Made by a program: the position numbers and the translations under genes. This document shows, piece after piece, positions 1 through 64,000 of a stretch of 64,000 nt of DNA. Within the stretch, counting starts at the first letter, position 1; every line of letters starts with the position of its first letter. The stretch is from an uncultured Oligoflexia bacterium (lineage in GTDB: Bacteria > Bdellovibrionota > Bacteriovoracia > Bacteriovoracales > Bacteriovoracaceae): assembly GCA_913058265.1 (NCBI GenBank), contig CAJXPQ010000012.1, positions 1 to 64,000 on the forward strand. The letters are read 5' to 3'. The notes under the pieces are model-generated. The model searched no databases, was not told where the DNA came from, and was given only the letters and a program-made list of their open reading frames with translations.

Positions 1-276
1 ATATCGAACTTTTTTCCTCACGATTCAGCGCGCACACCATCAAATTTGGAGACCCCTAATAAGATAGGTAATCTTGTGCTCATAAGTCGTATAAAGAACT
101 CATCTCAAGGTAATCTCGACTACGAAAAAAAGAAAGATAAGTACTTCACTGGAAACATTGAGCTGTTTAGTAATTCTATTAGAATATATAAAGAGTTTAA
201 TAAATGGTCTTTAAACGAACTTTCAGTGAATCATGAAGTTGTTGTTAACAAATTGCTTGAGCACTATAAACAGTAG
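1..276 (+). CDS. C-terminal tail of a DUF1524/GmrSD-like HNH protein (partial)
   Basis: The reading frame is already open at base 1, so this is the 3' end of a gene that starts outside the window; an internal TTG at 46 is probably not the real start. The visible 91 residues contain KIGNLVLISRIKNSS, then a YEKKK and Y-F-T-G stretch and a final W-x-L-N-E-L helix. This order resembles the end of DUF1524, the HNH nuclease half of GmrSD-type restriction enzymes that often follows a DUF262 domain. The catalytic HNH residues would lie upstream and cannot be seen. It ends 5 bp from the convergent nuclease gene, so it may belong to a defence island. The family call is by motif recall only. Confidence 0.5.
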   Translation: MSNFFPHDSARTPSNLETPNKIGNLVLISRIKNSSQGNLDYEKKKDKYFTGNIELFSNSIRIYKEFNKWSLNELSVNHEVVVNKLLEHYKQ

Positions 277-281
277 TTTCA

Positions 282-1199
282 CTAACAGCTTATAACAACT
301 GTAATTCCGCAACCTTCTGTACTAAGTTCCTCTAAATCGTTGATGAGACCTTTTTGATTTTTAACAAATTTGTCTGGGTCATATATAAAACAGTATAGAT
401 ATTTACAATCGGCATGTTTTTTATAATTTGCAATATCAATGATTAGTTCATCCCCAAGCTTCTTGTCTGCAAGGCCAACCCTTGTCTTCTTCACTTCAAT
501 GACACATTTCTCTTTCTTAAGAAGAAAATCCATTCTTTTACTTCCACCAGCATAGCTTGGTGTCCACTCCTCCTCTCTCACATCATCAAAAGAAATACAC
601 AGCAGTCCACGCAGTAAGTCTTGAACATCATATTCATCTGATATTTCTAGAGTTGGCCTAGGCGTTCCTCCATCCATTCGTCTTTTCTTTATTTGCTGAA
701 CAACCTTATCAAAGCGTGTAAGTATTTTTTTAAGAGAATAATGTGTGTCATCTTTTATCTCAGTAGATGTCTTAAGCTCCATCAATTCATATGCGTATTC
801 AAAAGCACTTAATGTTTTACGACTCATAGACCAAAGTGCTGTTACTGGAGCAGGTGAAGAAAGCTCTTTCTTTCCATAATATTCTATAACTCTCTCTGCC
901 AGTAATTTCTCTTTATTAAGCAAGATTTTAAAGAGTTCAACTTGTTGACTGTAATCGTTGGGTGAAGCGAAATTCTCTGGAATTGATGCCCCAGCAAAAA
1001 CATCAGATAAACCATGAACTATATTTCTCATACCCTGCACAACCTCAGCTGATTGCTCAAAGTTACCGTAACCTTTATGAGGTTGTAGCTCTGTCATCTC
1101 TTCAAGAAACTCGGGGTAGTTCGTATTAATAAAAGTCTTTATGTACTTCAGTGAATTTTCAACTTTAGGATCTATCAAGCTCATCTCCAGTATATACAT
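282..1199 (-). CDS. DpnII/MboI-like PD-(D/E)xK nuclease domain protein
   Basis: A 305-residue protein. The first 190 residues are helical without a recognised domain, possibly HEPN-like. From about residue 190 it follows the REase DpnII-MboI pattern: YDVQDLLRGLL, EEWTPSYAGGSKRMDFLL, then IEVKKTR and an IDIANYKKH helix. The D of RMDF and the E-x-K of EVKK are the expected metal-binding and catalytic residues of a PD-(D/E)xK nuclease. Such domains occur in restriction enzymes and in defence effectors. It is divergent from an AAA ATPase and shares a repeat-rich 170-bp promoter region with it, so the two may act together. The start is uncertain: ATG at 1199 lacks a clear ribosome site, and ATG at 1184 is the alternative. 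No modification methyltransferase lies nearby. Confidence 0.7.
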   Translation of the reverse strand: MYILEMSLIDPKVENSLKYIKTFINTNYPEFLEEMTELQPHKGYGNFEQSAEVVQGMRNIVHGLSDVFAGASIPENFASPNDYSQQVELFKILLNKEKLLAERVIEYYGKKELSSPAPVTALWSMSRKTLSAFEYAYELMELKTSTEIKDDTHYSLKKILTRFDKVVQQIKKRRMDGGTPRPTLEISDEYDVQDLLRGLLCISFDDVREEEWTPSYAGGSKRMDFLLKKEKCVIEVKKTRVGLADKKLGDELIIDIANYKKHADCKYLYCFIYDPDKFVKNQKGLINDLEELSTEGCGITVVISC

Positions 1200-1223
1200 G
1201 ATAAATATGTATTTTTACTATTC

Positions 1224-1353
1224 AACTATGCCCCAACTATGAAGTTTCTTCCAGTAACTAGGCCTTAGATATGGAATTAATATGAAAAATATAGTAAAAA
1301 CTATGAAGCAACTATGAAAATTAGATGCCTAACTATACTATACAAGAACTATA
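1224..1353. repeat. Repeated AACTAT(G/A) motifs between divergent genes
   Basis: AACTATG occurs at 1224, 1235, 1299 and 1310, and AACTATA at 1331 and 1347. Two pairs are exactly 11 bp apart, one helical turn, as for binding sites on one face of DNA. They lie between the nuclease gene and the ATPase gene. A shared operator for both promoters is likely; the protein that binds them is not identified. Confidence 0.6.
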
Positions 1354-1368
1354 AACTACTGGAATCAC

Positions 1369-2667
1369 ATGGCGAAGTACAATCCTTTTAATCCTAACTC
1401 TGTTGTTGCACCAAACCTATTTGCTGGAAGAACGAAACAAGTTCTTAAGCTTCTTGAGAAATTAGAGCATGTAAAAAGAGGCATGTCCTCCAGTTTTGTA
1501 TTGCATGGTGATAGAGGGATCGGAAAAACAGCACTGGCCAAACTTATTAAGTATGCAGCAAGTAGCAAAGACCCGGCTCTTCATGACTTGTCATTTATAA
1601 CTTCATACTATTCTGTTGAAAAAGGACAAGATCTCCAATCTGTCTTACAAGCTTCATTAAATTCTCTAACTGATCAATTAGAAACAAGCGTAATAGAGCG
1701 ATTAAGTGAAAGAGTCGGCGGAATATTTAAGGGTGGAAAATTTGCATTTGGAGCTTTCTCTGTCGAGCTTGACAGTAAAGATACACAAGTAAAACAACAG
1801 CAAATATTAAAAGACCAGATTGTCTCTGCCCTTACCAATATAATAAAGGGTAGTGATGAGGCTGCAACAGGTGAGAATAGTAAAGGCAACGATGGTGTAC
1901 TCATTATTATTGATGAAATTCATAATTTATCAGACCTTAAGGGTGCAGCTCAAGTTCTTAGATCAATCGCAACAACACTAGACGTAAATGGATTTGGTAA
2001 AATTTCATTTATGGTGATTGGTTATACTGAATCAATTCAGGACTTTTTTGCAGGCGACCCTTCTGCTAAAAGACATTTTGACCCAATAGAATTAACAATT
2101 ATGCCAATTGATGAGGCTGCTCTGATCCTTACAAAAGGTCTTGATGAAGCTGAAGTTAAATATGATGCCAAAGAAATAGTTAATTATGTTGCACAAACAG
2201 GAGGGTATCCTCATTCAATACAGTTACTGGGCCACAATGTACTTTCTGTTGACCCATCAAGTGACAACATAACAACTTCTCAGTGGGATTCAGCAATACT
2301 AAAAACAGCATTCGACCTTCAGCAGAAAGATTTTTCAAGTTTATATGACTTTACTGGAAAACAAACTTTAAGAGAAAACCTAATGGATGTACTAGCAATA
2401 GCATCACGCCCCCTAACTAAACAAGAAGCCAAAGAGATGTGTTCAGGCAGGAATATCTATCAAGGAACTGTACTCGGAGAACTGAAGAAAATTGGTGCCG
2501 TTAAAGAAAATAAAGATACTGGAGAACTAACCCTACAGTCTTTACTGTTCAGAAGTGCTATAATGATGAAAATCTTTAGCCAAAAAAGCAAAGATGAACA
2601 CATTCTTAAAACAATAGATTTCAACACAACATTAGAGGCTAAAAAGACGTCACTCCTGGGTAGCTAA
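1369..2667 (+). CDS. AAA-family ATPase (AAA_16/Orc1-Cdc6-like)
   Basis: A 432-residue P-loop ATPase. Walker A is GDRGIGKT at about residues 47-54 and Walker B with a DE pair is IIIDEIH at about 179-185. A polar stretch FMVIGYTES about 30 residues later looks like sensor 1. The N-terminus YNPFNPN...LFAGRTKQV resembles the start of AAA_16 or Orc1/Cdc6-like ATPases, where FxGR precedes Walker A. The C-terminal 100 residues look like a winged helix. The gene starts at ATG 1369 behind CTGGA. It is divergent from the nuclease gene, and its stop overlaps the stop of the convergent HTH gene by 4 bp. ATPase-nuclease pairs are common in anti-phage systems, but the role here is inferred from position. 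Confidence 0.65.
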   Translation: MAKYNPFNPNSVVAPNLFAGRTKQVLKLLEKLEHVKRGMSSSFVLHGDRGIGKTALAKLIKYAASSKDPALHDLSFITSYYSVEKGQDLQSVLQASLNSLTDQLETSVIERLSERVGGIFKGGKFAFGAFSVELDSKDTQVKQQQILKDQIVSALTNIIKGSDEAATGENSKGNDGVLIIIDEIHNLSDLKGAAQVLRSIATTLDVNGFGKISFMVIGYTESIQDFFAGDPSAKRHFDPIELTIMPIDEAALILTKGLDEAEVKYDAKEIVNYVAQTGGYPHSIQLLGHNVLSVDPSSDNITTSQWDSAILKTAFDLQQKDFSSLYDFTGKQTLRENLMDVLAIASRPLTKQEAKEMCSGRNIYQGTVLGELKKIGAVKENKDTGELTLQSLLFRSAIMMKIFSQKSKDEHILKTIDFNTTLEAKKTSLLGS

Positions 2668-2972
2668 TCTAAAATACCTAAGCGGTTCAGAATTTGGTGT
2701 ATTGACTTAGCATGCCACTTTCCGTTCCGACTTTTAGTTGGAATACTCATTGAGTTAAAAATATCGGCTATCTTCCAATAGGAAAACCCCTTGTCCCTCA
2801 GTTCTCTCATTTTAGTTATATTTTCTAACTCTCTCTTATGCTCGACCTCTTGCTTATGAATATATTTAGCACCATAAGCCACTCCTCTTTTCCTGATGCG
2901 ATTAGAGCCAACTTCCCTTACTGAAATATCAAAAAACTTTAAATACTTCAGAATAGTTGTCCTGGCGGTCAC
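2664..2972 (-). CDS. Helix-turn-helix protein fragment, recombinase-like
   Basis: The C-terminal part MRELRDKGFSYWKIADIFN followed by IPTKSRNGKWHAKSI and QIL matches the helical DNA-binding module after the catalytic domain of serine recombinases and related HTH proteins. The only usable start is GTG at 2972. The open frame continues upstream to about 3134, and a second HTH (LTCEEIAKEFVTARTTI) straddles the GTG, so the predicted start cuts a domain in half. No ATG, GTG or TTG exists further upstream. This is probably a remnant that lost its 5' end, overlapped by a candidate small RNA on the other strand. Its stop overlaps the ATPase stop by 4 bp. Confidence 0.5.
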   Translation of the reverse strand: MTARTTILKYLKFFDISVREVGSNRIRKRGVAYGAKYIHKQEVEHKRELENITKMRELRDKGFSYWKIADIFNSMSIPTKSRNGKWHAKSIHQILNRLGILD

Positions 2973-3075
2973 AAACTCTTTAGCTATCTCTTCACAGGTT
3001 AATACCTCGACAATGTATTTCTGGTGTAAAAGTTCCCTGTTTTGATATAAAGGAACTACTGGATACTCAATAATA

Positions 3076-3104
3076 TTGACAAGTTCGAGCTGGCGGTCTA
3101 CTTT
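3076..3104 (+). promoter_or_regulatory. Candidate sigma-70 promoter for a small RNA
   Basis: A perfect -35 hexamer TTGACA at 3076-3081 is followed after exactly 17 bp by TACTTT at 3099-3104, a weak -10. Transcription would start near 3111, directly before a hairpin series that ends in a terminator. No coding gene lies downstream on this strand. Confidence 0.4.
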
Positions 3105-3110
3105 ACTCGC

Positions 3111-3200
3111 AGATGGTGGGAGACCACCCCATTTTTACATTAAGCTTCTTCGGAAGATTAAGATAGAAGAAGCCCTCGTTTAACCCACTTGGGCTTTTTT
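3111..3200 (+). ncRNA. Candidate structured small RNA
   Basis: About 90 nt with three successive hairpins. The first is GGTGG/CCACC closed by a GAGA tetraloop (3115-3128). The second has a nine-pair stem with one mismatch closed by a TTCG tetraloop (3140-3161). The third is AAGCCC/GGGCTT with a 15-nt loop, followed by a T run ending at 3200, which acts as a terminator. Stable GNRA and UUCG loops, a promoter-like sequence at the right distance and a terminal T run together suggest an independent small RNA. It matches no RNA family I recognise. It is antisense to the 5' end of the open frame of the HTH fragment. Apart from this, 2973-3278 holds only that open frame. Confidence 0.4.
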
Positions 3201-3278
3201 GTTTTAGGAGTTCAAAAACAGGAATTATCTGACTACCAAAGAAGAGTATTACTACGTAATCCCAAACTTTAAAAAAAA

Positions 3279-4811
3279 TTATTTCTTTTTATCCTCGGCC
3301 CAAGCACTACTAACTTTAAGTTCTTGCTTAATAAAGTTGTTAAATTCATCAATTTTATTTTCTACAGATGCACATTCCAAAGCTTTGAAATAGTTTTTCT
3401 TTTCACTCTGTCTGATAACTGTCCAGTTGTAACCTGACAACACTAGAATTGAATTCATTAAAAATCTTGAGGTTCGGCCGTTACCATCTGGGAAAGGATG
3501 AATATACACTAAGATGAAATGACCTAGCACTGCTTTGATCCAAGGATTGTCCTCTTCGCTTAAGATTTGTTCATATTTTTCCATCATATCTGCAACAAAT
3601 GAATGGTTCACAGGTGTATGACGCGAGCCTCGAATGAATACAGATTTATTTCGATAACCTGTCAGTAGTGACGCTTTAGCGAGACCAGATTGAACTTTTG
3701 GTGTGAACAATTGTCTATACCAATTTTGAATTTCATTTCCAAGATTGATGTCTTCTACTTTCTTACCGTAATTACTTTTTATAAACTTTTTCACTTCTTG
3801 GAAGGATAAATAGTAACCTTTAGCGGCCAGAGCTGCTTCTTGTTTTTTATCTTCGTCGCTTACCTCTGAATCAAAAGTACCATCTGCTATTTTTTTAATT
3901 AGCTCTTCTGTGACTGCATATCCTTCAATTGATAAGGAGTTATAAGCATCATGAAGGTAAATACTATCGACACGCTCTAGCATGTCTTCAAGCTTAACAC
4001 CAGCGAGATTTGGTGAAACTTCAATTCCCTTTAAGTCACCTTTTAACTTCTTCCAAAGTAACTCCACTCTCGCAATAACTGGTGACTCAATCCTAGAGTT
4101 TGTTAACATTGGAGCTGGTCTATTGAACGGATTTTTAGGCTTAACTGTATACGCTATAAGATCCATATCTTTCTTTATTTGCTCTACAAAATCGTCTTTT
4201 CCTAAGAACTCATATGCACCAGCAATGATATCAGCTTTTACAGGCTGACTATTATCAACGAGATGACTTGTGATCTCTCCCGCATTTTTTATCATACGAA
4301 GAGATAGCTCTGCTTCATTTAGATAATTAACATAAAAATTTTCAGGTACTAACGTTATGGCCCTAGCGAGGCTTATAATATTAAGACCTTTATGTTCTTC
4401 TACCGCTTCAGGAAAGTTCTTTTTATCTTGATAAAACAGAACAGATGTACCAAATGGAAGTTCCATTGTTCGATTTCCACCGCTTCTTAAAATAACAATT
4501 ACTTGCTCAGGGATGCTTGTTGATTCTGTCTTTAAATAGATTGAAGACATTGCACTTAAGCAGTAATCATTATTATACTTTTCACTTAGGTAATAATTTA
4601 TAAACGACCAAAAATTTCCATACCAAAGAGTGCTTTCACCATCATCAGCATCAGGCGTTTTAAGTATGTACCAGCCTTTAATTATCTCACTTAGCCAGTT
4701 CAGCTTTCTTAACCGTCTAAATAGCGTATCAGGCAAGTCAGAGCTTTTAATGATGTTATCTCTCGACTTCTCCTTAGCTAGTTTTAAATCTTCAGCTAAT
4801 TTCTTGTTCAC
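3279..4811 (-). CDS. Fic-domain protein with AbiEi-like N-terminus
   Basis: A 510-residue protein. The C-terminal half is a Fic domain with the full active motif HPFPDGNGRTSR at about residues 438-449, so it should transfer AMP or a similar group to a target protein. The inhibition motif SLSIEG at about 292-297 fits (S/T)xxxE(G/N), which places the autoinhibitory helix before the Fic core (class II). The first 190 residues resemble the winged-helix antitoxin AbiEi of type IV abortive-infection systems, suggesting a regulator and effector in one chain. The start is GTG at 4811 behind AAAGGGA. Directly upstream are 23-bp tandem repeats, probably the binding sites of its own winged helix. No separate AbiEii toxin is present. 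Confidence 0.8.
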   Translation of the reverse strand: MNKKLAEDLKLAKEKSRDNIIKSSDLPDTLFRRLRKLNWLSEIIKGWYILKTPDADDGESTLWYGNFWSFINYYLSEKYNNDYCLSAMSSIYLKTESTSIPEQVIVILRSGGNRTMELPFGTSVLFYQDKKNFPEAVEEHKGLNIISLARAITLVPENFYVNYLNEAELSLRMIKNAGEITSHLVDNSQPVKADIIAGAYEFLGKDDFVEQIKKDMDLIAYTVKPKNPFNRPAPMLTNSRIESPVIARVELLWKKLKGDLKGIEVSPNLAGVKLEDMLERVDSIYLHDAYNSLSIEGYAVTEELIKKIADGTFDSEVSDEDKKQEAALAAKGYYLSFQEVKKFIKSNYGKKVEDINLGNEIQNWYRQLFTPKVQSGLAKASLLTGYRNKSVFIRGSRHTPVNHSFVADMMEKYEQILSEEDNPWIKAVLGHFILVYIHPFPDGNGRTSRFLMNSILVLSGYNWTVIRQSEKKNYFKALECASVENKIDEFNNFIKQELKVSSAWAEDKKK

Positions 4812-4821
4812 TTTATTCCCT

Positions 4822-4919
4822 TTAGATATTTACCCTGATTTGACGTAAATGATTACTCTACTTATCGGTAAATATTTACTCTACTTTAGCGTAAATTTTT
4901 ACTCTATTTAAGAGTAAAA
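4822..4919. repeat. 23-bp tandem operator-like repeats upstream of the Fic gene
   Basis: Units start at 4822, 4845, 4868, 4891 and 4914, exactly 23 bp apart. The core is GTAAATATTTACTCTACTTT; the 4868 unit contains a perfect 12-bp palindrome (GTAAATATTTAC), the 4845 and 4891 units near-palindromes, and the outer units are diverged or partial. The array begins 11 bp upstream of the Fic start codon. AbiEi proteins are known to bind inverted repeats of this length in their own promoter, so autorepression is the likely role. Confidence 0.75.
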
Positions 4920-4936
4920 AAAGACAACAACATCAA

Positions 4937-5202
4937 TAAATTCAAACACTTATTGACGGCGCAAAGCGTAGTACAAGTACTTAGTTTCAGGTAAAAAGGG
5001 GATATTTTTTGATGTTCAAACATGTGTTAGCTAACTTTATGGATGTTTATGACTGTTTTAAGGAATTAACTACATAAAAGAATGCTCTCGGCATATGTGG
5101 AGTCTTTCGACGGACTCATCAAATCAGGCCTAGGACTTGGGATTAATGTGGGAGTTCTCTTTTAGCTGATCAGTAATTAATGTTCTTTAAAGTTTTGTCA
5201 TA
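4937..5202. other. Non-coding stretch without a recognised gene
   Basis: No convincing coding frame on either strand. A short imperfect palindrome with arms GAGTC and GACTC lies around 5099-5118 without a T run. The stretch separates the Fic promoter array from a decayed outer membrane protein gene and looks like eroded DNA. Confidence 0.4.
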
Positions 5203-5702
5203 CTAGAATTTATAGCCGAGATCAATGGAACCTGAAAGTGACTAGTGGTGAGGAAGGTTTAAAGCTGTTTCATCCCCTTCTTGATTTGTATACTCTGGTG
5301 ATGTTCCAAAATTATAAGTAATACCTTTAAGACTAGCACCAAGAGTAAAGTTTTTTACTTTTGCCAGATATCCCACCTGAACTCCAAGTCCAGCGCCCGA
5401 AGCTTTTAAATCTAGCTCCTCAATCTCTTCAGAACTAAATGTCGTTTCTGAATAAGTGAGTATAACACCATTATAGAAGCCTTGTTCATAGTTATTTCAT
5501 CTTCAAAGTCAGACTTGGAATCACTTGGTAACAAGGCACCAAAGTAGAGCGCCGACTGTGATGATATGACTTCACCAATTTCAAGTAAGGTGCCTGGTTT
5601 TTGATCCAGTTCGACTCTACTGTTAATGTGATACCTGTTATCGATAGCAAAGGAAGATGCTGATACAAATAGTACTATAAAGAATGCGATTATATTTTTC
5701 AT
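5203..5702 (-). pseudogene. Frameshifted outer membrane beta-barrel protein
   Basis: The 5' part has a signal peptide (MKNIIAFFIVLFVSASSFA) and about 50 mature residues, then breaks near 5490. In the next frame the sequence continues as YEQGFYNGVILTYSE, then alternating hydrophobic strands such as LGVQVGYLAK and LGASLKGITYNF, up to an in-frame TAG at 5242-5244. After that stop the same frame continues to SIDLGYKF and a stop at 5203, and a terminal aromatic F is the usual end of outer membrane barrels. One indel and one nonsense change therefore interrupt a protein of about 165 residues. Function unknown. The two lesions argue for decay over a single sequencing error. Confidence 0.7.
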
Positions 5703-5820
5703 GCTAGGTCTCCAATGCTCTAATTTGTATAGTTACATTTTCTCAGACTTTGCTTTTTTCTCCAGTGCAAATGAAGGTTTTACAGTGATTGTATGATAAG
5801 TAGCCAATAAGAAGTAGTGA

Positions 5821-6633
5821 TTATGACTTAGATCTCATAATCACCGGTAAAAATATCAATGGAATACTAGTAAATACGACAACAAGAATTGCGCCGGCCG
5901 GTAGATCTAGTTTATAACTTAGTACCATTCCTACTAGAGACAAAATAATACCTATTCCCCATCCCAAAAAGAGTTGAGTACTTAACTTATTTGAAAATTG
6001 CATACTAATTAGGGCAGGAACTACAAGAAATGAAAATACAAGTAAGATTCCGGCCATGCCAACAGAGGATGTGATCACGACACCAAAGAGAGCATAAAAT
6101 ACAAAGTCCCACCATACATTGTTTTCATTAGATTTATTATGAGTTGCCTTCATAATCTGTTTTCGAAATACATAATGAATCAAAGCAACCAGAGAATAAA
6201 TAATTGCTGTCATAGTAACATCTGCCCAGCTAACCCAGAGAATTTTACCGATTAATATTTCTTTTATATGCTCTGATCCATGTGCCATCATATTAACAAC
6301 AAGTATGACTAATGAAGAAGAGAAGGCATAAACAAGCGCAATTAAAACTTCTTGCGAAATTCTTTTTTCGAATTTTTTTGCCCATGCAAAGTACAGTGCC
6401 GCCAAAAGAGTGAAGGCAAGAGACATAAAGTACGAGCCTGCTGTATGATGTTCCAAGTGAAATAAAATTGCAACAGAGCTACCAAGGCTTGCCACCTGAG
6501 CAAGGGAGAGATCTACAAAGATAACTCCCCTCCTTAGAACGTGTAAACCTAAGTAGCAATGAATTCCAACTAATATTAAGCACATCACAAACGGTGCTAG
6601 TAAAAAACTAATTACTTCCAAATCATGCCCCAA
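5821..6633 (-). CDS. Metal ABC transporter permease (ZnuB/MntB family)
   Basis: A 270-residue integral membrane protein with about eight hydrophobic segments, the size and layout of the ABC-3 family that moves zinc or manganese. Family-typical stretches are the LRRGVIFVDLSLAQVASLG region near residue 34 and the MAGILLVFSFLVVPALIS stretch before the last helices. It overlaps the end of the substrate-binding protein gene by 11 bp, so the two are translationally coupled; the start appears to be TTG. The ATP-binding subunit that must power it is not in this operon and is presumably encoded elsewhere. Confidence 0.88.
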   Translation of the reverse strand: MGHDLEVISFLLAPFVMCLILVGIHCYLGLHVLRRGVIFVDLSLAQVASLGSSVAILFHLEHHTAGSYFMSLAFTLLAALYFAWAKKFEKRISQEVLIALVYAFSSSLVILVVNMMAHGSEHIKEILIGKILWVSWADVTMTAIIYSLVALIHYVFRKQIMKATHNKSNENNVWWDFVFYALFGVVITSSVGMAGILLVFSFLVVPALISMQFSNKLSTQLFLGWGIGIILSLVGMVLSYKLDLPAGAILVVVFTSIPLIFLPVIMRSKS

Positions 6634-7504
6634 TCTTTTTTATTAAGTAGTTATACAGATCAAACAAGTCGTCGACACTCTTACTTCCCTCAACCGCCAC
6701 AGGAACTATTTCAATAATGATTCCAGGGATTTCTCTTTGTATACGTTTTGCAACAGTTTCATCAAAGTAGTTTTCAACTATAATTTTTTTTACATTTTCT
6801 TTTTTCATTCTATGAATTAAACCAATAATATGTGAAGCACTCGGAGGTATCCCTGGCTTAGGCTCCAACACATCAACATTTTGGATACCAAACTCCTCAT
6901 AAAAATAGCTCAATGTCTTGTGGTAAGAGACAACCTTAATTTTTTTATCTTTGATGTGCTTCCACAGCTTTGCTTTCTCAAGAATTTGATTTTTAAATGT
7001 TAAAAAATTATTTTCATAAGTACTTTGGTTTTTTACATCAATCAATACAAGTCTATCCATTATCGCTTTCCCAACCTTGATGGACTGGCTTGGAGCAAGC
7101 ATAAAGTGGGGATTTCCCTCTGGGTGAACATCACCTTGAGAGCGTGAGATATCTACAGGCCTTGCCTCTAACAGTTCTACAAAATCAGAGGCAACTAAGT
7201 GCCTCATTTGTCCTTCTCTTATTTTAGGATTGCGACTTCCCTGAATAATCAGCGGAAGCCAACCCACTTCAAGCCCGGCACCAACACTAATAAGTAAATC
7301 GGCCTTTGAAAGTTTAAAAATATAGCTTGGCTTAGCCTCCAAGAAATGTGGATCTTGAACTCCTAAGCAAAGGCTTTTTACTTCTACATGGTCACCAGCA
7401 ATGTACTTAGCAAGACTTGCAAGATTAGTAGTCGTAGTTATAACCTGAAGCTTGGCGTGGGCCTTAAAACTTATAAGAGATACAAGTATTAATAGCTTTA
7501 TCAT
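6623..7504 (-). CDS. Metal ABC transporter substrate-binding protein (ZnuA-like)
   Basis: A 293-residue periplasmic protein with an N-terminal signal peptide. It belongs to the cluster A-I (ZnuA/TroA) binding proteins. The metal-binding histidines appear as DPHFLEAKPS, GNPHFMLAPS and VSYHKTLSYF, and a final acidic ligand fits in VENYFDETVAKRI. The charged His-rich loop typical of ZnuA is short or missing. ATG at 7504 has AGGTGA upstream. It lies between an outer membrane protein and the permease, so it would carry Zn2+ or Mn2+ across the periplasm. The Zur-like site at the head of the operon favours zinc. Confidence 0.88.
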   Translation of the reverse strand: MIKLLILVSLISFKAHAKLQVITTTTNLASLAKYIAGDHVEVKSLCLGVQDPHFLEAKPSYIFKLSKADLLISVGAGLEVGWLPLIIQGSRNPKIREGQMRHLVASDFVELLEARPVDISRSQGDVHPEGNPHFMLAPSQSIKVGKAIMDRLVLIDVKNQSTYENNFLTFKNQILEKAKLWKHIKDKKIKVVSYHKTLSYFYEEFGIQNVDVLEPKPGIPPSASHIIGLIHRMKKENVKKIIVENYFDETVAKRIQREIPGIIIEIVPVAVEGSKSVDDLFDLYNYLIKKIGA

Positions 7505-7518
7505 ATCTTCACCTCAAC

Positions 7519-8610
7519 CTAATAAGTATGAGCAGGGTGGGCGCCAATACTTACATTAAACTGAAGAGAAACTCTCTTTTCATCTTCATCTTCATTTGAT
7601 TTAACAATATCGTATTGTAAGCGAATTGCTGAGAATTCACTGGGAACAAATCCCATTAATACTGTACTAGCATGAGAGGACTCTTCATCTTTAGATTTAT
7701 TAATTCCAAGATATTCATGCTGAATTTGACCAAACCATCTAGGCTTGAATTGATATCTTATGAAAGATGTAATACCACCGTTATCACTCTCAACAGTTCC
7801 ATCTCTCTTCTTTTTGATATACTCTGTTGACCAAATCGCAGAACTACTTTTCCCATCTTTTGTTGGTCTCCATTTGAATGTCAAATCACTTCCAACAAGA
7901 GAAGTACTCTCTTCCTTGTTATCATTATAGGCTTTTCTCTTATAGTCTAAGCCTGATATTCCCCACTCAAGTGTTAGTGAATGACTTAAGTCCCAAAGAT
8001 TTTTAAGTTTTGCAACATAAGCTGTTGCATGATGAGACTCCTCAAAGAGTTCTTCGTTTTGAGGCTGAAGAGCTTCAATTGTAATCTCACTAAACCAATT
8101 GGACGGAATAAAAAAAGATGCACTGACTCCAACAGAACCAAACCCTTCATGTCCAAACATATATTCTTGAACAACACCTTTATATATAAAGGGCTGAGCG
8201 TGTAAGTGGACTGCATTATACTTTCCAAACTGAGATAAAAACTTCCCTGCTTTAAACGTGACACCATCTATTGATGTGGTTTCGACATAAGCTTCTTCTG
8301 GATGAACCTCGTATCCAGGTCCGTGTTCCTCTTCTCCTTCTTCTTCATGCTCATCTTCGTGTTCTTCTGGGTGAATGCCGACAACGATCTGAGCACGAAA
8401 ATAGGCGTCTACATCTGAGTTAAACTGAAGTTCAACTCCCTGTAGTGAAAAGCCATCTCCCTCTGAGTCGACCTGAGAATCCTGCATAAGCATCATAGCA
8501 TTAAGCCCTATGGCCGGATTGAACTGATTCCCTTTATTTTTAAACATTGATGTTTGAGCTTGAACTGAAAAATGACTAAGTAATAAAATTACAAATATAA
8601 TTGGTTTCAT
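7519..8610 (-). CDS. Outer membrane porin-like protein with His/Glu-rich loop
   Basis: A 363-residue protein with a signal peptide ending at VQAQ and long runs of alternating hydrophobic residues typical of a beta barrel. Around residues 81-108 it has a stretch very rich in His and Glu (HPEEHEDEHEEEGEEEH), the sort of loop that binds transition metals. It sits 14 bp upstream of the ZnuA-like gene in the same direction, so an outer membrane entry or capture role for zinc is likely. It is too short for a TonB-dependent receptor and lacks a visible plug domain. No specific family is recognised. Confidence 0.7.
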   Translation of the reverse strand: MKPIIFVILLLSHFSVQAQTSMFKNKGNQFNPAIGLNAMMLMQDSQVDSEGDGFSLQGVELQFNSDVDAYFRAQIVVGIHPEEHEDEHEEEGEEEHGPGYEVHPEEAYVETTSIDGVTFKAGKFLSQFGKYNAVHLHAQPFIYKGVVQEYMFGHEGFGSVGVSASFFIPSNWFSEITIEALQPQNEELFEESHHATAYVAKLKNLWDLSHSLTLEWGISGLDYKRKAYNDNKEESTSLVGSDLTFKWRPTKDGKSSSAIWSTEYIKKKRDGTVESDNGGITSFIRYQFKPRWFGQIQHEYLGINKSKDEESSHASTVLMGFVPSEFSAIRLQYDIVKSNEDEDEKRVSLQFNVSIGAHPAHTY

Positions 8611-8656
8611 ATATACCTCTGAAATAAATTTTTAATTAAGTTAATGACTATAGTGA

Positions 8657-8944
8657 TTAAACTAAGGTAGGTGGTCCGCGAATGTTGATGGTTTCTAGCA
8701 AAAGAAAGTTATAATGACTTTCGATTTCTTCGAGTTTTATAAAGGATAAGATTATAATTTCATTTGGGTCAAAATTTTGTTCACAAGCTGACGGTACGAT
8801 TTCTTTACTTTGTGAGGATGAAAGACAAAAAGAACAATAATTCCCTTCAACTCCCTCACTTTCATCTTCATGAAAATGCCATGCTGATGTTACAACTGTA
8901 ACAAATAAGACTATGGATAGAAATGGAGCCCATTTTAGGTTCAT
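8657..8944 (-). CDS. Small DUF2946-like membrane protein at the head of the metal operon
   Basis: A protein of about 95 residues from ATG 8944 (MNLKWAPF). A start at 9028 would be longer but would place the Zur-like palindrome inside the gene. It has one N-terminal hydrophobic segment, then HFHEDESE, a CSFC pair and an RGPP C-terminus. This resembles DUF2946-type small proteins found beside metal uptake receptors, whose function is unknown. The His, Asp and Cys residues suggest metal binding. It is the first gene of the operon that continues with the outer membrane protein and the ABC components. Confidence 0.6.
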   Translation of the reverse strand: MNLKWAPFLSIVLFVTVVTSAWHFHEDESEGVEGNYCSFCLSSSQSKEIVPSACEQNFDPNEIIILSFIKLEEIESHYNFLLLETINIRGPPTLV

Positions 8945-9003
8945 GCCAGATAGCCTAACAATTAAAGTGACAATGTACAAGCTAGCTATTTGATTAGTAA
9001 AAC

Positions 9004-9020
9004 TGTTAAAAATTATAACA
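9004..9020 (-). promoter_or_regulatory. Zur-like palindrome overlapping a -10 box
   Basis: TGTTAAAAATTATAACA is a 17-bp near-perfect inverted repeat (7 of 8 pairs) close to the Zur consensus core TGTTATA-N-TATAACA. On the minus strand it contains TATAAT (9012-9017), a perfect -10 hexamer, so a bound repressor would block the promoter. It lies 60-76 bp upstream of the first gene of the metal operon. Confidence 0.55.
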
Positions 9021-9077
9021 ATCTTCAATCAAATATTAAATCAATGCCTCTAAGAGTTTTAAATTACAGACTTATAG

Positions 9078-9093
9078 TGGCATAGAGCTTGCT
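9078..9093 (+). promoter_or_regulatory. Sigma-54 promoter
   Basis: TGGCATAGAGCTTGCT matches the -24/-12 consensus, with GG and GC exactly 10 bases apart. Transcription would start near 9104, 13 bases before the ATG at 9117 of the following small secreted protein gene. Confidence 0.6.
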
Positions 9094-9116
9094 TCTATAT
9101 GGCCAAAAGAGAGATT

Positions 9117-9453
9117 ATGCTAAACAAAATTATATTGGTTTTTCTATGTTTTACTTCAACTCAAGTCTTTACAGACATTTTTAATTTCAACGCCAAAGAT
9201 ATTCATATAGTTAATCCTGGCTATGAAAGTAATGATATGCCAGGTATCTATGCCTCTGACTTTCTCCCTAAAAATGGATCTTATCACACTGTCATTACAG
9301 ATGGTGCCCAGACAACTCAAGTGCTAAATATATCTGATAGCTTTTCAGACTTTGAAGAAGTGTTCAATAGCGCGCGCCAGAGAGTCAGGTAAAAACACTG
9401 TAATCACTGTTGAGAATCAAACAATTATTCGCTCGTCAGTTACATCTGAGTAA
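9117..9453 (+). pseudogene. Small secreted protein, frameshifted near its C-terminus
   Basis: From ATG 9117 (MLNKIILVFLCFTSTQVFT) the product has a signal peptide and about 70 mature residues without a known domain. The frame ends early at 9392. Just before, in a GCGCGCG run near 9370, a change of frame lets the sequence continue as RESGKNTVITVENQTIIRSS to a stop at 9453. The dinucleotide run is a plausible slippage or sequencing-error site. A sigma-54 promoter lies directly upstream, so the gene may still be expressed. Confidence 0.5.
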
Positions 9454-9458
9454 AATGA

Positions 9459-9818
9459 TCATTTTTCAGATTCATAGTCCTCTTCAATCAGCACAAGGTC
9501 ATGAAGCATACAGTCCTCAGAACCTATACCTGCAAAGCCGGCCATGACATGTACTGGAATACTTACAGCTTCCTCTTCTCCGCCATAAGACAAGACCATA
9601 GGGACACTAAAGCTATATACATCCATAGAAGGGTAACTCTGAAGTTCAGTGAATTCATCTGTTATTATTTCGTCCATTTTGACTGTACAACTTTCTAAGT
9701 AAGAGTCACAAAAATAAAGTTTTACTAATCTTATGGCCTTGTCTTTGGCGTATTCTCTACACTCATGTGAAGCCTTAGCATTTGCTGTAAGTAATAGTGT
9801 TAGTAAAAGTCATTTCAT
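9459..9818 (-). pseudogene. Small secreted protein with TGA at codon 3
   Basis: A good start exists at ATG 9818 with AGGAGA just upstream, but the third codon is TGA (9810-9812). Reading through it gives a clean signal peptide (LLLTLLLTANAKA), then ASHECREYAKDKA and four further cysteines, in frame with the open part that ends at 9459. The full product would be about 119 residues of unknown function. An internal ATG at 9677 would make a protein without a signal peptide. A nonsense mutation is the simplest explanation; no feature of selenocysteine insertion is visible. Confidence 0.6.
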
Positions 9819-10055
9819 AATATTTCTCCTATTTTTTTTATTTCGTTTATGAAATGAATATATATGTTCATCAAATTTACGACAATCAAAATGAGTACAA
9901 AGCGGTTTCGATTTGAGACCAACACACTATTAGTAATCACTTTTTGGTGCCCACTTTTAAAGCTATATAAATCTAACCGTAACTACCAAGTAGCTAATAA
10001 CACATGAAATTTTAAATATGAAGTGATCTCGCTTTATCTTGATCTATAATTAGTT

Positions 10056-10847
10056 ATGAAAGAAATAATTCTCACAAACATCCTGACAGCACTCATAATT
10101 ACTGGGTACTTTCTATACTCAGCACCAAACAATGAGCCAATTAATAAACAAAAACAGGGAATAAGAAATATGGCCAGTATTCCACTGAAAGTAAGTAAGC
10201 CTGTAGCTATTTTCAAGAAAGAAGAAACTATAATAAAAGATGAATTCTTAAACCGAGAACTCAGTTGGACAGAGCACCTAGACATTGTGGCGATTGGAAA
10301 AAGTGAGGTTGAGAGAACTATCTACAAGAATTTTACTCTCGGACTTCACAAGATTCTAAAGAAAAACACACCGAATACTGCAGCGAAGCGACTTCTGAGG
10401 TACCATGAAATAAAAAGAGATTATGAAAATTTGAATCAAAAAACAGGACACCTTCATTCTGATAAATTACAAATTCGTGCCCAGGAGATAAACTTACAAC
10501 TTGAAATTCTAGATACTAAATACTCAGATGAAATGATAAGTGAACTTGAGTACGAAGCTCTTAGAGAAACTATTGACATGCGACGAGATCTTGAACCTGA
10601 ATTTAGCATTGAATACTACCAAAAACGAGAGAAAAGAAAAGAGCGCTATCACATTCAAGTCATGAAAGTTTTGGGACATAAATCGTTTATAGAACTAAAT
10701 TCATTCCTTAAAGAATTCAATCAAGATCTAAAAATCACATATGGAAATTCAACTTTCACAACAAGATGGGATAAAAAAACGCGTACTATGCTAGACTATG
10801 ATATCGAACAAGAAACTAATACAGCTAAGCATAAATTCTCACTTTAA
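10056..10847 (+). CDS. Hypothetical membrane-anchored or secreted protein
   Basis: A 263-residue protein with one N-terminal hydrophobic segment (ILTALIITGYFLY), followed by a long charged helical region rich in Glu, Lys and Arg. It has no motif I recognise and no cysteines, and its middle may form a coiled coil. It is a stand-alone gene, convergent with the next gene; two strong hairpins lie between them. Most likely periplasmic. Confidence 0.55.
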   Translation: MKEIILTNILTALIITGYFLYSAPNNEPINKQKQGIRNMASIPLKVSKPVAIFKKEETIIKDEFLNRELSWTEHLDIVAIGKSEVERTIYKNFTLGLHKILKKNTPNTAAKRLLRYHEIKRDYENLNQKTGHLHSDKLQIRAQEINLQLEILDTKYSDEMISELEYEALRETIDMRRDLEPEFSIEYYQKREKRKERYHIQVMKVLGHKSFIELNSFLKEFNQDLKITYGNSTFTTRWDKKTRTMLDYDIEQETNTAKHKFSL

Positions 10848-10930
10848 GTATTCAAATAAGATTACATTACCGCCGAAGTAACAAATTCTTGGATGCTCAA
10901 GAAGGAAGGTTCTTTACAATTAAATATCAA

Positions 10931-10968
10931 AATGTTGCTCAAAAGTGGAGAAACAATTGAGCAACATT
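10931..10968. terminator. Hairpin between convergent genes (first)
   Basis: AATGTTGCTCAA (10931-10942) and TTGAGCAACATT (10957-10968) form a perfect 12-bp stem with a 14-nt loop. There is no clear T run. It probably helps end transcription of the plus-strand gene before it. Confidence 0.45.
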
Positions 10969-10982
10969 CAGATTCTCATCAC

Positions 10983-11014
10983 TTCAATTATAAATAGGAG
11001 AACTTATAATTGAA
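10983..11014. terminator. Hairpin between convergent genes (second)
   Basis: TTCAATTATAA (10983-10993) and TTATAATTGAA (11004-11014) form a perfect 11-bp stem with a 10-nt loop, 14 bp after the first hairpin and just downstream of the minus-strand gene end at 11033. Confidence 0.45.
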
Positions 11015-11032
11015 CTATATATTTCTATGTAA

Positions 11033-11542
11033 TTATTCATAAATTCTTTCACCCTCAATTTCACAAACTAATCGATATGTCTTCTTTCGCTTAAACCATC
11101 CCATGTTTGGGATCGTACCGTGACCTTCAACAAGATCACTTCTATGTTTATTATAGTCAAGAGATACACTTACAAAGAATTTTTGACTCTCAGTAACAGC
11201 TTCTATTCCTTCACAAATACTTGTATTATCATTTTCATTCTCTACACATTGGTCCTCATCTTCCTGATAAGCATATCCAGAACAGATAAGCTCATCTTCA
11301 GTACTAATACACGGATAATCTTGTTTAGAATTTCCGAAACGAATAAATCTTTCATCAAACCCCTCACCGACAGAAGAAATGGTGAACTTCTCAATTGCTT
11401 CTCCTGTTGATTCACTATCAAAAACCTCATAAGTTCCACATTCTAAAGATAGATCTTCAAAGTTCGTTGGTAATTCTTTATAGGTTACAGCATTTGCGCT
11501 CAGGCTTACTAAAGTAAATATCATCAAAATAGTACTTCTCAT
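11033..11542 (-). CDS. Hypothetical secreted Cys-containing protein
   Basis: Starts at ATG 11542, which has AAGGAGA upstream; a longer frame begins at 11587 but lacks a ribosome site. The first 18 residues (MRSTILMIFTLVSLSANA) are a signal peptide. The mature part of about 150 residues is acidic in the middle and has six cysteines, which suggests disulfide bonds in the periplasm or outside the cell. No known domain is seen. It is divergent from the secreted protease gene. Confidence 0.6.
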   Translation of the reverse strand: MRSTILMIFTLVSLSANAVTYKELPTNFEDLSLECGTYEVFDSESTGEAIEKFTISSVGEGFDERFIRFGNSKQDYPCISTEDELICSGYAYQEDEDQCVENENDNTSICEGIEAVTESQKFFVSVSLDYNKHRSDLVEGHGTIPNMGWFKRKKTYRLVCEIEGERIYE

Positions 11543-11720
11543 TTGATTCTCCTTATAAGTTTTATTGATAGGTAACTTTAGAACCAAATTATTACCTGAT
11601 ACATATCAAACTCCTGACATTTAACTTCACGCTCTATGCAAATTCAATCGTCCAAACTTTAGACAGTGTGTAAAAACCCACACATCACGAACCATAAATA
11701 CCTGATTTCACGAGACTTGA

Positions 11721-11740
11721 TTGGCATAAGAACTGCAAAT
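11721..11740 (+). promoter_or_regulatory. Sigma-54 promoter of the secreted protease gene
   Basis: TTGGCATAAGAACTGCAAAT has GG at 11723-11724 and GC at 11735-11736, exactly 10 bases between, matching the sigma-54 -24/-12 elements. The predicted start of transcription is near 11748, very close to the ribosome site TAGGAGA and ATG 11761. Confidence 0.65.
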
Positions 11741-11760
11741 ACATAGGTAGGAGATTATAT

Positions 11761-13341
11761 ATGAAATTTGCTATATTTTTATTACTCAGTTTAAACATTA
11801 TTTTTTCATTAGGTGCATCCGCTGATACGAAAGTATTTAAACTAATAAATAATGAAGGGAAAAATTGTACAGCAACATTCTTTAAAAAACAGCAAGAATG
11901 TCACTTGATAACAAATGCTCATTGTATTGCGAACCCTGAGTCTAAGGTTATTGTCAGTGGTGAGTCATTAACTTCTATTAATAGAAAGTCACATTCATTA
12001 AACTTTATAACTAGAAGTACTAAGCAAGAAAGAGAAGCTCGAATAAATTTTGAGAGTTCATTTTTTCAATCTCTCTCGGAACAAAACCTTCAAGTTAAAA
12101 AAATTGATCGTTCTAAGGATTTAGCTGAAATTCAGTTACCCACTGAACTAGTTCAATTATGTCAGACAATGGAAGAGACTAAAATCAAGGAAAGAGTAAG
12201 TAAGCGGATCGAAATTGCTCTTGTTGGATATACAAATCTTAAGAATGAAAATGATCCAACGCCAAGACTTTGGTATACGGATGACACAGTAATCAATGAA
12301 TCAAATCAAATTGAAGTTTATAAAACAGAATACAAAATCATTCCCGCGACCTTAAGTAATCTCGACAGTTTTATTGAAATTCCTAAATTGCCTATGACCT
12401 GGGGACAAAGTGGTGGTGCTGGGGTTAATTCGAATGGAGAATTAGAATGCATGACAACGAGATTACTGATCTCGCAAGACTATAGCTACTGTATTGATAT
12501 AAAAGATATTGCCAATTTTATCGATAGCGACATAAACGACTCTGAAAGCACAGATAAAGATAATAGTACACAACCAGTAGGTGGCAACGGGCCTACAAAC
12601 ACTGGTGGAAACGGACCAACAAATACTGGTGGGAACGGACCAACAAACACTGGTGGGAACGGGCCTACAAATACAGAAGGAAATTGTGGAAAAGGACAAA
12701 TATTTGATTTCTTCCTTGAGCCTAGTGAAGGTATCCCTGTCCTCATTGATGATGCAGAAGTAATTGTACTCGCTATTGGTGGCAACCAAATTGACGGCGA
12801 TGATGACTATAAAACCTTTATAAATACCGGAGAGGTAATTAAAAGAGATGTAGACGGGTATCCAGAAAAGGATATCAGAGACCAGACAATTAAGAATTTA
12901 TCAGGAGTACATATATTTAATAATTCTAGTAAAAGTACGAGCCTTCTGGACCAGAACTTTACCTCGGGTTGGAACAAAGTGGCTAAAAGTGATGTGGGAA
13001 CGACGATAATAACGTTAACCGAAACAGAGTTACAGATTGATATACCTCTGCATGTAAACATGGATATAACAGAGCTTTTACCACCCAGGGTTTCTCCAGA
13101 ACATTCAAAAGAAAGACAGCTTAAATTTGCAATTGAAACAAGCAGTGACAGTAAAACAATTACTCTAAAAACAAGAAACTACTCAATGACTTGTGAAAAC
13201 AAAAACTACTTAAAATTAATCTGTGATGGCGAAAGATATAGCTTCTCACTATCACTAGATAACATAAAAAAAGAAGGTGCTCATTTTAGATTTTTAGAAA
13301 AAAAGAATCATGAAGCCTCATATTTCTACGGAGTTCAATAA
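11761..13341 (+). CDS. Secreted trypsin-like serine protease with GGNGPTNT repeats
   Basis: A 526-residue protein. The signal peptide ends near GASA. Residues 25-260 form a chymotrypsin-fold protease: catalytic His in LITNAHCIAN, Asp in SKDLAEIQL and Ser in WGQSGGAGV. A flexible linker then holds four copies of GGNGPTNT, followed by a C-terminal region of about 220 residues of unknown fold that may bind a substrate or the cell surface. ATG 11761 has TAGGAGA upstream and a sigma-54 promoter just before it. The stop overlaps the start of the next gene (TAATG), so the two are co-translated. Confidence 0.75.
   Translation: MKFAIFLLLSLNIIFSLGASADTKVFKLINNEGKNCTATFFKKQQECHLITNAHCIANPESKVIVSGESLTSINRKSHSLNFITRSTKQEREARINFESSFFQSLSEQNLQVKKIDRSKDLAEIQLPTELVQLCQTMEETKIKERVSKRIEIALVGYTNLKNENDPTPRLWYTDDTVINESNQIEVYKTEYKIIPATLSNLDSFIEIPKLPMTWGQSGGAGVNSNGELECMTTRLLISQDYSYCIDIKDIANFIDSDINDSESTDKDNSTQPVGGNGPTNTGGNGPTNTGGNGPTNTGGNGPTNTEGNCGKGQIFDFFLEPSEGIPVLIDDAEVIVLAIGGNQIDGDDDYKTFINTGEVIKRDVDGYPEKDIRDQTIKNLSGVHIFNNSSKSTSLLDQNFTSGWNKVAKSDVGTTIITLTETELQIDIPLHVNMDITELLPPRVSPEHSKERQLKFAIETSSDSKTITLKTRNYSMTCENKNYLKLICDGERYSFSLSLDNIKKEGAHFRFLEKKNHEASYFYGVQ
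12580..12675 (+). repeat. Four in-frame 24-bp repeats (GGNGPTNT linker)
   Basis: Four tandem 24-bp units encode GGNGPTNT four times between the protease domain and the C-terminal domain; the last unit is slightly diverged. Unit number can change by slippage without breaking the frame, so linker length may vary between strains. Confidence 0.85.
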
Positions 13342-14540
13342 TGAATAAATACTCATGCGAAATATATGAAAAATATAAAAGCCTCTACTTCAAGAATGAT
13401 AAAAGCTTTCTTAGTTTTTCAAAAGATTTAAAGCTCGATACAAAATACAAAAGATTATTTCAATCAAGAGTTCTTATGAGGAATAAAAATTGGCAGCAGG
13501 CCATTGAATTGCTTTCAAAATTAAACGAAACTGATTTGTTTACGATGGGAGAGAAGTTTATATTATTAGGAACAGCTTATATATATACTTCTGAGTATAG
13601 ACTAGCAACACAAGCTTGCTCGCAAGCTGCTATTTATTTTAAAGAAGTTGGCTATAATGAAGGAATCTTTAACAGTTATTATAATAACTCTGTTGCATAT
13701 AATCGCTTAGGTCTTGATGAGGAATCTCTACTTCAACTTAAAAAATGTCAAGAGTATACAAACGATCAAGGGCAAAACTTTGCTATTCTAAGAGCTTTGG
13801 CATGTTACCATAGTCGTAAGTGTGAATTTGATTTAGCACTTACCTATTTAGACCGTGCAAATAAAATTGGAAAGATTGAATTAGATGAGATTGATCAACT
13901 AGTATTTCAAACAGTATATATTGATATTTTAATCCGGGCTAAAAAATACGAAGATGCACTTATTTTGGTAAACAAATTGTACTCAAGAAAAATAAATAGA
14001 GAACGTTATCGTGTACTTTACTACAAGAGTCTGCTTAATTCGTTAATCAAAGGCACTTCGATTAAAGTAAATTCCAACTTAAGTGGCGAAGTAACTGAAT
14101 ACTCACTGAAGTGGACTATCCTAGAATGCCTACAGAATGGAGATTTTCAAAAAGCAACAGATGACTGGAATCAATTAAGAAGACAATCTCCAGAATTATA
14201 TGATGAAAACTTTCAATTCAAAGATGAATCTGAATCCTTAACAATTTTTGCGATACTACTAAAGCGATACATCTTTGCAGAGGAAATCCACGATATATGT
14301 ATTAATGAGTTAGGTATTCGTAGTAAAAATGGAAAAAAACTTGTGGAAACATTAATTGAAATCGGAGCTCCGACACGCAAAGAAGATTTAATTGAAAGTA
14401 TCTGGAATATAGAATATGATCCAAAATATGACAGTCGTTTCTATAAACTTATAGAACGTATGAGAAATAATTCCTTATTCACAATAGCTAGTAAAAACTA
14501 TACTTATTCTTTTGAATTGAATCAGCAGACTGCAGCATAA
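13341..14540 (+). CDS. TPR-like protein with C-terminal winged-helix-like domain
   Basis: A 399-residue cytoplasmic protein without a signal peptide. Most of it is paired helices like tetratricopeptide repeats, for example WQQAIELLSKL and EDALILVNKL. The last 70 residues (from NGKKLVETLIE through IWNIEYDPKYDS to LIERMRNN) resemble an OmpR/BTAD-type winged helix that binds DNA. Its ATG overlaps the stop of the secreted protease gene, so it is translated with it, probably from the same sigma-54 promoter. A regulatory or assembly role linked to the protease is inferred. Which ligand the TPR part binds is unknown. Confidence 0.55.
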   Translation: MNKYSCEIYEKYKSLYFKNDKSFLSFSKDLKLDTKYKRLFQSRVLMRNKNWQQAIELLSKLNETDLFTMGEKFILLGTAYIYTSEYRLATQACSQAAIYFKEVGYNEGIFNSYYNNSVAYNRLGLDEESLLQLKKCQEYTNDQGQNFAILRALACYHSRKCEFDLALTYLDRANKIGKIELDEIDQLVFQTVYIDILIRAKKYEDALILVNKLYSRKINRERYRVLYYKSLLNSLIKGTSIKVNSNLSGEVTEYSLKWTILECLQNGDFQKATDDWNQLRRQSPELYDENFQFKDESESLTIFAILLKRYIFAEEIHDICINELGIRSKNGKKLVETLIEIGAPTRKEDLIESIWNIEYDPKYDSRFYKLIERMRNNSLFTIASKNYTYSFELNQQTAA

Positions 14541-14552
14541 CATTAAGGTTTT

Positions 14553-14753
14553 TCAATAGTGTGGTGGTCGCTCATTACTACTGTTAGACTCACCTGTAGC
14601 ATTCATATTAGCTGAGGCCGTAAGTAACTTTACTTGTCTTTGCAGGCCATCAATCGCCATCTGTTGTTTCGTTACAAGATCATTAAGCTCAGCCAGTAGC
14701 TCATCTTGAAAAGTAAATTTGCTTTCTAAATCATTTAATCTGTTTTCTAACAT
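14553..14753 (-). CDS. slyX: SlyX family protein
   Basis: A 66-residue protein from ATG 14753 (MLENRLNDLESK), with AAGG about 10 nt upstream; a TTG three codons earlier is less likely. It is a coiled coil with the family pattern ELNDLVTKQQMAIDGLQRQV and the typical C-terminal PPHY. SlyX is widespread in proteobacteria and its role is not known. It is convergent with the TPR gene. Confidence 0.85.
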   Translation of the reverse strand: MLENRLNDLESKFTFQDELLAELNDLVTKQQMAIDGLQRQVKLLTASANMNATGESNSSNERPPHY

Positions 14754-14771
14754 AAATACCAACCTTCTATA

Positions 14772-15728
14772 TTATGATAATAATTTTATAAGTGCCTCAA
14801 TCATTTTGCCCTGTTTTATGTTCTCAATTAGAATATTCACGACCGTTTCTCCATGATCAACTCCCTCAATAATATAAGGAGTGCTTGAAATCGTTGTACT
14901 TTCCACTAGAACCATTCCGTTACTATCGTCTCAGTTGCCATCATGTAGGTTTCTTGTGATGCATTTCTCAAATACATTTTGAAAACATCAATACTTAATA
15001 AGTTAGACTGTTGGTTTTAATAAAGAATAACTATTATTAACCTTCGTAGCAAATGTCAATGTTGGAATTAAAGATCTCATTTGTTGAATTTGACCTTGAT
15101 TTCTACTCATAAAATCAGCTCTATATTCTTCCTCCAGTTCTTAGATAGTTGCATTTGAAGTATTTAAGAAGGGTGTAACACTAGACAGATTTTTTTTGAT
15201 ATTATAATGATTATTTCGATAAATATGGGCAATAGGAGTGCCGAGCAAAGGGGATTGCAAAAAAACATTTCCTTTCATTCTAGAGAAGTACTTTTGATTT
15301 TCAATGAGAAATTCCATAAGAGCAATACCACTTAAGCTATGGGCCACAAACAAGACTCTTTCGTCAGCCAGAATAGCTTTATCTAGACTTGATCTAATAT
15401 AATCTTTAGTATCTGACATATATCTGGAGCTCACAAGAATTCGTTCTGTCTTGATATTATACTTAGTTGGAAAATAAGTTAAAGGTGTTGCGAAGTAGTC
15501 ATCAGTGATAAAAGAAAAATCGGCTGAGCTACGATTGTCATTTTTCAAAAATGTTTCAGATGAAACTTCGGGTATAAAAATCATTCTGGTCTTTGATAGC
15601 ACATTAACATCGTCCACAGAGAAAACATTCATTTTGGAGGTTTGTGTTTTGTAGAGAGCTGTTATATCTGCTGATGAAAAAGCGTACATAGAAGTCATAA
15701 ATATCATTAATACAAAATAAAGCTTCAT
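14772..15728 (-). pseudogene. Decayed lipase/alpha-beta hydrolase
   Basis: The 5' 195 codons encode a signal peptide and an alpha/beta hydrolase with the nucleophile elbow in LFVAHSLSGIAL, the Ser being catalytic. A TAA stops it at 15141. Beyond this, coding continues in pieces: ELEEEYRADFMSRNQGQ in the same frame, then LLSIDVFKMYLRNASQETYM in another frame, then DDSNGMVLVESTTI and IIEGVDHGET back in the first frame, ending at 14772. The D-D-x-N-G-M-V and V-D-H pieces fit the usual catalytic Asp and His of lipases. At least one stop and two frameshifts make this a dead gene. It fills the 14763-15140 stretch. Confidence 0.8.
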
Positions 15729-15828
15729 TTAAAATCTCCAAGTAACTACTTGTTGACTTTAAACTACAAAGAAGAAAATAGGGGAAACCGTGAATTTAAT
15801 AAAAACAGTGTAAAAGAAATAGACAGTT

Positions 15829-17220
15829 TTATATAACTTTTTCAACTGCTAGAAATGAGATATTAAACCGATAATTCTTAACCCATTTCTCACTGATGCA
15901 TGCATGTCCACCCTTTCCCCAGCCCTCGCCCCAGCTGTTAGCTGTAATAAAGCATACCTTCCCCTCATTAAGGCTTGGTGGGATCTTCATATATCCTACA
16001 AGGAGAATGGCATGTCCTGCAGAGTGTGAGTTCATTGAACCAGATTTAGCTGCATCCTTGTGAAGGATAACTCCCTTATTTCGATAGAAATTTGGAGATA
16101 ACTTGAAGCCAGAAACAACGGGTTGCCCCTTATCAAGAGCTCGAATTATCTGAGTCAAACTCTTTACTTGGTTGAATTTCTTAAGCTGATGCTCCCCCTT
16201 GAAACAACCACGTGTTAGTGGGATTTGTGTCTCATTACCTGATTTAGGTGATTTTGAGTAAGGGCATAGCTTTTCACTTGGAATATCAGGAAAAGAAGAG
16301 TTCTGAGATCTCTTAAAGGCTGTTAGTGCCCAAGATCCTCTTTTGGAACAAGGACTTTTTTGGCAATACGGCTTACTTGCATAATATATAAATTGATCGG
16401 AAAGTCTTTTCTTTGTTCCTCCCTGGGCAAGAGATATTTCTAATGCCCGAGTAGAAGCAAATGCAGAACATGTCGGCCTTTTTCCTTGATCCTTAATTTT
16501 TAAATCAAAGGCATTTGGAATAATAACAACTCCACTTCCTTTAAACTTTGTCTTAAGTTTCTCATTGTTTGCTTCAAAGTTTCCAGAACTAGAGAAAACA
16601 TCTGTAGAAACAAGATTCCTCTTATATGTTGGCAACCTTTTAAAATATTTCTTTCTATCAACTTGCCATCTATTTAGCATATCTTTTTTGGCCTTATCCC
16701 ATTTATTTAAATCAGCTTTTTTAGAATTATCCCAAATAGACTGTTGATTCATTTTTTTAGACATCCAGTCGTTTTTAGAGACTTTCGCTTTTGTCTTTTT
16801 CGCAATCGTTTTCTTTACATACTTATTTCTTTTACGTGTCTTATTTGGATCCACGTAAGGAACATACTCACCATCGTCAATAAGTCCTCGTTTCTCGCGT
16901 TTTTTGTATTTCGCATAGCCATCGCCTTCTTCATCAATGACATCATCATCAATAAGAGGCTTTGAAACTTTCCTTTTAGCGATCGGTTCCTTCTTTTCTA
17001 CTTGCACTGGTTTTTTCTTAGAAACAACTTTCTTCGGTTTAATAATCTTGACTGGCTTTTTCACTTGCGCATTAGTACCACCAGTCCAAAATTCGTCAGA
17101 TGTACCATAGTCATTAATAAGGGTCTTTTGAATTTCTCCCAACACAACGTCTTGATAAACATTTTCTGCATTTGAGATTACGGGTAAAAAGAAAAGAGAA
17201 AAAATGACTAGTAACTTCAT
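15829..17220 (-). CDS. Secreted papain-like (C1) cysteine protease
   Basis: Starts at ATG 17220; a GTG at 17229 is also possible. A signal peptide is followed by a Lys-rich spacer of about 200 residues (many KKxK), then a C1 peptidase domain. The active site is visible as QGKRPTCSAFASTRALE (Cys), GHAILLVGY (His) and ITANSWGEGWGKGG (Asn). Several extra cysteines probably form disulfides. The basic spacer may act as a propeptide or bind to the cell wall or nucleic acid. It lies downstream of the LpoB/COG3014 cluster in the same direction and could be part of that envelope system, or a secreted digestive enzyme. Confidence 0.85.
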   Translation of the reverse strand: MKLLVIFSLFFLPVISNAENVYQDVVLGEIQKTLINDYGTSDEFWTGGTNAQVKKPVKIIKPKKVVSKKKPVQVEKKEPIAKRKVSKPLIDDDVIDEEGDGYAKYKKREKRGLIDDGEYVPYVDPNKTRKRNKYVKKTIAKKTKAKVSKNDWMSKKMNQQSIWDNSKKADLNKWDKAKKDMLNRWQVDRKKYFKRLPTYKRNLVSTDVFSSSGNFEANNEKLKTKFKGSGVVIIPNAFDLKIKDQGKRPTCSAFASTRALEISLAQGGTKKRLSDQFIYYASKPYCQKSPCSKRGSWALTAFKRSQNSSFPDIPSEKLCPYSKSPKSGNETQIPLTRGCFKGEHQLKKFNQVKSLTQIIRALDKGQPVVSGFKLSPNFYRNKGVILHKDAAKSGSMNSHSAGHAILLVGYMKIPPSLNEGKVCFITANSWGEGWGKGGHACISEKWVKNYRFNISFLAVEKVI

Positions 17221-17262
17221 AGGTACCACTTTTATTGCATATGCTTACTTATTTATTTATTT

Positions 17263-17430
17263 TTAAAGGTCCTGAGCCTGATCGGCCTTAATTGAAATCT
17301 CACTTGAGACACTACTAATTGCATCTTTTGCAAATGGCGTGTATTCAACAACAAACTCTCTACCAGAATCCCAAAAAGATGCTAAAAAAAACCCAGCAAG
17401 AAAAGAAATTAATATAAGTAGTTTTTTCAT
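17263..17430 (-). CDS. Small membrane or secreted peptide (55 aa)
   Basis: A short frame from ATG 17430 to TAA at 17263, with AAGG upstream. The first 20 residues (MKKLLILISFLAGFFLASFW) are a membrane anchor or signal peptide; the rest is acidic and ends IKADQAQDL. It lies between the COG3014-like lipoprotein gene and the papain-like protease gene, on the same strand. Function unknown; it may be a small partner of either. Confidence 0.55.
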   Translation of the reverse strand: MKKLLILISFLAGFFLASFWDSGREFVVEYTPFAKDAISSVSSEISIKADQAQDL

Positions 17431-17457
17431 TATGAACCTTATTGTTTAAATAAGTGA

Positions 17458-17472
17458 GGGTGTATGACACCC
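17458..17472 (-). terminator. Weak terminator-like hairpin after the COG3014-like gene
   Basis: GGGTGT/ACACCC with a 3-nt ATG loop lies 18 bp past the stop of the lipoprotein gene. The T run after it is poor, so it may only reduce read-through into the small peptide and protease genes. Confidence 0.35.
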
Positions 17473-17489
17473 CCACAATTAAAATTTTT

Positions 17490-19046
17490 CTATAGAACGT
17501 TTAAGTTCAAAAGCTTACTTTCTTTAGCTTTTACGTCAAAAACACCCCAATTATATTCAGAGGTCTTCTTTCCACTCGTAGTCTTAATAGCTAGTGTATA
17601 TTTACCAGGCTTAAGATTAAAACTACCAATTCTTAAAGTATGAGGAAGTGTTGACCAAAACCTTAAGTCAGCTTGCTCACTTGCCGCGATGGCTTTATTT
17701 GAGGCCGCATAAATCATTGATGCTGCGAATTCACCAGTCTCCTTAGAGGCTTCATACGCTGCTAAAATCGCTGCTGCATGCTTAACGGCTACTCTAGCAC
17801 CAATCTTTGCATAGGTACTACCAATCTTATTATCAAGGGACTGATAAGCAATATCTGAAATTGGATTCATAACGACTGCATCAGAAGTCTCAACAATATT
17901 TCCAGCAGCATCTTTTACAACTAAAACCATATCCGTCTTAACTTTCTTTTGCGCCACTTCTGGTAACTCAAATGTGATAGTAGGAACTGTTCCCTGAGCA
18001 CTTGCAACCATTCTACCTGCGAAGTTGAAAATTCCACTTCCCTTAGGCATAGAAGTTATTGGAAGTGGGAAATTAATCATTCTAGCTGTTTTTTCTGCAA
18101 CATAACCTTGCTGAAGAACAATTGTAACATTTTTCCTCTTTCTAGATTTCAGTTCTTTAATACGAGCATTAAGGTAGCTAACTAACTTTTTTGCATTTTT
18201 TGTAGGACTTACAAATTTCTTTCTTACATTTTTCTGTGACATTTTATGTAATTTAGAAAAGTGTTTAGCAAACTCTTTGTGCTTCTTATTGAAAGAAGGA
18301 TAGAGATTGTAATATCTAAACAAAACTTTCTTTGCATCTTTATAAAGTCCTACAGCGATATTTCTATCAGTTGTTGTTCCCATTTGCTCATGAATAAATG
18401 CACCAAATAAACGAGAAGATAAATCAAACTTATATGTTGAGTCACCTTTCATAGTCTTTGTGTAATTATCTAATAATGAATCCCACTCTAACAGAGAAGC
18501 TCTTGCTCCTGCCAAATGTGTTCTTTTTTGATTCTTATTAAGTTTTTTCAAAGGAATGTTCTTCGTTTTTACAACAGTTTTTTTATTTCCCTTCACTTTC
18601 TTAGTTAATGTATGAGCTTCATACACTCCACTTTGATAAATCATATAGTGATTTAAAGCTTGGTAGAAACGGATAACGGATCTTTCATAGATTTCTCCAT
18701 AATAGTTATCCATATTGTTATTTGAAACTGCAGAAAGAGCTTTTTTACTGATACTTACTGTAAAAAGCTTATCAGATAATTCCTGTGCTTTATTAAAAGA
18801 TTTAAGAGATTGATAATAATCACCCTTTATGTGTTGAAGATTTGCTAGCTCTAATAACTTTACAAGCCTACTTCTTTCTTCAGGATAAAATTTATCACTC
18901 TCAACAAGTTTAATTGCAGAATCAATCTTCTTATTATCAATATCAGCTCTTAATTTTCTGTAAGCATTACGGTTTCCTGTGGCACAACTTACGAGAGTAA
19001 GTGCCAAGGCCATACATACTAATCTCGATATATTTATACCTTTCAT
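17490..19046 (-). CDS. COG3014-like lipoprotein
   Basis: About 518 residues. The lipobox is LTLVSC near residue 21, so it is a lipoprotein. Start ATG 19046 has AGG 10 nt upstream; ATG 19055 overlaps the previous stop and lacks a spaced ribosome site. The N-terminal half is helical and TPR-like. The C-terminal half carries strands and the family-like IVLQQGYVAEKTARMINFPL region. Proteins of this group are commonly encoded beside LpoB-like lipoproteins, as here, and are thought to work at the outer membrane. The gene overlaps or abuts the lpoB-like gene, so they are one operon. Confidence 0.65.
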   Translation of the reverse strand: MKGINISRLVCMALALTLVSCATGNRNAYRKLRADIDNKKIDSAIKLVESDKFYPEERSRLVKLLELANLQHIKGDYYQSLKSFNKAQELSDKLFTVSISKKALSAVSNNNMDNYYGEIYERSVIRFYQALNHYMIYQSGVYEAHTLTKKVKGNKKTVVKTKNIPLKKLNKNQKRTHLAGARASLLEWDSLLDNYTKTMKGDSTYKFDLSSRLFGAFIHEQMGTTTDRNIAVGLYKDAKKVLFRYYNLYPSFNKKHKEFAKHFSKLHKMSQKNVRKKFVSPTKNAKKLVSYLNARIKELKSRKRKNVTIVLQQGYVAEKTARMINFPLPITSMPKGSGIFNFAGRMVASAQGTVPTITFELPEVAQKKVKTDMVLVVKDAAGNIVETSDAVVMNPISDIAYQSLDNKIGSTYAKIGARVAVKHAAAILAAYEASKETGEFAASMIYAASNKAIAASEQADLRFWSTLPHTLRIGSFNLKPGKYTLAIKTTSGKKTSEYNWGVFDVKAKESKLLNLNVL

Positions 19047-19048
19047 TC

Positions 19049-19669
19049 TTACCATCCTGATGACGCTTGGTCAGAAAACTTGTTAACCTTAGCTCTTGTT
19101 CTTAAAACTTCAACACCTTCTTCCAAGTTAGTCATTCGAATGTTTACAGAGTATTCTTTGATAGTTTTACCACCACGAGACTTTGGCTTCATTCTAATTG
19201 CTCCAAAGATTAATAAATCTGCACCAGCAGCTTTACCAATAGACTTAACTTCTGAAGGTTTTACCATTCCATCATTTTGATACTGGATTTCACTTAGAAT
19301 TTTTGAACGAGCTGCTTCATCTATTAAGACAAAATCACCAGCTTGTGAGAATTCATTCAACAATTCATCGTTAAAGTCTGCGATTGGGAAATACGCATTA
19401 GATGTTGCATTTTGAACTTCACTGATAAAGATTTTAGGTTGCCCATTAAATCTTGCAAGATATCTTTGAAAACCTTTGTGCTTTTGAATCTGTTTCAAGA
19501 TTTTCTTTACCGTAATCTCTGTGTCTCTCATGACCCATTTATCAGTAATTTCCATTGCTGCTTCATCTGACTCATCAGCTGAAACTCTTTTTGCTTTAAA
19601 ACTACCACAACTCGTCGCAAGGAGTGATAATAGAGTTAAAATACATAACGTTCTTAATTGTAATTTCAT
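19049..19669 (-). CDS. LpoB-like lipoprotein
   Basis: A 206-residue protein with a signal peptide and lipobox LLATSC. The mature part has the LpoB/CsgG-like alpha/beta pattern: PKIFISEVQNATSNAYFP, LLNEFSQAGDFVLIDEAARSK and GAADLLIFGAIR. In E. coli LpoB activates the peptidoglycan synthase PBP1b from the outer membrane; whether this paralogue does so is not shown. It sits between an LPP20-like gene (8 bp) and the COG3014-like gene (overlap). That gene order recurs in other Gram-negative bacteria. Confidence 0.75.
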   Translation of the reverse strand: MKLQLRTLCILTLLSLLATSCGSFKAKRVSADESDEAAMEITDKWVMRDTEITVKKILKQIQKHKGFQRYLARFNGQPKIFISEVQNATSNAYFPIADFNDELLNEFSQAGDFVLIDEAARSKILSEIQYQNDGMVKPSEVKSIGKAAGADLLIFGAIRMKPKSRGGKTIKEYSVNIRMTNLEEGVEVLRTRAKVNKFSDQASSGW

Positions 19670-19677
19670 TGCTTCTC

Positions 19678-20616
19678 CTATTCTATATTAAGCATTGTTA
19701 AATTTTCTTTTAAATATTCTTTAATGTTTACTAAGGCTTTATTGTAAGCTTGACTATAATTCCTACCGGTTTCTGTTGTCGTAAAAGTGAGATGACCCGT
19801 TTCAATTTTGCCTCTATTCTTTGCAGCAATCTTCACGGTGATGGCGTATTTTTCAAAACCATCAATCTTCATATACTGCTTATCTGAGGTCACTTCTCCG
19901 GTAACAATATGAGTTGAGTGCTTATTTCGAACTCTGCCTGATGTGGTCTTATAACCTGCCTCACTTAAAAGCTTAGCAGTCAGGGCCTCAATTGACTTAG
20001 GCTCATCCTCGTCAAGATAGACGTGCACGACAGTACTGCCAACAATTTCTTTTTTTGTATTAAAGACCTGATCAAATGTAATCTTTGATGGCAGTGCTCT
20101 TCCAGTCAAGAATTCATAGCTTTTAGCTAGGCTTTCACGCTTGATAAACTCTTTTTCAAGTTTTACAGCAGAAGAGGCGCTACTATCTTCGATATAAACT
20201 TGCATTTTATCATCAATCTTTTCAATTTCTCTTTTGAATCCATTTGATGTTTTTCTTTTATTCACAACCGCAAGTGCATAAAAATTTAATTTGTCCTCAT
20301 ATGTCTTTTTGATCTCAAGACCCTCAAGTGCCATCTGAGTTGTCTCCATGATTTCCTCTGACATATCTTCATAAGTTGAAGATCCAGAAGAAGATAACTT
20401 AGACTTAAATGATGAAGAGACTTTGTTTTGAAATATTTTGGCCAGTGCAACTCTAGAGTTTTGCTCCGCTTTATTTCTTGAAACTCCAGTACCAACTGCA
20501 CAGTGTTCCGATTTACTCTTACAGCCTTTTGATATATCAGAAACCCATTTCGGCTCTTTTGCATAGCTCGAAATTGAAAATGATAATAACAGAAAACTTA
20601 TTAATAGCTTATTCAT
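19678..20616 (-). CDS. LPP20-like secreted protein
   Basis: A 312-residue protein with a signal peptide (to SSYA) followed by PKWVSDI, then AVGTGVSRNKAEQNSRVALAK. The P-x-W start and the A-x-G-x-G plus ARA-type helix are the LPP20/FlgP signature. The C-terminal part (AIEALTAKLLSEAGYKTTSG and the ITVKIAAKNRG strand) has the look of a second, LpoB-like alpha/beta domain. There is no lipobox Cys, so it is probably periplasmic. It is tightly packed with its neighbours (2 and 8 bp). Confidence 0.65.
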   Translation of the reverse strand: MNKLLISFLLLSFSISSYAKEPKWVSDISKGCKSKSEHCAVGTGVSRNKAEQNSRVALAKIFQNKVSSSFKSKLSSSGSSTYEDMSEEIMETTQMALEGLEIKKTYEDKLNFYALAVVNKRKTSNGFKREIEKIDDKMQVYIEDSSASSAVKLEKEFIKRESLAKSYEFLTGRALPSKITFDQVFNTKKEIVGSTVVHVYLDEDEPKSIEALTAKLLSEAGYKTTSGRVRNKHSTHIVTGEVTSDKQYMKIDGFEKYAITVKIAAKNRGKIETGHLTFTTTETGRNYSQAYNKALVNIKEYLKENLTMLNIE

Positions 20617-20618
20617 TT

Positions 20619-21110
20619 TTACTCCACAATAATATCAATATCACATGTCTCTACAAGAAATGCGATAGCTGTTTTGTATTGGCCTAACTTTTTAAATGTC
20701 AAATCACTATGGTTGCAATCAAACTCTTCATCGATTTCATATTTCGTTCTAATTCTTTTCATTGCTATGCCAGACTTATGTTTATGATTAGAATATGTAT
20801 TCGACTTCACATAATCATTATCGACAACGCCCTCACCAGCTAGTCTGTTATATAGTTTTTTTCTTTTCATACTTAAAAAATAGTTTCTCTCACAAGCACA
20901 AAACTGAGTCTCTCCCTTTGACATCTTTTGAGTATTATCAAATGGACTCGTATCCGTTTTCTCTTCAACCAATTCTTTCTTAGCTTGTTTCTCTGCTTCT
21001 TCAAGTAAGCCTCTTTTGACTTTTGTTCTTGGATTTTCATAGTTATGCTGTGCTATCGCAACAGAATTGTAACTAAATGCGAAAAATAGAAATAATATGC
21101 TCAATTTCAT
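20619..21110 (-). CDS. Hypothetical secreted protein of the LpoB cluster
   Basis: A 163-residue protein with a signal peptide ending VAIAQ. It has a Lys/Glu-rich first half, then five cysteines, including a CAC pair in ETQFCACERNYFL. No domain is recognised. It ends 2 bp before the LPP20-like gene, so it is co-translated with that cluster. A strong hairpin just upstream separates it from the preceding lipoprotein gene and may set its expression. Confidence 0.6.
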   Translation of the reverse strand: MKLSILFLFFAFSYNSVAIAQHNYENPRTKVKRGLLEEAEKQAKKELVEEKTDTSPFDNTQKMSKGETQFCACERNYFLSMKRKKLYNRLAGEGVVDNDYVKSNTYSNHKHKSGIAMKRIRTKYEIDEEFDCNHSDLTFKKLGQYKTAIAFLVETCDIDIIVE

Positions 21111-21130
21111 ATTGATATTCCTTTAAACAT

Positions 21131-21162
21131 AGAAATAGCTAGGCGCGAACCTAGCTATTTCT
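21131..21162. terminator. Strong hairpin inside the envelope cluster
   Basis: AGAAATAGCTAGG (21131-21143) and CCTAGCTATTTCT (21150-21162) form a perfect 13-bp stem with a CGCGAA loop. It lies between the LPP20-like lipoprotein gene and the next gene. On the minus strand no long T run follows, so partial termination or mRNA-end protection is likely. Confidence 0.55.
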
Positions 21163-21202
21163 TTATATTTAGTATGTATATTACTCTTCTGAACTTACGA
21201 CT

Positions 21203-21850
21203 TTAACTTTTTTCATCTAAGTCACTGAATTTTTTTGCTACATCAACAAGAGCTGCTCCAGTTTTCTTCTTAACTTCTGGATCTTCGATTTCTCCAAGAA
21301 GCTTTGCTCTTGAGGCTTTAACTGCTTTTTCAAGACTTTTCTTACTCATTTTAACGAGTGCGAAACAGTGAAATTTCTTCATATCTTCTTCTGCACCTAG
21401 AGCTTCTTTATAACCTCTTTTTTCAGAATATGTTTTCAAGATCGAAGAACCTACAATGAATGCTTGTGATTCTGTTGCTAGTTGCTCTTCCATGAATTCT
21501 GTTACATCCTCATCAGCTCCACCTTGAGTAGCTTCACCATAAGAATTTTTCATAAACTGAGCAATTTCTTGAGCAATTCTTGCAGTTGCTCTTGCTTCCG
21601 CTGATTTCATACATAATCTTTTATTAACGTGTGCAGATTCATTAACAAAGTATCTATTTTTCTTTCTTTCTTTTGATTTATCACCTTTAGATGGCTTATC
21701 AACCCAGCTTGGAAAGCTTTTCGCCGATGCATCCATTAGCACGTAATCTTTTTTAAATGTTCTTTCTTCTTTTTTCTCTTCTGTTGTTTTACTTGCACAA
21801 CCCACTAGGCCTAACATTGTAACTAAACTTAATACTGTAAAAAATTTCAT
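21203..21850 (-). CDS. LPP20-family lipoprotein
   Basis: A 215-residue protein with lipobox LGLVGC near residue 18. After a Lys/Glu-rich spacer it has FPSWVDKPS, then CMKSAEARATARIAQEIAQF, the ARA-type helix of LPP20/FlgP proteins, and a C-terminal Lys-rich helix. A second paralogue of this fold lies two genes downstream. It lies 45 bp after the FecR-domain gene. Probably an outer membrane lipoprotein of the same complex as the LpoB-like and COG3014-like proteins. Confidence 0.7.
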   Translation of the reverse strand: MKFFTVLSLVTMLGLVGCASKTTEEKKEERTFKKDYVLMDASAKSFPSWVDKPSKGDKSKERKKNRYFVNESAHVNKRLCMKSAEARATARIAQEIAQFMKNSYGEATQGGADEDVTEFMEEQLATESQAFIVGSSILKTYSEKRGYKEALGAEEDMKKFHCFALVKMSKKSLEKAVKASRAKLLGEIEDPEVKKKTGAALVDVAKKFSDLDEKS

Positions 21851-21895
21851 CTAATCTCCTTTAAAGATCATTTTTAATGATACTGTTTTATATAT

Positions 21896-22615
21896 CTAAT
21901 TATTATTCCAAAGATTCTTCATCTCATCGGCTCGTTTGCCCCATTTCTTAGCATTTTCATCTTTATATTTATTCCATGTTTTTGATAGTGCCAGGTATAA
22001 ACCTTTTTTATGGTTTAATGTTCCTTTTGACTCTGAAACATTCCAATTTATTTTACTTTCAAATCCAAATTTTCTTTGTCGTAAAGAAGTACTATTTTTA
22101 TTTGTCATTGAACTAGATTTTCTTTTCACTAGTCTTTCTTTTTTTGAATTTCTCCCTCTAAATGCTACACTACCGTGATCGACTGAAAGTATAGAGTTCT
22201 CATTTTGTGGGTCAACGTGGGCGAAGAATTTTGTTCCCCTCACACCAAGAATCGCAGTCTTTGATTTAATTTGTAATGTTTTTCCTTTGGAATCATTTAG
22301 CTTCTCTTTTAAGAATTCCACAACAACAGATCCATAGTTTATATCGGAATTTATTATTTCTTTTGTACTTAGGTCTAGTTCTAGTCTTGAGTTTTTTGAG
22401 ACTTTATATGTTGATGCTTTTGACTTTACTATAACAAGACCCTTTGGACCCGTAACAATAATATCATTATCTATTACTAGCATTCCTCTTCTCACATTAA
22501 GAATATTATCCGCTCTTAAGAGTTTTGATTTTCCCTTACTAAATATTATTTTAGGATGACAAAAAGCATTTAAAGTGAATACTGAGAAAATGAATAGTAC
22601 TATGATCTTACTCAA
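21896..22615 (-). CDS. FecR-domain secreted protein
   Basis: A 239-residue protein starting at TTG 22615 with AAGGA at good spacing. After a signal peptide (to AFCH) it carries a FecR-type domain: strands around DNDIIVTGPKGLVIVKSK, a LELDLS strand, IKSKTAILGVRGTKFFAHVD and LSVDHGSVAFRG. The TxxxxxGVRGTxF motif is characteristic. Outside iron signalling, FecR domains occur in envelope proteins that probably bind glycans or other proteins. It is the first gene of the envelope cluster, and a pentanucleotide repeat lies just upstream. Confidence 0.75.
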   Translation of the reverse strand: MSKIIVLFIFSVFTLNAFCHPKIIFSKGKSKLLRADNILNVRRGMLVIDNDIIVTGPKGLVIVKSKASTYKVSKNSRLELDLSTKEIINSDINYGSVVVEFLKEKLNDSKGKTLQIKSKTAILGVRGTKFFAHVDPQNENSILSVDHGSVAFRGRNSKKERLVKRKSSSMTNKNSTSLRQRKFGFESKINWNVSESKGTLNHKKGLYLALSKTWNKYKDENAKKWGKRADEMKNLWNNN

Positions 22616-22644
22616 TGAAATACATCCTTCTATTCATTTAATTT

Positions 22645-22703
22645 AAATTAAATTAAATTAAATTAAATTAAATTAAATTCTAATTGGATTTTATTTTATT
22701 TTA
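22645..22703. repeat. AAATT x7 pentanucleotide repeat (plus TTTTA x3) in a 5' region
   Basis: Seven perfect AAATT units run from 22645 to 22679; three TTTTA units follow at 22689-22703. The block begins 30 bp upstream of the FecR-domain start codon, where promoter elements or the leader would lie. Short tandem repeats of this kind change length by slippage and can switch promoter strength. Confidence 0.75.
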
Positions 22704-22811
22704 TTACAATTAATATTTGTCTAGCATACAAGTTATTTTTGATATTAAAACATAGGAATATATTTCATTTTAGTTACTGAGTTTGATGATCAACTTAAGA
22801 GCTCTTTTAAG

Positions 22812-24620
22812 TTAAGAATAACTTAATATTGCTCCTATAAAGACAGCGCTATACTTCTCACACTTACTAGCACCCACTCCATTTACCATTAGAAACTCAT
22901 CTCGATTACGAGGTAAAAGTAGACACATATCATGTAAAGATTTATCGCTAAATATGAGATATGGTGGAACGTTATTTTCAGAGGCTAGTTTAGTTCTAAT
23001 AATACGTAGTTCCTCAAACAACTCCATGCGCCCATGTGTTGCATTAATCTGAGATACTGCTCTTTTATTGGCAGATGGTATCTTTTCTACATTTGACGGT
23101 TTACGCATCTCGAAATTCTCCTGTCCTTTAAGTATCGGACCGGCCTTGTCAGTTAGTGCAAGATTTCTGTACTCCCAATTTTTCACTCGTATATATTTTG
23201 AATTTAAAAGCTGACGTATAATAATATTCCAATGATTTTTACTTTGCTCTTTACCTACACCGTAGCACGATAGTTTATCATGACCTCGTTCAATGACTTT
23301 AGTATTCTTACTCTCCCGTAATACATCGATTAAGTAGCCTGCTCCATACATTTGTCCTGTTCTGTAAATTGTAGAAAGTAATTTTTGAGCATCAATCGTA
23401 GCATCAATTGTTTCTGCTGGATCAAGACACGCATCACAGTTGCCACATTTATCAGAGCTCTCCTCACCAAAATAACTTAATAAGTATTGTCTGCGACATT
23501 GAACTGTTTCACATAGTGATAGCATGGCATCTAATTTAAACCTTGCTTGTTTTTTATAAAGCTCATTCGCCTCAGTTGTTTCAAGCATCTGAGAAAGTTT
23601 AATTACGTCTTGCAGCCCAAAGACCATCCAAGCATTAGATTCCTTCCCGTCTCGTCCGGCACGTCCCGTTTCCTGATAATAGGACTCAATACTTTTAGGT
23701 AAGTCTAGATGAGAAACAAAGCGAACATCTGGCCTATCTATTCCCATTCCAAAGGCAATTGTTGCAACAATAATAATATGCTCATCACGATTAAATCTCT
23801 CTTGTCCTGACAGTCGCTTTTCAGCTGTAAGACCTGCATGATAAGGAATAGCAGGAAAACCTCTTTGCTTAAGATCACTTGCAACTTTTTCAACCTTCTT
23901 TCTCGATAGGCAATAAATAATTCCAGTATCGTTAGGATGATATTGCTTAATGAATTCCTCAAGCTGGTCAATTTCGTTTGTTCTCTCAGTAATTTTATAA
24001 TTTATATTGGGTCTATCGAACGATGAGACAAATGTTTTTTGATTAGTCATTCTTAATTGAAGAGCTATATCTTCACGAGTCTTCTCATCTGCAGTAGCAG
24101 TAAGCGCCAACATAGGAACACCTGGAAACATTTCTTTCAATTCTCCAAGTCGCATATAATCAGACCTAAACTCATGTCCCCATTGTGATACACAATGGGC
24201 TTCATCGATAGCAATAAGAGAAATATCTAACTGTCTAAAAAATAATGACAGGTTGCTTGAAAGAAGTCCCTCTGGTGAAACATACACAAGCTTAGCTTGA
24301 CCGCTTAAAATTTGATCCTCTGCCGCTCTCCTCTCATCCTGATCTTGAGCAGAGTTCAGGTAGCATGCATCAATTCCATTCAGTCTAAGATTCATGACCT
24401 GATCATGCATTAAAGATATTAGCGGAGACACCACAAGAGTTATACCATTGCAATACAGTGCCGGTATTTGAAAACAAATAGACTTTCCGCCTCCTGTTGG
24501 CATAATCGCAAGTGTATCTTTTCTGTCTAAAATCGTTTGGATAATTTCTAATTGATCGAATCGGAATTCACTGTGACCAAATTTATCTTTCAGTATATTT
24601 TTTAAATCTGTTTCACGCAT
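22812..24620 (-). CDS. recQ: ATP-dependent DNA helicase RecQ
   Basis: A 602-residue superfamily 2 helicase. Motif 0 is GHSEFRFDQLEII, Walker A MPTGGGKS at about 40-47, DEAH at about 139-142 and motif VI QETGRAGRDGKES. Four cysteines around 370-396 (CGNCDAC and upstream) form the RecQ zinc site, followed by the RQC winged helix and an HRDC domain in the last 80 residues. The length matches E. coli RecQ. It unwinds DNA 3' to 5' in recombination and fork repair. It stands alone, upstream of the arfB-like gene on the same strand. Confidence 0.95.
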   Translation of the reverse strand: MRETDLKNILKDKFGHSEFRFDQLEIIQTILDRKDTLAIMPTGGGKSICFQIPALYCNGITLVVSPLISLMHDQVMNLRLNGIDACYLNSAQDQDERRAAEDQILSGQAKLVYVSPEGLLSSNLSLFFRQLDISLIAIDEAHCVSQWGHEFRSDYMRLGELKEMFPGVPMLALTATADEKTREDIALQLRMTNQKTFVSSFDRPNINYKITERTNEIDQLEEFIKQYHPNDTGIIYCLSRKKVEKVASDLKQRGFPAIPYHAGLTAEKRLSGQERFNRDEHIIIVATIAFGMGIDRPDVRFVSHLDLPKSIESYYQETGRAGRDGKESNAWMVFGLQDVIKLSQMLETTEANELYKKQARFKLDAMLSLCETVQCRRQYLLSYFGEESSDKCGNCDACLDPAETIDATIDAQKLLSTIYRTGQMYGAGYLIDVLRESKNTKVIERGHDKLSCYGVGKEQSKNHWNIIIRQLLNSKYIRVKNWEYRNLALTDKAGPILKGQENFEMRKPSNVEKIPSANKRAVSQINATHGRMELFEELRIIRTKLASENNVPPYLIFSDKSLHDMCLLLPRNRDEFLMVNGVGASKCEKYSAVFIGAILSYS

Positions 24621-24675
24621 TTATAACTCCATTAGAACTCTGGAGCAGTATATTCTTTTTTTAGATTATCGACTA

Positions 24676-25071
24676 TTAATAATCCACTTTTTTACGATTC
24701 TTCTTTATATCGCCTTTGTTTTTCTTTGTTGTGATTCTTTTTCTTATAGAACTCTTGGTAGGCTTTGTATTTATTCGCTTTTTTGGTGGCTTGGCCACCT
24801 GCTCAAGCATGGCATGAAGCTTCTCAATGCAATCCGAGATATTTCGTGGCTGGCTTCTATGCTTTTGACTTATAATTTGGACAATTCCCTCTGTATTTAC
24901 TGCGGTAGAATATTTAGCAATGAATCTTTCTTTTACAAAGGAAGATATGGATTTGGTTGAAGAAATATCCCAAGTCATAGTAACTTTCGTATTAACCTTA
25001 TTAATATTCTGTCCACCTGCACCTGATGATCTTGCAAAGGTAAAATTGAACTCTTTATCTGGAATTTCCAT
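24676..25071 (-). CDS. arfB: Peptidyl-tRNA hydrolase ArfB (YaeJ family)
   Basis: A 131-residue protein with the release-factor loop SSGAGGQNINKVNTKV; the GGQ tripeptide is the catalytic element that hydrolyses peptidyl-tRNA. The C-terminal tail is strongly basic (KPPKKRINTKPTK, then ITTKKNKG), as in ArfB, where it enters the empty mRNA channel of stalled ribosomes. Lacking the stop-codon-reading domains, it fits ribosome rescue without a codon. It is divergent from the glutathione peroxidase gene. Confidence 0.92.
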   Translation of the reverse strand: MEIPDKEFNFTFARSSGAGGQNINKVNTKVTMTWDISSTKSISSFVKERFIAKYSTAVNTEGIVQIISQKHRSQPRNISDCIEKLHAMLEQVAKPPKKRINTKPTKSSIRKRITTKKNKGDIKKNRKKVDY

Positions 25072-25134
25072 AGCTTCATTCTAGCATAACTGGACAATCA
25101 GTACTATAATCAACCTACTAACAAAGGAAATATC

Positions 25135-25617
25135 ATGTCTATATACGATTATAGTTTTAAGAATGCCAAAAATGAAGATGTCCCAATGAGTGATTATAAA
25201 GACAAGGTTCTACTCATAGTGAACACTGCTTCCGAGTGTGGATTTACAAAACAATATGATGGACTGGAAAAGATGTACGATGAGTATAAAGAGAAAGGGC
25301 TTGAAGTACTGGGCTTTCCTTGTAATCAGTTTGGAGGACAAGAGCCCGGATCAAACGATGAAATACAAGAGTTTTGCCAGCTAAAATTTGGCATTAAGTT
25401 TCCTGTTTTTGATAAAGTAGAAGTTAATGGAGATTCCGCCCACCCATTATTCGAATATCTTAAAACTGAAGCCCCCGGCCTACTTGGATCGAAGGCAATC
25501 AAGTGGAACTTCACCAAGTTTCTTGTAGATAGAGATGGAAAGGTTTTAAAAAGATTTGCTCCAAAAGATACCCCTGAGAAAATAAAAGCTGAGATATCTA
25601 TTATGTTTGAATCCTGA
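25135..25617 (+). CDS. Glutathione peroxidase family protein (Cys type)
   Basis: A 160-residue protein of the thioredoxin-fold peroxidase family. The active-site region is NTASECGFTKQY, with Cys in place of selenocysteine, and the second conserved block is LGFPCNQFGGQEPG. The catalytic Trp lies in IKWNFTKFLVD. It reduces hydrogen peroxide and organic peroxides; Cys-type bacterial members usually use thioredoxin. No signal peptide, so cytoplasmic. Confidence 0.95.
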   Translation: MSIYDYSFKNAKNEDVPMSDYKDKVLLIVNTASECGFTKQYDGLEKMYDEYKEKGLEVLGFPCNQFGGQEPGSNDEIQEFCQLKFGIKFPVFDKVEVNGDSAHPLFEYLKTEAPGLLGSKAIKWNFTKFLVDRDGKVLKRFAPKDTPEKIKAEISIMFES

Positions 25618-25653
25618 CTTAAGTAATCGTATTTTAAAGCCGATTATACACTC

Positions 25654-26721
25654 ATGAAGCTCACTCTTTTTCTATTTCTCATACTCTTTGTCTTTTCGAG
25701 TTTTGCTCGCTGTGACCTTAGCTATAGTGCATTTCGTACCCTTGATGGTACCCAAAGCCTAAAAGAGCTTAAAAAAGTTAAAATGGGGAGCTATAATGTT
25801 CTCAATCTTGAATATTCCCCAGGAAAGTATGTAAAAAACTCTAAGACAGGTGAAAAAGAATTTATCCCTAAAGGAATTACCAAAGACCCTAAGGCCACCC
25901 AAGAAATTGCAGATATTATGCTAAGTGAAAATCTGGATATAATTGTGCTACAGGAAGTTGAAGGGAAACAAGCAATTGATCTTTTCAATAAAAATTTTCT
26001 AGCTGACCAATATGAAGTTTTTATAATGCCAGGTAATGATACCAGAGGAATCGATATTGCTTTCCTGGTTAAAAAAGACCTACCTTTCAAAATAAAAATG
26101 ACTTCCAATAGAGAAGCAACTTGGATTTCTCATCACTCGAAAAAAGTGGAAAAGATATTTTCAAGAGACTTACCAACACTACACTTCTGGAGAAAAAGTG
26201 CTTCTGGTTCTGACCCACCAGATTTTGCCGTAATGGGAAACCACTTAAAATCCCAAAGAGATAGAGCAAGTGATCCAAAGTCAGTTATCATGAGAACGGC
26301 ACAAGTTGATGAGATCGTACAAAATATTAAAAATTATGATGAGACCTTCCCAGATATGCCTGTATTTCTAGCAGGTGATTTTAATGCAAACATTCACGAA
26401 GGCGTTGAATTTAAATCTTTATTTAAAGATGGATTAATGAAAGATAGTTTCGATCTATCTACGACTAAATTAACTGCAGAGGAACGAATCACACATACCT
26501 TCCACCCACGTGGTGCGGAAACAAAAAATTCTCAATTGGACGCTGTTCTTGCGAATAAGTCCGGGTCGTCACTTATTAGTAAGGCCGAGGTTTATAGATA
26601 CAAGAACACTGATGGCTCGATTAAATCTCTACCTAAAACTTATGATGAGAGAGAGCTGAATCCTTCCGACCACTTCCCAGTTATCGTTGAAATTGATTTA
26701 AGTAAGCTTGGCGCAATATGA
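25654..26721 (+). CDS. Secreted endonuclease/exonuclease/phosphatase family protein
   Basis: A 355-residue protein with a signal peptide (to SFAR). It has the EEP (DNase I-like) fold: MGSYNVLNLEY at the start, IIVLQEVEG with the metal-binding Glu, VMGNHLKSQ, FLAGDFNANIHEG and the final SDHFPVIVEI with the catalytic His. Substrate could be nucleic acid or a phospholipid headgroup. A secreted nuclease would suit a predatory or scavenging life. A second, cytoplasmic member of the fold is encoded near 46.5 kb. Confidence 0.85.
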   Translation: MKLTLFLFLILFVFSSFARCDLSYSAFRTLDGTQSLKELKKVKMGSYNVLNLEYSPGKYVKNSKTGEKEFIPKGITKDPKATQEIADIMLSENLDIIVLQEVEGKQAIDLFNKNFLADQYEVFIMPGNDTRGIDIAFLVKKDLPFKIKMTSNREATWISHHSKKVEKIFSRDLPTLHFWRKSASGSDPPDFAVMGNHLKSQRDRASDPKSVIMRTAQVDEIVQNIKNYDETFPDMPVFLAGDFNANIHEGVEFKSLFKDGLMKDSFDLSTTKLTAEERITHTFHPRGAETKNSQLDAVLANKSGSSLISKAEVYRYKNTDGSIKSLPKTYDERELNPSDHFPVIVEIDLSKLGAI

Positions 26722-26734
26722 AACAGGTCATCTA

Positions 26735-27496
26735 GTGAAGACATCTTATAAGTTAATACTCGCCTACAAAGGAACGAACTATTCTGGATGGCAATTTCAA
26801 ACCACAAACTCAGAGACTGTTCAAAACTATGTAGAAAAAGTTCTAGCTTCAATTACAAGTTATCAAAAGTTTCAAGTTATTGGAGCGAGTCGAACAGATA
26901 CTGGTGTTCACGCCAGCGGCCAGGTTCTCAAGGTTGTCCTTCCCAGAGATATAGCCCCACATAAGTTATTACTTGGCATGAACTCAAAACTTCCCTCAGA
27001 TATTCGAGTTCTAAGTGCTAGCTATATTGATGAGAAATTTAATGTCAATCTTCATACAGAGTCGAAAGAGTACCACTACTATTTCTCATCAAAACAAGTT
27101 TCCCACTCAAATTTAAATGAAATCATTTATTATCATCCTGAATCTCTTAATATAGATAAAATGAAACACGCCTGTGAGGTCTTAAATGGATCACATAATT
27201 TCTCTGGTTTTTCTGTTGAATCAAGTACCGATGGAAATCCCTTTAGAGAAATATTTACTGCTACAATTGAACAAACTTCATTTCCTCCCTTTAATAATGA
27301 AATCTATTATCTGAAGATAGTTGGGAGTGGTTTTTTAAAGTATATGGTACGTTATTTAATGTTTGCATTGTTTGAAATTGGCAAAGGATCATTAGAGATA
27401 TCTGACTTTAAAAAAATTTTAACCGATGGGAGAGAAGATTATAAACTAAAAAAAGCCCCTCCCCATGGACTACACCTTATGCATATTTCCTACTAA
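26735..27496 (+). CDS. truA: tRNA pseudouridine(38-40) synthase TruA
   Basis: About 253 residues from GTG 26735 (KTSYKLILAYKGTNYSGWQ), with AGG 8 nt upstream. An earlier TTG at 26708 would add nine residues that overlap the previous gene. The catalytic Asp is in GASRTDTGVHASGQ. The second domain has the NFSGFS and KYMVRYLM blocks of the family. It isomerises uridines 38-40 in the tRNA anticodon arm. Confidence 0.95.
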   Translation: MKTSYKLILAYKGTNYSGWQFQTTNSETVQNYVEKVLASITSYQKFQVIGASRTDTGVHASGQVLKVVLPRDIAPHKLLLGMNSKLPSDIRVLSASYIDEKFNVNLHTESKEYHYYFSSKQVSHSNLNEIIYYHPESLNIDKMKHACEVLNGSHNFSGFSVESSTDGNPFREIFTATIEQTSFPPFNNEIYYLKIVGSGFLKYMVRYLMFALFEIGKGSLEISDFKKILTDGREDYKLKKAPPHGLHLMHISY

Positions 27497-27497
27497 G

Positions 27498-27896
27498 TTA
27501 TTTCAAAAAATACATCCAACTATAGTCGATTAAATCTGTAAACATATGGAATAGAAGTCCAATTGAAATAACCCTCACTTTATTAAAATAAAGAAATATG
27601 ATGTAAATTCCAATCGCTGGGTAAGAATGGAGAAGATGATGCCCAATGCTTAACCTATCAGGGTCAAATATAGGAGTTGATAATAAATGATCTAAATCTA
27701 CTAACATCGTGCATATAAAAATTAACCATACTTTTCGCCACTTAGGTTTGTAGAAAAAATAAGCAATAATTCCAGGTACTAAGAAGTGCATACTATAGTG
27801 GATACTATTTCTTATTAAACTGACACCAAAATCGTCCACAAATACTTCCTCATTTAAGTCTCTATGAATAATAAAAAACTTTTCTTTTAATGACAA
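27498..27896 (-). CDS. DUF6122 family membrane protein
   Basis: A 132-residue protein with about three hydrophobic segments. It shows HYSMHFLVPGIIAYFFYKPKW, then MLVDLDHLLSTPIFDP and IGHHLLHSYPA, and finally GLLFHMFTDLIDY. The repeated His and Asp residues in and beside helices resemble the DUF6122/metal-dependent membrane hydrolase-like group; no activity is known. It is convergent with truA, 1 bp apart, and divergent from radD. Confidence 0.75.
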   Translation of the reverse strand: MSLKEKFFIIHRDLNEEVFVDDFGVSLIRNSIHYSMHFLVPGIIAYFFYKPKWRKVWLIFICTMLVDLDHLLSTPIFDPDRLSIGHHLLHSYPAIGIYIIFLYFNKVRVISIGLLFHMFTDLIDYSWMYFLK

Positions 27897-27924
27897 AAAT
27901 ACCTCCTAATTATAGTATTTAGTC

Positions 27925-29661
27925 ATGTATAAGCTTAGACCCTACCAACAGGAAGCCGTTGATAACACATTGGCTTACTTTAGAAAGAAGCGCCAGCCAG
28001 CTGTGATCGTTCTACCTACTGGTGCGGGGAAAAGTCTTGTGATTGCTGAGCTGGCAAAAGTCGCAAAAGGCCGTGTACTTGTTCTTGCTCATGTAAAAGA
28101 ATTAGTAGAGCAAAATCATGCTAAGTACGAAAGCTACGAGTTAAAAGCTGGAATTTTCTCTGCAGGGCTGAACCGTAAAGATAACACTAATAAAGTTATA
28201 TTTGGAAGTATTCAATCAGTTGCACGAGCTGAAGATAGTTTCTTCGAAGACTTTAGTCTTCTCATTATTGATGAGTGTCACAGAGTTAACTCAGAAAATG
28301 ATACTCAATACTCAGATGTTATTAAAAAGCTCAAAAGAGGTAACGAGCAGTTATGCACTCTTGGGCTAACAGCAACACCTTACCGCTTAGGTGTTGGGTG
28401 GATTTATGAATTTAACCATAAAGGAATCATACAAACGACAGAGAAGAGGTTTTTCAAACAATGCGTATATGAACTGCCATTAGAGTATATGATTCGAAAT
28501 CATTATCTAACTCCACCTGTAAAAGTAGATATTCCAGTAACATCTTACGATTTTTCAGAGCTTACAGACACAGGACGGATGTACTCAACAACGCAAGTTG
28601 AAGAATTAGTAAAAAAGCAAAAAAGATTAACTCCGCTTATCATTAAAAATATTATCGATATAACTGAAAGCTATCATCGTAAAGGTGTCATGATTTTTAG
28701 TAGCACAGTTAGACATGCTGAAGAAATACTAAGTTATTTACCAAAAGAAGATTCTCGAATTATTCTCGGCGATACAGAAAATGCTGAAAGAGATATTATT
28801 ATTAAAGATTTTAAAAATAAAAGGTTCAAGTATCTCGTTAATGTCTCAGTACTCACAACAGGTTTTGATGCTCCACATGTTGATGTGATTGCGATCTTAA
28901 GGCCAACAGAGTCAGTTAGTCTCTATCAGCAAATTATTGGACGTGGATTAAGACTTGATACTGATAAGAAAGATTGTTTTGTGTTGGACTATACTGGCAT
29001 GGGCCATAATATCTATAGCCCTGAAATAAGTGATAAGAAGCCTATAAAAGAGTCTGTTCCCGTTAAAATTGAATGCCCAAAGTGCAATCATATGAACGAT
29101 TTTTGGGGAAAACGTGACTTAGATGGAGAGGTTTCTGAACACTATGGACAAAAATGTAAAGGTGCCATTCAAGACCCTCAAACATATGAGTACGAAGCTT
29201 GTGGACACAGATTCAGATACAAGATTTGTAATAAATGTCAGGCAGAAAATGATATTTCGGCGAGAAGCTGTAGAAAGTGTACTGAAATTCTTGTGGATGC
29301 AGATTCAAAACTGAAACAAGCAAGGTTGTCTAAGGATACTCATATATTAAAACCCGACACCGTAGAGTTCGAAGAACAACTAGATAACAAGGGACAGGCC
29401 TTTTTAGAAATTAAATACTATGACTATGACTCCGATTATCTATCTGAACATCATTATTTAAATAGTGAAACAAGTATTAAAAGATTTAATATAAATTTCC
29501 TACGCTCTCATATGAAACTACCCGAACTGAGACTTAATATTGAACATCCGCAACAGGTCATTAATATTAGAAATCATCTTAGAATGCCCTCATATGTCAT
29601 CGCAAGAAAGCAGGGTAAATTTTGGAAAATAACTGAGAAAATTTTTGCAGACGAGATATAA
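27925..29661 (+). CDS. radD: RadD-type DEAD/DEAH-box ATPase
   Basis: A 578-residue superfamily 2 ATPase: LRPYQQEAVDN at the start, Walker A LPTGAGKS at about 30-37, DECH in IIDECHRVNS, LTATPYRLG and motif VI QIIGRGLRLD. A zinc-binding region with CPKCNHMN, a GQKC cysteine, CNKCQ and CRKC follows at about 375-455. This matches RadD (YejH, 586 residues in E. coli), which works with RecA in recombination repair. The family also resembles other SF2 enzymes, but the length and zinc fingers favour RadD. Confidence 0.8.
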   Translation: MYKLRPYQQEAVDNTLAYFRKKRQPAVIVLPTGAGKSLVIAELAKVAKGRVLVLAHVKELVEQNHAKYESYELKAGIFSAGLNRKDNTNKVIFGSIQSVARAEDSFFEDFSLLIIDECHRVNSENDTQYSDVIKKLKRGNEQLCTLGLTATPYRLGVGWIYEFNHKGIIQTTEKRFFKQCVYELPLEYMIRNHYLTPPVKVDIPVTSYDFSELTDTGRMYSTTQVEELVKKQKRLTPLIIKNIIDITESYHRKGVMIFSSTVRHAEEILSYLPKEDSRIILGDTENAERDIIIKDFKNKRFKYLVNVSVLTTGFDAPHVDVIAILRPTESVSLYQQIIGRGLRLDTDKKDCFVLDYTGMGHNIYSPEISDKKPIKESVPVKIECPKCNHMNDFWGKRDLDGEVSEHYGQKCKGAIQDPQTYEYEACGHRFRYKICNKCQAENDISARSCRKCTEILVDADSKLKQARLSKDTHILKPDTVEFEEQLDNKGQAFLEIKYYDYDSDYLSEHHYLNSETSIKRFNINFLRSHMKLPELRLNIEHPQQVINIRNHLRMPSYVIARKQGKFWKITEKIFADEI

Positions 29662-29668
29662 GGAATTT

Positions 29669-30733
29669 ATGAATCAACAATGGAAGACTATCACTATTAT
29701 CACAAGCCTCTTTATAATTTTTATAATTGGAGTTGTTGGATTAGGAGGAGCACTAACTCCATTAATTATCGCCTCTGCACTTTCATATCTTCTCTTCCCT
29801 TTAATCAAAAAAATTGAAGGAAAAGGATTGAAGCGCGTCTACTCTGTTAGTATTATCTTTGTCTTTCTCACTTTAATTCTTGTCACTATTACCGCTTCCG
29901 TTATCCCAGGACTGGTTAGTGATGGACACAAGTTCTTAACAGACCTTCCTCAGAATACAGCAAAGGCAATTAATAGGGCCGAAGACATTGCCAGTAACTT
30001 TGGCCATGAAATTGAAATAAATAAAGAATCAATCATTTTATTTATAAAGGATCATATCTCTAGCTTATCTACGGGCATAATTAAAAGTGTTTCGACGGGT
30101 ATAAAGACATCCTTTGGAGGAATTTCAAGTTGGCTCGTAGCGATACTAAATCTCTTTTTGATCCCATTATTTTTCTTTTATGTTATTACTGATTATGAGA
30201 AACATATAAGCTCAATCAAGTCTTTAATACCAAAGTCCTTTATCCCAAAACTATCTCACTACAGTCAATTAACAAATACTGTTTTAAGTGGGTATATAAG
30301 AGGACAATTATTAGTCGCATTATGTCTGGCCATACTTTACGCCATTGGTCTTTCAATAGTAGGGCTTAAATTTGGTATCCTTATAGGTATTGTATCCGGA
30401 TTAATTAGTATTATTCCATACGCTGGCTTTACTCTTGGCTTTCTGGCAGCACTCGTAGTGGGACTTGCTCACTACTCTGGAATAGGTCAAATTACTGGAA
30501 TTATTATTGTTTTTGTCATTGTTCAAACTTTGGAAGGTTTACTCATAACACCAAAGCTTGTGGGTGATAAGGTAGGCCTCAGTGCTTTCACTACCATGCT
30601 CGTACTTATAGTAGGTGGAAATCTATTTGGGCTAATAGGTATGCTCATCGCGATACCTATCGCGGCCATTTTAAAGTCCGTCTTATCTGAATTAAAGTCT
30701 GAGTATCAGCAGCTAGATTTTTATAAGGATTAA
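29669..30733 (+). CDS. AI-2E family transporter (PerM/TqsA-like)
   Basis: About 354 residues from ATG 29669, with TAAGGAA upstream. It has around eight hydrophobic segments and the family pattern: GVVGLGGALTPLIIASALSY near the start, FFYVITDYEKH in the middle, then FGILIGIVSGLISIIPY, EGLLITPKLVGDKVGL and GLIGMLIAIPIAA at the end. Members export diverse small molecules, and the substrate here is unknown. It follows radD by 7 bp and is probably in the same transcript. Confidence 0.9.
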   Translation: MNQQWKTITIITSLFIIFIIGVVGLGGALTPLIIASALSYLLFPLIKKIEGKGLKRVYSVSIIFVFLTLILVTITASVIPGLVSDGHKFLTDLPQNTAKAINRAEDIASNFGHEIEINKESIILFIKDHISSLSTGIIKSVSTGIKTSFGGISSWLVAILNLFLIPLFFFYVITDYEKHISSIKSLIPKSFIPKLSHYSQLTNTVLSGYIRGQLLVALCLAILYAIGLSIVGLKFGILIGIVSGLISIIPYAGFTLGFLAALVVGLAHYSGIGQITGIIIVFVIVQTLEGLLITPKLVGDKVGLSAFTTMLVLIVGGNLFGLIGMLIAIPIAAILKSVLSELKSEYQQLDFYKD

Positions 30734-30850
30734 GGTACTTAATTGTGGTCATTTAGCTCGATATACCTTCAAAAAAGATTTAAATGTAAGGTTTTTGCGA
30801 TAGCTCTTTTCTTTCCGAAAAAGTAAGATTAATGACTGGAGAATACTATT

Positions 30851-32320
30851 ATGAATAGAACTTTTTTTATCTTTTTACTGCTTTCGCAATCTGTTATGGC
30901 AAACACTGACTTTTTAAAAGATGCACCATTGGAATGGTTAATCGCAGATACACTCCAGCATAAGATCTATGAACATGGACATCTTGATAAAGATGATCAA
31001 TTAATAGAAGAAATATTTAGCTCGATTCAATATGATAAGATAAATGATGAAATCATACTCACTTCAAATAAGAAAACTTATGCTCTTCAGAAAAACCTTA
31101 TCCAGCATTTAGAAAAGAAATACTCCGAAAATAATAAAACTTCTAAAAATCAAAAGACATTTCTGGATCAAACACCGATCGCAGAAGTAACGCTTTATAA
31201 AACAAATGTGAAACCAAAAGGTCACTACTACTTTAACCATATTCATACTGATATTAGCCAAGATAATAGCTCCCTTAAGTGGCTGAAGCTAACGCCAAAA
31301 GAAACTTACAGTCGTTTAGATAACTTCTTAAAACGAAGAAAAATGCAAGGGACAGTGGCATTTACCGATCATGATACCGACATCGCATTTGATAGAGTTG
31401 CTCCTATAAAAAATGATAGACTCAATATTTTAAGAGGTGTTGAGTGGGGTGGTAAGACACATATGTGTTTAATAGGAATAAAAGAAAATTGGGATAATCT
31501 CCCTAATGGAAGAGAGTACACAGGTGAAGAGTCTGTAAGACAAAGTAGATCAAGTGATGGTTTTAGGATTATCAATCACCCAAATAGAAAAACACCTTTC
31601 CCTTATACCTCATGGTTAGGTGTAGACGGAGTAGAAGTATGGAATACTGCTCTTGAAAACTCTCCGTTTCTTAGATTAGATCTCAAGAGATCAGATAATC
31701 GTAATGCCTTTAAGCAGTGGCATAACTCCATTAAGGACAATAAGAATTACACTGCAGTGGCAGGCTCTGACTTTCATTTTATGATTCCTTGTTTCTCTGA
31801 AAGAACACTTACCTACCCTTTAAACTTTATTCCGACTGCTGATACATCTCAAACAAAGGCCTACTTAAAAGAAGGACGAAGCTCATTTTTAACTAGACCT
31901 GATGCGCCCAAGTTAACTTTACAGGCGAAGTTCGAAGGTGAGGAAAGCTGGACAGACATGGGTGGAAAAATCTCTGGTCAAGGAAACTTAGAAGTTCAAC
32001 TTTACGGTGATTTTTCAGACTCTAGAAAGAAAATCGGTGGTGTTTGTTATAATATTGTAAATAGTTTCTACAGAACACTCACTTTTTGGAAGAAGCGCTT
32101 TTGGGAGATAAGATTTTTCAACCAAAATGGTGATTTGGTTGGAAAAAGAAAAATCAATCCAAAGTGGTATAACTATAAGAAACACTTTAAGGCGACTCTT
32201 AGTATGCCGATTGATAGTCAAAATACAATTAGAGCGGAACTATGGTCTGTAAATAATAAGACTGACTTTCTTGACTTACTGGGTGCAACAAACCCTATTT
32301 ACATTAATTGGAAGAAATAA
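30851..32320 (+). CDS. Secreted PHP-domain phosphoesterase-like protein
   Basis: A 489-residue protein with a signal peptide (to VMAN). From about residue 130 it has the metal-binding motifs of the PHP domain in order: HIHTDIS, AFTDHDTD, RGVEWGG, INHPNRK and GSDFH. These His and Asp residues bind two or three metals in PHP phosphoesterases. The C-terminal 130 residues are probably a beta-rich accessory domain. PHP proteins act on phosphate esters, but the substrate cannot be predicted. The signal peptide suggests periplasmic or extracellular action. Confidence 0.75.
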   Translation: MNRTFFIFLLLSQSVMANTDFLKDAPLEWLIADTLQHKIYEHGHLDKDDQLIEEIFSSIQYDKINDEIILTSNKKTYALQKNLIQHLEKKYSENNKTSKNQKTFLDQTPIAEVTLYKTNVKPKGHYYFNHIHTDISQDNSSLKWLKLTPKETYSRLDNFLKRRKMQGTVAFTDHDTDIAFDRVAPIKNDRLNILRGVEWGGKTHMCLIGIKENWDNLPNGREYTGEESVRQSRSSDGFRIINHPNRKTPFPYTSWLGVDGVEVWNTALENSPFLRLDLKRSDNRNAFKQWHNSIKDNKNYTAVAGSDFHFMIPCFSERTLTYPLNFIPTADTSQTKAYLKEGRSSFLTRPDAPKLTLQAKFEGEESWTDMGGKISGQGNLEVQLYGDFSDSRKKIGGVCYNIVNSFYRTLTFWKKRFWEIRFFNQNGDLVGKRKINPKWYNYKKHFKATLSMPIDSQNTIRAELWSVNNKTDFLDLLGATNPIYINWKK

Positions 32321-32322
32321 CG

Positions 32323-32568
32323 GTGAGTAACTTTTTAGATTTATCAAGATTCAAGGTAAGCTCAATAAACACCAATATTGAATCGGCCGACGAGAAATTG
32401 AAAATTGATTATGTATACTCGGCAATCGGTTGGTTCTTTATATCATTTTTTGGGACAACTTGGATCCCAAAATCTATAAGTTTTACTTGTATAGAGACTA
32501 ATGAAGTATTTGAACATCTTACAGATAAAGAATTAATTAAATATTATATGCTCTATAGCAAGAAGTAA
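32323..32568 (+). CDS. Small hypothetical protein
   Basis: About 81 residues from GTG 32323 (SNFLDLSRFKVSS), with GGAAG upstream at the end of the PHP gene; a TTG at 32308 is also possible. It has one hydrophobic stretch (IGWFFISFFGTTWIP) and no known domain. It directly follows the PHP-domain gene and probably shares its transcript. Confidence 0.5.
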   Translation: MSNFLDLSRFKVSSINTNIESADEKLKIDYVYSAIGWFFISFFGTTWIPKSISFTCIETNEVFEHLTDKELIKYYMLYSKK

Positions 32569-32590
32569 GGGGTTTTAGTTACCCCCTTAC
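32565..32590. terminator. Hairpin between convergent genes
   Basis: GTAAGGGG (32565-32572) and CCCCTTAC (32583-32590) form an 8-bp stem with a 10-nt loop, at the end of the small protein gene and before the convergent aminopeptidase gene. It has no strong T run and is probably a bidirectional terminator. Confidence 0.5.
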
Positions 32591-32607
32591 CTTTCCAGTA
32601 AAATCTC

Positions 32608-35262
32608 TTAATTTGAAAATTTTATAACCTCTAAACAGCGCTTATTTTCTTGGTGAGAAACCAACATTTCCTTCAATACTCCAGCTTGAAGGTCAGGGTT
32701 CCTCTTAATAAACTTGTCCTGTGCATTTATTGTTTCCTGCAAACAGTTCTGTGTACTCAAAACAGTGAACTTTTCCGCAACGTCTAAGCTTTTATTATTA
32801 TTAACCCAGTTCATATCTTTAAAAAAGTCTACATAGTTTGATCTCAGTTTACTTTGATGTCTTGGAAATAAATTTCTAAGAACCGTTTTTAAATCTGAAA
32901 AAGAGTATTTAGACTTATTTTTTAAGTATTCAGCTATCCATTTCTGCTTAGTTGGCCAGTCAGGTCTAATTGCTTCAGATGCAATCTTCATTTTTTTTCC
33001 ACGGCTCGTACCGTCTTTCAGTGATTCTTTTCTTGCGAGCTCTAAACCATACTTATGATTAAAAGCATTTAGTTTTAATATTAAGCTCCAGCGTTTATCT
33101 TGATCAATAGCAAGCCCTTTGAATTTTAAACTGCCATCAAGGATTTGCATTATATTGAAGATTCCACGGTCGCTCTTTGCGATCCGAACATAACTCCTAT
33201 AAAGAATTTTCTGTATTTCAGATTTAGGTTTTGATTGTTTTAAACGCTTTAATATTTTGTCTTCAAAGCTACTAACCATCTCATTACTTGCTTTTTTAGT
33301 TAATGAATAATCATGTGTTCCATAGAACATTACACTTGGAGCATTCGATCTTCTTCCGTAAATTGTCCCTAGAACTTTGGATAGAATCTTATCATCTTGC
33401 TCACTACTTATAGCTTTTGTTTCAACAAGCTTTGCATAGTCTTTGTAGCTATATTGGCCGTAATAAACCATTTGCCAAAGTGTTGACCACAAGAGCTGTC
33501 TTAAAAACGAGTCTGAGACTTTATTAATATTTTTTTGCATTTCGACTAAAGTTTTACTATCTAATTGAACCATAATATAGTCGTGATCATTATAATTTGG
33601 AAATACCATTTTTGGACAATTCATACCAATTGCTTCTGGTATCATCTTAGATCTTTCAGAAATATTTACTTTTATGACATTTTCTACATTATAAAGCTCA
33701 TTAACAAAAGCGATTTCAAATGCATGAGGTCTTATATGATCATTTTTTGATAAGTCCTTTTGAACAACATTAAAGCTATCAACTTTATTGTCCTTACATG
33801 AATATGCTGTGGCAATTGTATTTACCCCAGTTGTTTGTAGCCACTTCTTTTGCCACACCTCTAAGTCTTTACTAGACCCATCACTAAGGGCATTCATAAA
33901 GTCTTTCAACTTTGTATTGGAGTTTGCATGTCGTTTAAAATATGTCTGTAATCCTTTTTTAAAGCTCATCTCTCCAAGATAGTAGTGAATTTGCTTTAAA
34001 GATGATGCTCCTTTTCCATATGTAATTCCATCAAAGTTAGCAAAAGCTTGGGTAGTATCTGGAACATCAGCCTCTATAGGATGAGTCGTTACAAGTTGAT
34101 CCTCCCATAGCGCCCATTCCTTAGTACCTCTAAAGTCTTTAAACGCTTTCTTTTTAAAAACTGTAATACGACTAACTCCAAGGTTTGCCATATATGTAGC
34201 AAAACTCTCATTTAACCATAGATCATTCCACCAATCCATCGTGACAAGGTTTCCAAACCACATATGTGCCATCTCATGAAATATGACATTAGCATGTCTC
34301 CTTCTAAGAGACTCAGGCTTAATACCACGGCTTACATACCCTTCACTAAAGGTCACAGCAGCAACATTTTCCATTGCACCAGCATTAAAGTCAGGGACAA
34401 TGAGTTGATCATACTTTTTATATGGATATGGATAGCCGAAGTATTCATCTAAAAACTCGAAACTCTGTCTTGTAAAAGTAAACCAATCCTCTGTGTTTAC
34501 ATATTTTTTTAAACTTTGCCTTACAAAAACGCGGCTTGGATACTTTGCCTTCTTATCAGTGAATACATGGTAAGGCCCTGCATGTAAGGACCAGATGTAC
34601 GTACTAAAAACAGTACTTACAGGAAAATTCCAAGTCTTGAATTCTTTATTATTATCGATTGAGTTTGGTAAAGTTGAAGTTACGACTTGCCAGTTCTTTG
34701 GCGCATGCACAGTCATTTTATAGCTTGCTTTTAAATTTGGCTGATCAAAACATGGAAAGACTTGATTTGCATCAAATGGTTCTAGATCTGTATATGTATA
34801 AATCTTTTTATCTTTAGGATCCACAAATCGATAGAAGCCACTACCGTTTCGACTATAATCCTTTGTATAACTCACTTCAATACTATTAAGTCCTTCAACC
34901 AAGTCTTCACTTTTTATTAAAATATAATGTTGATTATAATCTGCAGTAAGAATTCTCTTATTCACGAGTAATTGACTTATTTTTCCTCGGTAGAAATCTA
35001 GTCTTAAGTCTGTTGAACTATCTGAGAGATTAAATTTTATTAAGCTTACTCCTTCATAGCTTTCTTTTTTTTCCGATAAATCAAAAATTAATTCATATTT
35101 AACATCACTAACCTTATTAGATCGAAACTTAGCTTCTTCTTCAGTAAGCTTAGGAGCGTCAGTTGCTTTAAGCTCAGTTCTTGTGGGGGCCATAGAACAG
35201 GAGTATCCAACGAATAAACTGAATAGTAAGATTGAATTTAAATTGAATTTTGATAATTTCAT
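32608..35262 (-). CDS. M1 family aminopeptidase lipoprotein
   Basis: An 884-residue zinc aminopeptidase. The signal peptide ends in a lipobox-like VGYSC at about residue 22, so it should be membrane anchored. The exopeptidase motif GAMEN is at about 295-299 and HEMAHMWFGN at about 329, with the third ligand Glu in NESFATYM near 352. The layout (N-terminal saddle, catalytic domain, helical C-terminus) and length match PepN-type M1 enzymes. It removes N-terminal residues from peptides, here probably outside the cytoplasm, which suits uptake of digested protein. Confidence 0.9.
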   Translation of the reverse strand: MKLSKFNLNSILLFSLFVGYSCSMAPTRTELKATDAPKLTEEEAKFRSNKVSDVKYELIFDLSEKKESYEGVSLIKFNLSDSSTDLRLDFYRGKISQLLVNKRILTADYNQHYILIKSEDLVEGLNSIEVSYTKDYSRNGSGFYRFVDPKDKKIYTYTDLEPFDANQVFPCFDQPNLKASYKMTVHAPKNWQVVTSTLPNSIDNNKEFKTWNFPVSTVFSTYIWSLHAGPYHVFTDKKAKYPSRVFVRQSLKKYVNTEDWFTFTRQSFEFLDEYFGYPYPYKKYDQLIVPDFNAGAMENVAAVTFSEGYVSRGIKPESLRRRHANVIFHEMAHMWFGNLVTMDWWNDLWLNESFATYMANLGVSRITVFKKKAFKDFRGTKEWALWEDQLVTTHPIEADVPDTTQAFANFDGITYGKGASSLKQIHYYLGEMSFKKGLQTYFKRHANSNTKLKDFMNALSDGSSKDLEVWQKKWLQTTGVNTIATAYSCKDNKVDSFNVVQKDLSKNDHIRPHAFEIAFVNELYNVENVIKVNISERSKMIPEAIGMNCPKMVFPNYNDHDYIMVQLDSKTLVEMQKNINKVSDSFLRQLLWSTLWQMVYYGQYSYKDYAKLVETKAISSEQDDKILSKVLGTIYGRRSNAPSVMFYGTHDYSLTKKASNEMVSSFEDKILKRLKQSKPKSEIQKILYRSYVRIAKSDRGIFNIMQILDGSLKFKGLAIDQDKRWSLILKLNAFNHKYGLELARKESLKDGTSRGKKMKIASEAIRPDWPTKQKWIAEYLKNKSKYSFSDLKTVLRNLFPRHQSKLRSNYVDFFKDMNWVNNNKSLDVAEKFTVLSTQNCLQETINAQDKFIKRNPDLQAGVLKEMLVSHQENKRCLEVIKFSN

Positions 35263-35369
35263 GGTGAGGCCTTAGAGCTATGAACTTGTTATTGTCATAG
35301 AATACTAGAAACCATCAGCATAAATGTAAATTAATATATATTAACTCGGCACAGTGTGTCGGCTATTAT

Positions 35370-35912
35370 TTAGACAAAATTAGAGATTAAGTCTTTAAGT
35401 TGCTTATCGAGATCGTTATCAAGAATCTTTCCATCTTTAAAGTTATCAAAGAAGCTTGGCAAGCTGAAGCTAGCAATTGATTTCGCTCCTCTGTAGGGAA
35501 GAACCCTTTTTAGGTTTTCAAGGTTTGATTTCCCCCCTCTTGCTCCTGGAGATGTTGCCATTAAAAAAACGGGCCTATCATTGAATATTGATCCCTCATC
35601 AACTCTAGAAATCCAATCTAGATAATTTTTTAAAAATGCTGGAACCATTCCGTTATGCTCAGGAGTTCCCATGATAAAAGCATCTACTTCAAGAAATTTT
35701 TCACGTAGCTCCTTTATATCAGCCGGTATCCCCATACTCTCTTCTAGATCTGCTCCATATATAGGTGCATGATAGTGCTCAAGTAAAACAACTTCGACTT
35801 CCACCTCTGCCTTGGTCCCACCTGAGTTTATAAGTTCACAGGCATAGTTCACGAGTTGCTTATTAATTGACTTAGAACTATTGCTACCAGTAAATGCGAG
35901 AATTTTTTTCAT
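35370..35912 (-). CDS. NADPH-dependent FMN reductase family protein
   Basis: A 180-residue flavodoxin-like protein. TGSNSSKSINKQL is the phosphate-binding loop for FMN, and the conserved block TPEHNGMVPAFLKNYLDW followed by the FLMATSPGARGG loop is typical of NAD(P)H-dependent FMN/quinone reductases. Cytoplasmic. Divergent from the SRPBCC gene. Confidence 0.88.
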   Translation of the reverse strand: MKKILAFTGSNSSKSINKQLVNYACELINSGGTKAEVEVEVVLLEHYHAPIYGADLEESMGIPADIKELREKFLEVDAFIMGTPEHNGMVPAFLKNYLDWISRVDEGSIFNDRPVFLMATSPGARGGKSNLENLKRVLPYRGAKSIASFSLPSFFDNFKDGKILDNDLDKQLKDLISNFV

Positions 35913-35966
35913 TATTTGTTCCTTACCCTTATAGAGATCTTTACTCTTTTATTGTATTATAAGTTC

Positions 35967-36653
35967 ATGGATAAAAATATATTTTTTATATTACTGTGTT
36001 TTACACTTTCAATAAGTACATTTGCACAAGAAACACCCGTTTACGCTGAAGGCACGATTACTATAGAGGCAAGTCCTGAAGAGGTTTGGGCTTATCTTGC
36101 TGATGACAATAATGCACGAAATTGGTCGATCTTCTTCTCGTCCATTACGCCATGTCCAGAAGAAGCTTGTCCGACAAATAAAGTTAAAAAAGCTGGCGAG
36201 ATTGGACATATAAGAAGAAGTCATAGAAATTCGGATAAAAGTGGTCTTCGATGGGATGAAGAAACAATAAAAATAATCAAAGAGAAGTTAAGCTTGTATA
36301 AGGCGATAAGAGCTCACGATTTTGTTGGGTACGGGGAGCTTGGCCAGAGATCTGAGCATCTAGTAGAACAAATCTTTAATCGTACTGAAAACAATGAAAC
36401 AGAGTTAACCTTTAGGTCATCACTATACCCACACAAGGACTTAACCGCCGAGGTAACAGAGTTTGAATATTCGATGATGAACTTTTTCTTTAAATATGTT
36501 TCAAAAGATAGAGCAAGCGAGATGTTTCAGAAAAATCTAGAAAATATTAAAGCTGCTGTTGAGAAGGGTGACAACTATCAAAGAGTTCACCCCTACAAAA
36601 AATACTGTGAACCTGACGAATGGCTTTGTTTTAAATTTTTACAAGATTATTAG
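35967..36653 (+). CDS. Secreted SRPBCC-domain protein
   Basis: About 228 residues from ATG 35967 (MDKNIFFILLCFTLSISTFA), a good signal peptide; an upstream start at 35916 would bury it. The next part follows the START-like SRPBCC pattern: EGTITIEASPEEVWAYLAD, then ARNWSIFFSSI and GLRWDEETIKI. Such folds bind hydrophobic ligands. Function unknown. Confidence 0.65.
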   Translation: MDKNIFFILLCFTLSISTFAQETPVYAEGTITIEASPEEVWAYLADDNNARNWSIFFSSITPCPEEACPTNKVKKAGEIGHIRRSHRNSDKSGLRWDEETIKIIKEKLSLYKAIRAHDFVGYGELGQRSEHLVEQIFNRTENNETELTFRSSLYPHKDLTAEVTEFEYSMMNFFFKYVSKDRASEMFQKNLENIKAAVEKGDNYQRVHPYKKYCEPDEWLCFKFLQDY

Positions 36654-36654
36654 A

Positions 36655-37200
36655 CTATCTCATTAGAATATATATTTTTGTAATTCCACTATCACTTTCA
36701 ACTAATATCTTGTGATCAAAAAACATTTCTTTTAAAGCTGGTAAGTACTGATCAGCATAATCACTTGGATGAGATAAATGAATCTGCCCCCTAGGACTAA
36801 TAATCCTTAGAACCTCTTCCATCGTTTTGAGTTGAATCGGAGCATTTTCAAGATAAACAATATCTACGACTCGTGATTCAATAGGTATATTACCACCACT
36901 ACCAGGCAGCCAATTTGGAATAAAGCGTCCGGACTCTCCAGTTGTAGTCGTGAGTGGATTGGGATTTAGATTTATAGCTCCCTGATACCTTCCCTCACCG
37001 CCTATATCTAGAATCACATCTTGTTCAGATAAAAGTCGCTTATCAACCATTTTCCCGGCAATAATTGATGGATCTGTCTGATTTTTAAGGATTAATCCAT
37101 AAGCATCTTCACACCCATTAGCATAAAGCAATGAGCTATAAATTGTTAGAATGAATAGTATTAGTCTTATCACAATAGATTTATCGGTTATTTCCTTCAT
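36655..37200 (-). CDS. Membrane-anchored SAM methyltransferase-like protein
   Basis: About 181 residues from ATG 37200; an upstream start at 37254 is possible. An N-terminal hydrophobic segment (LILFILTIYSSLLYAN) acts as a signal peptide or anchor. The rest has VILDIGGEGRYQGAINLN, a shortened motif I of class I methyltransferases, and VDIVYLENAPI with MEEVLRIISPRGQIHLS, the typical late strand and helix. A secreted methyltransferase would lack SAM, so an inactive or ligand-binding role is possible. It is divergent from alaS. Confidence 0.5.
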   Translation of the reverse strand: MKEITDKSIVIRLILFILTIYSSLLYANGCEDAYGLILKNQTDPSIIAGKMVDKRLLSEQDVILDIGGEGRYQGAINLNPNPLTTTTGESGRFIPNWLPGSGGNIPIESRVVDIVYLENAPIQLKTMEEVLRIISPRGQIHLSHPSDYADQYLPALKEMFFDHKILVESDSGITKIYILMR

Positions 37201-37284
37201 TTCTCTTAAAAAACTATAAAAACCACAAATAATTTTATATATATAAGTATCCAATTTTATTGATACCTAATGGGGAAAAGACAT

Positions 37285-39879
37285 ATGAGAACTAGCGAAA
37301 TACGAGATAAATTTGTAAACTACTTTGTTTCTAAAGGTCACAAGCACCTTCCTTCAGCCTCTATCATCCCACATAATGATAAAACTCTCCTCTTTACCAA
37401 TGCCGGAATGGTACAGTTCAAAGATATGTTTACAGGAAAAGCTAACCCTGAAAGTAAAAGAGCAGTCACCATTCAAAAATGTGTTCGTGCAGGTGGTAAG
37501 CATAATGATCTTGAGAATGTAGGTTTCACTTCACGTCACCATACTTTTTTTGAAATGATTGGTAACTTTTCTTTTGGAGATTATTTTAAAAAAGAAGCTA
37601 TTGCTTATGCTTGGGAATTCCTAACCGTTGAATTAAAAATACCAAAAGAAAAACTCTATGTAACTTGCCATACAACTGATCAAGAAGCAGCTGAAATATG
37701 GCATACGCAAGAAGGTGTTCCTAAAGACAGGATTTTCTTTCTCGGTGATAAAGATAATTTTTGGGAAATGGGAGAAGTAGGTCCCTGTGGACCATGCTCT
37801 GAAATATTCTATGACCATGGACCAGAACATTCAGACCCTAAAGCGAATACAGGTGAGTGTATTCTCAACGATGAAGACCGCTATGTAGAAATTTGGAATT
37901 TAGTTTTCATGCAATATGAAAAATACAAAGAAGATGGTGAGGTTAAAAGACGAAATCTTCCTAAGCCTTCTGTGGATACTGGTGCAGGTGTTGAAAGAAT
38001 CGCAGCAGCAATGCAGGGAACATATAATAATTTTGATAGTGATGCTTTTACTATCATCATGAAAGAGATAGAGAGTATTTCTCAAAAAAAATATACCGAG
38101 AACCCTTTATGGATGAGAGTTATCGCTGACCATGCTAGATCATGTACTATGATGTTAGCTGATGGTGTTGTTCCTTCAAACGAAGGGAGAGGTTATGTTT
38201 TAAGACGTATTATCAGACGCGCCGTTCGCCACCTTGATTTATTAGAAGTTACAGATATCTCTTTTTATAAATTAGTTCAGCCTGTCTTTGATAGTCTTGG
38301 AAATCAATACGCTGAAAATAAAAAGAATAAAGACTTTGTTATTAAATACCTAAGACTTGAAGAAGAAGGCTTTAGAAAAACTCTTGCATCTGGACTTAAA
38401 CTATTAGAAAAAAATATTAAAATGCTTAAGAAGAGCAATCTAAAAGTTCTAAGTGGGAAGGAAGCATTCTTACTCTATGATACACATGGCTTCCCCATTG
38501 ACCTCACTGAAATGATTCTAAAAGAGCAGGGCTTTGAAATTGATTTAACCGGCTTTACAACTGAGATGAAATCACAAAAGGAAAGGTCTAAAAAGGCAGG
38601 AGACTTTTCTGCTGACGTAGATAATTCAAAAGAATTCTATCAAATCAAAGAAACAAAGGGTGACTCGAAGTTTGATGGATATAATAAAACTCAGTTGAAG
38701 GCGACTCTTCAAGGCAGTGTAAAAATTGGAGATCGCTATGCTTTAGTTTTTGATCAAACACCGTTTTATGCTGAAGGTGGGGGACAAGAAGGGGACGCTG
38801 GTGAGATCTTTGATGGAGAAAAGTTGGTAGCAACTATTTCAGATACCAAATCTCCGGTGGAAGGTATTAATGCTCATATCTCTGACAACAATCTAGAGAT
38901 TGGTAAATCATATGACCTCAAGGTTAATGAACAAAAAAGAAAATATACAACTTACAACCATACAGCAACTCACTTACTTCAAGCAGCGCTCATAGAAGTT
39001 CTTGGAACTCATATTAAACAGTCCGGATCTAGTGTAGGACCGTCAAGACTCCGTTTTGACTTCACACATCCAGAGTCTGTAACCAAAGATCAAATAGTAA
39101 AAATCGAAAGAATTGTTAATCAACAGATTAAAAGGTCTACTCCTGTTGAGCCTGAAGTCATGAGTAAGGATAAGGCAGTTGCTAAAGGGGCCACAGCTCT
39201 TTTCGGTGAAAAATACGGAAATGAAGTTCGCGTGATTGATATCCCAGGTTTTTCAATTGAACTATGTGGTGGAACTCATGTCTCGAATACTTCTGAGATA
39301 GGATATTTTAAAATACTTACGGAAGGATCTCTCGCCTCAGGAATTAGAAGAATAGAAGCCTGCACTAATATAGGGGCTTTTGACTATATTGATTCAAAGC
39401 TAGAAGTACTTTCTCAAGTTGAGCAATCTATGAATGCTAAAGACCAACTACTACTGACAAAGCTTGATCAACTTCAAAAAAGTTTAACTGATGCTAATAA
39501 GGCGAATCAAGCTTTGAAGGATCAACTACAAACTGTTAATGCTCAAGGTATGTTTGATGGTGTTAGCGAAGTCAAAGGCAGCCAAGTTTTTAAATATATT
39601 GAAGCGAGCAAAGAGGATGATATTAGAAAAGTTGGTGATCTTTTTATTGATAAATATCCAAACGGAATTGTTCTTATCTCCTCAAACAAAGGCGCTAAAG
39701 TTTCTGTTCTGTTAAAGACTTTTAGAAATAATTCTGAGTACAAGTGCTCTGATATTTTACGAGAATCAATGGCAGTATTCGGAGGTAAAGGCGGAGGTAA
39801 GCCAGATATGGCCCAAGGCTCAGTTGAAGAATCTAACCTTGAGCAATTTGTTAAGGAAGTAACTTCTCGCATCATTTAG
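37285..39879 (+). CDS. alaS: Alanine--tRNA ligase
   Basis: About 864 residues from ATG 37285 (MRTSEIRDKFVNYFVSKGHK), preceded by GGGGAAAAG; an ATG 15 bp earlier overlaps that ribosome site. Class II synthetase motifs are visible in FTNAGMVQFKD and GFTSRHHTFFEMIGNFSFGD. The editing domain has HTATHLLQAAL and LCGGTHVS, whose His and Cys bind zinc, and the C-terminal domain has the glycine-rich FGGKGGGKPDMAQG. It charges tRNA-Ala. It stands alone, with a long inverted repeat downstream. Confidence 0.98.
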   Translation: MRTSEIRDKFVNYFVSKGHKHLPSASIIPHNDKTLLFTNAGMVQFKDMFTGKANPESKRAVTIQKCVRAGGKHNDLENVGFTSRHHTFFEMIGNFSFGDYFKKEAIAYAWEFLTVELKIPKEKLYVTCHTTDQEAAEIWHTQEGVPKDRIFFLGDKDNFWEMGEVGPCGPCSEIFYDHGPEHSDPKANTGECILNDEDRYVEIWNLVFMQYEKYKEDGEVKRRNLPKPSVDTGAGVERIAAAMQGTYNNFDSDAFTIIMKEIESISQKKYTENPLWMRVIADHARSCTMMLADGVVPSNEGRGYVLRRIIRRAVRHLDLLEVTDISFYKLVQPVFDSLGNQYAENKKNKDFVIKYLRLEEEGFRKTLASGLKLLEKNIKMLKKSNLKVLSGKEAFLLYDTHGFPIDLTEMILKEQGFEIDLTGFTTEMKSQKERSKKAGDFSADVDNSKEFYQIKETKGDSKFDGYNKTQLKATLQGSVKIGDRYALVFDQTPFYAEGGGQEGDAGEIFDGEKLVATISDTKSPVEGINAHISDNNLEIGKSYDLKVNEQKRKYTTYNHTATHLLQAALIEVLGTHIKQSGSSVGPSRLRFDFTHPESVTKDQIVKIERIVNQQIKRSTPVEPEVMSKDKAVAKGATALFGEKYGNEVRVIDIPGFSIELCGGTHVSNTSEIGYFKILTEGSLASGIRRIEACTNIGAFDYIDSKLEVLSQVEQSMNAKDQLLLTKLDQLQKSLTDANKANQALKDQLQTVNAQGMFDGVSEVKGSQVFKYIEASKEDDIRKVGDLFIDKYPNGIVLISSNKGAKVSVLLKTFRNNSEYKCSDILRESMAVFGGKGGGKPDMAQGSVEESNLEQFVKEVTSRII

Positions 39880-39967
39880 TTAACCTAAAATTGACATAAA
39901 CCTGATTCAACTGACAAGTAGATTTAATAAGCTGATTACAGAAACAAAATAACTTTGTTTCTAATCA

Positions 39968-40050
39968 GTCTTGTTAGCTGCTCTTTGATTACATCCTAAT
40001 TTTTCATTGTCCTTCCTAATTAACTCTTAAATTCCAGCAGCTAACAAGAC
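39968..40050. repeat. 15-bp perfect inverted repeat between convergent genes
   Basis: GTCTTGTTAGCTGCT (39968-39982) and AGCAGCTAACAAGAC (40036-40050) are perfect reverse complements with a 53-base spacer. It lies between alaS and the response regulator gene, ending 2 bp from the latter. It may be a bidirectional terminator, a stable RNA end or the ends of a small mobile sequence. Confidence 0.6.
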
Positions 40051-40052
40051 AA

Positions 40053-40493
40053 CTATTTTTTCTCAAAAAAAGGAATGACTTCGGGGATAGGTTTATCTTC
40101 AAAGATTGCAAATATAATTTCTTTAAAACTATCTTCTCTAAAGGGTTTGGTAAAATAGGCAAGAACACCTAGAGACTTACAAATACTAATGATTGATTTA
40201 TCTGCATCTGCAGAAATAACAATAATTTTCAAGCTCTCGCTCATAGGGTCTTCTTTAATTCTAGAGATTAAATCAATTCCATCCATATCAGGCATATTAA
40301 GATCTGTTATTAATAGATCGTAAGGGGTGTCGTTTAGTGTTGAGTTCGCTATCTCTTCCCATACTTCAGCGCTCGACTCTGGAGCAGTAACATCTGTGAA
40401 ACCCATTTTTTTAAGTCTCGATGATACGACAGCACGTGAGAAGTCAGAGTCCTCAGCGATTAAAATTCTTTTTTCTAATATTATATTATTCAT
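40053..40493 (-). CDS. Response regulator receiver protein (CheY-like)
   Basis: A 146-residue single-domain receiver. The acidic pocket is in ILIAEDSDFSR, the phospho-accepting Asp is in DLLITDLNMPDMDG, and the conserved Ser and Lys are in IIVISADADK and YFTKPFRED. There is no output domain, so it would signal by protein contact, as CheY does. No histidine kinase or chemotaxis gene is next to it. Confidence 0.92.
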   Translation of the reverse strand: MNNIILEKRILIAEDSDFSRAVVSSRLKKMGFTDVTAPESSAEVWEEIANSTLNDTPYDLLITDLNMPDMDGIDLISRIKEDPMSESLKIIVISADADKSIISICKSLGVLAYFTKPFREDSFKEIIFAIFEDKPIPEVIPFFEKK

Positions 40494-40553
40494 ATTTTCT
40501 CTTTGAGTTATTCTGACTTAAAGTCTCATCAAGATCAATACTCGGTATGTAAT

Positions 40554-40582
40554 AAAAAAAAGGCCGTCTGTATTAGACGGCC
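40554..40582 (-). terminator. Rho-independent terminator
   Basis: On the minus strand GGCCGTCT pairs with AGACGGCC (8 bp, 5-nt loop) and is followed by a run of T (A at 40554-40561 on the plus strand). It lies 27 bp beyond the end of the Arg/Gly-rich protein gene. Confidence 0.9.
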
Positions 40583-40608
40583 TATAAACAAATTATATGA
40601 AATTACTT

Positions 40609-41202
40609 CTAGTTTCTTCTTCTTGGTCTTACAACATCTCTTCCTGTTCTTCCGTGTCCTCGACCACCGATTACAACATCTCTTCCTGCTCTACCGTGGT
40701 CTCTACCGTAATCTCTACCGTAGTCTCTACCCATAGTGCTATCAACTACACATTGACCTCGGCTTCCACGTCCACCGTAGTTACCAGCTCTTGATCTAGC
40801 ATTTTGACATTGTCTTCTCGCCTGCATACATGCTTGCTCTTTTGCTTGGTATCTATCTCTTGCTACAGCTGATGCGTAGAATGTTTGAAATGTTCTATGG
40901 CCTCTAGGTCCTGTAAGTCTTGCCGTACATGACATACTTACGTTATTACGATGTCCGTTACCTCTACGTACCTTTTCACATGTTTGGATTGGTGCTCTGT
41001 AGTAACCACCTCTTTTAACCCGCCTACATTGTTGTTTAGCTTCCTGACAAGCATCCTGTCTATCGTATCCATGTCCTCTGAAAACTTCTAAAAGTTTACC
41101 GCGTCCATTTTTAAGTTCTACTTTACACTGTGCAGCTTCAGCTTCTGAGGCTCCTACAGTTATCATTAATGTTAGTGTTAATACTGTTAATAAAGTTTTC
41201 AT
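40609..41202 (-). CDS. Secreted Arg/Gly-rich cysteine-containing protein
   Basis: About 197 residues from ATG 41202 with GGAGGG upstream. The signal peptide ends at AEAA. The mature part has two halves of similar cysteine pattern (QDACQEAKQQCRR and EQACMQARRQCQN), then a very basic tail with repeats such as GRDYGRDYGRDHGR and GRTGRDVV. The strong positive charge and low complexity suggest binding to nucleic acid or polyanions outside the cytoplasm. Unknown family. A near-consensus sigma-54 promoter lies upstream and a terminator follows. Confidence 0.65.
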   Translation of the reverse strand: MKTLLTVLTLTLMITVGASEAEAAQCKVELKNGRGKLLEVFRGHGYDRQDACQEAKQQCRRVKRGGYYRAPIQTCEKVRRGNGHRNNVSMSCTARLTGPRGHRTFQTFYASAVARDRYQAKEQACMQARRQCQNARSRAGNYGGRGSRGQCVVDSTMGRDYGRDYGRDHGRAGRDVVIGGRGHGRTGRDVVRPRRRN

Positions 41203-41268
41203 AAATAAACCCTCCAAAGATTTCCCCATGTGCTTTTTTTTCCTAAAAAAGTACGATTAAACTTATAT

Positions 41269-41286
41269 AAGCAATAGCTGTGCCAA
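41269..41286 (-). promoter_or_regulatory. Sigma-54 promoter of the Arg/Gly-rich protein gene
   Basis: On the minus strand TTGGCACAGCTATTGCTT is almost the textbook TGGCAC-N5-TTGC, with the GG and GC pairs exactly 10 bases apart. The predicted start of transcription is near 41259, about 57 bases before the ATG. Confidence 0.75.
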
Positions 41287-41450
41287 AAAACATGGGAGTA
41301 AAATCAGGCACTAGACGCAGCGCAAGGTGCATTATTCCGAGTCATTTTGTCACCATAAAAGAGTTTCAGCTGCATTTTGCCAAAAAAGTACCAACCAAAA
41401 GTAGTTTAAATAACCCTCTAAAACTCCGATAAGCTTTAAAAGGATAATTT

Positions 41451-42752
41451 ATGAAAAAGCTTACAAACAATCTTACTTTTTGGGTCTTTATTTCGGCCAT
41501 ACTCGGCTACTTCTTATCTGCTCAATTTGGCAATAAGGAGTGGTTAACTCAATCGGAGCTTCCTCTTTTTTATGAGTTGCTTCTTCTTGTTAAGTCTGTT
41601 TTTCTAAGCTCACTCACAATGATGGTTGCACCAATTATCTTCTTTTCTCTTTTAGGTGGAATCTTAAATATTGGTGAGTTAGCAAAGCTCAAAACAATGG
41701 GCTCCGTCACCATTACCTATTACTTATCCACGACTATCATTGCCATTATCATCGGGCTGACTGCGGTTTTCTTTGTTCATCCTTGGAAGAATTCTGATGT
41801 GACATTGCAAAGCTTTGTGCCTGAAGCTAATACCGTACAAGATAGAGTCACATATAAAAAGCCCAAGTCATTAATCAAAAGTAATGATGATTCAGTTATC
41901 ATGATTATCAAAGGTGTTTTTGATAAGGCACTCGTAAACCCGTTTAAGGCCCTCAGTGAAAACAATATTTTAGGTATTGTAACCAGTGCCTTGCTATTGG
42001 GACTTGCCCTTATTTTTGTCCATGCTGGGGATAGCCCTTTATTTAAAATTACAGAGGATATTAACTCCGTCATAAATAAGATTCTTCACTGGATAATTAA
42101 AACAACCCCTTATGGTATATTTGCCATTGCTTTTGAGTTTCAGCTCAAAACAAGTGGAGCGATTATTTCAGAACTAGTTAGTTTTTGTGTACTCGTATTC
42201 TGTGCAACTATGATTCACGGAGCGATAGTTCTCCCCTCAATTGCATGGGTTTTTGGTGGAGTTAAGCCACTTGATTTCTTCAAGAAAGCTGCCAGACCGA
42301 TGATGATTGCATTTTCTACTTCTTCTAGTGTTGCTGCTCTACCTGTTTCAATGCAAACGACAGAAGAAGAATTTGGTGTTTCTGAAGGAGTAAGTGGGTT
42401 TGTCTTCCCGCTTGGGGCGACAATGAATATGGATGGGACCGCCCTTTTTGAGGGAATAGCTGCTGTTTTCTTAGCTCACCTTTATGGTATTGATCTTAGT
42501 CCCGTCGCTACATTTTCTATCTTTTTCATGTCTATGGTTTCATCAATTGGAGCTCCTGGTATGCCATCTGCTAGTATGAGTGGTATGCAAATCGTACTAC
42601 TTGCTGCTGGAATTCCCCTAGAGGCCATCGGTATACTAATTGTCATAGATAAGCCCCTTGACACTTTTCGTACAGCAGTTAATGTTGAAGGTGACATTAT
42701 TGGAGCAATAGTTACTCAAAACTATTTAAACAAGAAGCTGAAAAAAGTTTAA
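41451..42752 (+). CDS. Dicarboxylate/amino acid:cation symporter
   Basis: A 433-residue protein with about eight membrane segments plus re-entrant loops. DAACS family hallmarks are the serine-rich AFSTSSSVAALPVSMQTTEE and LGATMNMDGTALFEGIAAVF, then SIGAPGMPSAS near the end. Members such as GltP and DctA take up glutamate, aspartate or C4 dicarboxylates with protons or sodium. It is followed 5 bp later by a DUF2452 gene. Confidence 0.93.
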   Translation: MKKLTNNLTFWVFISAILGYFLSAQFGNKEWLTQSELPLFYELLLLVKSVFLSSLTMMVAPIIFFSLLGGILNIGELAKLKTMGSVTITYYLSTTIIAIIIGLTAVFFVHPWKNSDVTLQSFVPEANTVQDRVTYKKPKSLIKSNDDSVIMIIKGVFDKALVNPFKALSENNILGIVTSALLLGLALIFVHAGDSPLFKITEDINSVINKILHWIIKTTPYGIFAIAFEFQLKTSGAIISELVSFCVLVFCATMIHGAIVLPSIAWVFGGVKPLDFFKKAARPMMIAFSTSSSVAALPVSMQTTEEEFGVSEGVSGFVFPLGATMNMDGTALFEGIAAVFLAHLYGIDLSPVATFSIFFMSMVSSIGAPGMPSASMSGMQIVLLAAGIPLEAIGILIVIDKPLDTFRTAVNVEGDIIGAIVTQNYLNKKLKKV

Positions 42753-42757
42753 GAATT

Positions 42758-43216
42758 ATGATTAAAAAGAAAGAGCCTAAAGAAATTAACGTCGATGAAA
42801 TAGATATGGATCTTATGAAAGAGAGAACCACTGATATTCCATCCATTTTACGATATGCCCATACTGTAGGGGGATTCAGTGTTGTACCTACTGAAGAAGG
42901 TCATATTAAATCCAATGCCGTTGCAGCCATGGAAGATCAAACTCAAATGCAACTTGATCAAATTTTCACACAAATGCAACTTCTCGCAGAACAAGCTAAT
43001 ACTATAAAAGAACGTGCTGATATTTCATATCAAATCTATAATGCCAAAATGAATTTCAAACCTCTGATAGGTAAAACTTATTTCTTATATGCCAAGAAAG
43101 CGGAACGAGTATTATCAATTGTCTCTCCAGAAGAATGGGGAAAGAAAATTCCCTTTGATGAATTTGTCGCGAAAGTCACTCTTTTATCTGATCATACTTG
43201 GAAAGTTGAAAAGTAA
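42758..43216 (+). CDS. DUF2452 domain protein
   Basis: A 152-residue soluble protein: PSILRYAHTVGGFSVVPTEEG, then a long helix QTQMQLDQIFTQMQLLAEQA, and a C-terminal FKPLIGKTYFLY and LSIVSPEEWG. This is the DUF2452 pattern, of unknown function. It directly follows the symporter gene and is probably in its transcript. Confidence 0.75.
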   Translation: MIKKKEPKEINVDEIDMDLMKERTTDIPSILRYAHTVGGFSVVPTEEGHIKSNAVAAMEDQTQMQLDQIFTQMQLLAEQANTIKERADISYQIYNAKMNFKPLIGKTYFLYAKKAERVLSIVSPEEWGKKIPFDEFVAKVTLLSDHTWKVEK

Positions 43217-43217
43217 A

Positions 43218-44573
43218 TTATCGGACTTGTCTAATACCACAGGTTGAAGCAATAACTAATTCATCCATATCTTTTGCTCGTGAAAGTCCCTGCCTCGAAT
43301 GCCAGCGTCCATCAAAACATACTGAAGATTCTCCCTCACATTGACCGTACTCTTTTTTGGTAGAGCTACTATAACAAGTCCGACTCTGTTTAAAGCCACA
43401 CGCACTTGCAACTCTCACATCATCAATTTTCATTGGATTTTCTAATGCTGATTTTGCATACCACTTACCTTGATAACAAATAGATGTACTCCCCTTGCAG
43501 TTTTCATAATATGCGCCATTATAATCACTAATACATCCGCCAGACTGAGATGATATCTCGACTTCACAAGGACAAACTTTAACCGGTGCTTCACCGGAGT
43601 TAGGAAGAGTATCTATAAGTGCTGTAAGTGCATCTTGAGTTTCATCTGCCACAACTTTTTCTATATCAGTATAAACATTCAGTGGAAGATCTTTATTTAA
43701 AATCTCTCTGATACCTACAAATTCAACGCCAAGGCACTTTGCCTTCATAATCACTTCATCTAATACAGTCTTGCGACTATTTTCTTTAGAAGGGAGAACA
43801 TTCACTCTCTGTATATCATGTAACAAGCTTATAATATGCCTATGACTACTATTACATAGATTTTTTAAAAAATTATCTACATAGATATCTTGATTACTTT
43901 CGTTATACCTTCCTGTTGAATCTTCTGAATCATGATTCCACCCCACATGTGAATACCCTTCACTGGCAGCATTTCTCATCGCAGCTGAGTGGTGAAGAAT
44001 ATAGTCGTCCCTTCCAGCTTGCCTACTCATTCCCTCTCGCCTTTTAATTTCATTTAACTCTATGGGACTAGGGGTAATACCGCGAGCGTAGGGAAATCTA
44101 ATAAGTCGATTATCCTTTTTTGAAAATGCACCACCTGTTGCCCTATCAAGCCATGCTGTTGACGCTTGAATATCAGCAAGGCTTTCTGAAGCGTCGAAAC
44201 TCTCCCTATGCTCTCCACCAATTATTCGCGTATCATGGGCGATATGCTCGTGCCCGTGAGTCGCCAAAACATGCTCTCGGCTTTCTTGAATTTTTCTAAC
44301 AAGTTCCATTCTTTTTTGATTATTAGACTTGTCTAAATTTGCAGTTGTGACAAAGAATGTTGCAGGTACTTTATGTGGATTTTTTAATGACTCTAATATC
44401 TTTGGGGTATAGGTAGGATGTGGTCCATCATCAAAAGTTAAATGAACTTTTTTTCCAATACATTTGCTCGTATTAATATCTTTCTTTGGAAATGAACAAT
44501 CCCACCTTGCATGAACTACGCTAGGCCCCAGCAGGGATAAAAAGAAAGTACATAATATTAGAGATTTAGCCAC
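43218..44573 (-). CDS. Secreted polysaccharide deacetylase with Cys-rich C-terminal repeats
   Basis: A 451-residue protein with a signal peptide (to VVHA). The NodB domain has motif 1 VHLTFDDGPHPTY, motif 2 THGHEHIAHD (the expected second Asp and His pair is partly altered), motif 3 RFPYARGITPS, motif 4 VGWNHDSED and motif 5 IISLLHD. Such enzymes remove acetyl groups from chitin, peptidoglycan or other glycans. The last 110 residues are two similar Cys-rich modules (each with a GKWY or GRWH and a VIAS/VRVASAC-type element), probably for wall or glycan binding. A role on prey or own wall is plausible. Confidence 0.85.
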   Translation of the reverse strand: MAKSLILCTFFLSLLGPSVVHARWDCSFPKKDINTSKCIGKKVHLTFDDGPHPTYTPKILESLKNPHKVPATFFVTTANLDKSNNQKRMELVRKIQESREHVLATHGHEHIAHDTRIIGGEHRESFDASESLADIQASTAWLDRATGGAFSKKDNRLIRFPYARGITPSPIELNEIKRREGMSRQAGRDDYILHHSAAMRNAASEGYSHVGWNHDSEDSTGRYNESNQDIYVDNFLKNLCNSSHRHIISLLHDIQRVNVLPSKENSRKTVLDEVIMKAKCLGVEFVGIREILNKDLPLNVYTDIEKVVADETQDALTALIDTLPNSGEAPVKVCPCEVEISSQSGGCISDYNGAYYENCKGSTSICYQGKWYAKSALENPMKIDDVRVASACGFKQSRTCYSSSTKKEYGQCEGESSVCFDGRWHSRQGLSRAKDMDELVIASTCGIRQVR

Positions 44574-44663
44574 ATAAACCTATCGGCAGACTCAAGTATT
44601 TTCTAAAGTCATAGAGGTTTTTGCTTACTATCTTCAAGTGCTTGAAATATCTATAATATAGAA

Positions 44664-45218
44664 ATGAAAATACTAACTATATTTATGACATTCTTTATTA
44701 CTCAAGCCTTTGGAGCGGAACTAAAAATAGAACCCGTTTACGGAGTTGAACGAACCCAAAAAGAATTTCCAAAACCTGCAAGATATAAAACTGAAACCTT
44801 CGCAGGGATTAGAGCTCTTTACGGAGTTCCGGTTTTCTCTTTTGAGGTTGAAGTTAATCAATCTATAAGTAAAGAAGATTTTCCAGAAGACGATCTAGAA
44901 GTAACCTATAATAGTCAAAAAGCCTTAATCGGTTTTAGATCATATCCAATAAAATCTAAAGTGGTTGGAATCTACCTAAGATTTGGCGCACGTGGATCTC
45001 AAAACAAAAGAGACATTACTGAAGCAGGAGAAAGCAGAACTGAAACAGACCCTATAAGTTTTGATCCATATGCTGGAACAGGCCTTACCCTTGCTGCTGG
45101 GAAAAACTTTGCTCTAAATGCTGGAGCCACTCTTGTATACAATAAAAATGCAGACTCATCTGAGCAGTATGATACAAGGTACACCTTTAGCTTTACTATA
45201 AAGGCTGGCTCTAAGTAA
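44664..45218 (+). CDS. Outer membrane beta-barrel-like protein
   Basis: A 184-residue protein with a signal peptide (to AFGA). The rest has alternating strands such as LYGVPVFSFEVEVN, KVVGIYLRFGARG, FALNAGATLVYN and YTFSFTIKAG, typical of small eight-stranded outer membrane proteins. No substrate is evident. It lies 38 bp before the thiolase gene on the same strand. Confidence 0.55.
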   Translation: MKILTIFMTFFITQAFGAELKIEPVYGVERTQKEFPKPARYKTETFAGIRALYGVPVFSFEVEVNQSISKEDFPEDDLEVTYNSQKALIGFRSYPIKSKVVGIYLRFGARGSQNKRDITEAGESRTETDPISFDPYAGTGLTLAAGKNFALNAGATLVYNKNADSSEQYDTRYTFSFTIKAGSK

Positions 45219-45256
45219 TATCAAAATCTAGACACTAAAAATTTTAAGGAGTATAT

Positions 45257-46522
45257 ATGAAAAAGGTCTGTATTATTGCAGGTAAGAGAATTCCGTTTAT
45301 GAGATCCAGTACAAACTATATGGGGCTGACTCTGAGAGATCTAATGAAGCCAGCGATGGAAGAACTAGTATCAGAGCTCAAATTAGAAGGAAAGCAATTA
45401 GGTGAAGTTGCCATGGGAGCAGTCAATAAACATGCTTATGACTTTGCCCTAGCGAGAGAGATGGTTCTTGATTCAAAGCTCTCTCCTAATACTCCTGCAA
45501 CTGACTTACAAAAAGCCTGTGGGACATCTCTCGAAACTGCGATACTTGTTGCCAATAAAATAGCTCTTGGACAAATAGATTGTGGTATTGCTGGCGGTGC
45601 AGACACAAACTCAGATGTTCCCATTGAATTTAAAAAAAGTTTTTCAGACAGATTACTCAAACTTGCAGCTGCAAGGACTATGGGTCAAAAGCTTAAAGCA
45701 CTTGCCGGTTTCTCTCCAAGTGAACTTATGCCAAAGCTACCAGCGATTAAAGAAGGTCGTACTGGAAAAAGTATGGGTGAATCGTGCGAGGACATGGCCA
45801 AGACATGGAATATATCTAGAGAAGCTCAAGATCAATTAGCTTTTGACTCACAAAATAAGGCTGCTGCTGCTTATGACGAAGGTTGGTATGATGACATGGT
45901 TGTTAGCTTTAACGGAAAAAAGAAAGACGGTATTTTAAGACAAGCTCCTCTTGAAAAATTAGCAAAGCTTGGACCTGCCTTTGATAAAAAATCAGGAAAA
46001 GGAACTTTAACTGCTGCCAACTCCACCGCTTTAACAGATGGAGCAAGTTGTGTTTTTCTATGTTCAGAAGAATACGCAAAAGAAAATAGCTTAGAAGTGA
46101 TGGCGTATTTATCATTTGCACAGTCTGCTGCTGTAGATTTTGTAAATGATGAAGGTTTATTAATGGCACCCGCTTATGCTGTACCGAAACTATTAAAGCA
46201 AGCAGGAATAACACTTCAAGATTTTGATTTTTATGAAATACACGAAGCCTTTGCGGCCCAAGTTCTATGTACCCTAGAGGCCTGGAAGTCTGAAGCATTT
46301 TGCAAAGATAAATTAGGACTTGAATCAGCACTCGGAGAGATCGACATGAGTAAGCTTAATGTTAAAGGTGGATCTCTAGCATTAGGGCATCCCTTTGCTG
46401 CAACCGGTGGACGTATCATTACAGGTTTAGCAAAACTTCTTAATGAAAAAGGAAGTGGAAGAGGACTTATCTCGATTTGTACTGCCGGCGGTATGGGCGT
46501 GACAGCGATTATAGAGAAGTAA
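45257..46522 (+). CDS. Thiolase (acetyl-CoA acyltransferase)
   Basis: A 421-residue thiolase. The nucleophilic Cys is in LQKACGTSLETA, the catalytic His in EIHEAFAAQ, the NVKGGSLALGHPFAATGGR loop carries the second His, and the C-terminal Cys is in ICTAGGMGV. The length fits the FadI/long-chain type more than AtoB. It cleaves or forms 3-ketoacyl-CoA in fatty acid metabolism. ATG 45257 has AAGGAG upstream. Confidence 0.93.
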   Translation: MKKVCIIAGKRIPFMRSSTNYMGLTLRDLMKPAMEELVSELKLEGKQLGEVAMGAVNKHAYDFALAREMVLDSKLSPNTPATDLQKACGTSLETAILVANKIALGQIDCGIAGGADTNSDVPIEFKKSFSDRLLKLAAARTMGQKLKALAGFSPSELMPKLPAIKEGRTGKSMGESCEDMAKTWNISREAQDQLAFDSQNKAAAAYDEGWYDDMVVSFNGKKKDGILRQAPLEKLAKLGPAFDKKSGKGTLTAANSTALTDGASCVFLCSEEYAKENSLEVMAYLSFAQSAAVDFVNDEGLLMAPAYAVPKLLKQAGITLQDFDFYEIHEAFAAQVLCTLEAWKSEAFCKDKLGLESALGEIDMSKLNVKGGSLALGHPFAATGGRIITGLAKLLNEKGSGRGLISICTAGGMGVTAIIEK

Positions 46523-46532
46523 TAAAAACCTT

Positions 46533-47267
46533 ATGAGTCTTAAGATATTAACATTTAACATTCATAAGGGCTTCAATTGGAATAATACCCAGCTCACTCT
46601 TCATCGACTTAAAGAGAACCTCTCTCAAATAAATCCTGACATCGTCTTTTTGCAAGAAGTTGTTGGTGAGAATACAAAACATGCTACAAAATTTGAAGAT
46701 TGGATTGATGATCAATTTCAATTTTTAGCACAAGATCTATGGAAGGATTTTGTCTATTCCAAGCATGCCATTTATGATCATCGTCACCATGGAAATGCTA
46801 TTCTTTCAAAATATGCCATTACACAGTCAAAGGTTATTGATATCTCTCAGAACCGTTTTGAGCAACGAAGTATTTTATTTTGTGAAGTAGACCTTGGACA
46901 TAAAAAAATTCACACATACTGTGTACACTTAAACCTATTACATAAAGATAGAGTAGAACAATACCAAAAAATTAATGCAGTCATTGGAAAGATATCACCG
47001 AATCAAGAACATATTATTCTTGCTGGGGATTTTAATGATTGGAACTTAAAAGCATCGCCTCACCTATTTGCTAAAAATGAGCTACATGATGCCTATAAGA
47101 GTCTTCATAAAGACTACCCTAAAACATTTCCCTCTTTCTTCCCTTTTATAAAACTAGATCGAATTTATACACATCGCCTTAAGATTGAAAAAGCTGAGGT
47201 TCTAAAAAAGGACTGGGTAAATATCTCAGATCATCTCCCATTGTATATTGAAGTAGATTTGCTATGA
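46533..47267 (+). CDS. Endonuclease/exonuclease/phosphatase family protein
   Basis: A 244-residue protein without a signal peptide. EEP motifs: ILTFNIHKGFN, IVFLQEVVGE, IHTYCVHLNLLHK, IILAGDFNDWN and the final ISDHLPLYIEV. It overlaps the next gene, a phospholipase D-type synthase, by 4 bp. This pairing with a cardiolipin synthase-like gene is common and suggests a role in phospholipid metabolism; the family also includes the YbhP proteins beside ClsB. Confidence 0.85.
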   Translation: MSLKILTFNIHKGFNWNNTQLTLHRLKENLSQINPDIVFLQEVVGENTKHATKFEDWIDDQFQFLAQDLWKDFVYSKHAIYDHRHHGNAILSKYAITQSKVIDISQNRFEQRSILFCEVDLGHKKIHTYCVHLNLLHKDRVEQYQKINAVIGKISPNQEHIILAGDFNDWNLKASPHLFAKNELHDAYKSLHKDYPKTFPSFFPFIKLDRIYTHRLKIEKAEVLKKDWVNISDHLPLYIEVDLL

Positions 47268-48424
47268 AAACAAGAGCAACTCAAAAAAATAGAATAATAC
47301 TTATTAGAAATGGACATCAATTTATTCATACCAATATCAAACTCATTCAAGCTGCAAAAAAGTTTATTCTTCTCCATACATATATTTTTACTGAAGATGA
47401 AGTTACTACTCCTATAATCAATGCCTTATCCGAAGCTGCTGATAGAGGCGTTCAAGTATATATTTTGCTTGATGCTTTCGGCTCCAGTGATTTTCCAGCT
47501 CAAACGGTAGAAAAACTAAAAGCTCATGGTGTAAAATTTAGTTTTTTCACTCCCCTTATAAATTTGAAAAAAATTGGGCGTAGACTTCACCAAAAAATGC
47601 TTATCATAGATAATAAGATCGCTCTCACAGGTGGGATTAATCTTTCTCAAGAATTTAATAATAAGTATAAACCTTGGCTCGACTTCTCTTGCTGTATTGA
47701 AGGTGAAGAGGTCCACCACCTTTATCAACAATCACTACAATTATATCTCAGTCACTTTCCATTATCTAAAACAGAACTGCTAGGCTTTAATGAACTAAAA
47801 CATTTAGCCAATGACAATGTCCTCGTTAAAACAAATGTGAATGACTTTTTCAAAAATAACCAAGATATTTTCACAAGTTATATAAAAGCGATTTCAACTG
47901 CTCGCGATGAGATAATCATTCTTGCAACTTACTTTATTCCAGGAAAGCTAATGTTAAATGAGCTCAAGAAGGCGGCAAACCGTGGTGTCGAGATAAAGCT
48001 TATCTTTGGGAAAGTCTCAGATCAACCTCTCGCTAGTATTGCTGAAAAATATCTTTACGAGTGGTATATTAAAAACAATATACAGATTTATGAATGGGGA
48101 GACAGTATCATCCATGGTAAGCTAGCCCTTATCGATAGCAAGTGGGTCACCATTGGCTCATACAATCACAACTATATTAGTCGTTACGGAAATTTAGAAT
48201 TAAACCTAGAGGTTTTCAACAAAAGCTTTGCAAAAATTGTGAAGAACGAATTCAATATGATTTTATCTAGATCAAAAAAAATTCAACTCGATGATTTTGA
48301 ATTTAGCACAAAGAGTCGATTGCTTTCATTTTTAGTTTATAAACTAACAAATCTTATTACATTTTTATCAATTATTCTTTTATTTAGAAAAAGTTCAGAA
48401 AGTACGGATAAGCTTTTGAAATAG
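47264..48424 (+). CDS. Phospholipase D family / cardiolipin synthase-like protein
   Basis: A 386-residue protein with two HKD motifs: HQKMLIIDNKIALTGG in the first half and HGKLALIDSKWVTIGS in the second. A C-terminal hydrophobic segment (LITFLSIILLF) may anchor it to the membrane. Cardiolipin synthases of this type (ClsB) transfer phosphatidyl groups between phospholipids. The ATGA overlap couples its translation to the EEP protein before it. Confidence 0.88.
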   Translation: MKTRATQKNRIILIRNGHQFIHTNIKLIQAAKKFILLHTYIFTEDEVTTPIINALSEAADRGVQVYILLDAFGSSDFPAQTVEKLKAHGVKFSFFTPLINLKKIGRRLHQKMLIIDNKIALTGGINLSQEFNNKYKPWLDFSCCIEGEEVHHLYQQSLQLYLSHFPLSKTELLGFNELKHLANDNVLVKTNVNDFFKNNQDIFTSYIKAISTARDEIIILATYFIPGKLMLNELKKAANRGVEIKLIFGKVSDQPLASIAEKYLYEWYIKNNIQIYEWGDSIIHGKLALIDSKWVTIGSYNHNYISRYGNLELNLEVFNKSFAKIVKNEFNMILSRSKKIQLDDFEFSTKSRLLSFLVYKLTNLITFLSIILLFRKSSESTDKLLK

Positions 48425-48775
48425 TTATTCCATATAAACTTCATCATCGATAATGACTCTTGCAAAAAGAGCGGTATAGATCCCAAAGATCGCCACTCCA
48501 ATAAGCATTAATAAAATACCCATAATCTTTCCCCAAAATGTGATCGGCACAACATCGCCATAGCCGACAGTAGAGGTCGTAGAAAAGCTCCACCAAAGGG
48601 CATCGATATAATTACTCATTCCTGGGTTTACATCTTTCTCTAAAGAATAGATTACTGCTGCAAAACTAAAAACGATTGTATTTCCAAACAGGGATAAGGT
48701 TACAAATGGAACACTAAAGACTAGTTTCCAGATTAATTTAGAAAAATGAAGCATTTTAAAAATTATCTTTGGCAT
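48425..48775 (-). CDS. Two-helix potassium channel-like protein
   Basis: A 116-residue protein with two membrane helices around a pore loop. The selectivity filter is STTSTVGYGDVVP, the K+ channel signature TVGYGD. No cytoplasmic RCK or ligand-binding domain is present. It is convergent with the phospholipase gene (stops adjacent) and downstream of the pirin gene. Confidence 0.9.
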   Translation of the reverse strand: MPKIIFKMLHFSKLIWKLVFSVPFVTLSLFGNTIVFSFAAVIYSLEKDVNPGMSNYIDALWWSFSTTSTVGYGDVVPITFWGKIMGILLMLIGVAIFGIYTALFARVIIDDEVYME

Positions 48776-48793
48776 GAGATAACTCTAACTTAG

Positions 48794-49483
48794 TTAATTT
48801 AATTCGAATAGCAGAAATTCTAACCCGTTGGCATTCTTAATAGTTAGGGTATCCTCCAACTCAATACCAAGACTGTCCCCGGCCAAAGCATTGATATCAT
48901 TAATAGCTGCAGAGCCCTTCACCGTATGAATCCAATAGGCTTTATTCTTATCTAGCTCTCTTGAAAACGACTCTCCAGTAAAGTGTCCTAAGTATAAATT
49001 CATATCTTGATGAATTTTAACAAGTCCCTCTCCATCAAACGATGAAAGAAGATGACTGTAGCCGTTTGTTGGATTTTCAAATTTGGCTTGATCATACCTT
49101 GGCTTCACATCTAATACGTTAGGCTTTACCCAAATTTGTAGTGAATGAGTCTTTTGATCACTATTTGGATTGAATTCCGAATGCATGATTCCAGTTCCAG
49201 CACTCATAACTTGGATCTCACCAGGCTTTATGACCGTTTCACTTCCAAGTGTATCCTTATGTGCCATCGCGCCATCAATGATAAATGAGATGATTTCCAT
49301 ATTTTTATGAGGATGAGTTTCAAATCCCATCCCCTCATCAATATAGTCTTCATTTATCACTCGTAATGCTTTAAAGCCCATCCACTTAGGGTCGAAATAC
49401 GAAGCAAATGAAAAACTAAAGTTTGCTTTAAGCCAACCATAGTCAGATTTTCCGCGCTCCTCACTTTTTCGAATTGTAATCAT
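48794..49483 (-). CDS. Pirin family protein (YhhW-like)
   Basis: About 229 residues from ATG 49483 (MITIRKSEERG); a longer frame starts at 49501. It is a bicupin: HPHKNMEIISFIIDGAMAHKD and MSAGTGIMHSEFNP carry the iron-binding His and Glu residues, and QIWVKPN follows. Some members act as quercetinases. It is adjacent to a YceI gene and near a LysR regulator, a common bacterial combination. Confidence 0.9.
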   Translation of the reverse strand: MITIRKSEERGKSDYGWLKANFSFSFASYFDPKWMGFKALRVINEDYIDEGMGFETHPHKNMEIISFIIDGAMAHKDTLGSETVIKPGEIQVMSAGTGIMHSEFNPNSDQKTHSLQIWVKPNVLDVKPRYDQAKFENPTNGYSHLLSSFDGEGLVKIHQDMNLYLGHFTGESFSRELDKNKAYWIHTVKGSAAINDINALAGDSLGIELEDTLTIKNANGLEFLLFELN

Positions 49484-49515
49484 ACTTCCCCCCAGGGTCA
49501 TCTATTTACTTAATT

Positions 49516-50061
49516 CTATTTAACAACAAATTTGAAATCTACATTAACCTTGTTATTAATCATCTTATCTCCAAGACCTTTAAAAAAGTCTCCTGAACCG
49601 TAGATCATTCCAAACTTTGTTCTATCAAAGCTTAAAACACCGCTATAAGATTTTCCTGATTTTTTAACATCAAATTTTACTTCATTTGTCTTATCTTTAA
49701 CTGTTAGATCTGCTGTCACTTTATTTCCTTTTACAGACTTGATCACTAGTTTTGAAGTTGGGTATTTATCAACAGTAAAAAAGTCCTTACTCTTCATATG
49801 GCCAATAAACTTTGTCGCCCACTCACCTTCAAGATCATCAACAGTAAATGTTTTCATATCAACAACAAAAGTTCCTCCTGAAAGACTCCCCTCTTTCATT
49901 TCGACTGTACCGCTTTTAAAATAAATTTTTCCATAATGCTTTCCAGTAACCTTGCTACCTTTCCACGTTAAAGAGCTTGCCTTAGTATCAATATCAGCTG
50001 CAAATGATGATGAGACCAAGAAAAAAGTAAGTGTTAGTAGTTGAATAAGTTTAAGTTTCAT
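49516..50061 (-). CDS. YceI family periplasmic protein
   Basis: A 181-residue protein with a signal peptide (to SFAA). It has the lipocalin-like YceI pattern: ASSLTWKGSKVTGKHYGKI, then GTFVVDMKTFTVDD and FFTVDKYPTSKLVI. These proteins bind isoprenoid lipids in the periplasm. Divergent from the LysR regulator gene 128 bp away, which may control it together with the pirin gene. Confidence 0.92.
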   Translation of the reverse strand: MKLKLIQLLTLTFFLVSSSFAADIDTKASSLTWKGSKVTGKHYGKIYFKSGTVEMKEGSLSGGTFVVDMKTFTVDDLEGEWATKFIGHMKSKDFFTVDKYPTSKLVIKSVKGNKVTADLTVKDKTNEVKFDVKKSGKSYSGVLSFDRTKFGMIYGSGDFFKGLGDKMINNKVNVDFKFVVK

Positions 50062-50188
50062 AATTCCTCCATATAGTTTTTTGAAACGATTTATCTATTT
50101 GTTAGCTAGAGTATCGACCAATTAATCATAAAAATAAATTATTAAATTACTATGAACTATATAAATTAATGTTATATTGTTTCGTATA

Positions 50189-51067
50189 ATGACGTATGAT
50201 CAGATACTTACACTCGATTACATAGTGAAATATGGAAGCTTTAAAGCTGCCGCAGAAGTGATGCATAAGTCCCAACCTTCATTAAGTATGGCGATTAAAA
50301 AGTTAGAGGAAGAATACCAAATCACACTTTTTAATCGTGATGGCTACAGGCCTGTTCTCACAGAGGAAGGTAAGAAGTTTTACAAAAAAGCTGAGTTTGT
50401 CATCTCTGAGTTCAAGTCGCTAGATATTCTCGCCCATGAGTTAGGAGCAGGTTACGAAACAGAGATTAATATTTGTGCCGATGCCATTTTTCCTATTTGT
50501 CATATTAGTGATGTCTTACAAAGTTTCTTTGAGCCTCATATTACGACAACGCTAAATTTGAATATTGATGTTCTCGAAGGTGTCATCGAAAAATTAAAAA
50601 ATCACGAAGTTGACTTTGCTTTGGGCCCTAAATTTTCTGATGTGGATGATATTGAAGCTATTAAAATTATAAAAACTGAAGTTGTTCCTGTTATATCCAA
50701 AAAACATTTTGAGCTTATGAACAATGAGCTTAATTATATAAAAAACCTTCCACAAATTGTCGTTGGTTCATCCTCAAAAGAAGCCAGAGGTAAGATTAGA
50801 GGTCTTATTTCAAATCAGTACTGGCATACATCAGATCTTTCCATGAAAGAGCAATTAATTGAGTCTGGTCTAGGCTGGGGAAGACTTCCTATTCACCAGA
50901 TCGAAAATAAATTAAAGCTTGGAACATTAATTGAGATAACAGAGATACCAGAGGTAAAGTCAAGAAAGGTTGATCTTTACCTTCTTCGTTCAAAGAATAA
51001 AATTATGGGGCCTAATACAAAGAGTCTTTGGAATTATTTAAAAACACTTGGAGAGAAATTAGTCTAA
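50189..51067 (+). CDS. LysR family transcriptional regulator
   Basis: About 292 residues from ATG 50189 (MTYDQILTLDYIVKYGSF). The winged helix has the canonical GSFKAAAEVMHKSQPSLSMA and IKKLEEEYQITLFNRDG. The rest is the two-part substrate-binding fold. It is divergent from yceI and pirin, its likely targets. Its stop overlaps the end of the convergent gene by 4 bp. Confidence 0.92.
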   Translation: MTYDQILTLDYIVKYGSFKAAAEVMHKSQPSLSMAIKKLEEEYQITLFNRDGYRPVLTEEGKKFYKKAEFVISEFKSLDILAHELGAGYETEINICADAIFPICHISDVLQSFFEPHITTTLNLNIDVLEGVIEKLKNHEVDFALGPKFSDVDDIEAIKIIKTEVVPVISKKHFELMNNELNYIKNLPQIVVGSSSKEARGKIRGLISNQYWHTSDLSMKEQLIESGLGWGRLPIHQIENKLKLGTLIEITEIPEVKSRKVDLYLLRSKNKIMGPNTKSLWNYLKTLGEKLV

Positions 51068-51942
51068 TTACGATTAATAACAACAACTCCCACATACTCA
51101 TCATTTGAATAGAAACTTCCGTAATACTGATTACTATCACTCTTAAATAGCTGCATATAAGAGTTTGGAGAGGTACTTAATAGGTACTCTTTCTTACTTG
51201 AAGACTGTTTTATATGATTATTTGTGCCATTACCTTTATTAGTTGAGAAAGGCTTACCTCCTCGTGATAGCTCAGAGAAATAAGTTCCCACAATCTTCTC
51301 TCCAACATGTTGCAGGTTTACCTTCAAAAGAACATCATAGGTTTCGCCTTCATTTTTTCCGCCTAAAGCTAAGATAACTCCTGAAAACTCACCAGTAAAT
51401 TCATCTGCAATTTTTTTCGATGTCGCAGCTTTTGCATTTTTAAAATACATAAAGGGCTTATTTATGACTTGATGTCTCGAGCGTACAAAAGGACCGCGAA
51501 GTTCTTCATTTTCTATGGATTGAAAGGGCAAATTAATAGAAGTATAGACTCCTTGCTCTTTATCGTTATCTTCTGGAGCTGGAATTTCATGGGCCATTTT
51601 TGATTTTTCAACATCTCGATATTTTGGAGTCTCTTGTTCAGCTTTAGTACGTGTAGCAACTGGGGAATCAAAGTACTTTTTTACTCTTTGATCAAAGTGA
51701 ATCGATACGTTTGCTAAAAACAAAGTCATAACTTTGCCCAGTATTTCATCTGCTTTCTTATATTTTTCTTCCGCATCTTTTAATTTAACATAGCTATTTA
51801 ATTCAAGAGATAAGCTTTCACCTGCACTTGTAACGACTTTTAAATTTGACTGTTTTGTTTGATCTGGTTGGACATTAAGATAGTAAGCTAAGGTCAAGCC
51901 TACAGCGATTCCAAATGTAAATGTCCCGATTGTTTTTTTCAT
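51064..51942 (-). CDS. Hypothetical membrane-anchored protein
   Basis: A 292-residue protein with one N-terminal membrane segment (IGTFTFGIAVGLTLAYYL) and a periplasmic part. A helical stretch is followed by a beta-rich C-terminus with EFTGEFSGVILALGGKN and VGTYFSELS. No known domain. A 6-bp GC hairpin lies 10 bp upstream of its ATG. Confidence 0.5.
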   Translation of the reverse strand: MKKTIGTFTFGIAVGLTLAYYLNVQPDQTKQSNLKVVTSAGESLSLELNSYVKLKDAEEKYKKADEILGKVMTLFLANVSIHFDQRVKKYFDSPVATRTKAEQETPKYRDVEKSKMAHEIPAPEDNDKEQGVYTSINLPFQSIENEELRGPFVRSRHQVINKPFMYFKNAKAATSKKIADEFTGEFSGVILALGGKNEGETYDVLLKVNLQHVGEKIVGTYFSELSRGGKPFSTNKGNGTNNHIKQSSSKKEYLLSTSPNSYMQLFKSDSNQYYGSFYSNDEYVGVVVINRN

Positions 51943-51952
51943 AAATTAAATG

Positions 51953-51971
51953 GCCCGGTTTTTCACCGGGC
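51953..51971 (-). terminator. GC-rich hairpin just upstream of a start codon
   Basis: GCCCGG (51953-51958) and CCGGGC (51966-51971) with a 7-nt loop. It ends 10 bp before the ATG at 51942, where it could stop transcription from the gene at 52463 or hide the ribosome site of the next gene. Confidence 0.45.
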
Positions 51972-51996
51972 AGTGGTTTGAAATATTCATTACAAC

Positions 51997-52082
51997 CTTA
52001 ACTCTCATCTCTTTCTTAAGACGTGTTCCCCAACACTAACAAAAGCATGACTTTTGCATTTGGAGAAACTACTAGAGTTAAG
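51997..52082. other. Structured intergenic stretch
   Basis: A 9-bp inverted repeat, CTTAACTCT (51997-52005) and AGAGTTAAG (52074-52082), encloses a smaller hairpin CAAAAG/CTTTTG (52040-52056). No coding frame is evident. It may be an untranslated RNA, though no promoter was identified. Confidence 0.3.
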
Positions 52083-52142
52083 AGAAAAAATCTTCTCGAA
52101 AGAAATATTTTCCTCGATAAGATTTACAATTCTCACTGCCCA

Positions 52143-52463
52143 TTACGTAGATATATTAAACTTCTTTAAGTTCTTTTTTGCTAGTTTTTTTGCTTCCGCT
52201 CTCACCTGATCGAGCTTCATATCATCGTCATCAGAGCTTACATTAATTGGATTACCCACATATCTGTTTTTCCATACATTCATAACTCTTATTCTTGAGT
52301 ACGGCCTCTTGCGACTTTCTTTATAGCCAAATTCTTCAATTGCCACATACTGGCCTTTCGGGGATGCCCCTAAAGCTTTGACTTTAACCATGGTATTCGC
52401 AAATAAATTAGAGCTGGCCCCTGATATCAGTAATGCAGCAATTAAGGTGTAAAGTTTTTTCAT
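52143..52463 (-). CDS. Small secreted hypothetical protein
   Basis: A 106-residue protein with a signal peptide (to LFANT). The mature part has VKALGASPKGQYVAIEEFG, a short basic stretch and a C-terminal Lys-rich helix with an acidic SSDDDD patch. No known domain. A sigma-54 promoter lies about 32 bases before the ATG. Confidence 0.6.
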   Translation of the reverse strand: MKKLYTLIAALLISGASSNLFANTMVKVKALGASPKGQYVAIEEFGYKESRKRPYSRIRVMNVWKNRYVGNPINVSSDDDDMKLDQVRAEAKKLAKKNLKKFNIST

Positions 52464-52494
52464 TTAGTCTCCCAAGTTATCCTACCTACTTAAG

Positions 52495-52510
52495 AGCAAC
52501 AACCATGCCG
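52495..52510 (-). promoter_or_regulatory. Sigma-54 promoter of a small secreted protein gene
   Basis: On the minus strand CGGCATGGTTGTTGCT has GG and GC exactly 10 bases apart and a good -12 TTGC; the -24 element differs from TGGCAC at two positions. Transcription would start near 52484. Confidence 0.5.
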
Positions 52511-52629
52511 AGAAATAGCATAAGATTTCAAGCGCTTAGAATATATAAGCTCGTAAATAACCATCAAAATGCCAATTAATTGACAGTTCTACTCAAGAAA
52601 GACGGATTTTATCCGATAGGAAGTCTAAT

Positions 52630-52902
52630 ATGAAAAAGATACTTATATTTATTTTATTTAGTCTTACATTTTCATCTTTTGCAGACACCGAAGATGACTT
52701 CTATAATGACCTTCTAGACAAGCACTTGAGACATGGGCACCTACCAAAAGCGCAGGTACGTCATAAACGACTTCAAATTGCCAAGGATAAGCCATGGCAA
52801 AGTGAGTTCAGAGAACAAGTAAGGGGTGTAGCATCGACAATGAAGGCACCAAAAAATATTATCGAGTTAAATAATCCGGCCATTGAAATATCCGTAAAAT
52901 AG
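52630..52902 (+). CDS. Small secreted hypothetical protein
   Basis: A 90-residue protein with a signal peptide (to SFAD) and a mature part of about 70 residues, rich in Lys, Arg and His, without a known domain. It lies 34 bp upstream of apt on the same strand. Confidence 0.55.
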   Translation: MKKILIFILFSLTFSSFADTEDDFYNDLLDKHLRHGHLPKAQVRHKRLQIAKDKPWQSEFREQVRGVASTMKAPKNIIELNNPAIEISVK

Positions 52903-52936
52903 TTTTATTTTAGATTGTATCTAAAAGGAACTATGC

Positions 52937-53440
52937 ATGAACAATTCAGAATATGAAAAATTAATTGATGATGTCCCCGACTTTCCCAAAGAAGGCGTAG
53001 TGTTTAAAGACATCTCTCCTCTCTTAAGACATCGCTTTCATGATGTTATTGCTGATATGGGGAAAGATATTAATTGGGATGAAATTGATCTTGTTCTTGG
53101 AGTTGAGTCTCGTGGCTTTATTCTTGGTGCAGCTTTAGCCATTCGCTATGAAAAGGGATTTCTTCCTGTTCGTAAAAAAGGAAAGCTTCCTCCGCCAGTA
53201 ATCGGTGAAGAGTATGAACTTGAATACGGAACAGATAAATTAGAGATGAGAGTTAACAAAGAAAAGCTCAATGTTGTCTTAGTTGATGATGTTTTAGCAA
53301 CAGGTGGGACTCTACAAGCAACATTAAATTTATGTGAGAAAAATAATTACAATGTTAAAGCTATATCCATGCTCATCAATTTAAAATTTTTAAATTCATT
53401 AAACATGGATAACCTTCATTCAGTACTAACATACGAATAA
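52937..53440 (+). CDS. apt: Adenine phosphoribosyltransferase
   Basis: A 167-residue type I phosphoribosyltransferase. The PRPP-binding motif is VVLVDDVLATGGTLQA, and the N-terminal block DVPDFPKEGVVFKDISPLL is characteristic of Apt. GVESRGFILGAALA and LPVRKKGKLP complete the family pattern. It makes AMP from adenine and PRPP in purine salvage. Confidence 0.95.
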   Translation: MNNSEYEKLIDDVPDFPKEGVVFKDISPLLRHRFHDVIADMGKDINWDEIDLVLGVESRGFILGAALAIRYEKGFLPVRKKGKLPPPVIGEEYELEYGTDKLEMRVNKEKLNVVLVDDVLATGGTLQATLNLCEKNNYNVKAISMLINLKFLNSLNMDNLHSVLTYE

Positions 53441-53514
53441 AGTCGTTTACTCGGACATTCAATAGCAGATTCTGCCCCTCTCGTATTTAGCCGTTAGTCT
53501 ATTAAAATACATAC

Positions 53515-54801
53515 ATGACAAAAATATTTAACATTCTAACGTTTGCGGTAGTACTAGCTTTTTCAGTTAAAACCTTTGCCCTTGAATCCTCAGATATATT
53601 ACAGATTCAAATACTAAAAGCTTATGATAAAAATGTTCTTGTTCTTAACCGTGGACTTGAAGATGCTATTTTCAAAAAAGACCATATTAAAATAACATCA
53701 GATGAAGGGTTTATAGCACGTGGTATTTGTATAAGGGCCACCATGCTAACTAGTCACTGGAAAATTTATAGAGTCATAAGACCTGAGCTTGTAAGTAAAG
53801 ATACACAATACGACATGTATTCAATAAATCAAAGCAAGCTTCCAGATGATATGTTAAAACTATCTAGTGTTAACTTAGAAAAATACTTTAAAAATTACGG
53901 CGATAAAGACGTTAAAAAACAATTAAAATCACAACAAAAAAGAATTGCAAAATACGATCTCCCAACGAGAGTTTCTGATACTGATACGTTTAAAGACGCT
54001 AATAAAACAGGTTTTGATCGTTTCCTTGAGAAGAATCTTAATAATGAAAATCTTGCGGAAGATATAAGTAATACTTACCTTGATATTTATGCGAGTCCTA
54101 TGACTTGGCAAACAAGATACGATCAAAAAGAAACTCATTATGGCGCTAGGCTCTACAACAAGGGTAAGAAATATCAGTATGAGATGAATGCCATTGAAAC
54201 CCAACGAGAAGTTCTTGACCCTGTAACTGCCAAAGGCTTTAAATCAAAGTCAACTCACTATGATGCCCACTTTCAAATTAACAGATCGAGCAAAAACTGG
54301 AGTCTTATCTCATACCTCTCCTATGACAGAGAGAAGATTGGATCGATCTATTACCCTCATAAGTATACTCAAGTTGGAATTCTTGGCCTGAAGTATCATG
54401 TCTGGGAAGATGATCCCAAAGATAACTTTTTTGAAATCTCTTATATTCCAATGTTTGATAATCTAGAGTACTCTGATCCACAAAAAACAGATTTGGATAT
54501 TTCTACTCGAGAAGGCATTAGACACGTTCTAAGACTCAAGCTCTATTCACAGCTATCGACAAAGATTCATTCTAAAACAGAAATCTCATATTCGCCCTAT
54601 ATGAACCTTAAAGGTTTTGGAGTTGATTATTCAGATTCAAATACAAAAGTACAGACATCTCTCTCATATAACCTCGGTACAGATTTTTATGCTGACTATC
54701 TTTTACAATACGATAGTGATCAATTTAGAGCTGATACTTATGACATGAGGGCCGATAACACGACTCAAACGATACGCCTAAGATATGAGTTTGATCTTTA
54801 A
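53515..54801 (+). CDS. Secreted protein with C-terminal beta-barrel-like region
   Basis: A 428-residue protein with a signal peptide (to KTFA). The first 150 residues contain a small beta domain with VLVLNRGLEDAIFKKDHIKI. The last 230 residues show many alternating strands (YGARLYNKGKKYQYEM, TQVGILGLKYHVW, RLRYEFDL), ending in Leu after F-D, as in outer membrane proteins. Probably an outer membrane protein of unknown function. Confidence 0.55.
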   Translation: MTKIFNILTFAVVLAFSVKTFALESSDILQIQILKAYDKNVLVLNRGLEDAIFKKDHIKITSDEGFIARGICIRATMLTSHWKIYRVIRPELVSKDTQYDMYSINQSKLPDDMLKLSSVNLEKYFKNYGDKDVKKQLKSQQKRIAKYDLPTRVSDTDTFKDANKTGFDRFLEKNLNNENLAEDISNTYLDIYASPMTWQTRYDQKETHYGARLYNKGKKYQYEMNAIETQREVLDPVTAKGFKSKSTHYDAHFQINRSSKNWSLISYLSYDREKIGSIYYPHKYTQVGILGLKYHVWEDDPKDNFFEISYIPMFDNLEYSDPQKTDLDISTREGIRHVLRLKLYSQLSTKIHSKTEISYSPYMNLKGFGVDYSDSNTKVQTSLSYNLGTDFYADYLLQYDSDQFRADTYDMRADNTTQTIRLRYEFDL

Positions 54802-54807
54802 AAGATT

Positions 54808-55524
54808 TTAAACGGAAACCAATATCAAATACTCTTTATTACCCGTTTTTCCTTTGATAGGAGAATCGATCTGCTTTTCAATTATATAGTTCTCTTCTTG
54901 AAACCAAGTTAAGACTTCATCAAGAATTTCTTGTTGATATTCTTTTTTAACAATTCCACCCTTACCAAGTCGAGCCTTCCCTGCTTCAAATTGTGGCTTA
55001 ATTAAAACGACTGCCTTTCCATTTTCTTTTAATAATGACGCCAATGTTTTAAACACAAGCCTGATAGAAATAAACGATAAATCGGCCACACAAAAATCGA
55101 CTTTTTCTGGAAGAGTGTAATCATTTTTAAGGTTCACACCTTCAAGATTAACGACTCTATCATCAGAGGTGAATAGCGGTGAGAGTTGATTATGTCCTAC
55201 ATCAATGGCGTAAACTTTGCTAGCACCATGCTTCAAGCTAACCTGGGTAAAGCCCCCAGTGCTTGCACCACAATCCGCAATAACTTTCCCTTTAAAATCT
55301 AATCCGAATTCATTAATGGCACCGACAAGCTTATGAGCTCCCCGACTAACATAAAGCTCTCCTGAGCTAATCTCAATTGTGACATTTTCATCAACAAGAA
55401 AACTAGTCTTAGTTATGACCTTACCGTCACATGAAACATCACCTTGCTTTATAAGCATACTTGCCTGAGACCTTGTTTTAACAAGGCCCGCGTCGACCAT
55501 ATACCTATCGAGACGTGTTTCCAT
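54808..55524 (-). CDS. TlyA family rRNA methyltransferase
   Basis: About 238 residues from ATG 55524 (METRLDRYMVDAGLV). An N-terminal S4 RNA-binding domain (TRSQASMLIKQGDVSCDGK) is joined to an RrmJ-like methyltransferase: IADCGASTGGFTQVSLKHGA, VYAIDVGHNQL, VDFCVADLSFISI and VLIKPQFEAGKA. TlyA-type enzymes methylate ribose in rRNA, and some members are hemolysins. It overlaps dapF by about 20 bp. Confidence 0.9.
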   Translation of the reverse strand: METRLDRYMVDAGLVKTRSQASMLIKQGDVSCDGKVITKTSFLVDENVTIEISSGELYVSRGAHKLVGAINEFGLDFKGKVIADCGASTGGFTQVSLKHGASKVYAIDVGHNQLSPLFTSDDRVVNLEGVNLKNDYTLPEKVDFCVADLSFISIRLVFKTLASLLKENGKAVVLIKPQFEAGKARLGKGGIVKKEYQQEILDEVLTWFQEENYIIEKQIDSPIKGKTGNKEYLILVSV

Positions 55525-56308
55525 AAATTTCACCTATGTATTTCATTTTGACCGCTCCTTGAAAATAGAGCTCTTTAAGATCTTTATCAACTATTGCCTT
55601 TAATAGACCGCCCTTAACATAAACTTGAATCTCTCCAGTCCATCCAAAAAACTTTGAACAACTAACTGCAGTGGCCATAACTCCCGTTCCGCAACAAAGT
55701 GTTTCATCTTCAACACCGCGCTCATAAACTCTAAGCTTAATGACTTGCTTCTTTGGATCTATAACTTCAAAGAAGTCTACATTCGTTCCGTTTGGAAAGC
55801 GCACATCATGTCGAATAGCAGATCCTATATTTTTAACATTCACATCTTCCACAGAGCTCACTTGAATAACTGCATGAGGAACGCCTGTGTTTAGAAATAA
55901 AGCTTGTTTACCTGATAAGTCTGAAAGGTTGATCTTATCTACATCATACAGTTCGGTCATCTTAACCTTCACTTCCGATTCATCAACTGCCACCCCAGTA
56001 TATTTTCCGTTCATGGTTTCAATACTAAATTCTGGTTGGTCTTTTATTTTAATTATGTGATACGCAAAGTGAACTGAGCAACGTGTTGCATTTCCACACA
56101 TTTCGGCCTCTGAGCCGTCTGCATTAAAAATACGAAGGCTATAATCACAATCAGTTGAAGCTCCAATTAAAACCACTCCATCAGCTCCAATACCTTCTCT
56201 TCGCTTGCACCACTCAACAACTTCACTAGGACGGATAGAGATCTGTCCTTCTCTATTATCAATGAAAATAAAATCGTTTCCCGACCCCGAGTACTTATAA
56301 AATTGCAT
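55505..56308 (-). CDS. dapF: Diaminopimelate epimerase
   Basis: A 267-residue protein with two catalytic cysteines: EMCGNATRCSVHF near residue 73 and DETLCCGTGVMATA near 216. FYKYSGSGNDFIFIDNR at the start and NTGVPHAVIQV are also family blocks. It converts LL- to meso-diaminopimelate for lysine and peptidoglycan synthesis. Confidence 0.97.
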   Translation of the reverse strand: MQFYKYSGSGNDFIFIDNREGQISIRPSEVVEWCKRREGIGADGVVLIGASTDCDYSLRIFNADGSEAEMCGNATRCSVHFAYHIIKIKDQPEFSIETMNGKYTGVAVDESEVKVKMTELYDVDKINLSDLSGKQALFLNTGVPHAVIQVSSVEDVNVKNIGSAIRHDVRFPNGTNVDFFEVIDPKKQVIKLRVYERGVEDETLCCGTGVMATAVSCSKFFGWTGEIQVYVKGGLLKAIVDKDLKELYFQGAVKMKYIGEIYGNTSR

Positions 56309-56438
56309 ATAAACTCCATTGACTCTATGCTAAATGGCCAATTTTGACGTCAATCTATCATAGATGACCGGAATTTCATATATTTAATGATTTTCAAATC
56401 GAGATTCATTTTGTATTATTTCAAACCTAACTACCTAT

Positions 56439-56515
56439 GGAGCATTAGCTCAGTTGGTTAGAGCCCCCGGCTCATAACCGGGTGGTCGCAAGTTCAAGTC
56501 TTGCATGCTCCACCA
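56439..56515 (+). tRNA. tRNA with CAU anticodon (elongator Met or Ile2)
   Basis: A complete 77-nt cloverleaf with CCA encoded. Acceptor GGAGCAT/ATGCTCC, D stem GCTC/GAGC, anticodon stem CCCGG/CCGGG with loop CTCATAA (anticodon CAT), and T stem GCAAG/CTTGC with TTCAAGT. The anticodon stem lacks the three GC pairs of initiators. The T loop TTCAAGTC resembles tRNA-Ile2, where C34 becomes lysidine, but Met is not excluded. Its 3' end is copied in the sites at 57416 and 58519. Confidence 0.9.
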
Positions 56516-56551
56516 TTTTACATTGAACGAACTAATCTTCCTCAATGTTTG

Positions 56552-56578
56552 AAAAGCCTCCTTTTTAGGGGGCTTTTT
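56552..56578 (+). terminator. Terminator after the tRNA
   Basis: AAAAGCCTCC and GGGGGCTTTT form a 10-bp stem (one T-G wobble) with a 6-nt loop and run into T residues. It ends the tRNA transcript, 37 bp after the CCA. Confidence 0.8.
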
Positions 56579-56653
56579 CATGCCTTTTCAAGAAATGTAA
56601 TTTCTATTATCATCACATAAGAACTCCATCTAGATTCAACGGGAAGTATTAAC

Positions 56654-57235
56654 ATGTCTAGTTTCCACTCCATAACGAAAGATCGTGAAGCATCTAAGTT
56701 TCTTTTAAAAACACTTGATATGCCTGACCTAAATGTCGGCCTTGCACTAGATCTTGGATGTGGTTCAGGATCTGACTCTCTTGAGCTACTAAGACAAGGG
56801 TGGCAAGTTACGTCTATAGATAAATCTGAAGAAGGAATTAATTTTCTTAAAGCTCAGGTTGAAGACGATGATTCAATAGAGATAAAAAATACATCTTTTG
56901 AGGACATGAAACTTCTTAAAAATAATTATGATTTAATATATTCAAGGTATGCTCTTTCTTTTTGTCAAAAGACAAACTGGCAAAGTGTATGGAAAGAAAT
57001 TAAGGAGTCTTTGAAGTCAGGAGGAATGATCTCAATGCACCTTTTTGGGATAAATGATGGGTTTAAGAATTCAAAACGTCATGGAGATATGACATTTTTC
57101 TCAAAGGATGACATCAAAGAAACTCTTAAAGAGTTTAAAATAATATTTGAACATGAAGATGAGCACGATGCGAAATCAGCAGTGGGACAAATGAAACACT
57201 GGCACGTCTTCACTATTGTTGCTCAAAAGGTTTAA
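56654..57235 (+). CDS. Class I SAM-dependent methyltransferase
   Basis: A 193-residue Rossmann-fold methyltransferase. Motif I is ALDLGCGSGSDSLELLRQG, motif II is VTSIDKS, then YDLIYSRYALSFCQK and IKESLKSGGMISMHLFG. The substrate is unknown; TehB-like proteins are the closest recalled group. It is the only gene between the tRNA and the first tRNA-end repeat site, so it may be cargo of an integrated cassette. GGGAAG precedes ATG 56654. Confidence 0.85.
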   Translation: MSSFHSITKDREASKFLLKTLDMPDLNVGLALDLGCGSGSDSLELLRQGWQVTSIDKSEEGINFLKAQVEDDDSIEIKNTSFEDMKLLKNNYDLIYSRYALSFCQKTNWQSVWKEIKESLKSGGMISMHLFGINDGFKNSKRHGDMTFFSKDDIKETLKEFKIIFEHEDEHDAKSAVGQMKHWHVFTIVAQKV

Positions 57236-57253
57236 ATATTAGCTAAGGTTTGC

Positions 57254-57426
57254 TTCCTCACTAAGCTTACACAACAAGGTAAGTAACTGAAAGTTCATTC
57301 TAATAAATTGAGTTTTAGATATCAATACTAGTGAGGAAGAATGCTCTTCTCTAGAAAAACCAGAATCATATTAATAACTTACGACTGAGGAAGAAAAGTT
57401 CGTTTATATGATCGTATGCTCCACCA
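57254..57426. repeat. Cassette-end site 1: three AsTGAGGAA motifs plus tRNA 3' end
   Basis: TTCCTCACT (inverted) at 57254, AGTGAGGAA at 57330 and ACTGAGGAA at 57384, then AAGAAAAGTTCGTTTATATG and, at 57416-57426, ATGCTCCACCA, identical to the last 11 bases of the tRNA. Motif spacings (76 and 54 bp) equal those of the second site. Sequence between motifs is not conserved, which points to protein-binding sites held at fixed geometry. Confidence 0.8.
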
Positions 57427-57432
57427 GTTACT

Positions 57433-57464
57433 AAAAAGCCTTCTTTTAATCGAGAAGGCTTTTT
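57433..57464. terminator. Bidirectional terminator after cassette site 1
   Basis: AAAAAGCCTTCT and AGAAGGCTTTTT form a perfect 12-bp stem with an 8-nt loop, flanked by A and T runs on the two sides. It lies between convergent genes. A near copy follows the tRNA-end remnant at 59924, so it may be the original tRNA 3' flank. Confidence 0.85.
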
Positions 57465-57472
57465 TATTTCAA

Positions 57473-58345
57473 TTAACCATTTATAGATTTAATCATTCTA
57501 GGTAAGTAATTCTTTATAGGTTCAAGTTCAATACCCAAATCTTCCAACTTAGAACAGTCCATGTACCAGTCTGCTGATATATTATACGGAGATCCATTTT
57601 CCTCAGTCTGCTCTTCAGATAGAATTAATTCATTACCCACAATTTCTTCTATTTTTCCCATGCAATCTTTTAGACTAATAGGCTCAGAGCTCGCGACATT
57701 AATAGGTCCATTAAATTCATTTTGACTTAATTCATAAAGAGCTTTCGCTGCATCATCAGCAGAGATAAAGGCAATCATTGATTCAATATTAGAAAGAAAG
57801 ATAGGCTCTTTATTTTTAATTTTATTAACATGAAATTGAAACCTTTCTGTTACATCATTTTCATCTAGAACAATTGGAAAACGTACAGTTGTTACAGGAA
57901 ATTTTGCATATTTATAAAACGAAACCTCTGCTTGCCTCTTCGCAACTCCGTAATTACTTTCTGATGTTTCTTTATTATCAAATGAAAAATTATAAGGATC
58001 AAATACGCTCTCTTTAATTGAGGCCCCATATGTATAAGTCGAAATACTAGATGTAAAAATATACTTTCTTACTCTACCGTTGAATACGTCACAAGCTATT
58101 TTGGCCTGATCATAATCAAAGCAAGACTGATCAAATACAACATCGTAGTTTTCAACAATAGCTTCTTCTAGAGATGACCTATCATGCCTATCACATTTAA
58201 TTCTCTTAACTCTGTCACCAAAACCATCCTCTCTATTTCCCCTATTCAATAAGGTAACATTACAGCCTTCATTCAATAGTATCTTCACCAACTTTTTACC
58301 AAAGTAGTGATTACCACCTAAAACTAGAACTTTTTTCATCACCAT
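57473..58345 (-). CDS. NAD-dependent epimerase/dehydratase family protein
   Basis: A 290-residue extended SDR. The dinucleotide loop is KKVLVLGGNHYFGKKLVK, a variant of GxxGxxG, followed by LLNRGN; the FTSSISTY and YGVAK blocks carry the Ser and Tyr-x3-Lys of the catalytic centre. The variant loop resembles plant CSP41-type and other reductase/isomerase-like members. The start is ATG 58345 or 58339. Site 2 begins 13 bp upstream, and its GAGGA may act as a distant ribosome site. It is the only gene between sites 1 and 2. Confidence 0.8.
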   Translation of the reverse strand: MVMKKVLVLGGNHYFGKKLVKILLNEGCNVTLLNRGNREDGFGDRVKRIKCDRHDRSSLEEAIVENYDVVFDQSCFDYDQAKIACDVFNGRVRKYIFTSSISTYTYGASIKESVFDPYNFSFDNKETSESNYGVAKRQAEVSFYKYAKFPVTTVRFPIVLDENDVTERFQFHVNKIKNKEPIFLSNIESMIAFISADDAAKALYELSQNEFNGPINVASSEPISLKDCMGKIEEIVGNELILSEEQTEENGSPYNISADWYMDCSKLEDLGIELEPIKNYLPRMIKSING

Positions 58346-58357
58346 AACTTTTTTTGT

Positions 58358-58529
58358 TTCCTCACTAAGTTTAAACTACTTTCTAAGCTATTAAAAACAC
58401 ATCCAACTATGATGTAAATATCAGATCAATATCACTGAGGAAAAACCATTTCATAATCTAAAACATGAATTAAACTAAAGACTTAAGAGTGAGGAAGAAA
58501 AATTCGTTTATACGATCGATGCTCCACTA
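58358..58529. repeat. Cassette-end site 2: same layout as site 1
   Basis: TTCCTCACT at 58358, ACTGAGGAA at 58434 and AGTGAGGAA at 58488, spacings 76 and 54 bp as in site 1. It continues with AAGAAAAATTCGTTTATACG and the tRNA-like end ATGCTCCACTA at 58519-58529, one base different from the tRNA. The palindrome GCGAAATTTCGC follows at 58542-58553 where site 1 has its terminator. Confidence 0.8.
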
Positions 58530-58605
58530 TTTTTCCAATAAGCGAAATTTCGCCCACTTGGTTACATAAAAAAGACTTGTTATCAACTTCATCCTTTCTT
58601 ATCAT

Positions 58606-59831
58606 TCAGGGCTTTACAGAAAGTAACTTATTAAGTTCTTGAATAACACCTTTAATATTTTCAGAGACATATTTTTTTGGAAAACTATCTTTTAAAGACA
58701 TAAATTCCTTCTTAGCCAATTTATATTTTTGTTGTTGATATAAGATTAATCCTTTCTCATATATAACATCAAACATTGGACCCTGAAGATTAAGTACTTT
58801 ATCATAGTCATTAATTGCTTCTCTTTTTTTTCCTATTTTATTTAAAGAAATTGCTCTATTCAGATAAGCCTTATAATACTTAGTGTTTAAATCTAGTGCT
58901 TTAGTATAAAAATTAATTGCTTTGTAATAGTTTTCTTGATCAAAATAGATATTAGCTGAATTATAGTAAGCTCGGAACAAGCTCGGCCTTATTTCAATTG
59001 CTTTGAGATAGTACTCTAAAGCTTTTAAAGGTTTATTTATTTTTTTGTAAGCGATTCCAAGAGTAAGATAGGCGTGGCCAGACATTGGATAAAGTTCAAC
59101 CGCCTTTTTGGCATCTCGTAAGGATTTCACGAATTCTTTTAACCTAAGGTGTAAGTAGGATCTGTTAATATAACCCTCTCCACTATTTTCATTTAAATTG
59201 ATAGCCTTATCACAGTACTGAAAAGCCCTTTTGTATTTTTTCAATTTTGTAGCTATTAAACAAGCATTACTGTATAGCCCCGAAAGAAATTGATTGCTTG
59301 AGGCCTCTTTGAAGTCGAGTTTTTTAGGGTCAAGATGTAACAGAGAAGCAATTTTTTCATTACTTAAATTCTCTCCATCAACAGTAGTTTCTATATTTCG
59401 CCCTTCAAATCTCAGGTAGATATGACCTGGAATCATAACTGGATTGAGTTGAACTTCAAGCTTATTAGCTAAGTTCATATACAAGAGTGTGAGCTAAAAC
59501 AATTACCGTTCCCGTAATCAAGTAAAAAACTATATAGACCTTCCAATTCCTGTAGCTTGTATTTTCTAGGAACTGGGTGTTTTTTTATGGAGTTAACCTC
59601 GTCAATAATAGCATTGAGAATATCACTTTTTGAAACTTTCTTCTTTTTTTTCATTCTGATTTTTATATTATCCACAATGCTTTTATAATTTTCGGACGAG
59701 CTAATATTAAATCCCAACTCGCTTGAAATAGTTAGAGAAGCCTTTAACATTTCTTCAACAGAAATAGTTTTGTTTTTAGATAATGCTCCAAAAGAATAGA
59801 GAAAGAGAGATAAAATAATAATCGTTTTCAT
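58606..59831 (-). pseudogene. Transglutaminase-like (SirB1-type) plus TPR protein, split by a frameshift
   Basis: Two overlapping frames make one protein. The first (59831-59475) has a signal peptide and a helical region and ends near LLDYGNGNCFSS. The second (to 58606) starts in LLYMNLANKLEVQLNPVMIP and continues with GHIYLRFEG and TTVDGEN, then about six tetratricopeptide units. Adding one base near 59485 fuses them into GNCFSSTLLYMNLANKL. Cys of GNC, His of PGH and Asp of TVDG fit the transglutaminase-like triad of SirB1-type proteins. The break falls beside the catalytic Cys. It is a decayed gene, a sequencing error or, less likely, a programmed shift. Confidence 0.65.
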
Positions 59832-59923
59832 TTAAGTATTATAAAGGATTAAAAATATTTAGGGAATTTAAATGTCAGTTTCAGATTAGTTTCACTAGAA
59901 CATGTACAACAGGCCTAAACGCA

Positions 59924-59972
59924 ACGCACCACCAGTTATTAAAAAGCCTTATTTAAATCAAGAAGGCTTTTT
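59924..59972. repeat. Third tRNA-end remnant with terminator
   Basis: ACGCACCACCA (59924-59934) matches the tRNA 3' end at 9 of 11 positions and is followed by GTTATT and a terminator (AAAAAGCCTT/AAGGCTTTTT, 59941-59972) closely related to the one after site 1. The AsTGAGGAA motifs of sites 1 and 2 are not recognisable here, so it may be an older or decayed end. Confidence 0.5.
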
Positions 59973-59990
59973 AATTTTATAATTTCATTC

Positions 59991-61001
59991 TTATAAACAA
60001 CGTAGCTTTTTTTCACCGTCGACAGGTAAGAACTCCTTCATCTCTTTTGATATTTTCTGAGACTTAACAAAGTTTAACCACTGAGAGGAATACTGAGTTA
60101 CTTCTTTTGCATTATCACAGTGATTTGCCTTGTCTAAAGTGTCTATTGAAGACTTGAATATTTTTTGTAGTATTTTTTTGTTTGTTTTGTTAGTCAGAAT
60201 ACTCCAATCATTTTTATTATTTTCTTTAGCAAGTTTCAAATAATTATCAAACATGGTTAAAAAATAGTACACCCCATCGTACTGAGATGATCCTATCATT
60301 TTAGGATTTGACAATTTTCCCCTTACAGAGTGCTCATACTTCAAACCATGTGTGTATGCATTTAACTCACTTGTCATATACAGAAGATCTGTTCCTGCCG
60401 GAAACTCCAAATCTCCAATATAGCCTAAGTGTGTTTCAGTGAAAAAGTTATCACCAGAAATCAAATCTTTAAAATTCTTCTCTAAAAATGGATTTATAAG
60501 TTTCGGTGTTTCTGGTAAGTTTTCGTGTCCACTAAACCCTCCCAAAAACTCATTATCCACAGTAATAAAATTAACTTTATGAGTACCATCATAACCAATG
60601 TCTTGATAATGCACATCTTCATGTAAGACACCAATCCCACCGACGAGAGCAAAGTCCATATCACTTGAATTATTACAACTTGGATTAAATTGTTTGAAGT
60701 TATCTGGAAACTTATCGTTTAAAAATTTTTCGCTATCTGAAGTGAGTGATGATAAGAATTTCTCACGACAAAGATCTTTTTTAAGATTCTCATTTTTTAT
60801 TCTTTCAACTTCTGCAATTAGTTCCAAGTATGCATCTTTCTTCTGACTAGCCTTCTCATAACAGGCGGTATCACTTTCATCACAAATCAATACCTGATTA
60901 CGATGCATACAATCAGCGATGTTAAGTAACTCATCACTATCAACAGCAAAGCTACTAAATGCGATCATTAGAATAGATAATCCAAGTAATCTAGCAAGCA
61001 T
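59991..61001 (-). CDS. Secreted putative HExxH metallopeptidase
   Basis: About 336 residues from ATG 61001 with AGGAGA upstream. A signal peptide (to SSFAV) precedes a region with several cysteines. At mid-length is GIGVLHEDVHYQDIG, containing HEDVH, a match to the zinc motif HExxH. About 100 residues later, SELNAYTHGLKYEHS supplies a Glu that could be the third ligand of a gluzincin-like enzyme. The family is not recognised and catalysis is unproven. A sigma-54 promoter lies upstream. Confidence 0.55.
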   Translation of the reverse strand: MLARLLGLSILMIAFSSFAVDSDELLNIADCMHRNQVLICDESDTACYEKASQKKDAYLELIAEVERIKNENLKKDLCREKFLSSLTSDSEKFLNDKFPDNFKQFNPSCNNSSDMDFALVGGIGVLHEDVHYQDIGYDGTHKVNFITVDNEFLGGFSGHENLPETPKLINPFLEKNFKDLISGDNFFTETHLGYIGDLEFPAGTDLLYMTSELNAYTHGLKYEHSVRGKLSNPKMIGSSQYDGVYYFLTMFDNYLKLAKENNKNDWSILTNKTNKKILQKIFKSSIDTLDKANHCDNAKEVTQYSSQWLNFVKSQKISKEMKEFLPVDGEKKLRCL

Positions 61002-61095
61002 AATTATTCTCCTGAGTAAGAAGTAAGCACTGTCAAAAAAGTAGGCAGTATCCAATCCCCTTTCTTAGTTAAAAACGATTTCGTACCCTTATTGA

Positions 61096-61112
61096 TGCAT
61101 TTATTGTGCCAC
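61096..61112 (-). promoter_or_regulatory. Sigma-54 promoter of the putative metallopeptidase gene
   Basis: On the minus strand GTGGCACAATAAATGCA has a full TGGCAC -24 element and GC exactly 10 bases after GG; the -12 element is ATGCA. Transcription would start near 61085, about 84 bases before the ATG. Confidence 0.55.
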
Positions 61113-61196
61113 TATTCAATAACTCAACTTTTTCAACAACATACAGAAAATCCAATTTCCAATCCCTTGTAAAGTACAAATCAGAAGGGAGTACAT

Positions 61197-61667
61197 ATGA
61201 ATAATTTTAGATTTGAAAAACCATTTGAAACAAGACCTCCGAGACTTAAAGATTTAGTAAATGAACACGTTATGGGAGATGTTTGGATTAGGGACACACC
61301 TTTTGGACCAGTGACTGATTCACTCAGAATTGCAGAGCATTTTGATATGAAACACCATAATGTACTTAGAGCAATTGATAAATGTAATGAAGAACTAGCC
61401 ATTGAACTCAAATTTGAGTTGAATAAAAACTTCATAGAAAACGATTACTTAGGTGGTGCCAAGGGAAGAAAGAGAAAAAGTCGAAAAGTTGATATTACTG
61501 AGTTTGGTCTCATGCTACTTCTTCTATATATTAACACGCCCAAAGCCAGAATGATTTCTGCTGAGATACTGTATCGATTTTTTATATTAAAAAACTATGT
61601 GTCAGGGTTAAATGAAAATCAAATAGGTGCTCTAAAAGGTTATTACCGTAAAAGAATGGATGAATAA
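61197..61667 (+). CDS. Rha family (phage regulatory) protein
   Basis: A 156-residue protein with the pRha pattern: PVTDSLRIAEHFDMKHHNVLRAID, then FIENDYLGGAKGRKRKSRKV, DITEFGLMLLLLYI and a final RFFILKNYV helix. Rha proteins are phage-encoded and interfere with growth of some phages in hosts. No other phage gene is nearby, so this is probably an isolated acquired gene. ATG 61197 has AGAAGGGAG upstream. Confidence 0.75.
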   Translation: MNNFRFEKPFETRPPRLKDLVNEHVMGDVWIRDTPFGPVTDSLRIAEHFDMKHHNVLRAIDKCNEELAIELKFELNKNFIENDYLGGAKGRKRKSRKVDITEFGLMLLLLYINTPKARMISAEILYRFFILKNYVSGLNENQIGALKGYYRKRMDE

Positions 61668-61855
61668 AATGCTAAAGCTATTTTCTATGAAAAACATGGA
61701 TTTCGTGCCCTATAAAAAGCTTTCAGATGTATGACTCTTCAACTTGTATGCTTAGAAGTTCACTAAGGCCTGAAGAGCTAATAACGCCGAAATGCTTCTA
61801 GGCTTGAGTTATTAATTTAATTGATTATGATAAATAGAAAAAAGGTATTCAGTAT

Positions 61856-62482
61856 ATGAGATATAAAAAAGATAGATTAAGCGGCAGTATCCTATTAGCC
61901 TTTTTATTATTTATTATATTATCGTGTACAACAAAGGCTAAGCAGATGAACCCAGATCGATACAAAATAAACGACAAAGAAGTTTCAAAAGAAGCCTACG
62001 ATAGTTTCAAGAAAAAATTAACTGGACCGAAATATGCTGAGTACTGCGATGAGCCTATAGATGATGAAAATGGCAGCCAGGGATTTTTCCAGCAAGATAT
62101 TGATGGAAACGAGTACGATGTAAGCGAACAATCTCATCAAACGGGTCTCGTACAATCTATATATTTTAGATCACCATCGATTAGGACAAGTGAGTTTGCA
62201 ATGATCAACCTTGAACAACGCAATATAATTGATGAGGTTTTGAAAGCTAAAGGAGACTTGAGTCCTGGATCTGGTGATTTTTCAATAGGAATAGATGAAA
62301 TTAAGAAAGTATATTTATTAAAGCTCACTCCAAGTCAAACGTCTTCAACAATTATTGATTTAGAAATTGGACCTAAAGAAGGTAATTGGTATTTTACATG
62401 TCAGATCGATATTAAGGAAAGAAAACTACTCAATCCTTTGACTGAAACTAGCGTCGAGATTGATCTAGAACCAGAAATATAG
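61856..62482 (+). CDS. Hypothetical lipoprotein
   Basis: A 208-residue protein with a lipobox-like LFIILSC near residue 24. The mature part is acidic, with no recognised domain; a C-terminal strand pair near YLLKLTPSQTSSTI and NWYFTCQID is visible. The 188 bases upstream hold no other feature I can identify. Confidence 0.55.
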   Translation: MRYKKDRLSGSILLAFLLFIILSCTTKAKQMNPDRYKINDKEVSKEAYDSFKKKLTGPKYAEYCDEPIDDENGSQGFFQQDIDGNEYDVSEQSHQTGLVQSIYFRSPSIRTSEFAMINLEQRNIIDEVLKAKGDLSPGSGDFSIGIDEIKKVYLLKLTPSQTSSTIIDLEIGPKEGNWYFTCQIDIKERKLLNPLTETSVEIDLEPEI

Positions 62483-62545
62483 AAATACATAATCTTTGAT
62501 ATATTTTTTTTGTGTAAGCCTTTATTTATTGGTACTACATCAATC

Positions 62546-63322
62546 ATGAAGCTAAAAACTAAAGAACAAATTGAAAACTACCGCGATACCGGACGTATTG
62601 CAGCAGAGATACTTACGACACTTGTTGACCATGTAAAGCCAGGTGTAAGCACTTATGAAATTGCCAAGTTAGCTGAAGACTTAATTGTTAATAAGTACGA
62701 TGCAATTGCATCTTGCATAGGCCAATACGACTTTGAATATGCTCTATGTAGCTCGGTAAATGATGTTGTATGCCACGGTATTCCTTCTAAAGAAGAAATT
62801 TTGAAAGATGGAGATATGGTTAACCTAGATATTACTGTAAAAAAACATGGTTTAGTTTCAGATACATCTAGAATGTACTTAGTCGGTGAAGTTAGTGCTG
62901 ATGCTCAAAAATTATCAAGAGTCGGTCAAGAATGTTTATATAAAGGTATCGACCAAGTTAAACCAGGGAATACACTTGGTGATATTGGGTTTGCAATTAA
63001 TAAGCATGCTACAAGAAATGGTTATTCAATAGTACGAGAGTACTCTGGGCACGGTATTGGTGCTGAAATGCATGAAGAGCCTGAAGTTCTACATTATGGT
63101 AAAAAAGATAAAGGCATCAAACTCGTTGAAGGAATGACCTTTACTATAGAGCCAATGGTTAACCAAGGCTCAAGAGAAATCGAACATCTTGATGATGAAT
63201 GGACCGTTGTAACCCAAGATGGAAAACTATCTGTTCAATGGGAACATACGATTCTAGTTACAAAAACAGGATATGAAATCTTAACTCTTAGAGAAGAAGA
63301 GTCATTTAAAAGAACAAGCTAA
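62546..63322 (+). CDS. map: Methionine aminopeptidase, type I
   Basis: About 258 residues from ATG 62546 (MKLKTKEQIENYRDTGRI); an upstream start at 62510 is possible but unusual. Metal ligands are visible: MVNLDITVKKHGLVSDTSR (two Asp), EYSGHGIGAEMHEEP (His), FTIEPMVNQ (Glu) and SVQWEHTILV (Glu). It removes the initiator Met from new proteins. Confidence 0.95.
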   Translation: MKLKTKEQIENYRDTGRIAAEILTTLVDHVKPGVSTYEIAKLAEDLIVNKYDAIASCIGQYDFEYALCSSVNDVVCHGIPSKEEILKDGDMVNLDITVKKHGLVSDTSRMYLVGEVSADAQKLSRVGQECLYKGIDQVKPGNTLGDIGFAINKHATRNGYSIVREYSGHGIGAEMHEEPEVLHYGKKDKGIKLVEGMTFTIEPMVNQGSREIEHLDDEWTVVTQDGKLSVQWEHTILVTKTGYEILTLREEESFKRTS

Positions 63323-63337
63323 TTACGTTTGTAAGAT

Positions 63338-63757
63338 CTACTTAATATACAATTTACCTTGATGTATTTCTATTTGGTGATTACTGCTCGTTATATCAAT
63401 ATAATTGCCATGACCATCAGGCTTAAAGAGCGCTATCTGTCCAAGGCGAATAGCGTTCTCTTTACCCTTAATATAAGCATCAACTTGACCTTGTAAATTT
63501 ATATTCACTGTAGCTGATTGTGTTGGTAGCTTAATACTTGGATAGAGCTTTCGACCAAAACGATCTACAACAAACCCTCTACTATTGATTATAAAACTTC
63601 CATCATCGGTATATTCGATTACTCCATCATCACTAAGAAGACCAAAATATGCTTTACCTACAATAAGCAAGTCGACAGGTTGATCAGTCACGATAATACG
63701 AGAATAAACTGATGTAGAAATAATAAGCAAGAATAATAGAGATAATTTAATACGCAT
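63338..63757 (-). CDS. Orphan secreted FlgG/FlgE-like protein
   Basis: A 139-residue protein with a signal peptide (to SVYS). It resembles the middle of flagellar rod and hook proteins: PVDLLIVGKAYFGLLSDDG, then EYTDDGSFIINSRGFVVDRFG and ATVNINLQGQVDAYIKG. Rod proteins start in the cytoplasm and are exported without a Sec signal, so a Sec signal here is unusual. No other flagellar gene is in the window. Probably a divergent structural protein with the same fold. Confidence 0.65.
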   Translation of the reverse strand: MRIKLSLLFLLIISTSVYSRIIVTDQPVDLLIVGKAYFGLLSDDGVIEYTDDGSFIINSRGFVVDRFGRKLYPSIKLPTQSATVNINLQGQVDAYIKGKENAIRLGQIALFKPDGHGNYIDITSSNHQIEIHQGKLYIK

Positions 63758-63863
63758 ATGTCTAATCCTTTTAAATTGTTCTTAAATTATTTTGCCATTT
63801 ATAAAGATTAAATACTAGTGAATTAATAACTTCTCTTAGACTGAACAAATATTATTAAAACCA

Positions 63864-63900
63864 GTGACACTCTGGCACCATTTTGGAGTCATAGTGTCAC
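63864..63900. promoter_or_regulatory. Inverted repeat upstream of a truncated gene
   Basis: GTGACACT (63864-63871) and AGTGTCAC (63893-63900) form an 8-bp inverted repeat with a 21-base spacer, ending 25 bases before ATG 63925. It looks like an operator for a dimeric regulator. Confidence 0.4.
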
Positions 63901-63924
63901 CGACATTGTCATAAAATCTAACTT

Positions 63925-64000
63925 ATGAATGTGGCCATAGACAGACTTCATTCAAGCCTCTACAACAGAATTAAGATCAACTCTTCCTTATGGAGCAAGA
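63925..64000 (+). CDS. Start of a gene cut by the window end
   Basis: ATG 63925 opens a frame that stays open to the last base (25 codons, MNVAIDRLHSSLY). No clear ribosome site precedes it and the product cannot be identified. An inverted repeat lies directly upstream. Confidence 0.3.
   Translation, partial: MNVAIDRLHSSLYNRIKINSSLWSK

Follow-up and report, generated by a model that had tools for sequence, protein, structure and literature searches.

A row of 23-bp direct repeats immediately upstream of a Fic gene is very probably the switch by which the encoded enzyme controls its own production, since arrays of this kind precede all 104 of the intact homologous genes that were checked, in about ten phyla. 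The row lies in the window, a stretch of 64,000 nucleotides from an uncultured Oligoflexia bacterium. The reading that we favor, with a probability of roughly 0.8, is a single-gene system in which an AbiEi-Fic protein represses its own gene and is stacked head-to-tail along three to six operators over its own promoter.

The array and the AbiEi-Fic gene of the window

The putative operator array occupies positions 4822–4918 on the minus strand, the strand of the Fic gene, and comprises about four head-to-tail 23-bp units. Read in the sense of the gene, these are TTTACTCTTAAATAGAGTAAAAA, TTTACGCTAAAGTAGAGTAAATA, TTTACCGATAAGTAGAGTAATCA, and TTTACGTCAAATCAGGGTAAATA. Unit 1 (4822–4844), which adjoins the ribosome binding site, is the most degenerate in sequence, and is followed at an exact 23-bp step by unit 2 (4845–4867), unit 3 (4868–4890), and unit 4 (4891–4913), all on the minus strand. 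The preliminary description had listed five unit starts at a perfect 23-bp period; the step is exact for the four that begin at 4822, 4845, 4868, and 4891, whereas the element at 4914 is a stub of only 5 bp (GTAAA) that runs into poly-A, giving about 4.2 copies in total. The array ends 10 bp upstream of the GTG start codon at 4811, and a probable Shine-Dalgarno sequence, AAGGGA (4817–4822, minus strand), can be read between the two. A search for sigma-70 promoters gave no match in the array region of the window.

The repeats had been described as having a palindromic core, which did not hold. The sequence GTAAATATTTAC is exact in one unit only, that at 4868, and the other units carry GTAAATGATTAC, GTAAATTTTTAC, and TTAGATATTTAC at this place. 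A palindromic operator was rejected for the family as a whole, as the palindromy of the unit consensus is at the level of shuffled sequences (4.54 versus 4.52 of 7), and above the motif threshold 339 sites were found in the sense orientation versus 60 in antisense. The units are thus asymmetric head-to-tail direct repeats, and the palindrome in the core arose by local accident. When up to three mismatches are allowed, a 19-base core of the unit occurs three times in the window compared with 0.07 expected, and no shuffled sequence reached three. In the 3.2-Mb genome this core marks this array only, together with four sites at three mismatches, compared with 12 for a reversed control pattern; the genome scan thus showed no core sites above the reversed control that would indicate a regulon elsewhere. 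Other repeats in the window are four 24-bp tandem repeats within a protease-like gene that encode a GGNGPTNT linker (12580–12671), a simple repeat (TTAAA)8 (22638–22679), and 3.6 copies of the 12-bp unit CTCTACCGTAGT (40689–40731).

The gene behind the array (3279–4811, minus strand, GTG start) encodes a protein of 510 aa that matches the Pfam Fic family (E 1.2e-13) and is modeled by AF2 with a pLDDT of 92.5. The GTG start aligns with, and is thereby supported by, the ATG of the closest relative (L103, with a protein 70% identical), which retains the repeat register of the window array in the alignment. The AbiEi-like N-terminal region, residues 1–232 (4116–4811, minus strand), consists of a winged helix (approximately residues 2–50) and a domain corresponding to the C-terminal domain of AbiEi (approximately 60–217). 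When this region was modeled alone the pLDDT was 95.5, and the top matches of the model in a Foldseek comparison with the PDB were AbiEi of Streptococcus agalactiae (6y8q, E 3e-5), followed by Rv2827c (1zel, E 3e-3), both at probability 1.0. The alignments span 223–258 columns, nearly the whole query, at low TM-scores of 0.32–0.49, perhaps because the hinge that joins the two domains differs. At the sequence level, the AbiEi models in Pfam recovered none of 67 members above cut-off and one of 67 at E 0.05, and the PADLOC AbiEi models recovered one of 67 (E 2e-3). An hhalign comparison with AbiEi_4 proteins gave E 8e-4 at 25% probability, colinear over 118 columns, whereas the Fic domain, used as a control, gave E 0.34. 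As sequence similarity remains below the Pfam cut-offs and the TM-scores are low, homology to AbiEi rests on the order of the folds and on weak profile signals. The earlier suggestion of an AbiEi-like wing on a Fic protein is therefore borne out by Foldseek and hhalign, with the likeness covering both AbiEi domains, and the first ~230 residues are predicted to fold like a whole two-domain AbiEi antitoxin. No clear standalone version of the N-terminal domain was found in 291 Bdellovibrionota genomes or in plasmids, where one partial match, over residues 23–81, was to a hypothetical gene of Bacteroides finegoldii.

The Fic catalytic motif HPFPDGNGRTSR spans residues 438–449 (3465–3500, minus strand) and conforms to HxFx(D/E)GNGRxxR, with His-438, Asp-442 to Arg-446, and Arg-449 invariant in 67 full-length homologues. 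N-terminal to it lies the class II inhibitory motif SLSIEG, residues 292–297 (3921–3938, minus strand), which conforms to (S/T)xxxE(G/N); Ser-292, Leu-293, Ser-294, Ile-295, and Glu-296 are invariant in the same homologues and Gly-297 is conserved in at least 90% of them. The first match of the protein in a library of solved structures is human FICD. Every one of the 67 scanned members matches the SoFic model of PADLOC in its Fic part (best E 3e-28), whereas the SoFic equivalog NF046030 of NCBIfam gave 36.3 bits over residues 400–508 against a cut-off of 550 bits. The enzyme would AMPylate a cellular target. Phage defense is a plausible role of the family, as the PADLOC matches of the Fic domain are to SoFic and candidate defense families and Sofic is an abortive-infection AMPylator (PMC12249575). 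The AbiEi-like winged helix and the Fic domain are encoded in a single open reading frame of 510 aa, which confirms that a toxin-type enzyme and a predicted DNA-binding domain share one chain.

No neighboring gene family is common to more than five of 88 loci, making this a one-gene module in which a conserved partner is lacking. No AbiEii nucleotidyltransferase toxin adjoins the fusion gene in an operon, and in the window the neighbors are a DpnII/MboI-type restriction endonuclease, an AAA ATPase, and a resolvase-like helix-turn-helix protein. These genes lie beyond the Fic gene at 282–2972, where the nuclease matches the PADLOC Aga helical-REase model (E 7e-27) and the resolvase-like protein is truncated, and together they look like a small defense or mobile island.

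Repeat arrays across the family and in control genes

The family sample comprised a same-phylum relative, plasmid-borne members, and 80 members on genome contigs, out of ~570 relatives found. The genome-contig members are 35–42% identical to the query over their full length and by record title belong to Proteobacteria, Bacteroidota, Verrucomicrobia, Chlamydiae, Lentisphaerae, Planctomycetes, Armatimonadetes, Acidobacteria, Chlorobiota, and Desulfuromonadaceae/Geobacteraceae. The sample was chosen by similarity to the window protein and includes near-duplicates, so that close relatives are favored and distant members under-sampled. In each case the 200 bp before the start codon were scanned for the lag between 12 and 45 bp with the best direct-repeat match.

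Absence of repeats from other AbiEi-Fic fusions would have spoken against the original proposal; instead, tandem arrays were found before every one of the 104 intact fusions, whether chromosomal, plasmid-borne, or on viral contigs, and 101 of these genes had their strongest lag at 23 or 24 bp. In the first set the best lag was 23 or 24 bp for 87 of 90 fusions, compared with 21 of 376 unrelated open reading frames from the same loci, and a score of at least 22/36 at a lag of 22–25 bp was reached by 80 of 90 fusions and one of 376 controls. All five further Bdellovibrionota members and all nine previously unused members on viral contigs likewise had a lag of 23 or 24 bp. The three exceptions in lag (L066, L072, and L076) do have arrays, and are accounted for by an assembly break, an odd start codon, or an array situated further upstream. 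Genes with either half of the protein alone behaved as background: a best lag of 23/24 bp was seen for none of 20 Bdellovibrionota Fic genes without the AbiEi part, for one of 15 such genes on viral contigs (at background score), and for two of 29 AbiEi_4 genes without Fic (both at background score). The array therefore belongs to the combination of AbiEi and Fic.

Several loci merit separate mention. One member without winged helix and without array (G118, L108) is 5'-truncated and therefore uninformative. A divergent Fic relative with a different N terminus (L145, a 507-aa open reading frame on the reverse strand) has no scored array; its N terminus appears AbiEi-like by eye with no profile match, only two copies of TTTTATAGGA lie upstream, 23 bp apart, and it could be an early branch of the AbiEi-Fic family. 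In Agrobacterium tumefaciens plasmid pAt1D1460 (L011, 3869–3983) the array adjoins an annotated Fic start that lies upstream of the usual start of the family, and the annotated codon is probably mis-set. In Aminobacter plasmid pSR7 (L009) a 373-aa Fic gene without AbiEi part (2535–3656) lies directly before the fusion (3932–5470), and a 382-aa neighbor in another locus (L055) is similar to it.

A motif model of the arrays comprises ~313 sites at 95 loci, with the consensus CA[TC]AA[AT]AAc[AC]TA[GA]TAAtt..., and in a split-half check the motif transferred poorly in one half. Starting a motif search from two seeds led only to an A-rich solution, which was dropped. Sites are spaced by 24 bp in 150 pairs and by 23 bp in 50 pairs, the end of the last site lies a median of 16 bp from the start codon, and most arrays have three to six units, with a range of about two to six. 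A Sphingobium-type array, for example, has the unit CACAATAACCTAATAAT. Promoter-like matches are slightly enriched in the upstream regions of the family (35% versus 23%). The period of 23 or 24 bp maps to the protein tree with six changes compared with a shuffled mean of 28.9 (93-row tree), and the similarity of units tracks that of the proteins in both the 23- and the 24-bp group, being reached by 0 of 300 permutations in a Mantel test. Within the 24-bp group unit similarity follows the N-terminal domain beyond the Fic domain (partial correlation 0.34 versus 0.04), whereas in the 23-bp group it tracks the N-terminal domain no better than the Fic domain.

Two further ideas about the units were rejected. 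A superperiod of 46/48 bp arising from alternating A and B units, suggested for the window by TRF and by L005 and L087, did not prove general, as neighboring units are as identical as next-neighboring ones (p 0.39); an A-B-A-B order is visible upstream of the Fic start in L087 and L061 and in L005 (reverse strand) and is not family-wide. Resemblance of the units to the published abiE site was likewise discarded, for TTTACnCTAC is shared with IR2, yet at p 0.41. Scoring the family motif on the abiE promoter gave p 0.03, on one strand only.

Proposed autoregulation and alternative explanations

In the proposed mechanism the AbiEi-Fic protein would itself be the ligand of the array, and its binding would repress transcription. 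The AbiEi-like region of each chain would recognize one asymmetric unit of ~23 bp, with three to six such units placed head-to-tail and without gaps over the core promoter and the leader of the gene's own transcript, and accumulating protein would fill the array and turn its own transcription off. This shut-off would keep a potentially toxic AMP-transferase scarce, and the built-in class II inhibitory helix may serve as a second brake. That the spacing does not depart from 23 or 24 bp suggests that neighboring chains touch on the array. The direct-repeat array is cis-only, gene-specific, and clade-locked, it covers the leader of the gene, and the gene product has a DNA-binding region of AbiEi type; negative autoregulation by head-to-tail occupancy is the simplest model for all of this. 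It also fits precedent, as the unit length agrees with the 23 bp of known AbiEi sites (PMC3985639) and repression of its own promoter has been shown for the Fic protein CccR (PMC9755527).

The protein might instead bind the array mainly to hold the enzyme in a DNA-tethered stack, where Fic would stay inactive, or have its oligomeric state set, until perturbation of the array, for example by phage or plasmid DNA or by replication, releases or activates it. The strict 23/24-bp spacing over deep divergence fits neighbor contacts, the AbiEi-like region has a second domain that is not a winged helix, and the related Sofic is controlled by an antitoxin partner (PMC12249575), and the AbiEi-Fic family has no conserved partner gene. 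Plain feedback, however, accounts for the position over the leader, and the number of units is variable, and we regard holding as the main function of the array as unlikely. It is also conceivable, if rather doubtful, that an ordered head-to-tail nucleoprotein assembly with a clade-fixed helical step of 23/24 bp represses the gene and at the same time stores Fic inactive, such that loss of the assembly, for example through competition by invading DNA for the array or stripping of the array by it, would release the AMPylating toxin. Were such a storage assembly real, a single gene would act as toxin, antitoxin, and sensor, possibly as an anti-phage or plasmid-stability module.

Activation by the protein of its own gene, or control of the RNA leader rather than of transcription, would agree with the lack of a recognized promoter in the array of the window and with the closeness of the array end to the ribosome binding site. 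However, repression is what was found for the two AbiEi operators tested and for CccR, and the arrays are direct repeats and not hairpins, which renders these modes of control quite improbable. Repeat arrays of 20–25 bp are typical of iterons and centromeres, several members reside on plasmids, and recombinases occur near some of them, all of which would suit a site for another protein (a host regulator, a plasmid partition or replication protein, or a recombinase) that lies beside the gene by chance or through hitch-hiking. Such an association is hard to reconcile with 104 of 104 fusions having arrays in replicons of every kind sampled and in about ten phyla, with neighbors that recur in no more than five of 88 loci, with a period that follows the Fic protein tree, and with an array that is unique in its genome, and is very improbable. 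Tandem repeats do arise by slippage, and copies from one array are more alike (about 66% identity) than copies from different arrays (about 45% where protein identity is low), as a neutral repeat without function would predict; this explanation is refuted by the family-wide conservation of period and place over about ten phyla, with negative controls, and we assign it a negligible probability.

Significance and comparison with known systems

Autoregulation by the AbiEi-Fic protein thus remains our preferred reading, and what began as an isolated repeat becomes a family rule: every sampled AbiEi-Fic fusion keeps a direct-repeat array of 23/24 bp while the sequence of the unit drifts, from Bdellovibrionota to Bacteroidota, Verrucomicrobia, Chlamydiae, and Proteobacteria. 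The family would provide about a hundred natural protein-operator pairs for the recognition code of the AbiEi winged helix, in which collinear arrays fix the register. The results suggest a merger of toxin and antitoxin functions, known from two separate systems, into one auto-regulated enzyme without a partner gene, an idea that is open to test in laboratory strains such as Bacteroides thetaiotaomicron, whose p5482 carries a member (L008, 3914–5422). Among the papers searched on AbiEi together with Fic, on fusions, and on direct-repeat Fic operators, mostly open-access and, beyond those cited, covered by titles and abstracts, none describes the architecture or its arrays. The combination of an AbiEi fold with a direct-repeat operator array in a presumably auto-repressed Fic protein appears to be new, the published AbiEi operators being inverted and that of CccR palindromic.

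Negative autoregulation by AbiEi is established (PMC3985639, PMC7319586). In its repression of abiE it occupies two sites of 23 bp, each bound separately (PMC3985639). The AbiEi of the type IV system AbiE (S. agalactiae, 6y8q) resembles the fusion in its fold over both domains and in the ~23-bp sites before its own gene. It is, however, a separate antitoxin beside the AbiEii nucleotidyltransferase, whereas the fusion has Fic in the same chain and no partner gene, and its two 23-bp sites are inverted and 3 bp apart, in contrast to the three to six gapless direct repeats of the fusion. The preliminary description had considered the array longer than the two sites of AbiE, a comparison to be corrected, as the AbiEi homologue Rv2827c already binds four 23-bp repeats in its own promoter (PMC7319586). 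Rv2827c (Mycobacterium tuberculosis, 1zel), the second structural match, shares with the fusion the AbiEi fold and the 23-bp promoter sites, and differs in having two inverted pairs of sites, with gaps of 13, 4, and 13 bp, and no fused enzyme.

Among Fic proteins, the closest solved structures of the Fic domain are those of the class II enzyme FICD/HYPE, which has the (T/S)xxxEG and HPFxDGNGR motifs in common with the fusion; FICD, however, resides in the ER of eukaryotes, has TPR repeats, and lacks a DNA-binding part. The anti-phage AMPylator Sofic (SoFic) is alike in its Fic part, but has no AbiEi domain and is regulated instead by AS1, a downstream antitoxin of 47 aa (PMC12249575). CccR of Yersinia pseudotuberculosis, which acts on its promoter through its own helix-turn-helix (PMC9755527), likewise combines a class II Fic enzyme and a DNA-binding domain in one chain. 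In CccR, a secreted T6SS effector unlike the fusion, the helix-turn-helix is C-terminal and the operator is a single 46-nt palindrome with 10-bp arms and a 26-bp spacer, whereas the fusion has an N-terminal winged helix and an array of direct repeats.

Follow-up and report, generated by a model that had tools for sequence, protein, structure and literature searches.

How do genes come to stand, one or two at a time, behind a single tRNA gene, and what is the DNA site that separates them? The question is raised by a 64,000-nucleotide stretch of DNA (the window) from an uncultured Oligoflexia bacterium (genome G000). A first-pass annotation had placed a CAU tRNA ahead of two sites, each with three motif copies at identical spacings and each closing in a copy of the tRNA end. 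All of this was confirmed, and the locus is laid out as follows.

55505-56308, minus strand: dapF, which adjoins the tRNA-Met gene and serves as the yardstick of vertical descent.
56439-56515, plus strand: tRNA-Met (CAU), at which the array is anchored.
56516-56578, plus strand: left end of cassette 1 (type A), with a hairpin like an intrinsic terminator.
56538-56546, minus strand: arm-like motif TTCCTCAAT within this left end, an 8/9 match.
56654-57235, plus strand: cargo of cassette 1, a methyltransferase, with its stop codon at the edge of the site.
57230-57426, plus strand: site 1, full.
57254-57262, minus strand: motif 1 of site 1.
57330-57338, plus strand: motif 2 of site 1.
57384-57392, plus strand: motif 3 of site 1.
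57416-57426, plus strand: tRNA 3'-end copy of site 1, ATGCTCCACCA, the proposed crossover region.
57427-57464, plus strand: left end of cassette 2, with a terminator-like hairpin; the same type follows site 2 of G091.
57473-58345, minus strand: cargo of cassette 2, of the NAD-dependent epimerase family, starting within the site (MVM).
58333-58529, plus strand: site 2, full, with motifs at 58358-58366 (minus), 58434-58442 (plus) and 58488-58496 (plus).
58519-58529, plus strand: tRNA-end copy of site 2, ATGCTCCACTA.
58530-58572, plus strand: left end of cassette 3, common to site 2 of G013; the terminator scan called none here.
58606-59831, minus strand: cargo of cassette 3, overlapping ORFs 58606-59484 and 59475-59831.
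59927-59934, plus strand: third copy of the tRNA end, CACCACCA, with no arm region that could be recognised.
59935-59972, plus strand: left end of a fourth unit, of the type at 57427-57464; hairpin seen by eye, uncalled by the terminator scan.
59991-61055, minus strand: gene without a Pfam match, likely the cargo of the fourth, decayed unit.
61197-61667, plus strand: Rha-family gene (Phage_pRha), which recurs beside sites in other genera.

The motif, ASTGAGGAA, stands at spacings of exactly 76 and 54 bp in both sites. It has seven matches in the window against 1.39 expected, a count reached by none of 100 shuffles. The seventh match, at 57599, lies within the epimerase gene. The third, weaker tRNA end listed in the first-pass annotation is a real junction, followed by a left end that nearly matches the one after site 1 (GTTATTAAAAAGCC), but neither the site profile nor the site model found a site before it. 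Single genes lie between the ends in cassettes 1 and 2 but not in cassette 3, whose two ORFs, read by eye, look like one transglutaminase-TPR gene split by a frame change.

The observation is larger than these two sites. A search of related genomes for the pattern revealed that both belong to a conserved site, about 197 bp long, made up of an inverted motif, 76 bp, a motif, 54 bp, a motif, GTTCG and a tRNA 3' end, which is mostly ATGGACCACCA. We aligned 23 full copies from nine genomes and four genera of one family (Halobacteriovoraceae, judging by named relatives). Column conservation was 91% in the motifs, a figure inflated by the fact that 21 of the 23 sites had been found via the motifs, 70 to 71% on average in the spacers, and 95% in the TTCG and tRNA-end segment. 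The sequence between the motifs, initially taken to be unconserved, is thus partly kept; between the two window sites, 37/67 and 25/45 spacer bases agree. An 11-mer resembling the tRNA end closes 23/23 aligned sites, although the site ends were set on that match and its exactness is partly by construction. Site 1, which is noncoding, is 85.3% identical to a site in G089. The consensus fold of the 23 sites has three pairs (-0.03 kcal/mol), none with a compensatory change, and so lacks the conserved hairpin of an attC-like site. An RNA element was rejected, as consensus folding gave no structure and only the tRNA passed the Rfam gathering score in window positions 56300-60100.

The site is tied to one tRNA gene. 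The site model matched 16 of the 368 genomes of the phylum, all of them among the 129 of the family, in a sample with one genome per species. In all eight strong-site genomes that have a tRNA gene on the contig, the array is anchored at the same dapF-linked tRNA-Met, and a tRNA-Met also lies on the stretch in four weak-site genomes; dapF adjoins this tRNA in 12/12 compared loci that have it, the window included. All 23 strong sites lie at the array locus, except those of G003, which are on a contig without a tRNA gene. In G000, the exact motif pair occurs in the whole genome only at the two window sites, which are also the only two matches of the 197-position model. A repeat scattered genome-wide was therefore rejected. 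Exact motif 2-motif 3 pairs fell in arrays in 8/8 cases; allowing at most one mismatch, 16 pairs lay in arrays and eight elsewhere, against seven for a reversed control. No related element with the site was found outside the arrays in the 129 family genomes. Two weak model matches within ORFs (G006:C60 and G089:C5) were taken as chance, as was a match in Halieaceae that is unlike the site and was missed by the model. Viral contigs, queried with one exact pattern, and phages and plasmids, queried with one site, gave no match, and a phage or plasmid origin was rejected on these searches.

What stands behind the tRNA varies. Gene order differs in every array of the eight genomes, so that relatives largely do not carry the same genes in the same order, but some genes are common and G091 and G005 have a homologous first cassette. 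Among 22 stretches between two ends, of 653 to 3277 bp, ten hold one gene of at least 80 aa, six hold two, four hold three and two hold four; decayed sites lie within two or more of the longer stretches. Three successive cassettes of G091 carry small-protein pairs of the toxin-antitoxin kind. When ten array-region proteins were compared with PADLOC models, the sole match was the methyltransferase, to part of a mads_2 model, which fits its general fold. Sites close to the tRNA outscore distal ones (net 26/42 pairs, permutation p = 0.001, in a test picked post hoc).

The left ends assort at the CCA junction. After the CCA of tRNA-Met, 63/63 bases are identical between G000 and G090, a member of another genus whose dapF is 39% identical; beyond them only 21/70 bases agree, and upstream of the tRNA 25/80 (ungapped). 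This end also occurs after a cassette site elsewhere. Left ends found beside a tRNA recur after cassette sites in three clear cases, at site 1 of G092, site 1 of G090 (the left end at the G013 tRNA) and site 1 of G091, and more weakly in G005. On this comparison, the sequence directly after the CCA behaves as a mobile end. In 22 of 33 left ends, no motif of at least 7/9 was present at 20 to 40 bases from the CCA.

Genes, too, are shared across genera. Rha proteins are 83 to 85% identical in genera g3 and g10, where dapF is 37 to 43% and 66% identical, respectively. The epimerase of cassette 2 is 74.5% identical to a protein of G013 (genus g11, dapF 37 to 43%); no recognisable site adjoins the gene in G013, so that transfer of the whole cassette is not supported there. 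A pair of the S41-peptidase type is merely 31% identical. That sites, left ends and some genes are common to several genera at identities far above that of dapF supports mobility. Rha was present in 42/129 genomes; of 15 large Rha stretches, five have tRNA-Met, three another tRNA and seven none. It had no match in G013, G090 and G091 and was rejected as a required mobility factor.

The first-pass annotation had placed no integrase in the window, and an integrase profile found no match there, nor in the array stretches, among 43 sequences longer than 5 kb; the array does not encode its own integrase as a tRNA-targeted integrative element would. A genome-encoded tyrosine recombinase whose own tRNA site shares the motif had also been envisaged. 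A PF00589 search covered eight of the nine strong-site genomes (all except G005). Across 31 integrase loci, TGAGGAA was absent in 16, single in 14 and double in one, where the copies are 1445 bp apart. Because none of the 31 has two copies within 1 kb, movement in trans is something we infer. A search for clustered 8-mers at 48 integrase loci, a weak method that recovers the motif at merely two of five array loci, did not return the motif either. We considered the family-A integrases (G000, G003, G012, G091 and G092), a 447-aa integrase of G000 and three Xer-like groups (X1, X2 and X3), and found no link to the motif. X2 occurs in 53/129 genomes and is absent from G000; X3 is present in 7/8 of the genomes searched with PF00589, missing only from the incomplete G003. 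In G000 and G012, the X1-like proteins share only about 30 to 33% identity with the others and may represent a different gene. Four recombinases, three from G013 and one from G000, scored far below the NCBIfam integron-integrase cut-offs.

In Lambda-type attP sites, short arm motifs lie at fixed positions beside the core. The geometry seen here would fit such a site, with fixed arm motifs beside a core matching the tRNA 3' end, although in this case the arms stay in each cassette and no integrase gene lies alongside. We consider it probable that small, mobile but non-autonomous cassettes have built up as an array behind the 3' end of tRNA-Met, and that they carry attP-like arms and are recombined at the CCA by an enzyme acting in trans. 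Cross-genus sharing and the tRNA link speak for this reading, proposed in outline in the first-pass annotation, while no recombinase has been tied to the site. Standing head to tail, each cassette consists of a left end, which usually has a hairpin and a T-run and in some cases a single degenerate arm motif, of variable cargo, as a rule one or two genes, and of the constant right site. The trans-acting enzyme, most likely a tyrosine integrase, would bind the three motifs as arm-type sites and link a putative circular form of the cassette to the tRNA through the common CCACCA. Newcomers would be inserted beside the tRNA, pushing older cassettes outward to decay, and the left-end terminator would keep tRNA transcription ending. 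An idea involving reverse transcription, with the complement of the tRNA end as primer site, was dropped because evidence was lacking.

Could the site instead serve mainly gene expression, as a three-motif operator with a start-codon leader, copied before one regulon behind the tRNA? A gene lies near the edge at 21 sites; 16 of these read away on the minus strand, six of them starting inside the site. A minus-strand ATG occurs in the last 22 bases of 20/23 site edges, usually in the form GGTTATG and downstream of motif 1's GAGGAA, and a TATAAT-like box is common. However, in 5/21 cases the nearest gene points at the site, with its stop at +7 to -124 of the edge, and a sigma-70 scan of the window region gave 12 candidates against 14.9 expected. 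Nor does a leader account for why a copy of the tRNA end is there, why left ends are exchanged at the CCA or why 12 genomes tie the site to a single tRNA, and we regard it as quite improbable as the main function, although the site may serve as both leader and recombination site.

The decay of distal sites, the seemingly broken cassette 3 and the lack of a cognate integrase at the 31 and 48 loci and in the profiled array stretches would suit a fossil, in which integrase-bearing elements inserted at the tRNA and shrank to CIME-like remnants, with nothing mobile today; accretion of CIMEs at att sites has been described (PMC5704250). Yet the same compact layout occurs in four genera with different cargo, many sites score highly, the 63 bases identical between genera argue for recent movement, and the profile saw no integrase remnant in array stretches longer than 5 kb, and we think this history unlikely. 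Exchange by homologous recombination following DNA uptake, through the sites or the flanks of the tRNA and without a site-specific recombinase, could draw on the sites as repeats, some 75 to 85% identical, and forms lacking the motif 2-motif 3 stretch resemble repeat deletions. We give it very little credence, since the mean between-genome site identity of 66% (188 pairs) is low for such exchange, and the fixed arm geometry and high motif conservation require another cause.

The proposed mobile cassette array would be a variant of known tRNA cassette islands, with new features. The Islander abstract states that tyrosine integrases carry islands into tRNA genes. Passages on additive flexible genomic islands at tRNA genes in Alteromonas, Methylophilaceae and Actinomarinales (PMC4119200, PMC10872708, PMC7771536) report a tRNA target, tRNA 3'-end repeats, small cassettes and exchange between genera, and we found the same locus, tRNA target and variable content in eight genomes. 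The idea is therefore not wholly new, such islands being already in print, but the motif layout, for which the first-pass annotation named no described system, is absent from the tRNA-end repeats these passages describe: there, the repeats stand alone, whereas here a three-motif site of about 197 bp and left ends assorting at the CCA are added. Tycheposons of Methylophilaceae are likewise tRNA-Met-anchored islands with a tyrosine recombinase, but they are given as spanning 4-200 kbp and carry that recombinase (PMC10872708), whereas the cassettes here measure about 1 kb and lack one. With CIMEs and tandem ICE/IME accretion (PMC5704250), the array shares tandem growth at a target-gene end, the absence of an integrase and retained candidate att sites, here the right site and left end; it differs in units of about 1 kb with one or two genes, no integrase remnant seen and a layout uniform across genera. 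As in integrons and in CALINs, the latter being integrase-less arrays moved in trans (PMC11389934), its cassettes mostly hold a single gene and share a constant site, and the toxin-antitoxin cargo is a further likeness (PMC4119200). Unlike them, its site is long, has no conserved fold and is anchored at a tRNA, and no integron integrase was among the four recombinases scanned.

On this reading, the system would work like a tRNA-anchored integron without being one. We also offer, tentatively and as possible rather than probable, a more specific form: integron-like gene capture in Halobacteriovoraceae, with tRNA-Met as platform, a double-stranded three-arm site replacing the folded attC, a host or helper recombinase (possibly Xer-like) shuffling cassettes between species, and the site giving some genes their start codons. 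If the mechanism is true, cassettes made of one gene and a standard docking site would have evolved more than once, and the array would be a clean test case for the movement of elements without their own integrase, which a review of "hitchers" (PMC11389934) calls enigmatic. Predators would then own a compact form of cassette swapping in which a tRNA gene replaces the integron platform. The site would also be a practical marker for exchanged genes in these bacteria, and the cassette sets differing between species suggest a previously unrecognised way in which predatory marine bacteria collect and swap genes.

The motif coordinates and spacings that the first-pass annotation reported proved exact when the motifs were located again in the window sequence. 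The features of the window, whose own genome is G000, are as follows.

56439-56515, tRNA-Met(CAU)
57230-57426, site 1
58333-58529, site 2
61197-61667, Rha-family gene (Phage_pRha), 156 aa

To describe the site, we aligned 23 full copies from nine genomes (G000, G003, G005, G012, G013 and G089-G092; genera g1, g3, g10 and g11) as alignment A1, with 21 copies coming from relaxed motif scans and two from a profile (L066:7980-8190 and L032:6327-6520, on stretches fetched from these genomes); a partial motif match at L032, oriented 11877, was excluded. The consensus spans about 197 bp and consists of CATAACCATAACC, an inverted motif, 67 bp, a motif, 45 bp and a third motif, followed by GAAAAGTTCG, about 14 variable bases and ATGGACCACCA. 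Mean column identity over the 23 sites was 91% in the motifs, 70-71% in the spacers and 95% in TTCG plus the tRNA end, and in 20,000 random draws of 27 columns the motif mean was never reached; this conservation is partly circular because 21 of the 23 copies were found through their motifs and the ends were placed by their match to the tRNA end. A common RNA fold was sought over the 23 sites and none was found. Three sites of A1 carry a 14-15-bp insert ahead of GTTCG, and in three genomes (G110, G096 and G003) there is a shorter form in which the sequence between motif 2 and motif 3 is missing, as a deletion between repeats would produce.

The sites had been proposed to be tied to tRNA ends and not scattered over the genome, and a search of all 3.23 Mb (25 contigs) of G000 with TTCCTCACT-N60..75-ASTGAGGAA bore this out: nothing matched outside the two window sites, of which one matched on both strands. 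In relatives, where the annotation had suggested looking, the two-motif pattern was present in three of 59 genomes (G000 included), one of which belongs to another genus and has the identical 76-bp spacing. Allowing up to three mismatches, the three-motif pattern occurred at 16 places in eight of 129 family genomes, and its reversed control at none. The sequence-only model R1, run with filters that drop some weak matches, reached E ≤0.001 in 16 of the 129 family genomes and in the same 16 among 368 phylum genomes. Its 23 matches above 90 bits are the very sites from which it was built, and no further strong site was found with it in these genomes. Model matches in G006 and at G089:C5 lie within ORFs and were rejected as probable chance. 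For eight strong-site genomes the contigs include the tRNA, and in all of them the array begins at the same tRNA-Met(CAU) beside dapF; no tRNA gene was found on the site-bearing contigs of G003. Among weak-site genomes, four (G081, G096, G110 and G125) have tRNA-Met on the same stretch, and none was found on the site-bearing stretches of G070 and G080. Four fetched relatives (G001, G059, G060 and G149) had no convincing site behind tRNA-Met, and G148 has a typical left end after the tRNA, at the contig end.

We then lined up the 80 bases after each of 33 tRNA or site ends. A T-run past base 25, mostly after a hairpin, is present in 31 of these left ends, and an inverted motif-like stretch (at least 7/9) lies 20-40 bases from CCA in 11 of the 33; a terminator scan of the window was positive for the ends at 56515 and 57426 and negative for the other two. 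The type A left end follows the tRNA in G000, G090 and G092 and also site 1 of G092, the tRNA left end of G013 recurs after site 1 of G090, and that of G091 recurs after its own site 1. All recurring pairs score at least 42, the top of 3000 shuffled pairs being 16.5. This assortment is what would be expected if breakage and joining took place at CCA. Between G000 and G090, the 63 bases after CCA are identical, 21 of the next 70 match, and 25 of the 80 upstream of the tRNA match. Within cassette 2 of G013 (L003 1850-1930), a longer tRNA-end copy (GCAAGTCTTGTATGGCCCA) is followed by left-end sequence; it has no arm region and resembles the third end of the window. Partial tRNA-Met duplicates, one with an inserted stretch, lie directly upstream of the intact gene in the same genome (L003 120-380), as if left over from failed or nested insertions.

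The 22 between-end stretches measured 653-3277 bp (median 1293) and, counting genes of 80 aa or more, held one in ten cases, two in six, three in four and four in two; the longest, in G012, and one in G013 hold decayed sites and comprise more than one unit each. The cargo includes a methyltransferase, an epimerase, an S41 peptidase, GNAT acetyltransferases, a MerR regulator, a PDZ protein and ORF6N, and several cargo proteins lack a Pfam match. Three successive stretches of G091 each encode an HTH protein and a partner, in order a protein without a Pfam match, a ParE-like protein (below the Pfam cut-off) and a HigB-like protein. The site may double as a leader, because the nearest gene points leftward at 16 of the 21 sites with a near gene (rightward at five) and six of the leftward genes begin within the site edge GGTTATGGTTATG. 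An ORF6N module, 88% identical in DNA over 793 bp, is common to the arrays of two species, G089 and G092, and in G092 starts exactly at the CCA end. DNA comparison placed its copies as follows.

L028 7393-8180, ORF6N module
L031 oriented 10326-11116, ORF6N module

As the vertical yardstick, the dapF protein of G000 shares 37-43% identity with those of g3 and g11 genomes and 66% with that of G012 (g10). Higher values were seen between G000 and g3 and g10 genomes for the Rha-family protein (83-85%), between G000 and G013 for the epimerase (74.5%) and between noncoding site 1 of G000 and a site of G089 (85.3%). Counting against spread, the S41-type pair of G013 and G003 reaches only 31% identity, and no recognisable site was found beside the G013 epimerase. 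One gene family sits at position five in G013 and two in G090, the epimerase takes second place in the G000 array and lies past the last site in G013, and a pair shared by G091 and G005 is first in both arrays. Sites proximal to the tRNA outscore distal ones by a net 26 of 42 pairs (permutation p = 0.001, eight arrays), in a test picked after data inspection that excluded G003, G005, G081, G110 and G125 for single or unordered sites. We found the Rha-family gene in 42 of 129 family genomes, with full-length matches 64-85% identical, at varied chromosomal places and often adjoining these sites; it appears to be a mobile gene in its own right that is widely distributed.

The absence of an integrase from the window, noted earlier, was supported by a profile built from the integrases considered here, which gave zero matches there and likewise in array stretches above 5 kb and in the rest of the contig as fetched. 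PF00589 matched five proteins in G000 (one a fragment) and 4-10 in each of seven further site-bearing genomes (G003, G012, G013 and G089-G092). In a tree of 40 recombinases, two Xer-like groups, X2 and X3, roughly follow the species branching, and X1-like proteins split into two groups. X2 is present in 53 of 129 genomes and absent from G000; in five of those 53 (G012, G020, G066, G075 and G148) its gene is interrupted by an in-frame stop codon, and it therefore seems dispensable and decaying in places. X3 is found in seven of eight compared genomes (L011, L092 and L137-L141) and is conserved. Judged by eye, it seems to lack several catalytic residues of the recombinase family, with GLK for GLR and KSLRQ for HxLRH. 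In none of 31 integrase loci do two copies of TGAGGAA lie within 1 kb of each other; clustered 8-mers of other sequence adjoin some integrases, by a method that recovered the site motif in just two of five array loci. A short integrase-like fragment (L144 1111-1210) lies near three direct repeats, CCACATGAA, which may be arm sites for a different group of integrases. G013 has five strong sites and four detected recombinases, namely three Xer-like proteins (one below the Pfam cut-off) and a weak one adjoining another CAU-anticodon tRNA; this leaves a Xer-like enzyme or an absent helper as the main candidates for the acting enzyme.

Published work describes cassettes of genes that sit at tRNA genes together with repeats of the tRNA end (PMC4119200, PMC10872708 and PMC7771536), and also CIME accretion (PMC5704250). 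Since tRNA cassettes are in print, and the site of about 197 bp is described in no title or abstract among the matches listed, a set mostly without subscription papers, we file the array with the tRNA-targeted cassette islands, as a new form thereof.
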